Shown in pieces: positions 1 through 33,467 of a stretch of 33,467 nt of DNA; positions within the stretch are counted from its first letter, which is position 1, and each line of letters begins with the position of its first letter. Below the pieces are notes generated by a model. The model searched no databases. It was given only the letters and a program-made list of their open reading frames with translations, and had not been told where the DNA came from. Where the stretch lies: the NCBI GenBank assembly GCA_936940865.1, contig CAKZJB010000021.1, forward strand, positions 1-33,467, in the 5' to 3' direction. This DNA comes from an uncultured Asticcacaulis sp. (lineage in GTDB: Bacteria; Pseudomonadota; Alphaproteobacteria; Caulobacterales; Caulobacteraceae). The translations under genes were made by a program, and so were the position numbers.

Positions 1-17
1 GCGGGCGGTCGCCCTTG

Positions 18-52
18 CCAACGGCGATCGAGTCAATGCCAATCGCCGTTGG
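18..52. repeat. Inverted repeat spanning the opgH stop codon
   Basis: Perfect 11-bp arms CCAACGGCGAT (18-28) and ATCGCCGTTGG (42-52) enclose a 13-nt loop that holds the opgH stop codon (33-35). In the opgH transcript this would fold into a stable hairpin at the very end of the message. There is no T-run after it in the visible bases, so it is not a classical intrinsic terminator. It may protect the 3' end or be chance at high GC. Confidence 0.5.
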
Positions 53-1961
53 TATAAGGCTGCTGGAACGCCTTCAGCCGCTTAACCACCGACGCCGGGA
101 TCAGGCTCTTAAGCGCGGGCAGGACGAAAAGCGGCGCCCGGACGGGGAGGCCCAACACGTATTCCTCGGGCGTACGGAAAACCGTCAGCAATTCGTCCGG
201 CGTCTCCATCGCCGTCACCACCGCCAGGGGCGCCGAGGCCAGCAGGCTGAGCGCCGTGATCGCGACCAGAGGCCGGACCTCGGGCGACATCCAGGCCATG
301 GCGGCAAAGAGCATGGCCCCCAGGACCATGTGCGGCAGGAAACGCCGGGCCGCCTGCCCCAAAGACAGGGCATAGGCGGCGCGGTTCTGCGTCTTCCAGC
401 CGCTCTTGAAGCCAAGGAGGACGGAAACCACCATCAAGGTATGGCTGACCATGATCAGCGGCGTCAGCAAGGTCGACATGGTCATTTCGGCGGCGATGCT
501 GAGACCCGCCCCCCACTTTCCGCCATAGGCGCGGTAAAGTGCTTCGTCCTGAAGGGCGACGGCGCAGGCGACAAGGCGCGGCCCGACCAGGAAACCGATC
601 GTGACGGCGAACATCACCGCCATGACCAGGGCGTCGCAATCATCGATCGTGGCCCGCGTCGACGCCATCAGCGCCCCGGTGACCATCATGGCGCACCAGA
701 TCGGCGCGATCAGGTAGTTGAGAATGCCGCGGACCAGGTGGAAGCGGTTGATCCAGTGCAGGCCGCTGGCCGGCACGACGGCGGCGTGCTGCAGGTTGCC
801 CTGGCACCAGCGGCGGTCGCGTGACAGCATATCGAGCACGGTCGGCGGGCATTCTTCATAAGAGCCGTCCAGCCGCGGCGCCATGTGCACGGCCCACCCG
901 GCGCGGCGCAGCAGCGCGGCTTCGACGAAATCATGGCTCATGATCAGTCCGCCGAAGGGCGCACGGCCCTTGAGGTGCGGCAGACCGGCGGCCTCGGCGA
1001 AGGCGCGCGTGCGGATGATGGCGTTGTGGCCCCAGAAATTGCTTTCGGCGCCGGACCACCAGGCCATGCCGGCCGCCGCCGCCGGGCCGTAAAGCCGCGC
1101 GGCGAACTGTTCGCAGCGCGCGAACAGGCTCGACTGCCCGATCAGCCGCGGAATGGTCTGGATCAGGCCCACGCCGGCGTGGCGTTCCATGGCGCCGGCC
1201 AGCCGCACCAGGATGTCGCCGCTCATCAGGCTGTCGGCATCGAGCACGACCATGTGGTCGAAGGCGCCGCCGTACGTCCGCACCCAGTCGGCGACATTGC
1301 CCGACTTGCGGTCGATATTTTCGGCCCGGCGGCGGTAGTGGACCAGCGGCCCCGCCGCCGGCAAGGCCTGCAGCACGGCCTGTTCCAGCGCGGAAGCCCC
1401 GAGGTCGCGCGTGTCGCTGAGCACGAAGACGTCGAAAAATTCGGCGCGGCGGGTCGCCGTCAGCGACTGGCGCATGATGTCGATGCGCCGGGCGATGGCG
1501 ACCGGGTCTTCATTGCACACCGGAATCAGCACGGCGGTCCGGCGCGTCAGGTCCGGCAGCGGACCCGTGCCGTAAAGCCCGAGGTCGTCGTGTTCGCACG
1601 TCAGCGCCCACAGGCCGACGCAGCAGGAGACGAAGGCGAACGCCATCCAGGTGAAGAGAAAGCCGAACAGCACCAGGAAGACGCCTTCCAGCGGCTGGAA
1701 GCCGTGCCATTTCAGCGCATCGAACATGATGAAGCTGCCGATCGCGCCCAGGCCCGCCGCCGCGCCGAAGACGAACAGGCGGCGCAGGGCCATGTCGGCC
1801 GGCGACGTCGAAGGCGGGGGCGCGAGCCTGCCCTTCGACAGATCCTGCGCCGGCATGTGAAGCGGCGCGGGCCGGGCTTCGGGCAGATGCCCCATCGCAC
1901 CGCCGGCGGAAACCGTAGACCGCAAAAGGAGAAGTTTCAGGCCGTCCATCGGTACACCCAT
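33..1961 (-). CDS. opgH: Glucan biosynthesis glucosyltransferase H (OpgH/MdoH)
   Basis: Inner-membrane family 2 glycosyltransferase that polymerises glucose from UDP-glucose into the backbone of osmoregulated periplasmic glucans. The sequence has N-terminal hydrophobic segments (about residues 60-120), a cytoplasmic GT domain with the DAD metal/UDP motif at residues 241-243 (VVLDADS), a DRRWCQGN motif with Trp385, and several C-terminal membrane segments. At 642 residues it is shorter than E. coli OpgH (847), as is usual for alphaproteobacterial forms that lack long cytoplasmic tails. It overlaps the end of opgG by 25 bp; an alternative ATG at 1949 would give a 13-bp overlap. Either way translation is probably coupled, and the pair forms the conserved opgGH operon. 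Family assignment is firm; the exact start is not. Confidence 0.93.
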   Translation of the reverse strand: MGVPMDGLKLLLLRSTVSAGGAMGHLPEARPAPLHMPAQDLSKGRLAPPPSTSPADMALRRLFVFGAAAGLGAIGSFIMFDALKWHGFQPLEGVFLVLFGFLFTWMAFAFVSCCVGLWALTCEHDDLGLYGTGPLPDLTRRTAVLIPVCNEDPVAIARRIDIMRQSLTATRRAEFFDVFVLSDTRDLGASALEQAVLQALPAAGPLVHYRRRAENIDRKSGNVADWVRTYGGAFDHMVVLDADSLMSGDILVRLAGAMERHAGVGLIQTIPRLIGQSSLFARCEQFAARLYGPAAAAGMAWWSGAESNFWGHNAIIRTRAFAEAAGLPHLKGRAPFGGLIMSHDFVEAALLRRAGWAVHMAPRLDGSYEECPPTVLDMLSRDRRWCQGNLQHAAVVPASGLHWINRFHLVRGILNYLIAPIWCAMMVTGALMASTRATIDDCDALVMAVMFAVTIGFLVGPRLVACAVALQDEALYRAYGGKWGAGLSIAAEMTMSTLLTPLIMVSHTLMVVSVLLGFKSGWKTQNRAAYALSLGQAARRFLPHMVLGAMLFAAMAWMSPEVRPLVAITALSLLASAPLAVVTAMETPDELLTVFRTPEEYVLGLPVRAPLFVLPALKSLIPASVVKRLKAFQQPYTNGDWH

Positions 1962-3469
1962 GTTTCGGCGACAAGGCCATTGGGGAGGCCGTCGGGCCCC
2001 GTGATATCGAGCGTGATGTCGGCGGCGGTGGCCGCTGGCGGGATAAAGCGGAAAGAGGCGCGGATGCGCCTGCCGCCGTCCAGGGCTGTGAACTGCACAG
2101 GCCCGGCCTCACCGGCGCTCACGCGTACGGCGCCGGTGAAACGGCCGGCATCGGCGACAGTCTGGCTCTCATAGTCGACCAGAAACAGCCGGCCGTCGCC
2201 CTCGGGCGCGCGGCCGCTGTGCGTACGGGCGATCTTCAGCCGGGACCGTGTCCCCTGCCCTTCATCGGGCGCGCCCCACAGCAGCCGGTAGTCGAAAGCA
2301 TGCACGCGGCCGGGCTGGAGCGGCGCGTCCGGCCGCCAGAAGGCGACGATATTGTCGGCGGCCTCGGTGCCCGACGGCAGTTCGAACAGATGGACCTTTC
2401 CGGCGCCCCAACCGCCGGCGGGCTCGACCAGAGCGCTGGGGCGCAGGTCATAGCGCGCCTCGGTGTCCTCATAGGCATCGAAACGCGTCTCGCGCTGCAT
2501 CAGGCCGAAGGCGCGCACGCCGGGGTCGACAAAGGCGCTTTCCTGAACGGTCATGGGATTGCGCAACGGCCGCCAGATCGCCTGTCCGGTCCCGGCCGTC
2601 ATCTGCAATCCGTCCGAATCGTGGACTTCCGGCCGGAAATCGTCGAAGCGCGCATGGGTGTCCTGGCCGTAAAGGTACATGCTGGTCAGGGGCGCGATGC
2701 CGACCTGGTCTAGCACCACGCGCGTAAACAGGCGGCACGACACGTCAAAGCGCGTCGCCGTTCCCGGCGTGATGCGGAATTCATAGGCGCCGGCCACGCT
2801 CTGGCTGTCGAGCAGGCCGTAGACCGTGATCGTCTCATCCTCGGGTTTCGGACGGACGATCCACCAGGCGCGGAAGAGCGGGAACTCCTCACCGGCCGCG
2901 CTGCCGGTGCCGATCGCCAGGCCGCGCGCCGACAGGCCGTACCGCTGATTGGCGCCCAGCGAACGGAAATAGCTGGCGCCGAGAAAGGCCGCGATCTCAT
3001 CCATGCCGGGCGTACCCGGCGCTTCCAGGCGGAACCCGGCGAAGCCGAAATCCGGCGGCAGGGCCGCCTTGAGCGGCGGATCGTACTGAAAAAGGTCGGG
3101 CGAATAGAGGATCGGCCGCGGTATGCCGTCGCGGACCTCGTAAAGGTCGACTTTTTGCGTGAAAATGTTGCCGCGATGGAAGACCTCGGCGCGGAATTTC
3201 AGGCCGTCATGGATCCACAGGGCGCGGTCGTGGCGGAACTGGATGCGGCGATAGCCGTCATAGTCGAGCGCCTTGAGGCCGGGCGGCAGATCCTGCGGCG
3301 GCGGGCTGAACGGCCGTTCCGAAAGCCGGCGGGCCATCGCCGCCACATCGGACAGCCCGAAACTCCGCGCGGCCGTCCGCCGTGCGGTGGGGGCCGCCCA
3401 TGTCGCCGGCGCGGCCAGGTACAGGAGCCCCCCGCCTGCAAGAAGCTGTCTGCGATCTATGGTCATCAT
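1937..3469 (-). CDS. opgG: Glucan biosynthesis protein G/D (OpgG family)
   Basis: Periplasmic protein that works with OpgH in making osmoregulated periplasmic glucans. From the ATG at 3469 it is about 510 residues, the normal family length. The start begins MMTIDRRQLLAGG; Arg6-Arg7 followed by a hydrophobic stretch ending near APATWA looks like a twin-arginine signal, which is known for OpgD-type members, so this may be exported folded. The body carries typical family segments (a QRYGLSARG stretch, EFPLFRAWWI, and a REYD-like LFELPSG region). The reading frame continues upstream to 3553, but those residues look non-coding and precede the signal sequence. It is the first gene of the opgGH operon; the gap to the preceding gene (3470-3665) can hold its promoter. 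Confidence 0.92.
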   Translation of the reverse strand: MMTIDRRQLLAGGGLLYLAAPATWAAPTARRTAARSFGLSDVAAMARRLSERPFSPPPQDLPPGLKALDYDGYRRIQFRHDRALWIHDGLKFRAEVFHRGNIFTQKVDLYEVRDGIPRPILYSPDLFQYDPPLKAALPPDFGFAGFRLEAPGTPGMDEIAAFLGASYFRSLGANQRYGLSARGLAIGTGSAAGEEFPLFRAWWIVRPKPEDETITVYGLLDSQSVAGAYEFRITPGTATRFDVSCRLFTRVVLDQVGIAPLTSMYLYGQDTHARFDDFRPEVHDSDGLQMTAGTGQAIWRPLRNPMTVQESAFVDPGVRAFGLMQRETRFDAYEDTEARYDLRPSALVEPAGGWGAGKVHLFELPSGTEAADNIVAFWRPDAPLQPGRVHAFDYRLLWGAPDEGQGTRSRLKIARTHSGRAPEGDGRLFLVDYESQTVADAGRFTGAVRVSAGEAGPVQFTALDGGRRIRASFRFIPPAATAADITLDITGPDGLPNGLVAETWVYRWTA

Positions 3470-3532
3470 ATTCCCGGGTCGGACATCCGCCGCCTTGGCC
3501 CGGGACGCATATCCGGCAACATTCCTGCTGCA

Positions 3533-3616
3533 ATGCAACCCGATGACTGGCAACTGTGTCCGTTATGTGGCCGCAATGGGGACTTTTTTGTGCGGCGCGA
3601 AAATCCTGAAACATAA
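3533..3616 (+). pseudogene. Possible fragment of a Cys-rich (HNH-like) gene
   Basis: A 27-codon frame in the opgG upstream region reads MQPDDWQLCPLCGR and then a short unrelated tail before TAA. The opening resembles the N-terminus of small alphaproteobacterial HNH endonucleases, which start with a similar tryptophan-CPLCGR stretch, but no HH or second CxxC follows. There is no convincing ribosome binding site. This is most likely a relic or coincidence and is recorded only because the CPLCGR stretch looks protein-like. Confidence 0.15.
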
Positions 3617-3665
3617 CAGCGCTATAGGGAAATACGGATGCGCTGCCGTCCGTTTCCGCGCTGCG

Positions 3666-4625
3666 TCAGGACAGCGCGGCATGCCCCAGGAAGTGGACAA
3701 TGATGTCCGGGTGGTCCTCAAGGAGCCTTTCCCTCAAGCTGTGCAGTTCCCCCACCGGCCACCAGCGGGCCTCTGCCGCATCGTCGTCACCCGCCACGTC
3801 AGGCAACGGCCCGCCTTCGACGACGAAATGGAAGCCATGGGTCACCACGCGGCCGCGCGAAGAACGGTCCGGCGCGTCGAACACGCCGCGCCCCTTCAGC
3901 GCGGTGCGAACCTCGTCATCGGTCAAGGTCAGGCCGGTTTCTTCACGCAGTTCGCGGAAGGCGGCGTCGATCAGCCATTCCCCCGGATCGACGAAGCCCC
4001 CCGGCAGGGCCCAGTTGCCCTTGCCCGGCACACCCCCGCGCCGGATCAGCAACAGGTGCGGTCCGCCGCCGTCGGGAACATGGACGATGACCGTGTCGAC
4101 GGTGACCAGCACCGGCGGATAGGGCGCCACCGACCACGCCCGGCGGTAGTTTTCGACATACCGGTATTCTTCACGGAAGCCTTCATAGGCGTCCGTCGCG
4201 CAAAAGGCCGACAGCGCCGCTATGACGCTGTCGGAAACCCGGCCGCGCGCCGCTTCGGCGCCGCGCTCGAACAGGGCGGCGATCAATTCGGGATCGTCCG
4301 GCAGGTCGGGCAGGCGCACGGCCGCGCCGCTCTCCACGCTCGCGATCGCGGCCACCTCGGCGGCTTCGCGCGCCGTCCGGTCGTACCGCCAGTCGGGCAC
4401 CGCCCGGATCACCACCCGGTCACCGAACGGTGCAACCGCCGCTTCCGCCATTTCGGTCCTTGCCGCAGCCGTCCAGGGCATGCGGCACGACGGCGCCTGC
4501 TCTGCGGCCGACACCAGAAGCAGAACGCGGTCCGCCCGCGACAGGGCATCCTCAATGACGGCAAGCGCCGGCAGGGCCAGGGGCGCGAAACGGCCGCGAA
4601 TAACGGCAAGGCGTTGAAGGGGCAT
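3666..4625 (-). CDS. Nudix hydrolase with degenerate NadM-like nucleotidyltransferase domain
   Basis: Two-domain protein built like NadM-Nudix, the bifunctional NMN adenylyltransferase/ADP-ribose pyrophosphatase. The C-terminal Nudix domain (about 190-319) has a complete Nudix box from Gly210 to Leu232 (GFVDPGE ... REL REETGL) and should hydrolyse a nucleoside diphosphate derivative such as ADP-ribose. The N-terminal domain (1-165) keeps the opening GRF (11-13) of NadM, but the two histidines of the nucleotidyltransferase HxGH signature are replaced ([13 protein letters not shown]: Ala17 and Ala20), so NAD synthesis by this domain is unlikely. I start it at the ATG at 4625, which has GAGGA 7 nt upstream; an in-frame TTG at 4649 has no such site. 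It is divergent from the porin gene. Confidence 0.85.
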
Positions 4626-4764
4626 GAAATCCTCGGGCTGAATCTTCAAGTTTCCAACGATTCTTGGCGCCCCGCAATTATCGGGGGATCACACACCGCT
4701 GCCATTGTCACCAAAGATTAGGGTTATCGGGATAGAGTTCCGCCCTTCTTTTCAGACTGTCACC
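4626..4764. promoter_or_regulatory. Divergent nudix/oprB regulatory region with motif TTGTCACCAAAG
   Basis: This 139-bp divergent spacer contains an isolated copy of the replication iteron (4680-4697) and, 7 bp further, TTGTCACCAAAG at 4705-4716. The same 12-mer occurs on the minus strand at 17174-17185, upstream of the TonB receptor gene, and the similarity extends to TTGTCACCAAAGwTTAr. Both copies are 50-80 bp upstream of a gene for an outer-membrane transporter. A shared operator or promoter element is a reasonable reading, but no clear -10 box lies at the expected distance. Confidence 0.4.
4680..4697 (+). repeat. Orphan replication iteron (class A)
   Basis: ATCGGGGGATCACACACC here shares 17 consecutive bases with the iteron at 21509-21526 and, with flanks, 19 of 20 bases with the iteron at 21585-21602. 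It is the only match to the iteron core that I found outside the origin, 16.8 kb away, in the upstream region of oprB. A RepA binding site at this place is an inference from the sequence identity. Confidence 0.85.
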
Positions 4765-5868
4765 ATGCGCGTATCGTTCCTCCGCGGCCTCACCTCCGCT
4801 CTGCTTCTGCTACCGGCTGCCGCCATGGCCGACGACACGGGCCTCCATGCCGCCGGCGCCTGGACCACCGACGCCGTCGCCGACCTGTCGGGCGGATTGC
4901 GCCGGGGCGGCCTGGTCATGCATAATCTCGACCTCACTACCGACTGGCGGGCGGGTGAATGGTCTGCCCACGGCTACATCCTCGGCAATTTCAACGGCGG
5001 CTTTTCCGACCGCTACGCCGGCGACATCCAGACCGTGTCCAACATCGATACCACGCCCGCTGTCCGGCTGTTCGAGACCTGGGTGCGCCATACGTCTTCA
5101 GACGGCAAGACCACGGCGACCTTCGGGCTGATCAACCTCAACGCCATATTCGATGTCCAGGACGTGGGCGGGCTTTTTCACAACAGCTCGCACGGCATCG
5201 GCCCCGACTACAGCCAGTCGGGGCCGTCCATCTTTCCCATCTCGGCCCTGGGCTTCGTCGCCGAACACCGGATGGGACCTTTGCGCCTGCGCGCCGGCGT
5301 GTTCGACGGCGTTCCGGGCGACGCCAATGACGATCGCCGCTTCGCCTATATCCGCCTGGCCGGGGATGAGGGCGCGCACATCGTGGCCGAGGCGCAATAC
5401 GACTTCAGGGGCGGCCGCGTGAAGCTCGGCCACTGGGCCGACACCGCCGCCTATCCCCGTATCGACGGTACCGCCAACGGCCACCGCTCGGGCACCTATG
5501 GCCAGGCGCAGGTCACGATTGACGACACGACCCAGGCCTGGATCCGCACCGGCATAGGCCAAGACACGACACTGCCCCTGTCGGCCTATATCGGCGGCGG
5601 TGTGGTGCGGTCCGGTCCGTTCGGCCGCGGGGACGACGCCATCGGCGTGTCGGTGGCGCACGCCCGCTTCGGCGTGCCCTATCGCGCGACGCAAAGCGCC
5701 TCGATCGACGCCGAGACGACGTGGGAAGTCACCTACCACTACGCGGTCCGCAAGGGCCTGAGCCTGGAGCCCGACCTTCAGTATGTCGTCAATCCGGGTG
5801 GAGACCTGTCGGTGGCGAACGCCGTTGTCGCAGGCGTTCGCATCCGGGTTGATCTTTTCGGCTCATAA
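4765..5868 (+). CDS. OprB-family carbohydrate-selective porin
   Basis: Outer-membrane beta-barrel porin of the OprB family, which lets sugars across the outer membrane. The ATG at 4765 opens a Sec signal peptide (MRVSFLRGLTSALLLLPAAA) with cleavage after AMA at residue 22; the frame continues upstream only from a TTG and would bury this signal. Family landmarks are LFETWVRH, the FGLINLNAIFDVQDVGGLF stretch, and repeated amphipathic strands to a C-terminal RIRVDLFGS. At 367 residues it is somewhat shorter than Pseudomonas OprB. It is followed by a sodium:solute symporter and a halogenase on the same strand, which suggests an uptake cluster whose substrate I cannot name. Confidence 0.85.
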   Translation: MRVSFLRGLTSALLLLPAAAMADDTGLHAAGAWTTDAVADLSGGLRRGGLVMHNLDLTTDWRAGEWSAHGYILGNFNGGFSDRYAGDIQTVSNIDTTPAVRLFETWVRHTSSDGKTTATFGLINLNAIFDVQDVGGLFHNSSHGIGPDYSQSGPSIFPISALGFVAEHRMGPLRLRAGVFDGVPGDANDDRRFAYIRLAGDEGAHIVAEAQYDFRGGRVKLGHWADTAAYPRIDGTANGHRSGTYGQAQVTIDDTTQAWIRTGIGQDTTLPLSAYIGGGVVRSGPFGRGDDAIGVSVAHARFGVPYRATQSASIDAETTWEVTYHYAVRKGLSLEPDLQYVVNPGGDLSVANAVVAGVRIRVDLFGS

Positions 5869-5940
5869 TCGGCCTTCCCAAATCGCCGGTTTGTGCTCTA
5901 CTTGGGCAAAAACCCAAAGATCTCAGGGAAACCGGCCCAT

Positions 5941-7527
5941 ATGTTTCAGGCGTCACGCCTAAGCCTGCTCGATCTCGGCGTCATCCTCGTCTATTTCGCA
6001 GGCCTCGTCCTTGCCGGCTGGTTCGACAAACGCAGGGTGCTGAAGGCGCGCGACCACTTCCTGGGCGGCAACTCCGCCTCGTGGCCCCGGGTCGGCCTGT
6101 CGCTGTACGCCACGACCATATCCGCCATCACCCTGGTGGGGGTGACGGGCTCGGCCTACGCGCACGGCATCTCGGTCTTCAACTACGAATGGCCCGCCGC
6201 CATCCTGCTGATCCTCTTCTGCGCCTGCGTGCTGCCGACCTATATCCGGAGCCAGGTCTATACGGTGCCGGAATTCCTGGAACTGCGCTACGGCCGCTTC
6301 GTCAGAACCTATGTTTCGGGCCTCAGCGTCCTGCTCGGCACCTTCCTCGACGCCTCCGGCGCCCTGTTCGCCGGCGGCGTCCTGTTCCAGATCCTGTTCC
6401 CGGCGTGGCCCCTGTGGCAGGTGTGCGTGCTGCTGGCCCTGCTGGCGGGCGCCTTCCTGATCCTGGGGGGGCTGCGCGCCATCCTGACCATAGAGGGCAT
6501 CCAGGGCGTCATCATGGTGACCATCTGCGCCTCCATGGCCTGGTTCACCTACCAGGCCGCCGGCGGCTGGCACGAGGCCCTGGCGAAGGTGCCTCCGGCC
6601 CACCTCAGGCTGGTCCTGCCGGCGTCGGACCCGGTCATGCCGTGGACAGGGCTGGTGACCGGCGTGCCGCTGATCGGCTTTTATTTCTGGTGCACCAACC
6701 AGACCATGGTCCAGCGCGTCCTGGCGGCCAAATCGTTGGACGAAGGCCGTCTGGGCAGCCTTCTGGGCGGCGCGCTCAAGCTGACCAGCCTCTTCCTCGT
6801 CATCCTGCCGGGCGCGGCGGCCATTTCGCTCTTTCCCCACCTCGACCATCCCGACACCGTCTTCTCGCACATCGTTTTCGGCCTCCTGCCGCACGGCCTC
6901 GTCGGCCTGATCGTCGCCGCCTGCCTGGTGTCGCTGCTGTCGGGGCTGGCGGGCATCTACAACGCCACATCGACCCTGCTAACCATGGACTTTATCCGCC
7001 GCCTGTGGCCGGACCTCGACGACCTGCAGCTGGTCCATGTCGGCAAGTGGACGGCGGGCGGCCTTATGGCGGTCTCCGTCCTGTGGGCGCCGCAGATCGT
7101 CCATTTCCCCGGCCTGTGGCAGTATCTTCAGGCGCTCCTGTGCTACTTCGTGCCGCCGATCGCCGCGGTCTTCCTGGGGGGACTGTTCGTCCGCCGCGTC
7201 AATGCCACGGGGGCCGCCTGGGCGCTTTGCGCCGGCACGGCCGCCAGCATCGTCCTTTTCGTCGGCATCGCGCTCCTGCATGCCATCCCCCTGCACTTCC
7301 TGGTCGCCGCCATTGTCATCTTCGCCGTGGCGCTGATCGCCCTGTTTGCCGGAAGCCTGACGGCGCCGGCGCCCGACCCGGACAGGATCGTGCCGCTGAT
7401 GTTCTCGCGCGCCGTATGGGCCGCAGAGACGGAGCACCTGAAGACCGTGCCGTGGTACCGCAACTACCGCCACCTGTCGGTCGGCCTGTTCGTCGTGACC
7501 GTGGCCATCGTCCTTCGCTTCGCGTGA
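5941..7527 (+). CDS. Sodium:solute symporter (SSS/SLC5 family)
   Basis: Inner-membrane transporter expected to bring a sugar, polyol or organic acid in with Na+. The protein is hydrophobic throughout with about 13 predicted membrane helices. The N-terminus (LSLLDLGVILVYFAGLVLAGW) and the LSGLAGIYNATSTLLTMDFI stretch in the second half match the SSS fold, the latter carrying the serine/threonine residues of the Na+ site helix. I start at the ATG at 5941, which has CAGGGAAA upstream; an in-frame GTG 48 bp earlier is less likely. The length of 528 residues is normal. It lies 72 bp after the porin and 67 bp before the halogenase, so the three could be cotranscribed. Substrate is not predictable from sequence alone. 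Confidence 0.88.
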   Translation: MFQASRLSLLDLGVILVYFAGLVLAGWFDKRRVLKARDHFLGGNSASWPRVGLSLYATTISAITLVGVTGSAYAHGISVFNYEWPAAILLILFCACVLPTYIRSQVYTVPEFLELRYGRFVRTYVSGLSVLLGTFLDASGALFAGGVLFQILFPAWPLWQVCVLLALLAGAFLILGGLRAILTIEGIQGVIMVTICASMAWFTYQAAGGWHEALAKVPPAHLRLVLPASDPVMPWTGLVTGVPLIGFYFWCTNQTMVQRVLAAKSLDEGRLGSLLGGALKLTSLFLVILPGAAAISLFPHLDHPDTVFSHIVFGLLPHGLVGLIVAACLVSLLSGLAGIYNATSTLLTMDFIRRLWPDLDDLQLVHVGKWTAGGLMAVSVLWAPQIVHFPGLWQYLQALLCYFVPPIAAVFLGGLFVRRVNATGAAWALCAGTAASIVLFVGIALLHAIPLHFLVAAIVIFAVALIALFAGSLTAPAPDPDRIVPLMFSRAVWAAETEHLKTVPWYRNYRHLSVGLFVVTVAIVLRFA

Positions 7528-7594
7528 AGCGCTTACCGCTGTTGCCGCGTCCGGCTCCCGCATGCTAGCTTCGCGTCCCAATGACAGGCCAGCC

Positions 7595-9178
7595 ATGACT
7601 ACACCCCGGAAAATCCTGATCGTCGGCGGCGGCACGGCCGGCTGGCTGACCGCCTGCTACCTGTCGCGCGCTTTGAGCGGCGGCAATCCCGATCGCGGCG
7701 CGACGCCGTCGATCACCGTCATCGAAAGCCCCGATATCGGTATCATCGGCGTCGGCGAAGGCACATTCCCGACCATCCGCACCACGTTGCAGACGCTAGG
7801 GATCGACGAAGCGACCTTCCTGCGCGAAACCACCGCCACCTACAAGCAGGGCATCAAGTTCGTCGACTGGCTGGATACGCCCGAAGGCGGCCGTCATGAC
7901 CACTACCTGCATCCGTTCGACGCCCCCTACTGGAGCGAGGACCTGAACCTGGTTCCCTACTGGCTGCTGCAGGACAAGGCGACGCGGCCGCCGTTCGCCG
8001 AGGCCGTTACCTTCCAGCCGCGCGTCGCCGGCGCCGACCGGGCGCCCAAGCGCCCTTATGAAGGCAATTTCGCGGGCCCGCTCAACTTCGCCTACCATTT
8101 CGACGCCGTGAAGTTTGCCCACCTTCTCCAGCGGCGCGCCATAGAGCTTGGCGTCACCCATCTTATCGGCACCATTGCCGACGTCGCCCTCGACGAGAGC
8201 GGCGCCATTGCGCGCCTGGTTTCGCCCGAGCAGGGGACGCTCCAGGCCGACCTCTATATTGATTGCACCGGCTTTCGCGCCGAGTTGATCGGCAAGGCTC
8301 TGAAAGAGCCGCAGAAAGACGTGCTGCCGGTCCTGTTCGCCGACCGCGCCATCACATGCAACGTCCCCTACCCCGCGCCCAAAAGCCCGATCCATTCCTA
8401 TACGGTGGCGACGGCGCACGAGGCCGGGTGGACATGGGATATCGGCCTGTCGGAACGGCGCGGCATCGGCTATGTCTACTCGTCGGCGCACACCAGCGAC
8501 GCGCGCGCCGAGGCAATCGTCCGCGCCTATGCCGGGCCCGAGGCAGACACCGTCGCCACCCGTATCATCCGCTTCGAGCCCGGCTATCGCGAACGCCAGT
8601 GGATCGGGAACTGCGTCGCCGTGGGCCTGTCCGCGGGCTTCTTCGAACCCCTGGAAGCCACCGGCATCGTCATGATCGAGGTTGCTGCCGGCCTGATCGC
8701 CGACTTCTTCCCGCATGCCGGTCCGGTCGACGCGTCGGCAGACCTGTTCAACACCCTGATGCGCCTGCGCTGCGAGAAGATCGTCAACTTCCTGAAAGTC
8801 CACTACTGCCTGACGCGCCGAACCGAGCCCTTCTGGCGTGACAATACGGCGGCCGGCACCATTCCCGCCGAACTCCAGGACATGCTGCGGCGCTGGAAAC
8901 ACCGTCCGCCGTCACGCTTCGACTTCGTCACCGACGTCGAGACCTTCGCCTTCTTCAATTACCAGTACATCCTGTACGGCATGGGCTTCGAAACCGATCT
9001 GGAGGCCGCTCGCGGCGCCTATATCCACGGGTCGGCCGCCCAGAAGATTTTCGACAAGATTCGCGGCTTTGGCGAACATGCCGTAAAGGACCTGCCCAGC
9101 CACCGCGAACTGATCGAGCAGGTCTATGCGCGAGGGTTTACCGCTGCCCAGCCGGCGAAACCGGCCCGGCGCGCGTAG
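7595..9178 (+). CDS. Flavin-dependent tryptophan halogenase family protein
   Basis: FADH2-dependent halogenase family member (PrnA-like fold, PF04820). Visible features from the ATG at 7595 (527 aa) are the FAD-binding GGGTAGW at 11-17, the catalytic-type lysine Lys84 in ATYKQGIKF, and the FFEPLEATGI motif with Glu354 equivalent to the catalytic glutamate of PrnA. The usual WxWxIP signature reads WTWDIG (279-284), with Gly in place of Pro, followed by LSERRGIGYVYSS; I recognise this form from halogenase homologues next to TonB receptors and sugar genes in Caulobacterales and sphingomonads. The substrate is probably not free tryptophan; brominating relatives such as BrvH act on indole. Last gene of the porin-symporter-halogenase run. 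Confidence 0.87.
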   Translation: MTTPRKILIVGGGTAGWLTACYLSRALSGGNPDRGATPSITVIESPDIGIIGVGEGTFPTIRTTLQTLGIDEATFLRETTATYKQGIKFVDWLDTPEGGRHDHYLHPFDAPYWSEDLNLVPYWLLQDKATRPPFAEAVTFQPRVAGADRAPKRPYEGNFAGPLNFAYHFDAVKFAHLLQRRAIELGVTHLIGTIADVALDESGAIARLVSPEQGTLQADLYIDCTGFRAELIGKALKEPQKDVLPVLFADRAITCNVPYPAPKSPIHSYTVATAHEAGWTWDIGLSERRGIGYVYSSAHTSDARAEAIVRAYAGPEADTVATRIIRFEPGYRERQWIGNCVAVGLSAGFFEPLEATGIVMIEVAAGLIADFFPHAGPVDASADLFNTLMRLRCEKIVNFLKVHYCLTRRTEPFWRDNTAAGTIPAELQDMLRRWKHRPPSRFDFVTDVETFAFFNYQYILYGMGFETDLEAARGAYIHGSAAQKIFDKIRGFGEHAVKDLPSHRELIEQVYARGFTAAQPAKPARRA

Positions 9179-9205
9179 GGACGAACGTAATACACAGGGC
9201 GTCCG

Positions 9206-9250
9206 TTGACGTTTTCTTCATTTGAGTCATACATTTGTAAAACATCTGTA
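9206..9250 (+). promoter_or_regulatory. Promoter and direct-repeat operator of the AbrB/Doc operon
   Basis: TTGACG (9206-9211), an 18-bp spacer and TACATT (9230-9235) form a sigma-70-like promoter. Overlapping and following the -10 box are two near-identical 9-mers, ACATTTGTA (9231-9239) and ACATCTGTA (9242-9250), repeated with an 11-bp period so that they lie on the same face of the helix. TACA-TT-TGTA (9230-9239) is also a small dyad. This fits negative autoregulation by the AbrB-type antitoxin encoded directly downstream (ATG at 9267). Confidence 0.55.
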
Positions 9251-9266
9251 GGCCAGGGGAAACAGC

Positions 9267-9488
9267 ATGGAACTGAAGGTCACCAAGATCGGCAATTCGC
9301 TCGGCGTCATCCTGCCGCGCGACCTGCTTATCCGCATGCGGCTCGACAAGGGCGACAGCGTTTTCATCACCGAAACGCCCGACGGCTTCAGGCTGTCGGC
9401 CTATGACGAACAGTTCGCCGGGCAGATGGAAACGGCGCGCACCCTGATGCGCAAGCGCCGCAACGTCCTCAAAGAACTCGCCAAGTAG
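9267..9488 (+). CDS. AbrB/MazE-type antitoxin (SpoVT-AbrB domain)
   Basis: A 73-residue DNA-binding protein with the swapped-hairpin AbrB fold: LKVTKIGNSLGVILPRDLL (3-21) followed by RLDKGDSVFITETPDGFRL is the standard motif. The C-terminal basic tail (MRKRRNVLKELAK) would be the segment that wraps the partner toxin. An AGGGGAAA site precedes the ATG. The stop is 8 bp before the next gene, which belongs to the Doc family, so this is laid out as a toxin-antitoxin operon with the antitoxin first. It likely represses its own promoter through the repeats at 9231-9250. Confidence 0.88.
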   Translation: MELKVTKIGNSLGVILPRDLLIRMRLDKGDSVFITETPDGFRLSAYDEQFAGQMETARTLMRKRRNVLKELAK

Positions 9489-9496
9489 GCGACCCC

Positions 9497-9886
9497 ATGG
9501 CCTATACCCTTCTCCATGAGGACACCATTCCCGCCATCCAGGCGGAGCTGGCGGCGCAATACGGCGGACAGACCGGCACACGGGAACTCAGCATGCTCAA
9601 GATGCTGATCGCGCGCGCCGAAGTCCTGAGCGAAAGCCACTCGACCGACCTGGCCAGCCTGGCCGCCATCTATGGCTATGGCCTGGCCCACGATCAGCTC
9701 TTCAACAGCATGAACCTGCCGACGGCGCTTCTGGCGATAGAGCTGTTCCTGGGGCTCAACGGCCACAGGCTGGTCGCCGACGACACCACGTGCTTCCTGG
9801 GCCTCAGCGTCGTCGCCGACGGCGAACTCAGCGCCGAGGCCTTCGCCAGCTGGATTCGCACCCATATCGCACCGGCTGAAGCCTGA
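9497..9886 (+). CDS. Doc-family (Fido fold) protein with degenerate active site
   Basis: Length (129 aa) and overall pattern match the death-on-curing toxin Doc, which phosphorylates EF-Tu: an N-terminal helix pair with QYGGQTGTRELSMLKMLIARAE, then the central helix and FLGLNGHRLVADD. The Fic/Doc catalytic motif, HIFNDANKR in phage P1 Doc, aligns without gaps to QLFNSMNLP here, followed in both by TAL. The catalytic His becomes Gln, Asp becomes Ser, and the Lys-Arg phosphate-binding pair becomes Leu-Pro. The frame is otherwise intact and clearly translated after the antitoxin. It is probably catalytically inactive by the known mechanism, and may serve as a regulatory partner or be a disarmed toxin. 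Confidence 0.8.
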   Translation: MAYTLLHEDTIPAIQAELAAQYGGQTGTRELSMLKMLIARAEVLSESHSTDLASLAAIYGYGLAHDQLFNSMNLPTALLAIELFLGLNGHRLVADDTTCFLGLSVVADGELSAEAFASWIRTHIAPAEA

Positions 9887-10015
9887 GGTATAAGGATGCA
9901 CGCAGGGCGGTAATTCCGCGATTAACGGCCTAAAAAGCTTGTGCTGCTAAGGTCGTTGGCCGTCGCTGGCTTTCCCGAGCCGTCCCGCGACGATCCAGAA
10001 CGGATCCGCCCTGTA

Positions 10016-12805
10016 ATGAACCGCGTTTTTTTCTGCCTCAGAGACCATCACGACTGGCCCCTGGTCGGCCTGGCGGCCCTTATTTGCCTGCTGGCCGCCT
10101 TCGTCACCCTGGTGGCGCTCAACAGGGCGCGTATCTCCACCGGTTCCCACCGGCTGCGCTGGATCGCCGCGACGGGCGCGGTCGGCGGATTCGGCATCTT
10201 CGCCACCCATTTCATCGCCATGCTGGCCTATCATGCCGGCGTGCCGATGACCTTCGACCTGAAGCTGACCCTGCTGTCGCTGGTCTGCGCCATGGGCCTG
10301 ACGGCCGCCGGGGCGGAAATCGGTACGTCGCGGGCTTTTCCGTTCGCCTCCGCCGCGGGTGGCGCGGTTATTGGCGCGGGCATCGGCGTCATGCACTATC
10401 TCGGCATGATGGCCGTCGACGTGCCGGGCACGATCCATTGGGCGTGGGACCTGGTCTTGACCTCGGTCCTGGCTGGCATCGTTTTCGGCGCCGCCGCCAT
10501 GACGGTTTTCGAGCGCGGCGGGCGCTGGTCGCTGCCGGCGGCCGCGGGCCTGCTGCTGCTGGCCATTGTGTCGCATCACTTCACCGCCATGGGCGCGGTC
10601 ACCGTCGTCGCCGATCCGCTGCATCGTACGACAGGTATCCATATTTCTCCGGCTTCGATGTCGGTCATCCTGGCCATCGCCTCGATCGCCGCGCTTGGCC
10701 TGTGCGCCGCCGCCGAGCGCTGGAGCACGCGGATGGACGCCATCAAGGCCAATGGCGACAGGCGTTTCCGCGTCCTGCTGGATAACGTCACCGACTATGC
10801 CATCATCCTGCTGGATGCAGACGGGATCGTTACCGACTGGTCGGGGGGCGCGGCGCGCATCAAGGGATACGAAGCTCCCGAAATGGTCGGCCTGCGCCTG
10901 ACCGATCCGTCCGTCCTGGGCGAGAGCGAAGCCCGCCGCCATGCCGAATGGCTGGAAGCGGCCCGCACCACCGGCCATTTCGAAGGCGAATTCCACGGCC
11001 GGCGCAAGAGCGGCGCGGCCTTCTGGGGCCATGTGGTCGTGAACCCCGTGCACGATGCCGAGGGCGGTCTCATGGGCTTTGCCTACGTCATGCGCGACGT
11101 CACGGCGCAGAAGGCCGACAAGGAACGCATGATCGAGATGTCTCGCAATCTCGATGCGGCCCTCAGCCACATGTCGCAGGGCCTGTGCCTGTTCGACCGC
11201 AACGGCAAGCTGATCCTGGCCAATAGCCGGTTTTCCGAGGTCTACGGCCTGGGCGACGGTGTCGCTGTCCCGGGCATCAGCTTCCAGGACCTCATGATCG
11301 CGGTCATGATGCGCAAGACCGGTGCGCCGCCGGCCAGCGACCAGATCGAGGCCTATGCGGCCCGCCATCGCGCGCTGATCGCACAACCGGGCGGCGGCAC
11401 GATGATTTCGGAATATTTCACCAACCGGGTCATGGCGATCACCCACCGCCCCATGCCCGACGGCGGCTGGGTATCTACCTTCGACGACATCACCGAGCAG
11501 CGCCAGACCGAGCAGCGCATAGCCCATATGGCGCGCCATGACGGCCTGACCGGGCTGCCCAATCGCATATATTTCAACGAATATCTCGACCAGGAACTGG
11601 CCTGGGCCTCGCGTCACGGCGAGGAGGTCGCGGTGGTCGTGGTCGACCTGGACGGCTTCAAGGATCTCAACGACCAGCGCGGCCACGAGGCCGGCGATAC
11701 CGTGCTCAAGGTGTTGGCGGAACGCATGGCAGAACTGACGTCGGGCGACGGCCGCTTCGTCGCGCGCCTTGGCGGAGACGAATTCGCGGCCATCAAGCGC
11801 TTCGAAAACAACGAGGACATTTCGGACTGCGTGCGCAAGCTCCACGACTGCATCTGCATGCCGATCGAGATCGACGGCGGCGAAGTCGGTCTCAGCGCCT
11901 CGCTGGGCGTCGCCCTGTTCCCGCGCGACGGCTCCTTGCGCGAAACCCTGCTCAACAATGCCGACCTGGCGCTGTACCGCGCCAAGGCCGGCGGCCAGAT
12001 GTCTGCCGACAAGGTCTGCTTCTACGAAGCCGGCATGGACGAAGCCGCCCGCGAACGCCGCGCCCTGGCCAAGGACCTTGTCCGCGCCCTCGAAAGCCAT
12101 GAGTTCCGCGTCTTCTACCAGGTGCAGAAATCGGTGAAATCGGGCGGTATTACCGGCTATGAAGCCCTGATCCGCTGGAAACATCCGGTGCGCGGTTATG
12201 TCTCTCCGGCCGATTTCATCGCGGTGGCCGAGGAAAGCGGCGCCATCGTCGAGATCGGCGCCTGGGTTCTGAAAACCGCCGTGCGGGAGGCCGCCCGCTG
12301 GAACAATGGCGCGCGCATCGCCGTCAACCTGTCGCCGGTGCAACTGAAGGACGTCAACCTGATCGATACGGTGCGCGAAGTCCTGGCCGAAACGGGCCTG
12401 TCGCCCAGCCGTCTCGAGCTGGAAATCACCGAGTCGACCATCATCGAGGACCGCCTCACGGCGCTGCATATCCTGCGCCAGATCAAGAGCTTAGGCGTTA
12501 CCATCGCCATCGACGATTTCGGCACGGGCTATGCTTCGCTCGATACGCTGAACGCCTTCCCGTTCGACAAGATCAAGATCGACCGCGCCTTCCTGATGGA
12601 GGCCGACCGCACGCCGCAGGCGCGCGCCATCGTCCGCGCCATTCTGGCGCTCGGCAAGTCGCTGGAAATCCCGGTCCTGGCCGAAGGGGTCGAAACCGAA
12701 GCCCAGCTTGCCCTGCTGCGCGAAGAAGGCTGCGAGGAGGCGCAAGGCTATCTGCTGGGCCGCCCCGCCGAAGAGATCGCCGCCGAAGTGCGCAAGGCGT
12801 CGTAA
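10016..12805 (+). CDS. MHYT-PAS-PAS-GGDEF-EAL cyclic-di-GMP signalling protein
   Basis: Membrane-bound enzyme of c-di-GMP turnover, 929 residues. The N-terminal MHYT sensor (about 1-240, seven helices) has its three conserved motifs THFIAM, MHYLGM and HHFTAM, which are proposed to bind metal and sense O2, CO or NO. Two PAS domains follow (about 245-375 and 385-500), then GGDEF at 586-590 with an intact RLGGDEF active site, and EAL from Glu716 with the EALIRW, ELEITES, DDFGTGYASL, KIDRAF, EGVETEAQ and QGY motifs, so both cyclase and phosphodiesterase sites look competent. The RxxD inhibitory site is not conserved (SGDGR). The start MNRVFFCLRDHHDW matches other MHYT proteins; a GTG 75 bp upstream is less likely. 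Its stop TAA directly abuts the stop of the convergent next gene. Confidence 0.93.
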   Translation: MNRVFFCLRDHHDWPLVGLAALICLLAAFVTLVALNRARISTGSHRLRWIAATGAVGGFGIFATHFIAMLAYHAGVPMTFDLKLTLLSLVCAMGLTAAGAEIGTSRAFPFASAAGGAVIGAGIGVMHYLGMMAVDVPGTIHWAWDLVLTSVLAGIVFGAAAMTVFERGGRWSLPAAAGLLLLAIVSHHFTAMGAVTVVADPLHRTTGIHISPASMSVILAIASIAALGLCAAAERWSTRMDAIKANGDRRFRVLLDNVTDYAIILLDADGIVTDWSGGAARIKGYEAPEMVGLRLTDPSVLGESEARRHAEWLEAARTTGHFEGEFHGRRKSGAAFWGHVVVNPVHDAEGGLMGFAYVMRDVTAQKADKERMIEMSRNLDAALSHMSQGLCLFDRNGKLILANSRFSEVYGLGDGVAVPGISFQDLMIAVMMRKTGAPPASDQIEAYAARHRALIAQPGGGTMISEYFTNRVMAITHRPMPDGGWVSTFDDITEQRQTEQRIAHMARHDGLTGLPNRIYFNEYLDQELAWASRHGEEVAVVVVDLDGFKDLNDQRGHEAGDTVLKVLAERMAELTSGDGRFVARLGGDEFAAIKRFENNEDISDCVRKLHDCICMPIEIDGGEVGLSASLGVALFPRDGSLRETLLNNADLALYRAKAGGQMSADKVCFYEAGMDEAARERRALAKDLVRALESHEFRVFYQVQKSVKSGGITGYEALIRWKHPVRGYVSPADFIAVAEESGAIVEIGAWVLKTAVREAARWNNGARIAVNLSPVQLKDVNLIDTVREVLAETGLSPSRLELEITESTIIEDRLTALHILRQIKSLGVTIAIDDFGTGYASLDTLNAFPFDKIKIDRAFLMEADRTPQARAIVRAILALGKSLEIPVLAEGVETEAQLALLREEGCEEAQGYLLGRPAEEIAAEVRKAS

Positions 12806-13318
12806 TTAAAGGGGCCTCTCCTCGGCCACTCCCTGGAAGATGTCCTGCAGCATCTTCTTTTGCTTGTTGGCTTCGACCCAGAATCCCCCATTGGTCAGGC
12901 CCAGGAAAAACACCAGCATTCCGACGGGCATAAGGACGGTCAGGCCGAATCCCGGGCGTCCTGCCACGGACGCCATGATAAAGCCGATCAGGATCGGAAC
13001 CAGGAAGCTGAGCCACACGGCGCAGAAGATCATTACGGCGATATGCATCCGCATTTGAATGCGGACGACACACCCATCCGGTGCCGGCTCAAACGTCCCG
13101 ACGATAATGGGCAGGAACGAGTTGCGGTAACCGATGACCCGCGTAATCCGGAAACCGTAGCCTTCGATGTTTCCCTGAAAAGCCTTGGCGTCCCGAATTG
13201 AAAACCGGAACATCCGAGCGGGCTCGACCTGTGCCTGCAAGGCCGCGATGGCCTCCGCTACCGGCAATCGGCTGCGAACGACCCGTCGCTCGAACGGAAT
13301 AAGGTACTTCAAAATCAT
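12806..13318 (-). CDS. Hypothetical membrane protein with two transmembrane helices
   Basis: A 170-residue protein I do not recognise. It has a soluble N-terminal part (1-90) ending in FEPAPDGCVVRIQMRMH, two adjacent hydrophobic helices (about 93-117 and 123-143) and a short charged cytoplasmic tail (EANKQKKMLQDIF). The N-terminal part could be a small beta domain displayed at the membrane, in the manner of bacterial PH-like proteins, but that is a guess. The ATG at 13318 follows GGGGGGCGAAGT, a reasonable ribosome binding site, so I prefer it to upstream in-frame starts. It converges with the GGDEF-EAL gene with no base between the two stop codons. Confidence 0.72.
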   Translation of the reverse strand: MILKYLIPFERRVVRSRLPVAEAIAALQAQVEPARMFRFSIRDAKAFQGNIEGYGFRITRVIGYRNSFLPIIVGTFEPAPDGCVVRIQMRMHIAVMIFCAVWLSFLVPILIGFIMASVAGRPGFGLTVLMPVGMLVFFLGLTNGGFWVEANKQKKMLQDIFQGVAEERPL

Positions 13319-13352
13319 ACTTCGCCCCCCAAAACAGGGGCTGATCATACAC

Positions 13353-13387
13353 TCGAGCGGCGCCCACGGCAAATGGGCACCGCTCGA
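13353..13387 (-). terminator. Hairpin terminator after the acid phosphatase gene
   Basis: Arms TCGAGCGG/CCGCTCGA plus inner GCCCA/TGGGC with one mismatched pair form a strong stem around a 7-nt loop, 10 nt after the phosphatase stop on the minus strand. No T-run follows, so it may be Rho-assisted or stabilise the 3' end. It separates the receptor-phosphatase operon from the following membrane-protein gene. Confidence 0.5.
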
Positions 13388-13396
13388 ATGAAAAGC

Positions 13397-14593
13397 TTAC
13401 CGCGCCAGGCGATCCAGCGTCGCCTTGAAGGCTTCCGCGTCGCACACCGGACGATCGCCGCACACCACCGGCCTGAGGGCCGTCAGCGCCCCCTCCCCCA
13501 GCGGCTTCAGATCGCGCATTTCGTCCAGCGTCTGCGATCGAAACCGCACAACGATGCGGTCGCCCGCCCCGGCCTTCGTCCAGCGTTCGAAGACGATGGC
13601 CCCGCCCGGCGGCGGATCGTCCTGCGGAAAGTCCCCGCCCGTCCAGTGCAGCCCCAGCGCCCCGCCGATATAGGCGAGGTTGGAATCGTGCCCGACCAGA
13701 ACGGTAAAGCGTGCGCCTTCGCCGAAAAGACCTTGCCGGACCTCGGACAGAAGCGGACCGGCGCCGAAGTCGGCAATGGGCTTCGGCCGCGCCACCACCT
13801 GGAATTCCAGGGCGTGGAAGCTCAGGAAATCGCGGATCTGGTCGCGCGTCACCATACCCCAGCCGACCGCCATCAGGGGCTTGCCGTCGGCATATTCCAG
13901 CATCAGCACCTGGCCGGCGGTCGAGGCGATATCGAGCCCGCCCGTGATCCTGACCCGGCCCTTGGAGGCATCGAGCGTGGTGGCGCGCGACGACAGGCGA
14001 CAGGCAGCCTCGCGGCAGCCCAGGACCATGCTCAGGGCGTCGAGACGCGCCCTGTTGGCGGTGTCGAGCGTCGTCATCCCGCCTTCCGGCAGGTCGCTTT
14101 CAGCCGCCGCCAGCATTTTCGCCGCATGGGGCAGATTTCCGGCTTCGAACGGCGAAAAACGCGGGTCGGGCTTGCCTTCATCCACATGCTCGATCGCGCC
14201 GGAGCAAGCGGCAAAGCCCGCCGCCATATAGGATTCCGCCGTCTTGAGCGTGCGTTCGTCGGTATCGGCGACGACGCGCACAGCGCCCTTCCCTTCCGCC
14301 GCACAGCCATCGGGCCACAAGGCCGCATAGATCCTGGCGTCGAAGCGGCCGAGTTCGGCGATGGCTTTCGCGCCATGGGCCGTCAGATGGCCGTAGGGCA
14401 CGTCCCAGGACGGCCACTGCCTGGCGCTGACGTCTACAGGTACGACCTGCGCCTTGGTTGGAGGGCGGATGCCGTGGCGCATGACGACCACGACGCGCGA
14501 CAGGCCGTAGCCGGGCTCCGGCGCGGCGGGCATGGCCCGGGCGCACGCCGCCCAGGCCAGACACGCGAAGAGGGTTAGAAGCAATCTACGCAT
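13397..14593 (-). CDS. Secreted histidine-type acid phosphatase (phytase/Agp family)
   Basis: Histidine acid phosphatase, 398 residues with a Sec signal peptide (MRRLLLTLFACLAWAACARA). The nucleophile motif RHGIRPP is at 39-45 (His40) and the proton-donor HD is at 302-303 (GHDSN), the two hallmarks of branch-2 acid phosphatases such as AppA phytase and glucose-1-phosphatase. It should release phosphate from phosphomonoesters, possibly phytate, in the periplasm. The start codon overlaps the stop of the TonB receptor gene (TGATG), so the two proteins are translationally coupled and very probably work together on one phosphorylated substrate. Paired cysteines are numerous in the C-terminal part, as in AppA. 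Confidence 0.9.
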   Translation of the reverse strand: MRRLLLTLFACLAWAACARAMPAAPEPGYGLSRVVVVMRHGIRPPTKAQVVPVDVSARQWPSWDVPYGHLTAHGAKAIAELGRFDARIYAALWPDGCAAEGKGAVRVVADTDERTLKTAESYMAAGFAACSGAIEHVDEGKPDPRFSPFEAGNLPHAAKMLAAAESDLPEGGMTTLDTANRARLDALSMVLGCREAACRLSSRATTLDASKGRVRITGGLDIASTAGQVLMLEYADGKPLMAVGWGMVTRDQIRDFLSFHALEFQVVARPKPIADFGAGPLLSEVRQGLFGEGARFTVLVGHDSNLAYIGGALGLHWTGGDFPQDDPPPGGAIVFERWTKAGAGDRIVVRFRSQTLDEMRDLKPLGEGALTALRPVVCGDRPVCDAEAFKATLDRLAR

Positions 14594-17097
14594 CAGAACT
14601 TGCTCGTAATGCCGACCTTGACGGTCTTGCCGTAGATTTCGTTCTCAACCAGCTGGTGGCTGTTGCCTTGCCACCGGCGCCACGGTGCGTTGTTGAGGTT
14701 GGTCGCTTCGGCATAGACCAGCCAGGTCCTCGACAGCGCGTAGGACAGCTTGGCGTCGAGCTGGCCGTTGTCGCCGGTATAGAGGTCGTGGGCGGCGTCG
14801 GCGCCCAGGGTATCGAGATAATGCGAGCGATAGGTATAGGCCACGCGCGCCAGGATGCCGTACTTTTCGTAGGTCAGCTCGGCCGTGCCGGAGGTCTTCG
14901 AGGTGAAATAGAGCGGTACCTCCCCTGCCCGGCCCGGCGCGCCCTTGGCCCCGGCGTCCTGCAGCGTAGCATTGAGGTTCACGCCGAAGCCATTGAGCGG
15001 TCTTGGCAGCCAGCCGAAGGTGTAGACGGCGCTCAACTCGACACCGTTGACGTAGCCGCTGGCGGCATTCTTCGGCATGCTGCTGGCATTGGTGCCGGCC
15101 GTATAGATCGGGGTGTCGAGATCCTTGCGGAATAGCGCCGCCGACAGCAGGCTGTCCTTGCCGACGTAGTATTCAAAGGCCGCATCGAGATTGACCGACC
15201 GCCAGGGCTTCAGGTTCGGGTTGCCGTAGGTGACATTGCCGGCGCCGTCGTCATTGACGTAGGGCGCCAGGTCCGAATAGTTCGGGCGGCCGATCGCCGT
15301 CGTCGCCGACAGGCGCATTACGCTGTTTTCCGAAATGTCATAGCGCGTAACCAGCGACGGAAACAGGTCGCTATAGTGTCTATTTCCGAAAACGTTGAAG
15401 TCTTGCGTCACGGAGGACGCGGGGGTGAAACTCTTGGCCTTGTAGTCGCTGCGGGTATCCTCGACCCGCAAGCCCGGGATCAGGGTCCACTTGCCGGCAT
15501 GCACGGTCAGCATAGCGTAGGCGGCGCCGATCTTTTCCGACACGTCGTAGTCCAGACCTAAGCTGTTGGCGACGCTGCCGGCCTTATCGAGGACCAGATA
15601 GCCCTTGTTCATGGCGTACGCCGTGGCCAGGTCGTAATCGACCTTGGGACCGAAGGGGATCGTGCCGTTATAGATCGAGCCCGTGGTGTTCAGCGTGCCT
15701 ATGCTCGACAGGGTGAAGGCGGTCGACAGCTTGTAGGCCTTGTAGTCGCGTTCGTTGGTCTTGTGGCGTTCGGAATATTTGGCGCCGAATTTCAGCGTCG
15801 CGTCGCCGAACAGGCCGGTGGGCACTTCGTAGTCGGCGGTCAGCTGATGCAGGTCTTCCTGCGCGTGGCGGACGTCGAGGTTGAACGACTTGGCCTTGAA
15901 CTGCGTGGCGTCGTACGCCTTCGACGACGGGGTCACCAGATAGACCACGCCGGTGTCGTCGTAGTGGCCGCCGATGCCCGAGGCGGTGAACTGCCATTCC
16001 GAACGCAGCGGATCGTCCTTCGACGAACGGCTGGCGGTGGCGGCGACCGACAGCTTGCCGGCGCCGAGACGGAATTCGCCCCCCAGGCTTTCGGTCAGCA
16101 CGCGGTCGACTTCCCGGCGGCGGCGTTCGAAGCGCGTCGCCGTGACCCCGCTGAAGTCGCCCGAAGTGGCGGTCTGGTTGGTCAGGCCGATGGTCGGAAT
16201 CGGCACGCGGAACTGATCGCGCGTCTCGTTGTCGCTGAATTTGGAGCTGAGAACACGCGCGAACAGGTGCGTGTCGGCGTCGGGCTTCCAGTCGAAGGCC
16301 GCGGCGGCGCCCGAGCGGTCTCGCACCAGGTTATAGTCGCGCGGGCGCCAGTCGTCCGGCGTCGTAAAACCGTTGCTTCCGGTCGTCCAGTTCGACGATC
16401 CCTGCAGGTTGTTCGACCGCATTGGCCGGCGCGAAGCGTTGACCGAGATCACAAAACCCATGTCGTGGTTGTGTCCGAAGCGCGTGCCGAAGGTCATGTC
16501 GGCTTCCGACGGCGACTTCCTGTTGAGGTCGAAGCGGCCCTCGGCGAAACGGCCGGTAAAGAACGGGCCCTTGCGGTCGAGCGCGCTCAGGGTCTTGATG
16601 TCGACGGCCCCGGCGACGGCATTGGCGTCAAGATCGGCGGTCTGGTTCTTGACCACCGTCACCTGGCCGATGAGCCCAGTCGGGATGTCGTCGAGCTTGA
16701 CCTGGCGGCCTTCGGGCTCGGGTGCGGCGGCCGACTGGCCGTTGACGCGGACAGCAGCCAGATTGGGATCGAGGCCGCGGATGATGACATAGCGGCCTTC
16801 GCCCTGGTCGTTGGCGGCGGTAACGCCGGTCAGGCGGCGGACGGTTTCGGCGACATTCTGGTCCGGCAGCTTGCCGGCATCGTTGGCCGTGGCGACCTCG
16901 ACCTGAATGGCGGCGGCCTTTTTCTGTTCGATCGAACGGCGCACGGCTGCGCGCTGGCCGAAGACCAGGACCGTCGCGCTGTCCATGGATTGGGCCGTCT
17001 GACCATCCTCGGCGTGAACGGCATGCGGCGCGGCGAACGATACGGCGCCCAGCGCACACGACGCGAGCAGGGTTGTTTTGAAGGTGGACTTGAACAT
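14593..17097 (-). CDS. TonB-dependent outer-membrane receptor
   Basis: Outer-membrane active transporter, 834 residues. It has a signal peptide (cleavage after AVHA, residue 29), a plug domain at about 45-170 with AETVRRLTGVTAAND, YVIIRGLDPNLAAVRVNG and NAVAGAVDIKT, a 22-strand barrel, and the terminal Phe (VKVGITSKF) needed for barrel assembly. It belongs to the large TonB receptor family common in Caulobacterales for carbohydrates and phosphorylated compounds. Overlap with the acid phosphatase start implies a joint role, for example capture of phytate or another organophosphate. The upstream region has TTGTCACCAAAG (17174-17185, minus strand), shared with the oprB upstream region. Confidence 0.92.
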   Translation of the reverse strand: MFKSTFKTTLLASCALGAVSFAAPHAVHAEDGQTAQSMDSATVLVFGQRAAVRRSIEQKKAAAIQVEVATANDAGKLPDQNVAETVRRLTGVTAANDQGEGRYVIIRGLDPNLAAVRVNGQSAAAPEPEGRQVKLDDIPTGLIGQVTVVKNQTADLDANAVAGAVDIKTLSALDRKGPFFTGRFAEGRFDLNRKSPSEADMTFGTRFGHNHDMGFVISVNASRRPMRSNNLQGSSNWTTGSNGFTTPDDWRPRDYNLVRDRSGAAAAFDWKPDADTHLFARVLSSKFSDNETRDQFRVPIPTIGLTNQTATSGDFSGVTATRFERRRREVDRVLTESLGGEFRLGAGKLSVAATASRSSKDDPLRSEWQFTASGIGGHYDDTGVVYLVTPSSKAYDATQFKAKSFNLDVRHAQEDLHQLTADYEVPTGLFGDATLKFGAKYSERHKTNERDYKAYKLSTAFTLSSIGTLNTTGSIYNGTIPFGPKVDYDLATAYAMNKGYLVLDKAGSVANSLGLDYDVSEKIGAAYAMLTVHAGKWTLIPGLRVEDTRSDYKAKSFTPASSVTQDFNVFGNRHYSDLFPSLVTRYDISENSVMRLSATTAIGRPNYSDLAPYVNDDGAGNVTYGNPNLKPWRSVNLDAAFEYYVGKDSLLSAALFRKDLDTPIYTAGTNASSMPKNAASGYVNGVELSAVYTFGWLPRPLNGFGVNLNATLQDAGAKGAPGRAGEVPLYFTSKTSGTAELTYEKYGILARVAYTYRSHYLDTLGADAAHDLYTGDNGQLDAKLSYALSRTWLVYAEATNLNNAPWRRWQGNSHQLVENEIYGKTVKVGITSKF

Positions 17098-17173
17098 TGG
17101 AGGCTGGTCCCTGGCAATTGATGCTCAGGTCCCTGCCCTGCTCTTGCGAAGCATTCGCGACGTGGTGATTAAA

Positions 17174-17185
17174 CTTTGGTGACAA
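17174..17185 (-). promoter_or_regulatory. TTGTCACCAAAG motif upstream of the TonB receptor
   Basis: On the minus strand this reads TTGTCACCAAAG, followed by TTTAAT, 76 bp before the receptor ATG. It matches the copy at 4705-4716 before the porin gene. A 12-mer match in 33 kb is not rare by itself; the shared position before two outer-membrane transporter genes is what makes it noteworthy. Confidence 0.35.
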
Positions 17186-17241
17186 CATTGCGGAAATCCA
17201 GCAGCCGTGCCGCCCGCGCCACGCGCCTTGCCTGCACGGCC

Positions 17242-17523
17242 TTACGCGCCGGCCGGCTTTCCGAACAGCGCGCGCAGTTCGTCCTTGGTCTTTTCGAGCA
17301 CGTCTCTCTGGCTGTCCGGCAGGTTTTTTCCGGCGCGGTTTATGTAGAATGTCAGCATGGACATGGCCGAGCGATAGGGGCTGGACTTGCGCCGGTGGCT
17401 CTCTTCGGCGGAGTGCTTGAGCGATTTCGCGATGGCCCTGGGGTCGTGCGATTCGAAGATATGCGGCTTGGTGTCCATGGCATTGGAATGCCCGGTCACC
17501 TCTTTCGACCATTTCCTGGGCAT
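17242..17523 (-). CDS. DUF3175 family protein
   Basis: A 93-residue basic protein of the DUF3175 family, recognised from MPRKWSKEVT near the start and the highly conserved SPYRSAMSMLTFYINRAGKNL in the second half. The function of the family is unknown; it is small, soluble and often sits alone. The ATG at 17523 has AAAAGGAG upstream with good spacing, whereas the longer frame to 17550 adds residues before the conserved MPRKW start. It lies 144 bp upstream of the TonB receptor gene on the same strand; the receptor probably has its own promoter in that gap. Confidence 0.85.
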   Translation of the reverse strand: MPRKWSKEVTGHSNAMDTKPHIFESHDPRAIAKSLKHSAEESHRRKSSPYRSAMSMLTFYINRAGKNLPDSQRDVLEKTKDELRALFGKPAGA

Positions 17524-17670
17524 GATGCGGCTCCTTTTCCAAGCCCGCAACTATGCGCTCAAGCCGGTCAGAACGATATTAAGCCTACGCCAAAAGACCA
17601 TAAACAGGCGAAAAAAATACGCGCCCGCGCGTGGACAGGCGCGACGTGCGGACGTGCGGCACGCCCTCCC

Positions 17671-18372
17671 CTACTCCGGCATCGCCTCGATCAGGTCCAG
17701 GGACTCGTTCAGGATGCGCCGCATGGCCGTTTCCGCAGCCGCGCCATCGCCCCGTTCGATGGCGTGGAAGACCTCCGCATGGTCCTCGATATTGGCCGTG
17801 TGACCGGAAATCCGGTTGGTCAGGCCGATCGAAATGGTCAGCGCCGTCTGGATCAGCTCGCGCATCTGCAGCAGGAACGGATTGCCGGCCGCCTTCAGGA
17901 TGGCGACATGGAAGTCGATATCGGCCAACAGCGCCCTGGCATGGTCGCCGGCTTCGTCGGCCATGACCTTGAGCGCCTGGCCGATGGCGTCGAGATCGGC
18001 CGCGGATGCGCGTTTGGCCGCCAGTTGCGCCGCTATCGGCTCGACCGCCAGCCGCACCTCGGTGTAGTCGCGATAGATTCTCGATGTGAACGGCCGTTCG
18101 GTCATCCAGCGCGTCACGTCGGGATCAAGCAGATTCCAGCTGGCGACCGGCTGGACGCGCGTGCCCTGGCGCGGCCTTGACGTCAGCAAACCCTTGGCCG
18201 CCAGCATCTTGACGGCTTCGCGCGCGACGGTGCGGCTGGCGCCGTAGCGCGCCGCCAGTTCGCCCTCCGTCGGGAAAGGGGTACCGTCGAAATCGCCGGC
18301 GACGATCGCCTGGCCAAGCGTTTCCAGAAGTCCGTAGGTCAGGCTCACACCATGTACGCGCATCATATTCAT
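17671..18372 (-). CDS. GntR/FadR-family transcriptional regulator (FCD domain)
   Basis: Metabolite-responsive repressor. The winged helix-turn-helix covers about 12-75 (FPTEGELAARYGASRTVAREAVKMLAAKGLL and RPRQGTRV), and the FCD ligand-binding domain about 95-230 (DIDFHVAILKAAGNPFLLQM, then EDHAEVFHAIERGD), which contains the histidines and aspartate that bind a metal ion and an organic-acid ligand in this family. FCD regulators usually control sugar-acid or galactonate-type catabolism. The ATG at 18372 follows AGGGAAG; a GTG at 18408 lies inside a palindrome and is less likely. There is no adjacent metabolic operon, so its target besides itself is unclear. Confidence 0.9.
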   Translation of the reverse strand: MNMMRVHGVSLTYGLLETLGQAIVAGDFDGTPFPTEGELAARYGASRTVAREAVKMLAAKGLLTSRPRQGTRVQPVASWNLLDPDVTRWMTERPFTSRIYRDYTEVRLAVEPIAAQLAAKRASAADLDAIGQALKVMADEAGDHARALLADIDFHVAILKAAGNPFLLQMRELIQTALTISIGLTNRISGHTANIEDHAEVFHAIERGDGAAAETAMRRILNESLDLIEAMPE

Positions 18373-18391
18373 CCGTTCGCTTCCCTGTAGC

Positions 18392-18408
18392 GTGATCACA
18401 TTGATCAC
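18392..18408. promoter_or_regulatory. Perfect palindrome upstream of the GntR gene, likely autoregulatory operator
   Basis: GTGATCA-CAT-TGATCAC is a perfect inverted repeat with 7-bp arms and a 3-bp centre, located 20-36 bp before the regulator's ATG. Size and position fit an operator bound by the GntR dimer to repress its own gene. Confidence 0.65.
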
Positions 18409-19133
18409 TGTTTGGAGCGGCAGGCAAGCGTCCCCTCCCCTGCACGATAAAAACTTTGCTTGTCCAAAGACTTGCGAGTCGTGAAGGCCTCATGTCGGCC
18501 CCTGGGCGCGTGGCCGCGCCGACGCCTCCCAATCCCGACAGGCCGCCATGACGACGGCTCCGCTTTCCGGCCGGCCGCCGCCTCCGCACGTCGCGTCGCC
18601 CGCACGTCTTGACGTAGAGCCATCGGCATGGCCTCGGACCTTCATGCGGAAATTCGGGCATGTCCACACACCCGCGGGGCGGCGTGCCGCAAAGTGGATG
18701 CGCGGAGGTGGCCAGACGGCGACACGGCCACAGGTAATCCGGACCGCGGGCGGACGCATCCGCGCGCCGGCACGCCGACAAGACGCTTCTTCCGCAGGAC
18801 GACATCCGGGCGCGAAGACGCGCCCATAGGCGGGCAATCGGGCAAGCCTGCACACCGGCATTCGGACGCGGCGACGCATGGCCGGGTGGCCGGGTGGCCG
18901 GGTGGCGGGGCAGGCCGGTGGAAAAGTGGCCTGATGGGCCGATGGGCCCATGGACACGCCGTCGCGGCGACCCGCCGAAATCCCCACCGGATGAAAAAAC
19001 GACGTTCCGGCACGCCTGCGCGCCTGTTTTTCCACATGCAGGCGCTTCCTCCGGTCCCCGTTTTAACCATTTGTCAGGTCTTCGCGCCTATATATGGACT
19101 TATCCACAATCCTGCTTGCCGAAAGGCGGACCC
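18409..19133. other. Non-coding GC-rich region upstream of parA, candidate centromere
   Basis: No frame here looks coding; translated products are rich in Arg, Pro, Cys and His in every frame. It contains three tandem copies of GGCCGGGT (18880-18903) with a partial fourth, repeated GGATGCG/CGCATCC-like and TTCGGACGC-like words, TGTCCACACACCCG (18660-18673), whose last bases resemble the 3' half of the class A iteron, and at the right end DnaA-box-like and CtrA-like sites. Because type Ib partition systems keep their centromere next to parA, this is the best place to look for parS. Confidence 0.45.
19020..19108. promoter_or_regulatory. parA upstream control region: DnaA boxes and CtrA-like half-site
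   Basis: A hairpin with arms GCGCCTG (19020-19026) and CAGGCGC (19039-19045) exposes TTTTCCACA (19028-19036) in its loop, which fits the relaxed DnaA box TTWTNCACA. TTAACCAT (19063-19070) equals the CtrA half-site known from Caulobacter. TTATCCACA (19100-19108) is a perfect DnaA box, just after an AT-rich TATATATGG that could hold the -10 element. Together these suggest that parA expression is tied to the cell cycle. Confidence 0.5.
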
Positions 19134-19829
19134 ATGAAGACCCTGGCCATCGTTTCGCAGAAGGGCGGCGTCGGAAAGACGACGATCGCCGTTCACGTCG
19201 CCGTCGCGGCCGCCAAGGCCGGCTACAGCGTCGCCATCATCGACCTCGATCCGCAGGCGACCGCCGCCCAGTGGTCCGACTGGCGCAGGGCAGGGGAGGG
19301 GGACGCCGCTTCCGACAACCCCGTCGTGGTGGCCGCCCCGCACGCGCGGCTGGTGCCGACTCTGAAAGAGGCCGAAAAGATGGGGGTCGACCTGGTGATC
19401 CTCGACTCGCCGCCGGCCGCGGACTCGGCCGCGGTCGCCGCCGCCAAGGTCGCCGACCTGGTGGTGATCCCGACGCGCGCCTCGGCCTTCGACCTGCACG
19501 CCATCAAGACGACCGCCGAACTGGTCCGCGTGGCGCAAAAGCCCGCCGCCGTGCTGCTCAATGCCGTGCCGGCGCGCGCCAACGCCCTGATCGAGGAGGT
19601 GGCCACCGTCATCCACTCGCTCAACCTCAATATCGCGCCCGTCTGCCTGGTCGATCGCGCGGCGTTGCGCCACGCCGTCATCAACGGCCAGACCGCCGGC
19701 GAATTCGAGCCGGCCGGCAAGGCGGCCGACGAAGTCCAGAAACTTTATACGTGGGTGTGCGGACGGCTGGATATGCCGACGCGTCCACAAGACAAAAATC
19801 AGTCCGAACCGCTTAAAGGTGCCGCATGA
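19134..19829 (+). CDS. parA: ParA-family partition ATPase
   Basis: Segregation ATPase of 231 residues. The deviant Walker A motif KGGVGKTT is at 10-17, Walker A' is DLDPQATAAQW, and Walker B is VDLVILDSPPA, all typical of the ParA/Soj group. It lacks an N-terminal DNA-binding domain, which puts it in the short type Ib class that partners with a small ribbon-helix-helix protein rather than with a large ParB. The ATG at 19134 begins MKTLAIVSQ, with AAGGCGG upstream; longer upstream frames are composed of non-coding-like residues. The stop overlaps the next gene's start (ATGA). It would move replicon copies over the nucleoid by ATP-driven gradients. Confidence 0.92.
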   Translation: MKTLAIVSQKGGVGKTTIAVHVAVAAAKAGYSVAIIDLDPQATAAQWSDWRRAGEGDAASDNPVVVAAPHARLVPTLKEAEKMGVDLVILDSPPAADSAAVAAAKVADLVVIPTRASAFDLHAIKTTAELVRVAQKPAAVLLNAVPARANALIEEVATVIHSLNLNIAPVCLVDRAALRHAVINGQTAGEFEPAGKAADEVQKLYTWVCGRLDMPTRPQDKNQSEPLKGAA

Positions 19830-20185
19830 GCAAATCGAACGCCCGCCCGAGCCTCGCCGAACGCCTGGCCGCCGTCGCCGGTCCTCCGGCCCAGCCCGCC
19901 GCCATGATCGAGAAGGAAATCGAGAAACTCGACACGGCGCGCGCCACGGCCATCCAGGCTCCGCGCGTCAAAAAGCCCACTGTGGTGGCGCCCGCGCCCG
20001 AGATCGTGACTGTCCCTAAGGCGCGCGACGGCAAGGTCATGGTCGCCGGCTATTTCAGCCCGCAGATGGCCAAGGCGGTGAAACTCCTGGCCGTCGAGCG
20101 CGACACGACGGTGCAGGCGCTGATCGGGGAGGGGCTCGACACCATACTTCACAAATACGGCAAGCATCCGATGGGTGAGCGGTAA
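19826..20185 (+). CDS. Ribbon-helix-helix partition partner of ParA
   Basis: A 119-residue protein whose start overlaps the parA stop by 4 bp. The N-terminal two-thirds is flexible (PAQPAA, APRVKKPTVVAPAPE) and may contact ParA, while residues about 70-115 (VMVAGYFSPQMAKAVKLLAVERDTTVQALIGEGLDTIL) look like a ribbon-helix-helix DNA-binding unit with the beta strand VAGYF and two helices. This layout is that of ParG-like centromere-binding proteins, which also repress the partition operon. I infer that it binds sites near parA; no crystal-clear operator is visible. Confidence 0.78.
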   Translation: MSKSNARPSLAERLAAVAGPPAQPAAMIEKEIEKLDTARATAIQAPRVKKPTVVAPAPEIVTVPKARDGKVMVAGYFSPQMAKAVKLLAVERDTTVQALIGEGLDTILHKYGKHPMGER

Positions 20186-20188
20186 CGA

Positions 20189-20204
20189 TTCCGGAATTCC
20201 GGAA
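20189..20204. repeat. Perfect 16-bp palindrome after the partition genes
   Basis: TTCCGGAATTCCGGAA is its own reverse complement and also two tandem TTCCGGAA units. It starts 4 bp after the ribbon-helix-helix gene stop. It could be a binding site for the partition protein or for RepA, or act as a small hairpin at the transcript end. Confidence 0.6.
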
Positions 20205-20206
20205 AG

Positions 20207-20430
20207 AACTCTCCTCCCCATCGGAAGATGGGGAGGGGGACCGCGGAGCGGTGGAGGGGGCGGAGCGCCTCGAAGGGTCGCGGAGCTAATGGACGGTGTC
20301 ATTCCTTCGCTTAACCAAGTTCCGCACCATCCGCGCTCGCTGCCAAAGCTTCAAACGTCTTCTTCCTTTAGCTCCGCCCCCTCCGTCAGCTGCGCTGACA
20401 CCTCCCCACGCTTCGCGCAGGGAGGAGAAT
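20207..20430. repeat. Paired inverted copies of a dispersed palindromic repeat
   Basis: Left unit (20207-20266) contains a CTCCTCCCC hairpin followed by GGGGACCGCGGAGCGGTGG and GGGGGCGGAGC. The right unit (20371-20430) is the inverted form, starting GCTCCGCCCCCTCC and ending in GGGAGGAG. About 105 bp separate them. The same unit recurs singly at 26824-26877 and 33417-33467. This is a REP/BIME-like intergenic element; I know similar sequences between genes in Caulobacterales and relatives. It lies between the partition and replication genes. Confidence 0.8.
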
Positions 20431-20435
20431 CGTGC

Positions 20436-20515
20436 GCGTCCACACGGCTGACGCGTCCACACACCGGCATGTCACAATTCCGACTCAACGACTCGCGGGA
20501 ATCATGAAACACTGA
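20436..20515 (+). promoter_or_regulatory. repA upstream control region with repeats, GANTC cluster and mini-ORF
   Basis: GCGTCCACAC occurs twice in direct orientation (20436-20445 and 20453-20462, period 17), the second running into ACCGG so that it resembles the 3' half of an iteron. GANTC methylation sites are at 20482-20486, 20490-20494 and 20499-20503. A mini-frame ATG-AAA-CAC-TGA (20504-20515) has GGGA upstream and ends 6 bp before the repA ATG, which itself has no good ribosome binding site. The parts suggest RepA autoregulation, methylation-dependent transcription and translational coupling. Confidence 0.45.
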
Positions 20516-20521
20516 CCCGTC

Positions 20522-21472
20522 ATGACCCGCCGCCGCGATCCCAATTCCGAGCTCGACCTGTTCATCCCCCTGCTGCACGACGTGCCGCTGAAGGATCAGC
20601 GCGAGACCATGGAGCGGCCGTTTTTCAGCCTGCAAAAACGCAAGCGGCTGAAACCCATAGAATATCGTTCGCCCGACGGCGACGTCTGGGTCAAGGTCGA
20701 AGCCATGCCCGCCTATGGCATGGCGACCATCTGGGATGCCGACATCCTGATCTGGGCGGCTTCGGCCCTGGCGCGCATGAAGGCGCAGGGCGTCAACGAC
20801 CTGCCCAGGACGCTCAAGACCACCACCTACGACCTGTTGCGCGCCATCAAGCGCGATACGGGCGGCAAGGCCTATGCCGAACTTCAGGCGGCCCTGCAGC
20901 GGCTGGAGACGACATCGATCCGCACGTCGTTGCGGGCGCCCACCCGCCGCACGGAGGCGCAATTCGGCTGGCTCGACGGCTGGACGCTGGAAATCGACCA
21001 GAATACCGGCCAGCCGCGCGGCATGACGCTGACCCTGTCGAACTGGGTGTACGAAGGCATAGTGGGTGACCGGTCGTTGTTGACCATGCACGGCGATTAT
21101 TTCCTGCTGACCGGTGGCCTGGAGCGGTCACTCTACCGCATCGCCCGCAAGCATGCCGGTGTGCAGCCCGAGGGCTGGCTGTGCCGCCTGGAGATCCTGC
21201 ACACCAAGACGGGCTCGGACAGCCCGTCCAAGGAATTCAACCGCATGCTGCGCAAGGTGGTCGAGCGCAATCAGCTGCCGGAATACGACCTCAGGCTGAC
21301 CACGACCCAGGACGGATCGCCGGCCCTGTTCGTCGTCAATCGCGTGGCGGCCCTGGAAGGGGCGGTGACGGCCGAACTGGCCCTGCTTAACGAACGCGAC
21401 GGTCTGCCGCCTCCGGCGCCGGCCAAGCCCCTGAAAACGAAGGGCCGCCGCCTCGTCCAGGCGAACGCATAG
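20522..21472 (+). CDS. repA: Replication initiator protein RepA (RPA family)
   Basis: Initiator of the RPA family (PF10134) found on alphaproteobacterial plasmids and secondary chromosomes, 316 residues. Conserved features include the start RRRDPNSELDLFIPLLHDVPLKDQRE, PFFSLQKRKR, the DADILIWAAS stretch, and the winged-helix-like part around LSNWVYEGI and GGLERSLYRIARKHAG. It should bind the iterons downstream (21485-21894), open the AT-rich region with DnaA, and load the helicase. Gene order parA - ribbon-helix-helix - repA - iterons is standard for such replicons. Promoter region carries GANTC sites, and translation may be coupled to a 3-codon leader. Confidence 0.92.
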   Translation: MTRRRDPNSELDLFIPLLHDVPLKDQRETMERPFFSLQKRKRLKPIEYRSPDGDVWVKVEAMPAYGMATIWDADILIWAASALARMKAQGVNDLPRTLKTTTYDLLRAIKRDTGGKAYAELQAALQRLETTSIRTSLRAPTRRTEAQFGWLDGWTLEIDQNTGQPRGMTLTLSNWVYEGIVGDRSLLTMHGDYFLLTGGLERSLYRIARKHAGVQPEGWLCRLEILHTKTGSDSPSKEFNRMLRKVVERNQLPEYDLRLTTTQDGSPALFVVNRVAALEGAVTAELALLNERDGLPPPAPAKPLKTKGRRLVQANA

Positions 21473-21484
21473 GCCGACTTATCC

Positions 21485-21737
21485 ATCGGGGGAACGCACA
21501 CCCGGCGATTCGGGGGATCACACACCCGAATGCTGCCGCAAATCGTTAATCCACAGGGCTTTGCGACAAAGGCATGACGCATCTATCGGGGGATCGCACA
21601 CCGATTCGCTTGAGCCTGCTCGTCACGCGACTCGGCGCAGGTCATCGGGGGATCGCACACCGGCGCCGAAAGCCGAAATCCCGCGCCGCAGGCCGGCAGG
21701 GGAGGGGCGGCCGGTTCCCTTCGGGGGATTACACACC
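21485..21737 (+). repeat. Class A iterons (five copies)
   Basis: Copies at 21485-21502, 21509-21526, 21585-21602, 21644-21661 and 21720-21737, all in the same orientation, with consensus WTCGGGGGATCGCACACC. Spacing is irregular (24, 76, 59, 76 bp). The sites are expected RepA targets. A sixth copy lies alone at 4680-4697. Confidence 0.9.
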
Positions 21738-21755
21738 CGAAGCCGGCGGGCCATC

Positions 21756-21776
21756 TGTGGGTAAGTCTGTGGATAA
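21756..21776 (-). promoter_or_regulatory. Paired DnaA boxes between the two iteron classes
   Basis: On the minus strand 21768-21776 reads TTATCCACA, a perfect DnaA box, and 21756-21764 reads TTACCCACA, one mismatch, spaced 12 bp apart. They sit exactly between class A and class B iterons, as in iteron origins that need host DnaA. Confidence 0.75.
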
Positions 21777-21808
21777 TCATGGCGTGCCGGCGAAATCCGC
21801 GCGGCCGG

Positions 21809-21894
21809 GACGGGGGATTGCCCACTTTTTCGTCGGGGGAATACCCGCTTGCGTACCGGGGGAACACCCACTGAATATCGGGGGAATGCCCACT
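21809..21894 (+). repeat. Class B iterons (four tandem copies)
   Basis: Copies at 21809-21826, 21832-21849, 21855-21872 and 21877-21894 share CGGGGGAATRCCCACT. The 5' half is the same as in class A, but the 3' half is CCCACT rather than CACACC. Period is 23, 23 and 22 bp, about two helical turns, so all lie on one face of the DNA next to the AT-rich region. This is the likely loading platform for RepA. Confidence 0.85.
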
Positions 21895-22010
21895 ACAGCC
21901 CGCACTACGCTTTTGAATCGAAAGGGGAAAAGTGCCCGTTAACCCGCCTTAACTTACTTAAGGATTCTTATAAGAGATTCTTTTAACTGAGGAATTGATA
22001 AAACGAAGGC

Positions 22011-22046
22011 GGCGGGGCTCCGGCCTGAAGAAGGGCCGGCCCCGCC
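22011..22046 (-). terminator. Hairpin between origin and MoxR operon
   Basis: Arms GGCGGGG/CCCCGCC and CCGGCC/GGCCGG with a 2-nt bulge form a strong stem. On the minus strand it is followed after a few bases by TTCGTTTT, so it could stop leftward transcription before it enters the origin. No minus-strand gene lies immediately to its right, so its use is uncertain. Confidence 0.4.
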
Positions 22047-22088
22047 TGGATCGCAGGGCGATGTGTCCTTCACATCCTCCGGTTTTGC

Positions 22089-22118
22089 TTGACCGGCGAT
22101 GCGTCCGCCCCATAAATA
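22089..22118 (+). promoter_or_regulatory. Candidate promoter of the MoxR operon
   Basis: TTGACC (22089-22094), a 17- or 18-bp spacer, and ATAAAT/TAAATA (22112-22118) give a good sigma-70-like promoter about 60 bp before the GTG start of the DUF4129 gene. Confidence 0.55.
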
Positions 22119-22179
22119 TATGTCGATGCCGGGGGAGGGGCCCTGGACTTAGGGCTCAGGGCCAGGGGGAGTTTCCAAG

Positions 22180-22872
22180 GTGGGTGCGAAGACGGCATCT
22201 GAGGCTGCAAGCGGCCCCCCCGGCGCGCCGTCTGGTCTTGCCCATGCCCGCGACCTCATACACACCGTCAACGCCCACAAGGATATCCAGACCCGCTTCG
22301 GGCACACACCGCCGCCCGATCCGCACGCGGCGGAATTCTGGCGCAAGGTGTTCGAAGCGATCGGGCGTTTCTTCCGCGGCATGGGTGAGTTGTTTGCCCC
22401 TCTTGCACCGGTCCTGCCCTGGCTTCTGTATGCCCTGGCGATCGCGGTGGTGTGCCTGCTGCTGTCGCCTGTAGTGCGGCTTTTCCTGACATCGCGCTTC
22501 GAACGCCTGTTCGTCCGCGACACCCTTCGGGCCGACGAGGCCTGGCGCCCCACCAAGGCGGCCGTCACGGCCCTGCTCGGCGACATCGACGCCCTGGCGG
22601 CCCAGGGGCTCTACGATGAGGCCGTGCACCTGCTGCTGGTGCGCTCGGTGGCCGATATCAATGCCTTCCGCCCGGACCTGGTGCGGCCGCACTATTCGGC
22701 GCGCGACATCCTTATACACCCCTTGCTGCCGGAAGCGGCGCGCCCGGCCTTCCGCGCCATCGTCGGGTGGGTGGAAAAAAGCTATTTCGCGGGCATAGCG
22801 GTGGGTAAGGCCGGCTTCGACGCCTGCCGCCAGGCCTATGTCGACTTCGTCGCGGCGGAGGGCCTGGCATGA
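22180..22872 (+). CDS. DUF4129-type membrane protein of the MoxR operon
   Basis: A 230-residue protein with a short soluble N-terminus, one clear membrane helix (about 83-105, PWLLYALAIAVVCLLL), and a C-terminal cytoplasmic helical domain (LYDEAVHLLLVRSVADINAF, FRAIVGWVEKSYFAG) that matches the DUF4129 pattern. Start is GTG at 22180 with GGGGGAG upstream; no ATG is available before conserved sequence. Its stop overlaps the next start (ATGA). In MoxR operons this protein accompanies a DUF4350 protein and is thought to form part of a membrane assembly served by the MoxR chaperone ATPase; the exact role is unknown. Confidence 0.75.
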   Translation: MGAKTASEAASGPPGAPSGLAHARDLIHTVNAHKDIQTRFGHTPPPDPHAAEFWRKVFEAIGRFFRGMGELFAPLAPVLPWLLYALAIAVVCLLLSPVVRLFLTSRFERLFVRDTLRADEAWRPTKAAVTALLGDIDALAAQGLYDEAVHLLLVRSVADINAFRPDLVRPHYSARDILIHPLLPEAARPAFRAIVGWVEKSYFAGIAVGKAGFDACRQAYVDFVAAEGLA

Positions 22873-24440
22873 AGCTGAGCCTGCGCCTCCCCGAGACCCG
22901 GGCCTGGTTGCCCGGCATTGTCCTGGTCCTGTGTCTGTCCATGTTCGCCATGGCGGCCGTGGCCCTGTTCACGGTGGGCGCCGACCCGGAAAGCGGCCCC
23001 CGGTCGCTGCCGACCTCGGTGGCCGCGCAAGGCTATCAGGGCCTGAAGCGGATTCTGGTGGCGCGGGGGCACGACACGGCCACCAACCGGTTCGAGGACG
23101 GTGGCGACGTTACGCGCGCCGATGTCGAGATCATCACGCTGGACGACGACAACGGTGTGTACAACATGGCCGCCGGCGCCCGTGGCCGCAGGGCCATGCG
23201 CCGCGCCGAGGCCAGCGAGTCAAGCGCGGCTGAATCCTCCGGCTCTTCGTCGCAGTCGGCCTCCAGCGCATCCGAGGACGGGGCCAATATGTGGTTCACG
23301 CCGGACAAGCGCCGTTCCGACCATATCCTCTATCATCCACTGGGCCGGGTGGTCATCGTCGTCGCCCCCAAATGGCGGTCGGGTCCGGCACCGGGCAATC
23401 CGCGCTGGGCCGGCACGCCCGGCATGATCTCGGCCCCTGAATTGCGGCGCATGCTGAACGTCCTGGCGCCCGTGTCGGCGCAAGCCCTGCCCGACAGCGC
23501 CAGAAGCGAAAACGACGACAAGGACAACGACGGTTCATCCGAGCTGCCTGAGGCTCCGCCGGGCAAGGGCGTATATGACGACGACGACCAGGTCTATACC
23601 TACGACAAGGTGCCCTACGATATCCGCCAGGCGCACACCGAAGGGCTGCTGACGGCCCATGGCGTGGCGGGTCAGAGCGCCTTTCCGGCAGACGTGGCGG
23701 TGGGTGCCATCGGCGACCTTCAGACCATATCGGGGCCGAACCTGATGCCGGTGCTGGTGACGGGCGATGGCCAGCCGCTGATCTCGCGCGTCACGGTCAC
23801 CGAAGGCCGCGCCCAGCCCAAGGTTCCCGTCTATCTGGTCAGCGATCCCGACCTGCTCAACAACCAGATCCTGTCCGACCCGAAGCGCGTCGTGGCGGCC
23901 CTGCAGATTCTCGACACGCTTTCGCTGCCCGCCGGCAAGAAAAAGCCGTCGGTGGTGTTCAACCTCACCTTCAACAACCTGTCCTTCGACCACGACCTGC
24001 TGCATGCGCTCAGCCGTCCGCCCTATATCGGCGTGCCCCTCAGCGTGCTGATCATCGGCCTGGCCCTGATGTGGGCCGCCTTCGCCCGTTTCGGCCCGCC
24101 GCAGGCGGAAGAGGAGGGGGCGGCCCTTGGCCGCGGTGTGCGCGTGCTGGCCGACAACGCGGCCCGCCTGATGGCCATCTCGCTCAAGGAAGCCAGGCTT
24201 GGCCCCGCCTACGCAAACATGATCCGCGACGAGGTCTTGAGGGCCCGCGGCCACCGCCAGCTTCAACCCAACGAATCCCCGGACGAACTGGCCGACCGCA
24301 TCGGCCGGCTTTACGGCGCCAGCGAATCCTATACCGCCTTGAAATCGAAGGCGTCCAACCTGCTCACCGTGCATCAGCTGATTGCCGTCGTGCAAAGGCT
24401 GCATGCCTGGAAAACGGAGATAGACCGTGCAAATACCTGA
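22869..24440 (+). CDS. DUF4350 domain membrane protein
   Basis: A 523-residue protein with an N-terminal membrane helix (about 13-38), a large periplasmic part with the DUF4350 opening ([21 protein letters not shown], residues about 54-75), a Ser-rich linker (about 117-140), an acidic linker (NDDKDNDGS), and a second membrane helix near 385-402 ([19 protein letters not shown]) before a cytoplasmic helical tail. DUF4350 resembles ThuA-like/GATase-like folds and may bind a small ligand or cell-wall component, but the function is not known. It overlaps the upstream gene by 4 bp and the MoxR gene by 14 bp, so the three are certainly one transcription unit. Confidence 0.82.
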
Positions 24441-25383
24441 CATCCGCCTGCTCGCAGACAAGCTGCGCGCCGAAATGGCCAAGGTCATCATAGGCCAGGA
24501 CGATACGCTGAACCTGATGCTGACCGCCCTGTTTTCAGGCGGGCACATCCTGCTCGAAGGCCCGCCGGGTACGGCCAAGACGTTGCTGGCGCGCACCTTC
24601 TGCCGCTCGCTCTCCTTGCGCTTCGGACGCATCCAGTTCACACCGGACATGCTGCCGGGCGACGTGCTGGGGTCGAACCTGTTCAACTTCCAGACCTCGG
24701 CCTTCACCCTGTCCAAGGGACCGATCTTCTGCGACCTGCTCTTGGCCGACGAAATCAACCGTACCCCGCCCAAGACCCAGGCCGCCCTGCTGGAAGCCAT
24801 GCAGGAGCGCCACGTCACGCTCGACGGCAAGCGCCACGACCTGGGGGCCCACTTCACCGTCATCGCCACCCAGAACCCGATCGAGCAGCAGGGCACCTAT
24901 CCGCTGCCAGAGGCCCAGCTCGACCGCTTCCTGTTCAAGCACATCCTGGGCTATCCCAGCCTCGAGGAAGAGCGCCGCATCATCGAAAGCTCGGGCAATG
25001 CCGCGGCGTCCCCCGATCCGGAGACTTCCGGCGTGGCGGCGGTGCTGACGGCGGAGGCGCTCAGCGAGGCCATCGCCACGGTCGGCCAGGTCAGGCTCAG
25101 TCCCGCCAACCTCGACTACATCGTGGCCCTGATCCGGGCGACGCGCGAGTCGGGACAGCTGTCGGTGGGCGCAAGTCCGCGCGCCGGCGCCCTGCTGGCC
25201 CGGGCGGCGCGCGCCTACGCCACGCTCGACGGCCGCGACTATGTGCTGCCCGACGACATCAAGGCGCTCTACAAGCCCTGCATGCGCCACCGCGTGCTCC
25301 TGTCGCCCTCGGCCGAAATCGAGGGCCAGAACGTCGACGCGGTGCTGCAGGGCCTGCTCGAAAAGATCGAAATCCCGAGATAG
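24427..25383 (+). CDS. MoxR-family AAA+ ATPase
   Basis: Chaperone-like AAA+ ATPase of 318 residues. Walker A is GPPGTAKT (45-52), Walker B is LLLADE (104-109), followed by [18 protein letters not shown], a MoxR signature, then sensor 1 in [24 protein letters not shown] and the sensor 2 helix with [14 protein letters not shown]. MoxR proteins are thought to remodel or load metal onto partner VWA/DUF58 proteins. Start is GTG at 24427, 14 bp inside the DUF4350 gene, with ACGGAGA upstream. The DUF58 gene follows 21 bp after the stop, the usual partner. Confidence 0.93.
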
Positions 25384-25404
25384 CGCCCCAAAAAATAGAA
25401 AGTC

Positions 25405-26721
25405 ATGTCGATCTATCCCACCCCCCGTCTGCTCGTCCTGCTCGGCCTCGGACTGCCCGCCGCCATCGGCATCGGGCTGTACGCGCCGCAGGCCTGGCCG
25501 TGGGTGCCGGTGGTCATGGCGGCGGTGTTCGTGCTGGCCCTGCTCGACGGCCTGTTCGCGCCGGTGGGGCAGGGGCTGAAATTCGAGCTGCGCCTGCCCA
25601 GGAGCATCGGGGTCGGCCGCGATGCGCCCATGCCGTTCGCCATCCGGTTCAACTGGCGGGTTCCGGCCCGGATCGAACTGCGCCTGGGCCTCAACCGCGT
25701 GCTGGCGGCCTCGACCTACGACCAGGCGCCGGCCCGCGACGCGGACAAGGCGTTCCGCGGGATGTTGAACCTGCACGCGCGGACGCGTGGACGCGGCGAC
25801 ATATCCGCAGCCTGGGTCCGCTGGACAGGGCTTCTGGGCCTTGTTTACATTCAGAAAAAGGTGGTTCTGGACGTCCAGGTATCGGTGACGCCCGATCTCA
25901 AGGGCGTCGAACAGGACGCGTCGAACCTGTTTTCGATCGACAATATCTATGGCATCCGCATCCAGAACCAGTTGCACACCGGTTCGGAATACCATGCGCT
26001 GCGCGAATACGACGCCAGCCAGGACCATCGCCGCATCGACTGGCGATCGTCCGCCCGGCACATGAAGCTCTTTTCCCGGGAATACCAGGCGGAGCGCAAT
26101 CACCATATCGTGCTGGTCTACGACACAGGCCGCCTGATGGGCGAGCCTCTGGCCGGGCTGAAACGGCTCGACCGCGCCATCTATGCCGGGCTGCTGCTCG
26201 GCTATTGCGCGCTCAAGATCGGCGACAATATCCGCACCTTTGCGTTCGCCTCGCGGCCCTACCACGCCGCGCCGATGATTTCCGGCACCCAGGGCTTCGA
26301 AATCCTCAAGCACCAGCTGGCGACGCTCGAGGATTCGACCGAGGAATCGAACCACACCCTGGCGCTTGCCGATCTCAATTCCAAGGTGGCGCGGCGCTCG
26401 CTGGTCATCCTGTTCACCGACTTCATCGACGAGATCAGCGCCGACCTGATGATCGAGGCACTGAACCGCCTGTCGAAGAAGCATATGGTGCTGTTCGTCG
26501 CCTTCAAGGACGAGGTCGTCGAGGACCTGATGGCGAAGGCGCCCAACCAGCCCGAGGACGTTACCCGCGCGGTCTTCGCCAAGCGCCTGTCGATGCAGCG
26601 CGAGCGCGTGCTGGCGCAACTGCGGCGCATGGGGGTCGAGGTGCTGGAGGCGCCCACCGAGGACCTGGCGACGGCGATCGTATCCAAATACCTGGCGCTG
26701 AAACGCGCCAACCGGCTGTAG
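25405..26721 (+). CDS. DUF58 domain protein (VWA-like MoxR partner)
   Basis: A 438-residue membrane-anchored protein. Two hydrophobic segments at the N-terminus (about 8-48) are followed by a beta-rich region and the DUF58 motif [19 protein letters not shown] (IDW at 211-213). The C-terminal half is VWA-like with a MIDAS-type DTGR in [12 protein letters not shown] and [10 protein letters not shown]. It is the standard partner of the MoxR ATPase. It is the last gene of the run: the RDD and SpoIIM-like genes often associated with such operons are not next to it, and a dispersed repeat and an opposing gene follow. Confidence 0.9.
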
Positions 26722-26823
26722 GGGGCACTCCGATGGTATATCACGGCAATATTTCTGCCCTCTCCTTGAATCGATTGGATTCACACGTCGCGTGGGTGGC
26801 CTTAAGAAACCCCACCACCACAT

Positions 26824-26877
26824 CTCACCGCTTCGCGGTTCGTGCGGTCCCCCTCCCCATGCTTCGCACGGGGAGGT
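26824..26877. repeat. Dispersed palindromic repeat, single copy
   Basis: CACCGCTTCGCGG is followed by GGTCCCCCTCCCC, a small hairpin around ATGCTTCGCA, and GGGGAGG. This is the reverse-complement form of the unit at 20207-20266 and 33417-33467. It sits between the convergent DUF58 and membrane-protein genes and could act as a bidirectional transcript end. Confidence 0.75.
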
Positions 26878-26881
26878 GCAA

Positions 26882-27490
26882 TCAGGCTTTGCCCGCAAAC
26901 GCCGGGCGGGCGATCAGGATGCCCCACAGGCCGCAGAGCCCGTAGGCCAAAGCCGTCCAGTCGCGGTGGGCGAAGACGAGCCAGCCCCAGGCCAGGACCA
27001 GCACCCCGGTCAGAAGCCCGGCCGTCGCCAGAATGACGCAGCGGAACAGGCGGCGAGTTTCGGAGACCTGGGGATCAAGCGCATGATGAACAGCCTTGTT
27101 CAGGCCGCGCGGCCCGGAAACAGCGCCCAGAAACGCACCGGCCCCGGCGATGGCCAGGGCTGGGACAAGGTAGAAGGTCGGGATGAGCGCCGGAAAAAGG
27201 GTTACGCCCGTGACGATAAGCGCGACGCCGAAGGTCAGGCGGCCGAGGTTCTGCATCACCTCACGGAACGAGCAGGCATGACCCGAGGCTGGCATGGCGG
27301 CGTAGAAGACGCCCAGCAGCCAGGCGCGATCGGCGCCGATGAAGCGGAGATTCTGCACGATGACGGTTTCACCCAGGCTGCGCGGGATCAGGCTCAGGGC
27401 GAGGTAAAGCATGAGCACGACAGCCCATGGCCAATATTCCCTGAGTTTCCCGGAGGCGCCGCTACCGTGGCGCAGTTTCGCTTCGGCCAT
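26882..27490 (-). CDS. Hypothetical multi-pass membrane protein
   Basis: About 202 residues with five hydrophobic helices ([89 protein letters not shown]), plus a weaker sixth at the C-terminus. I do not recognise the family. The ATG at 27490 has no good ribosome binding site; the frame extends to a TTG at 27565 where AAGGAG lies unusually close to the start, so the N-terminus is uncertain. It follows the nucleotidyltransferase gene on the same strand with an 81-bp gap and converges on the MoxR operon. Confidence 0.65.
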
Positions 27491-27571
27491 TTTATGTGTC
27501 TCGAACAGCTCCGGCCTTTCCCGCGGCCGGAGGCAAAAGGTATCACGCGGCCTTATTTCGGTCAAATCTCC

Positions 27572-28036
27572 TTAACCGGTCGTAAACCGTGATACCAGTG
27601 CGGCCCGTTTAATATCCTTATCGCGTCCGAAGCGGTGGAAGATTTCGATCTGCTCTTGCGGCGACGGAACGTAGACAGTAGCGGCACCTGCCCTCACCGC
27701 CTGACGCGACGCTATGATCAGCGGCCGCCAGCCATCCGTGTCGTTGACCTGCAATCCGCCCATGAGTTCGATCGCCAGCATGCCGGGGCGTTCCAGGCGG
27801 GCGAACGGTGTCGAGCGGAACCGGGAATCGGCCTTGGGCGGCAGCGGTTCCAGGCCAATTTTCGCGATGACGTCCGAAATGACTTCGGATGAGGCGATCA
27901 CGTCGATATCCGCCACCGTAACCTCGATGCCGAGAAGCGCCACGGCCGTGCTGCCGATGACCCACCAGTCGGCGTCCGCCGGCATGATCGCCGACACAAA
28001 TTCGATGGCGGATTGCAAGTCGTTGGAAAATGTCAT
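27572..28036 (-). CDS. Small nucleotidyltransferase-fold protein
   Basis: A 154-residue protein with a minimal nucleotidyltransferase signature: WWVIGSTAVALLG (25-37), then VADIDVIAS with the DxD metal pair, and a later charged segment. It resembles the nucleotidyltransferase-like proteins of the AbiEii/MNT superfamily, but no partner gene (HEPN or antitoxin) is adjacent, so a toxin role is not supported. The ATG at 28036 lies only 8 bp beyond the T-run of the rplL terminator and lacks a clear ribosome binding site; an internal ATG at 27985 is possible but would cut into the signature region. Confidence 0.65.
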   Translation of the reverse strand: MTFSNDLQSAIEFVSAIMPADADWWVIGSTAVALLGIEVTVADIDVIASSEVISDVIAKIGLEPLPPKADSRFRSTPFARLERPGMLAIELMGGLQVNDTDGWRPLIIASRQAVRAGAATVYVPSPQEQIEIFHRFGRDKDIKRAALVSRFTTG

Positions 28037-28044
28037 GGAGACCC

Positions 28045-28080
28045 GAAAACGAAAGCGGGCCGGGATTGCTCCCGGCCCGC
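28045..28080 (-). terminator. Intrinsic terminator of the rplJL operon
   Basis: A perfect 10-bp stem GCGGGCCGGG/CCCGGCCCGC with a 6-nt loop, followed on the minus strand by TTTCGTTTT. It begins 25 bp after the rplL stop and is a textbook intrinsic terminator. Confidence 0.93.
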
Positions 28081-28105
28081 CGAAGTCGATTGCTTAACGC
28101 AAGGC

Positions 28106-28495
28106 TTACTTAACGTCGACCTTGGCGCCGGCGTCTTCCAGCTTCTTCTTGATGTCGGCGGCTTCCTGCTTCGACACGTTTTCCTTGACGGTCTGCGGAG
28201 CGCCTTCGACCAGGTCCTTGGCTTCCTTCAGGCCGAGGTCCGAACGGATCGCACGGATTTCCTTGATCACGTTGATCTTCTTGTCGCCGCCGTCGGTCAG
28301 GACAACGGTGAATTCGGTTTGCTCTTCGACCGGCTCAGCGGCGGCAGCGCCACCACCGGCACCCGGAGCGACCGCCATGGCGACCGGAGCGGCAGCCGAG
28401 ACGCCCCACTTTTCTTCGAGGAGCTTCGAGAGTTCAGCGGCTTCGAGAACCGAGAGAGCGGACAGGTCGGCGACCAGTTGTTCCAGCTTGGACAT
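28106..28495 (-). CDS. rplL: 50S ribosomal protein L7/L12
   Basis: Ribosomal stalk protein of 129 residues that recruits translation factors. The N-terminal dimerisation part (1-33: [30 protein letters not shown]) is joined by an Ala/Gly/Pro hinge (about 35-58) to the globular C-terminal domain (59-129), with the highly conserved [21 protein letters not shown] precedes the ATG. It is 46 bp after rplJ in the usual order and is followed by a strong terminator rather than by rpoB, unlike the classical rplKAJL-rpoBC arrangement. Confidence 0.98.
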
Positions 28496-28541
28496 GTGAT
28501 TTCCTTAAAACGATAGAGTGTTGAGTGAAAGGGTCTGAGGT

Positions 28542-29054
28542 TTAAGCGTTCTTGTCGGCGTAGGCCTTGACGACCCGGGCCAGTTGACCGGCCGGAGCCT
28601 GCAGGACGCCCGCGACCTTGGTCGCCGGGGCTTGCAGAAGGCCGATGAGCTTGCCGCGCAGCTCGTCGAGCGACGGCAGCGTAGCCAGGGACTTCACGCC
28701 GGCTTCGTTGAGGACATCCGTTTCCATGATGCCGCCAATGATCTTGAGCTTGTCATTCTCTTTGGCGTACTGGACGGAAATCTTCGCGGCGGTGACCGGA
28801 TCGGCCGAATAGACCAGGGCGACAGGACCCTTGAAGAGGGCATCGCCCTTTTCGCCGACCTTGCCGTCCAGGGCCTTCACGGCCAGACGGTTCTTGAACA
28901 CCTTCACAACGGCGCCTTCCTTGCGGAGGCGGTTGCGAAGTTCAGACATTTCCACAAAGGTCATACCCGTATATTGGGTGACAACCACGGTGCCGGAGTT
29001 GGCGAAGACGCTCTTGAGCTCTTCGATCGACTCGGCTTTTTTTGCGCGGTCCAT
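28542..29054 (-). CDS. rplJ: 50S ribosomal protein L10
   Basis: Base of the ribosomal stalk, which binds 23S rRNA and L7/L12 dimers, 170 residues. The start MDRAKKAESIEELKSVFANSG with GGAGG upstream is certain; the frame stays open upstream through the leader. Family segments include VVTQYTGMTFVEMSELRNRLRKEGA, KVFKNRLAVKAL and LIGLLQAPATKVAGVLQAP, and the C-terminal helix binds L7/L12. The 5' leader can fold into hairpins typical of the L10 leader, through which the L10-L12 complex represses the operon. rplK and rplA are not upstream; a DUF1272 gene is. Confidence 0.97.
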   Translation of the reverse strand: MDRAKKAESIEELKSVFANSGTVVVTQYTGMTFVEMSELRNRLRKEGAVVKVFKNRLAVKALDGKVGEKGDALFKGPVALVYSADPVTAAKISVQYAKENDKLKIIGGIMETDVLNEAGVKSLATLPSLDELRGKLIGLLQAPATKVAGVLQAPAGQLARVVKAYADKNA

Positions 29055-29065
29055 AAGTGGCCTCC

Positions 29066-29160
29066 ATGGGGTGACGTTCCGGGCGAACCCGAAACAACGG
29101 AATTCCCTCTGCTTCCGGCGAACCGGAACCAAGGGGGGAACTGTCCAGATGAGATGCTGA
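29066..29160 (-). ncRNA. Ribosomal protein L10 leader
   Basis: The untranslated leader of rplJ folds into two adjacent hairpins capped by UUCG loops: TTCCGG-TTCG-CCGGAA (29113-29128, perfect 6-bp stem) and a TTTCGGG-TTCG-CCCGGAA hairpin (29077-29094, one mismatch). The position directly upstream of rplJ and the paired structure fit the autoregulatory L10 leader family; I have not checked the kink-turn element by covariance. Confidence 0.6.
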
Positions 29161-29175
29161 TCACCACGCGGCCAC

Positions 29176-29281
29176 GTTTCCTCTATCAAGGAAACATGAG
29201 TATTGCGGAGGCGTTTCGCGTCCCGTCTCAATTCGGCCTGCGGGGGCTCCCGCAGATTATGGATCAGGTGGCCCCTGATCC
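29176..29281. repeat. Three further hairpins upstream of the L10 leader
   Basis: GTTTCCT/AGGAAAC (29176-29195, 6-nt loop), CTGCGGG/CCCGCAG (29238-29255) and GGATCAGG/CCTGATCC (29261-29281, 5-nt loop) are each perfect stems. They lie in the 308-bp non-coding stretch between DUF1272 and rplJ. They may belong to a long rplJ leader or end the DUF1272 transcript; neither has a T-run. Confidence 0.45.
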
Positions 29282-29339
29282 CCGAAGGTCTCGGACAGAA
29301 CGGGTGAAAACGTGTACGTCTTCACGCCGAGGCGCGCTC

Positions 29340-29367
29340 TCTATACGCAAAGGCTTTCCAAATCAAG
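29340..29367 (-). promoter_or_regulatory. Candidate rplJ promoter
   Basis: On the minus strand, CTTGAT (29367-29362), a 16-bp spacer and TATAGA (29345-29340) resemble a sigma-70 promoter. It overlaps the last bases of the DUF1272 gene and would give a leader of about 280 nt. Confidence 0.4.
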
Positions 29368-29611
29368 TCCCGGCAGGCGAAAAACACGGGGTGGCGCGAT
29401 AGATGCGTTTTGTCGATGCCGGATGGGCGGCCAGTTTCCCCGCCGTGCGGACGGGGCGTTTGACCAGTTCACCGCTGCAGTTCGGGCAGGTGGAATTCAG
29501 TTGCGAAGCGCAAGCAGGACAAAAGGTGCATTCGAAGCTGCAGATCCTGGCCTCGGCTTCGGGCGGCAGGTCGGTGTCGCAGCATTCGCAGTTGGGACGC
29601 AGTTGGAGCAT
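29363..29611 (-). CDS. DUF1272 zinc-ribbon protein
   Basis: An 82-residue Cys-rich protein of the DUF1272 family. From the ATG at 29611 (AGGACC upstream) it reads MLQLRPNCECCDTDLPPEAEARICSFECTF with further CPACA and CPNCSGEL motifs, giving four CxxC-type pairs that can bind two zinc ions. The function of the family is unknown. The upstream in-frame extension lacks conserved residues. It is 177 bp from the rhodanese gene. Confidence 0.88.
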   Translation of the reverse strand: MLQLRPNCECCDTDLPPEAEARICSFECTFCPACASQLNSTCPNCSGELVKRPVRTAGKLAAHPASTKRIYRATPCFSPAGT

Positions 29612-29788
29612 GGGTTGGTCCTGGCAAGTGCTAATGTATTCGCCCTCCCCGTAAACGGGGCGGGCCGAGAAATGAGCTTTATTCATCCTGGGTTTTTATG
29701 GTTTAGTTGGGGACAAGGCGCCTACCCTGCCCCCGCTTTCGTTCGGCGCGCGGCAACCCGGAGAGGAAGCTTCCGCCGAAGAAACCCA

Positions 29789-30196
29789 TCACGCTTCGGC
29801 AAAGGCAAAACCTTCGTCCGCCCAGCCGGTCATCCCGCCGATCATCACCTTCACCTTGCGGTCCAGCCGCGCCAGCTTGAGCGCCGCCTGGTCGGCGCCA
29901 TTGCAGTGCGGCCCGGCGCAGTAGACGACGAAGACCGTATCGCGCGGCCAGCGGCTCAAGGCCTCTTCCGAAATCTGGCGGTGCGGCAGGTGGACGGCAA
30001 ACGGAATATGGCGTTTGGCGAAGGCTTCGGGCGAGCCGACCGCATGCAGCAGCACGAAGTCGGGGTCGCCGTCCTGCATCACGGAATGGACGTCGGCGCA
30101 GTCCGTCTCCATGGACAGCTTGGCGGTATAGACGCTGATGACATCTTCCGGCGCGGCGCAGGGATAGGCGGTGACATATGAAGCGGTGGTTTGCAT
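29789..30196 (-). CDS. Rhodanese-like sulfurtransferase domain protein
   Basis: Single-domain rhodanese of 135 residues. The active-site loop CAGPHC begins at Cys93 (VFVVYCAGPHCNGADQAALKLA), and the fold elements FVLLHAVGSPEAFAKRHIPFAVHLP and MIGGMTGWADEGF are typical. It should carry a persulfide on Cys93. The ATG at 30196 has GGGGAG upstream; longer frames to 30433 run through the divergent regulator's start. It is divergent from an FtrA-like regulator with an 88-bp spacer, a pairing often seen for this subfamily, and is probably controlled by it. Confidence 0.88.
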   Translation of the reverse strand: MQTTASYVTAYPCAAPEDVISVYTAKLSMETDCADVHSVMQDGDPDFVLLHAVGSPEAFAKRHIPFAVHLPHRQISEEALSRWPRDTVFVVYCAGPHCNGADQAALKLARLDRKVKVMIGGMTGWADEGFAFAEA

Positions 30197-30284
30197 GAGT
30201 GGGACTCCCCTTTTGACCGTTTTCAGGGTGCCAGAACCGCGTTCCCCCTTGTAGCTGGCAGCTTTGACATATATGGTAGATATC

Positions 30285-31271
30285 ATGCCAAATCTTTCGC
30301 CTCTCTCACCTCCTCTTAACCGCAAGGTCTGCGCGCTGGCGTACGACCGCATGCCGCTGTTCGAATTCAGCATCGCCGTCGAGTTTTTCGGGCTCGACCG
30401 GCCGGAAATGGGGCCGGACTGGTACAGGTTCAAAGTCGTCAGCCTCGATGGTCATCCGGCGCGCACGACGGCAGGGTTGACGGTGACGGCCGATGGCGGG
30501 CTGGAAGAGCTGGACGACGCCGGCACCATCGTCATTCCGGGGTGGCCGCCGAATGTGCCTGTGCCGCAGATTCTGATCGACATCCTCAGGCGCGCCTATC
30601 TTCGCGGCGCCCGCATCGTCACCATCTGCTCGGGCGCCTTCGTCCTGGCGGCGGCTGGGTTGCTGAAAGGCCGGCGCGCCACGACGCACTGGAAATATAC
30701 CGAGTATATGCGCACGACCTATCCTGAAGTCGAACTGGTGCCCGACGTCCTCTATGTCGACGAAGGCCAGATACTGACCTCGGCCGGCAGCGCGGCGGGC
30801 ATCGACCTGTGCCTGCACCTGGTTCGGCGCGACTATGGACCCGAAGCCGCCAATATCGTGGCGCGCCGGCTGGTCGTGCCGCCGCACCGCGACGGCGGAC
30901 AGGCGCAATATATCGAGCGCGCCGTGCCGATCGTCTATGAAAGCAGCCGCCTGGGCCCGCTCCTCGACTATATGCGCGCCCATCTCGACCAGGAGCATCG
31001 CATCGGCGACCTGGCGCGGCGGGCCGGCATGAGCGAGCGTACCTTCCTGCGCCGGTTTTCCGAGGCCACCGGCACGACGCCGGCGCGCTGGCTTCTGATG
31101 GCGCGTCTCGGTCAGGCGCGCGACCATCTGGAAGCCAGCGATCTCAGCGTCGAGGAGGTTGCGGCGCGCACGGGCTTTGGGACCACGACCAATCTGCGCC
31201 ATCATTTCCGCGAACAGTTGAACACCACGCCGACGGCGTATCGCGCGACCTTCTCGCGTGCGTCAGCGTGA
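30285..31271 (+). CDS. FtrA/GlxA-family transcriptional regulator (DJ-1/PfpI-AraC)
   Basis: AraC-type regulator of 328 residues. An N-terminal DJ-1/PfpI-like domain (about 10-185: ALAYDRMPLFEFSIAVEFFGL, TICSGAFVLAAAGLL and HW) is followed by a C-terminal AraC pair of helix-turn-helix motifs (IGDLARRAGMSERTFLRRF, and LSVEEVAARTGFGTTTNLRHHF). The strongest resemblance is to FtrA. It probably controls the divergent rhodanese gene through the 88-bp shared spacer, which has an AT-rich TGACATATATGGTAGATATC stretch. Start choice between ATG 30273 and 30285 is open. A strong terminator follows. Confidence 0.9.
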   Translation: MPNLSPLSPPLNRKVCALAYDRMPLFEFSIAVEFFGLDRPEMGPDWYRFKVVSLDGHPARTTAGLTVTADGGLEELDDAGTIVIPGWPPNVPVPQILIDILRRAYLRGARIVTICSGAFVLAAAGLLKGRRATTHWKYTEYMRTTYPEVELVPDVLYVDEGQILTSAGSAAGIDLCLHLVRRDYGPEAANIVARRLVVPPHRDGGQAQYIERAVPIVYESSRLGPLLDYMRAHLDQEHRIGDLARRAGMSERTFLRRFSEATGTTPARWLLMARLGQARDHLEASDLSVEEVAARTGFGTTTNLRHHFREQLNTTPTAYRATFSRASA

Positions 31272-31355
31272 GGATTTGCGGTATGCAATTGCATGGATTT
31301 CGGCATTGTCCGGTTGCCGTTTGACCGTCCGCCGGGAAGGCGCGCAAAATATGTG

Positions 31356-31390
31356 GGGGAGGATGCGCCTACATCCTCCCCCTTTTATTA
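31356..31390 (+). terminator. Intrinsic terminator after the FtrA-like gene
   Basis: A perfect 11-bp stem GGGGGAGGATG/CATCCTCCCCC with a 6-nt loop is followed by TTTTATT. It lies 85 bp after the regulator's stop. Confidence 0.93.
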
Positions 31391-31536
31391 CCTGAGCTGC
31401 GGCAACCCGGAGAAGGAAGTTCACTCAGATAATCTCGATTTCGGTGGCAGCCGGCCGAGGCGGCTTCCGTTATGTCAACATTTACGCACTTCCCCGTCCA
31501 TGTCGAATGAATAATAAGTAATGTTCGAACGGTACA

Positions 31537-31556
31537 TTTTGCAAATTTATGCAAAA
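31537..31556. repeat. TTTTGCA/TGCAAAA inverted repeat upstream of miaE
   Basis: Perfect 7-bp arms with a 6-bp AT centre inside the AT-rich block, about 165 bp before the miaE start. It is a candidate operator; no T-run or gene end suggests a terminator. Confidence 0.4.
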
Positions 31557-31719
31557 ACAATAGAGATTGTTTCATTGTCTACTTATAACAGTGGAAACGA
31601 AGTAATTTCAGGTTTCGTGAAATGGAGTGTAGGTACAGCCTCAGCGCGAATGAAGATTGTCTTTCCTCTTGATTCCGGCCGCGATCCTTGGCACTGCGGG
31701 GGACGTCACGGAGTACCTT

Positions 31720-32319
31720 ATGCTGGCTGATATCCATGCCTTCCTACGCAGCGAAACACCGGCCGCCTGGGTCGATGCGGCGGTCGAAAACATCGATCTT
31801 CTACTGCTCGACCACAAGAATTGCGAGTACAAGGCCGCCAGCAACGCCATCAACCTGATGGCCAAGTACCAGGAGCGCGTCGAACTGATCAACGCCATGT
31901 CGCGCCTGGCGCGCGAGGAACTGGTGCACTACGAACAGGTGCTGAAGATCATCAAGGCGCGGGGCGTGGAGCTTCGGCCCATCTCGGCGTCGCGCTATGC
32001 CGCGAGCCTCAGGACCCTGGTCCGGCGTAACGAGCCCGGCATGATGACCGATATCCTGGTGATCAGCGCCTTTATCGAGGCGCGCTCCTGCGAGCGTTTC
32101 GGCGCTATGGCCGCTCGCCTCGATCCCGAGCTGTCGAAATTCTATACCGGCCTGTTGGCCAGCGAGGCGCGGCATTTCCAGGGTTACCTCAAGCTGGCGC
32201 ATCTCTACGGCGATGCCGACGATATCGCTGAGCGGATCGAAGTCATTCGCCCGGTCGAACAGGCCCTGATCGCGGAGCCCGATACGGATTTCCGGTTTCA
32301 TAGCGGGCCGCCGCGTTAG
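31720..32319 (+). CDS. miaE: tRNA-(ms2io6A37) hydroxylase MiaE
   Basis: Di-iron oxygenase that hydroxylates the isopentenyl group of ms2i6A37 in tRNA, 199 residues. Iron ligands are visible as Glu36 (NCEYKAA), Glu67-x-x-His70 (EELVH), Glu120 (AFIEAR) and Glu149-x-x-His152 (SEARHF), the two ExxH pairs of the ferritin-like fold. The ATG at 31720 has ACGGAG at good spacing and matches the family start (TPAAWVDAAVENIDLLLLDH); an upstream TTG is unlikely. The AT-rich block upstream may hold its promoter. Confidence 0.92.
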   Translation: MLADIHAFLRSETPAAWVDAAVENIDLLLLDHKNCEYKAASNAINLMAKYQERVELINAMSRLAREELVHYEQVLKIIKARGVELRPISASRYAASLRTLVRRNEPGMMTDILVISAFIEARSCERFGAMAARLDPELSKFYTGLLASEARHFQGYLKLAHLYGDADDIAERIEVIRPVEQALIAEPDTDFRFHSGPPR

Positions 32320-32336
32320 GAACGGGTTGGAGGGGA

Positions 32337-32735
32337 ATGACGGATTTCATAGAGGCATTCGACGGCTGGAGCGGTCCTTCAGGTCCAGACGCGCCTGTAA
32401 AACTGATCCTGTACCAGATATTTAGCGAGAAGAGGCTCGAACTGCTCGCGCAACTTCTAGCCGAGACTCCGTTATTTATTGGTCGGGAAGTTCACGGTAT
32501 CAGCGGTGATCCGGGATGGTATCTTGACAGGCGGTCTGCGACGGATTTGGCGCCCGAATGGCCGGATGGGTCCGAATATAAGGCGGAACTCGATCCCAAG
32601 TTTTATGCTCCTCCTCAGACGTTTTTTATGAGCCGGGAAACGCTGCTTCACTATATCGACGTGGTTTTGCCTATCTATTGTTCGCTCCATCCGGATGAAG
32701 CGGACAAGGTCAAAGCGTTGTTTTCGGGTGAATAG
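32337..32735 (+). CDS. Hypothetical protein
   Basis: A 132-residue acidic protein I cannot assign. It is rich in Asp, Glu, aromatic residues and Pro (GYLDRR-like and YKAELDPKFYAPPQTFFM segments), with no signal peptide or membrane helix. The size and acidity are those of many small immunity-type or regulatory proteins, but no toxin gene is adjacent. GGAGGGGA directly precedes the ATG, and it starts 17 bp after the miaE stop, so it may be cotranscribed with it. Confidence 0.7.
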   Translation: MTDFIEAFDGWSGPSGPDAPVKLILYQIFSEKRLELLAQLLAETPLFIGREVHGISGDPGWYLDRRSATDLAPEWPDGSEYKAELDPKFYAPPQTFFMSRETLLHYIDVVLPIYCSLHPDEADKVKALFSGE

Positions 32736-32807
32736 CCGCTGCCACGTCTTGTCAGCAAATGCGAGTTAATAATTGCGGACGACATCCCCGCATTTCGAGC
32801 TTTCGTC

Positions 32808-33374
32808 ATGAATCCTACAGAATACTTGGCCTTTGAAACCCCGGACGATCTGTCTGCATGGCTGCGCGCGCACCATGCGACTGCGTCCGAGCTTTGGGTA
32901 CAGATGTACAAGAAGGCATCGGGTGTCGCGTCGGTAAATTGGGAAGACTGCGTCGTGGTGGCGCTGGCCTGGGGGTGGATCGACGGGCAAAGGCAGGCAC
33001 TCGACGATGTATCGTTCGTCCAGCGCTTCACACCGCGCCGGCCTGGGGCCAACTGGTCGAAGAAAAACTGCGAGCACGCGGAACGCCTGATTGCAGAGGG
33101 GCTGATGCAGTCGGCGGGCCTGGCGCACGTCGAGGCGGCAAAGGCCGATGGCCGGTGGGACAAGGCCTATGCCGGGTCCTCCGACATGGTTATTCCAGAG
33201 GATTTTTTGGCTGAGCTGGCGAAGGATGAAGTCGCGAAGGCGTTCTACGAAACGCTTGGCAAGACCAGCCGATTTTCGATCTATCATCGGCTGCATACGG
33301 CAAAGCGGCCCGAGACGCGCCAGAAGCGGATGGACGATATTCTGGCAAAGCTGGCGCGGCGGGAGAAGATATAG
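32808..33374 (+). CDS. YdeI/OmpD-associated family protein
   Basis: A 188-residue protein of the YdeI family, sometimes named bacteriocin-protection protein. Visible landmarks are the N-terminal WLRAHHATASELWVQMYKK, the WEDCVVVALAWGWIDGQRQ motif, the FTPRRPGANWSKKN motif, and the C-terminal RLHTAKRPETRQKRMDDIL. The last two-thirds match the family closely. The biochemical role is not known; the E. coli relative is linked to antimicrobial-peptide resistance. The dispersed repeat follows its stop. Confidence 0.9.
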   Translation: MNPTEYLAFETPDDLSAWLRAHHATASELWVQMYKKASGVASVNWEDCVVVALAWGWIDGQRQALDDVSFVQRFTPRRPGANWSKKNCEHAERLIAEGLMQSAGLAHVEAAKADGRWDKAYAGSSDMVIPEDFLAELAKDEVAKAFYETLGKTSRFSIYHRLHTAKRPETRQKRMDDILAKLARREKI

Positions 33375-33416
33375 GTGGCGGTAGCCGTATGGCGTCCCAA
33401 AAAAGCCGAGCGCTAA

Positions 33417-33467
33417 CTCTCCTCCCTACGCGCAGCGTGGGGAGGGGGACCGCGAAGCGGTGGAGGG
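33417..33467. repeat. Dispersed palindromic repeat, cut by window end
   Basis: CTCTCCTCCC, a hairpin around TACGCGCAGCGT, GGGGAGGGGGACCGCGAAGC and GGTGGAGGG match the left unit at 20207-20266 in the same orientation. Confidence 0.8.

Follow-up and report, generated by a model that had tools for sequence, protein, structure and literature searches.

Introduction

Once-per-cycle control of large replicons derived from plasmids is known in detail mainly for Vibrio Chr2 (available part of PMC6090056). According to the available part of PMC3937223, six extra sites on Vibrio cholerae Chr2 bind the initiator RctB and lower the copy number of ori2 plasmids, and extra RctB sites near ori2 inhibit Chr2 replication, in a region likened to datA, the DnaA titration and hydrolysis locus near oriC. 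In the available part of PMC11711613, mutating three prominent extra RctB sites had minimal effects, one of them weakly negative, and the role of the RctB sites on Chr1 is called uncertain. The crtS site of Vibrio Chr1, which enhances firing, has no iteron similarity and lies on the other chromosome (PMC3937223 and PMC11711613, in their available parts). Here we describe, in the genus Asticcacaulis, perfect copies of the iteron of a plasmid-type initiator that lie far from the origin. Extra iterons that titrate or handcuff are otherwise familiar from P1 incA and mini-F incC, where they stand next to the origin. Our literature search found no paper treating both Asticcacaulis and iterons, and among the matches listed for extra-origin initiator sites of secondary replicons only Vibrio titles were directly on the subject.

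Like the extra RctB sites of Vibrio Chr2, the Asticcacaulis sites stand singly and dispersed near the origin of their own secondary replicon, and the low-confidence model of their putative initiator, RepA, resembles RctB and RepE. They differ in that the initiator belongs to the RPA family and the iteron is another one, that several sites are kept base for base at orthologous loci, and that the exact placed sites face the origin; on the Asticcacaulis side, the comparison covers the sequence of a single site type. With Escherichia coli datA they would share the character of an initiator-binding locus in cis near the origin, but datA acts on DnaA-ATP, whereas here single iterons of a plasmid-type initiator are concerned. 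As with crtS, a site off the origin would be recognized by the initiator of the secondary replicon, yet the Asticcacaulis sites are perfect iterons, most of them on the replicon that carries repA. The strong iterons, spaced out between repA and what is likely the core origin, resemble the incompatibility blocks of P1 and mini-F; unlike incA and incC, which adjoin the origin, the lone sites lie 10-70 kb off.

Results

The window analyzed here, a stretch of 33,467 nucleotides, is the whole of contig C21 in a 5.07-Mb draft genome of 245 contigs (G000, genus Asticcacaulis). It carries the following features.

3666..4625, minus strand: nadM-Nudix (NMN adenylyltransferase/Nudix), named from the best NCBIfam matches, which are below cut-off; start 55 bp from the lone site
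4677..4705, minus strand: candidate sigma-70 promoter of nadM (ATGGCA, 17 nt, GATAAT; 9/12 matches)
4681..4697, plus strand: lone iteron TCGGGGGATCACACACC, a perfect match to the consensus, located between nadM and oprB and facing the origin 16.8 kb off
4765..5868, plus strand: oprB-family porin, start 67 bp from the lone site
5941..7527, plus strand: SSF symporter (longer frame 5893-7527)
19134..19829, plus strand: parA-like ATPase, upstream of repA
19826..20185, plus strand: ribbon-helix-helix protein (Antitox_RHH), between parA and repA
20522..21472, plus strand: repA, Pfam RPA (PF10134) replication initiator (E 9.8e-76, 254.7 bits against a cut-off of 27)
21486..21502, plus strand: origin iteron 1, strong class, 1 mismatch
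21510..21526, plus strand: origin iteron 2, strong class, 17 bases identical to the lone site
21586..21602, plus strand: origin iteron 3, strong class
21645..21661, plus strand: origin iteron 4, strong class
21721..21737, plus strand: origin iteron 5, strong class, 1 mismatch
21768..21776, minus strand: DnaA box TTATCCACA, found by eye between the strong and weak iteron groups (consensus as quoted in the available part of PMC3937223)
21810..21894, plus strand: four weak iterons (starts 21810, 21833, 21856 and 21878; 22-23 bp spacing; 4-5 mismatches)

With an RPA-family initiator gene and direct repeats beside it, the window has the make-up of an RPA (PF10134) iteron replicon. The nine iterons counted in an earlier, sequence-only reading of this DNA are all present and all downstream of repA (21486-21894); the five strong ones (21486-21737) are loosely spaced, unlike the weak group with its 22-23 bp, and the weak block (21810..21894) is likely the core origin. 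An AlphaFold model of RepA, of low confidence (mean pLDDT 53), has its best structural matches in RctB domains 2-3 (E 1.2e-5) and then RepE (E 3.5e-3), with TM-scores of just 0.3-0.4, and a phmmer search of RepA against PDB sequences gave 0 matches. Three further RPA-family repA genes are found in the genome, on contigs C104, C175 and C5, so that up to four such replicons may co-reside.

The lone iteron lies 16.8 kb from the first origin iteron, on the same contig as repA. Positions 4680-4697 read ATCGGGGGATCACACACC and, as had been claimed, have 17 consecutive bases in common with an origin iteron (at 21510-21526) and, with flanks, match 19 of 20 bases of 21584-21603; compared with the strong origin class (21486-21737), 17/17 bases are equal. 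Scored with a matrix derived from 39 origin iterons (five replicons, that of the window among them), the site reaches 28.6 bits, which is the matrix maximum and is attained by the exact lone sites and by 5 of the 39 origin copies. It is the sole non-origin match of at least 11 bits within the window, for which 20 Markov shuffles gave a mean of 0.3 matches, and at equal base use a 4.5-Mb genome would hold the exact two-fold word ~0.001 times. Together with the scan of 390 genomes described below, the matrix score, the shuffles and the expected count led us to reject a chance match, in keeping with the earlier estimate that such a match is very unlikely by chance. A mobile repeat carrying the 17-mer was rejected because unrelated flanks share only the 17-mer (by eye), and a CcrM GANTC signal was set aside, GAATC preceding the site in only some copies.

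Within two mismatches, the pattern matches the G000 genome 15 times: five times at this origin, once at the window site and nine times on other contigs, whereas the reversed pattern gave 0 matches across the whole genome at the same threshold. The nine off-contig copies comprise two exact ones (C82:68050 and C201:29724), three with one mismatch (on C61, C160 and C223) and four with two. The window site thus belongs to a scattered set, and the description of the site as lone applies to the window and fails for the genome.

We then sought the RepA protein and the 17-mer separately in 390 Caulobacteraceae genomes. RepA of 84-100% identity is found in five Asticcacaulis genomes (G000, G009, G020, G022 and G002). 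These five hold 16 non-origin exact copies (G000 3, G002 7, G009 0, G020 1, G022 5), whereas the remaining 385 genomes together have a single one, in G003, besides an exact copy that G036 carries at its own origin. Across the whole genome_contigs collection (257 billion bases), the exact word occurs in 48 stretches, many of them from unrelated bacteria such as Streptomyces and Nocardia, with ~60 expected by chance. Outside this group the exact word is thus at chance level, and the excess is confined to genomes with this type of RepA. The closest RepA (94%) is that of G009; in that genome, nadM has only a two-mismatch variant, and lone sites with zero or one mismatch are lacking. On the repA contig of G022 (C2), nine non-origin matches pass the 11-bit cut-off against a mean of eight in three shuffles, and only the exact 28.6-bit sites stand out above the shuffles; the best non-exact match on that replicon, ACGGGGTTTCACACACC at G022:C2:264648, scores 22 bits and lies within a called gene 193 kb from the origin. 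In three sphingomonad plasmids (RepA 75-77%), iterons were found at the origin only.

G022, assembled in three contigs, shows where the exact lone sites lie: all five are on the repA contig C2 (618,632 bp) and none on the other two (p ~4e-5 if sites were spread uniformly). On one side of the origin there are three of them, 66-70 kb away; the two on the opposite side lie at 16 and 20 kb. The window site (16.8 kb) and the five G022 sites (at most 70 kb) are thus on the same replicon as their origin and near it. This location speaks against a crtS-like site on the main chromosome: the comparison with crtS in the sequence-only reading finds no support, because the exact sites of G022 are all on its repA contig, as is the window site on its own. 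Contig C82 of G000 is collinear with G022:C2 141-146 kb over five genes, and the C82 site, 3.7 kb beyond those genes, is therefore probably on the window's replicon. The assignment of C61, C160, C223 and C201 to a replicon was ambiguous or found no homologues, and for the G002:C32 site, as for C201, no placement was obtained. Two sites depart from the cis arrangement: the contig of G002:C13:85951 carries another repA (36%), and G003:C1:64055 belongs to a genome without a close RepA. They are possibly trans sites or relics. Both are exact clade I iterons on contigs with their own repA, 36-37% identical.

The site upstream of nadM recurs in relatives. An exact iteron lies 63 bp upstream of the nadM counterparts in G022 and G002, on the strand opposite to the gene as in the window, and variants at the corresponding place have two mismatches in G009, three in G011 and four in G017. 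The NadM proteins are just ~43-48% identical, yet the site and its relative orientation are kept in G000, G022, G002 and G009; in G011, unrelated repeats stand beside the genome's own repA. Among 28 nadM loci, a match within three mismatches is present at 5 and absent at 23, the second nadM of G022, on C1, being one of the latter. As for the expectation that relatives with the same repA share the site, among four relatives it is exact in two and has two mismatches in one, while G020 lacks it at that place and has no full-length nadM match either. The SSF gene and nadM, which flank the neighborhood of the site, are also found in G009, G022 and G002. The pair is found on opposite sides of the origin when G000 and G009 are compared with G022 and G002, and the SSF gene is in every case the closer of the two to the origin, an arrangement suggestive of an inversion about it. 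The equal distance from origin to nadM on opposite sides is explained by this common SSF-nadM arrangement and was dropped as an independent signal.

Lone sites mostly differ between species. Where G022 and G002 have orthologous sites, four pairs keep 68/68 bases while their 60-bp flanks are 52-87% identical, a retention with p ~6e-7 to 2e-5 at 81-85% background identity; for the lone site on G022:C3, the aligned G002 counterpart differs by one mismatch.

A second RepA clade (clade II, RepA 64-69% identical) has its own iteron, TCGGGGGATCAGTGACC, and its own distal lone sites. Allowing one mismatch, clade II words occur 0 times in the single-clade genomes G000 and G009, and clade I words 0 times in G001, G004, G006, G007, G013, G015, G016 and G019. 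One clade II lone site, beside a TonB receptor gene, is found at the same locus in six genomes, exact to a widened pattern in G004, G007, G019 and G006 and with one mismatch in G015 and G013. It stands after a LacI-family gene and before a terminator-like hairpin in G004, G007 and G019, facing the end of the TonB receptor gene. The G006 copy, which has extra DNA in between, and the one-mismatch G015 copy fall at this locus by BLAST, and the one-mismatch G013 copy falls on its TonB side, across from another gene; G016:312906 was assigned to this locus by distance alone. The tie between 17-mer and RepA assumed in the sequence-only reading is supported, if indirectly, by the way in which the word tracks its cognate RepA across the 390 genomes, by the separate spellings of the two clades and by the four orthologous sites that keep every base while their flanks diverge.

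Clade II replicons outside Asticcacaulis have an iteron pair ~1.5 and 2.6 kb past the origin, in opposite orientations (45499 and 46572 in G344:C2; alike in G290, G135, G351, G380 and G139), and a similar pair lies at ~0.7 and 2 kb in Asticcacaulis clade II (e.g., G004). We also scanned 13 further genomes of the family for TCGGGGTTTCRCMCACC. Exact copies were found in 8 of the 13, every one at the genome's own origin, which shows that the family does not need lone sites in general. The other five (G278, G272, G148, G145 and G285) have no exact copy; the pattern therefore probably misdescribes their iterons, and these genomes do not bear on the question. One-mismatch matches off the origin occur in G083, G036 and G338, and also in G148, G145 and G285, and the reversed control gave one match, in G277. 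One such form, TCGGGGTGTCGCACACC, one mismatch from TCGGGGTTTCRCMCACC, is found once each at G083:C37:26172, G148:C1:96740 and G145:C32:194883.

As for the genes around the window site, the one previously called nudix encodes a NadM-Nudix enzyme, judging from its best NCBIfam matches, all of them under the curated cut-offs. The lone iteron occupies the spacer of the candidate nadM promoter, for which shuffles gave a mean of 0.1, and overlaps its -10 element; because of this position, the proposed action of RepA as a transcription factor is possible at the window site. At the other lone sites, the neighbors include an amidase, an inositol phosphatase, a nucleotidyltransferase, a uracil-DNA glycosylase, a tryptophan halogenase and an iron permease, without a visible pathway in common such as the operators of a regulon would lead one to expect, and several sites are at 3' ends, 6-22 bp past a stop codon in convergent gene pairs, no promoter-like match being found around two of these. 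Intergenic positions account for 7 of the 11 independent exact sites (p 3e-4 at 15% noncoding; p 0.03 at 31%, the highest value of five contigs). This test collapsed orthologs, left out G003 and counted as genic both G002:C32:34395, where gene calls disagree, and G020:59522, which overlaps the last bases of a gene; the gene calls came from our own codon-bias script, not from an annotation.

The oprB motif TTGTCACCAAAG does begin 7 bp past the lone site, as claimed, but a tie between the two finds no support, since no oprB homologue is found on the repA contigs of G009, G002 and G022, which keep the site or a variant of it. The motif occurs three times in the genome—before oprB, before a TonB receptor gene and inside a coding frame on C223—and these three copies, with the lack of an oprB homologue on the G009 repA contig, ruled out a dependence of the site on it. 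In the window it stands at 4705-4716 (plus strand), upstream of oprB, and at 17174-17185 (minus strand), upstream of the TonB-dependent receptor gene; it may be the operator of a common uptake regulon, with a GntR/FCD regulator encoded nearby at 17671-18408.

Finally, we tabulated the orientation of distal sites. The 14 exact ones and the G009 site at nadM, 15 in all, face their cognate origin without exception, whereas the six one-mismatch distal sites divide into three toward the origin and three away. Counting independent exact loci, with C82 placed by synteny, 10/10 face the origin (two-sided p 0.002); adding independent one-mismatch sites gives 12/15 (p 0.035), the TonB-receptor locus, one of the three toward-facing sites, being counted once. 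The orientation idea is post hoc and arose from the same data, and the count left out matches on unplaced contigs. Among clade II sites close to the origin (within ~3 kb), both orientations are represented.

Discussion

We put at roughly 50% the probability that the lone 17-mers are extra-origin RepA sites acting in cis by titration or handcuffing. Among the options raised in the sequence-only reading, this datA-like one fits best. Directly seen are the excess of the word in genomes with the cognate RepA, the clade-specific matching, the conservation across species, the nearness to the origin and the orientation of the exact sites; RepA binding, titration or handcuffing, and an effect on copy number are what we infer from sequence. 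The megaplasmid's own RPA-type RepA would bind the extra-origin 17-mer, of which that replicon carries a small set, perfect and of the strong class, at distances of 10-70 kb from its origin. If V. cholerae Chr2 is a guide, the lone sites, with RepA bound, would be duplicated soon after initiation, and the duplicated sites would draw RepA off the origin or handcuff with its RepA-bound iterons, so that the origin would be kept from refiring too early. Several extra copies, kept in related species, probably help to restrain how often the plasmid is copied, even if titration by a handful of single sites may be slight next to nine iterons at the origin. Also weighing against this explanation are the scarcity of lone sites in G009 despite its close RepA, the exact copies outside the cis arrangement, the one-mismatch G002 counterpart of the G022:C3 site, the restriction of exact copies to the origin in eight further genomes of the family and of iterons in three sphingomonad plasmids, and the minimal effects of mutating extra RctB sites (available part of PMC11711613). 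It is from the findings on extra sites in V. cholerae and the structural likeness to RctB that we rank titration or handcuffing first and a repression of nadM next.

Under the latter explanation, RepA would be a local transcription repressor of nadM, and perhaps of oprB, tying NAD genes to replication, and the lone sites would mainly be operators. An iteron that fills the spacer of the candidate nadM promoter is what such an operator would look like, and its retention upstream of nadM (exact in G000, G022 and G002, two mismatches in G009) despite ~43-48% NadM identity points the same way, as do the forms at a like place with three mismatches in G011 and four in G017. It is a serious rival, though in our view an unlikely one, given the unrelated neighbors at the other lone sites, the sites 6-22 bp past stops in convergent pairs (two without a promoter-like match) and the 23 of 28 nadM loci, including the C1 copy of G022, without a match within three mismatches; moreover, the own repA of G011 has unrelated repeats, and RctB is reported to regulate its own transcription only (available part of PMC11711613). 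That G011 has a variant upstream of nadM without having that iteron type, and that one exact copy occurs in G003, a genome lacking a close RepA, could also mean that a different DNA-binding protein reads the scattered 17-mer and that the likeness to the iteron is secondary. This is very improbable in our view, since the word tracks the cognate RepA across 390 genomes and each RepA clade has lone sites of matching spelling.

The variation of most lone sites between species would suit functionless relics of old origin rearrangements or recombination debris, of which G011 (three mismatches) and G017 (four) may preserve decayed forms at nadM. Debris would hardly be expected to keep every base in four G022/G002 ortholog pairs (p ~6e-7 to 2e-5) or a TonB-receptor site in six clade II genomes; the sites share only the 17-mer, without origin flanks (by eye), and 7 of 11 independent exact ones are intergenic (p 3e-4 to 0.03), and we find relics an improbable explanation. 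The orientation of the sites, if it holds, is unexpected for a simple titration site, and it raises the possibility of directional elements, in which an origin-facing RepA-iteron complex, rather than serving as a mere sink, would affect replication forks, transcription arriving from one side, or the machinery of loop extrusion or segregation. All 15 exact or nadM distal sites, and 10/10 independent exact loci (p 0.002), agree with such elements. We give this explanation little credence, for the idea is post hoc, the one-mismatch sites are split 3 to 3, the wider count (12/15) has p 0.035, clade II sites near the origin face both ways, and unplaced contigs were left out. To our knowledge, no such directional mechanism has been described for iterons.

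A broader and rather unlikely conjecture is that large Asticcacaulis replicons of the RPA type carry conserved, replicon-specific perfect iterons that face the cognate origin from both arms and form a directional, co-evolving mark, through which the initiator would sense or limit how replication or DNA moves away from the origin that it serves. Such a mark would add a layer of control that is new and was not seen in the related plasmids examined outside the genus. If titration or handcuffing by the lone sites is true, Asticcacaulis would offer a second case after Vibrio Chr2 of extra-origin sites of this kind, with another initiator family and among relatives of Caulobacter, whose group serves as a model for the cell cycle. 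The two clades, which co-reside and spell their iterons differently, and the related plasmids that lack clear lone sites would then make for a clean comparison.
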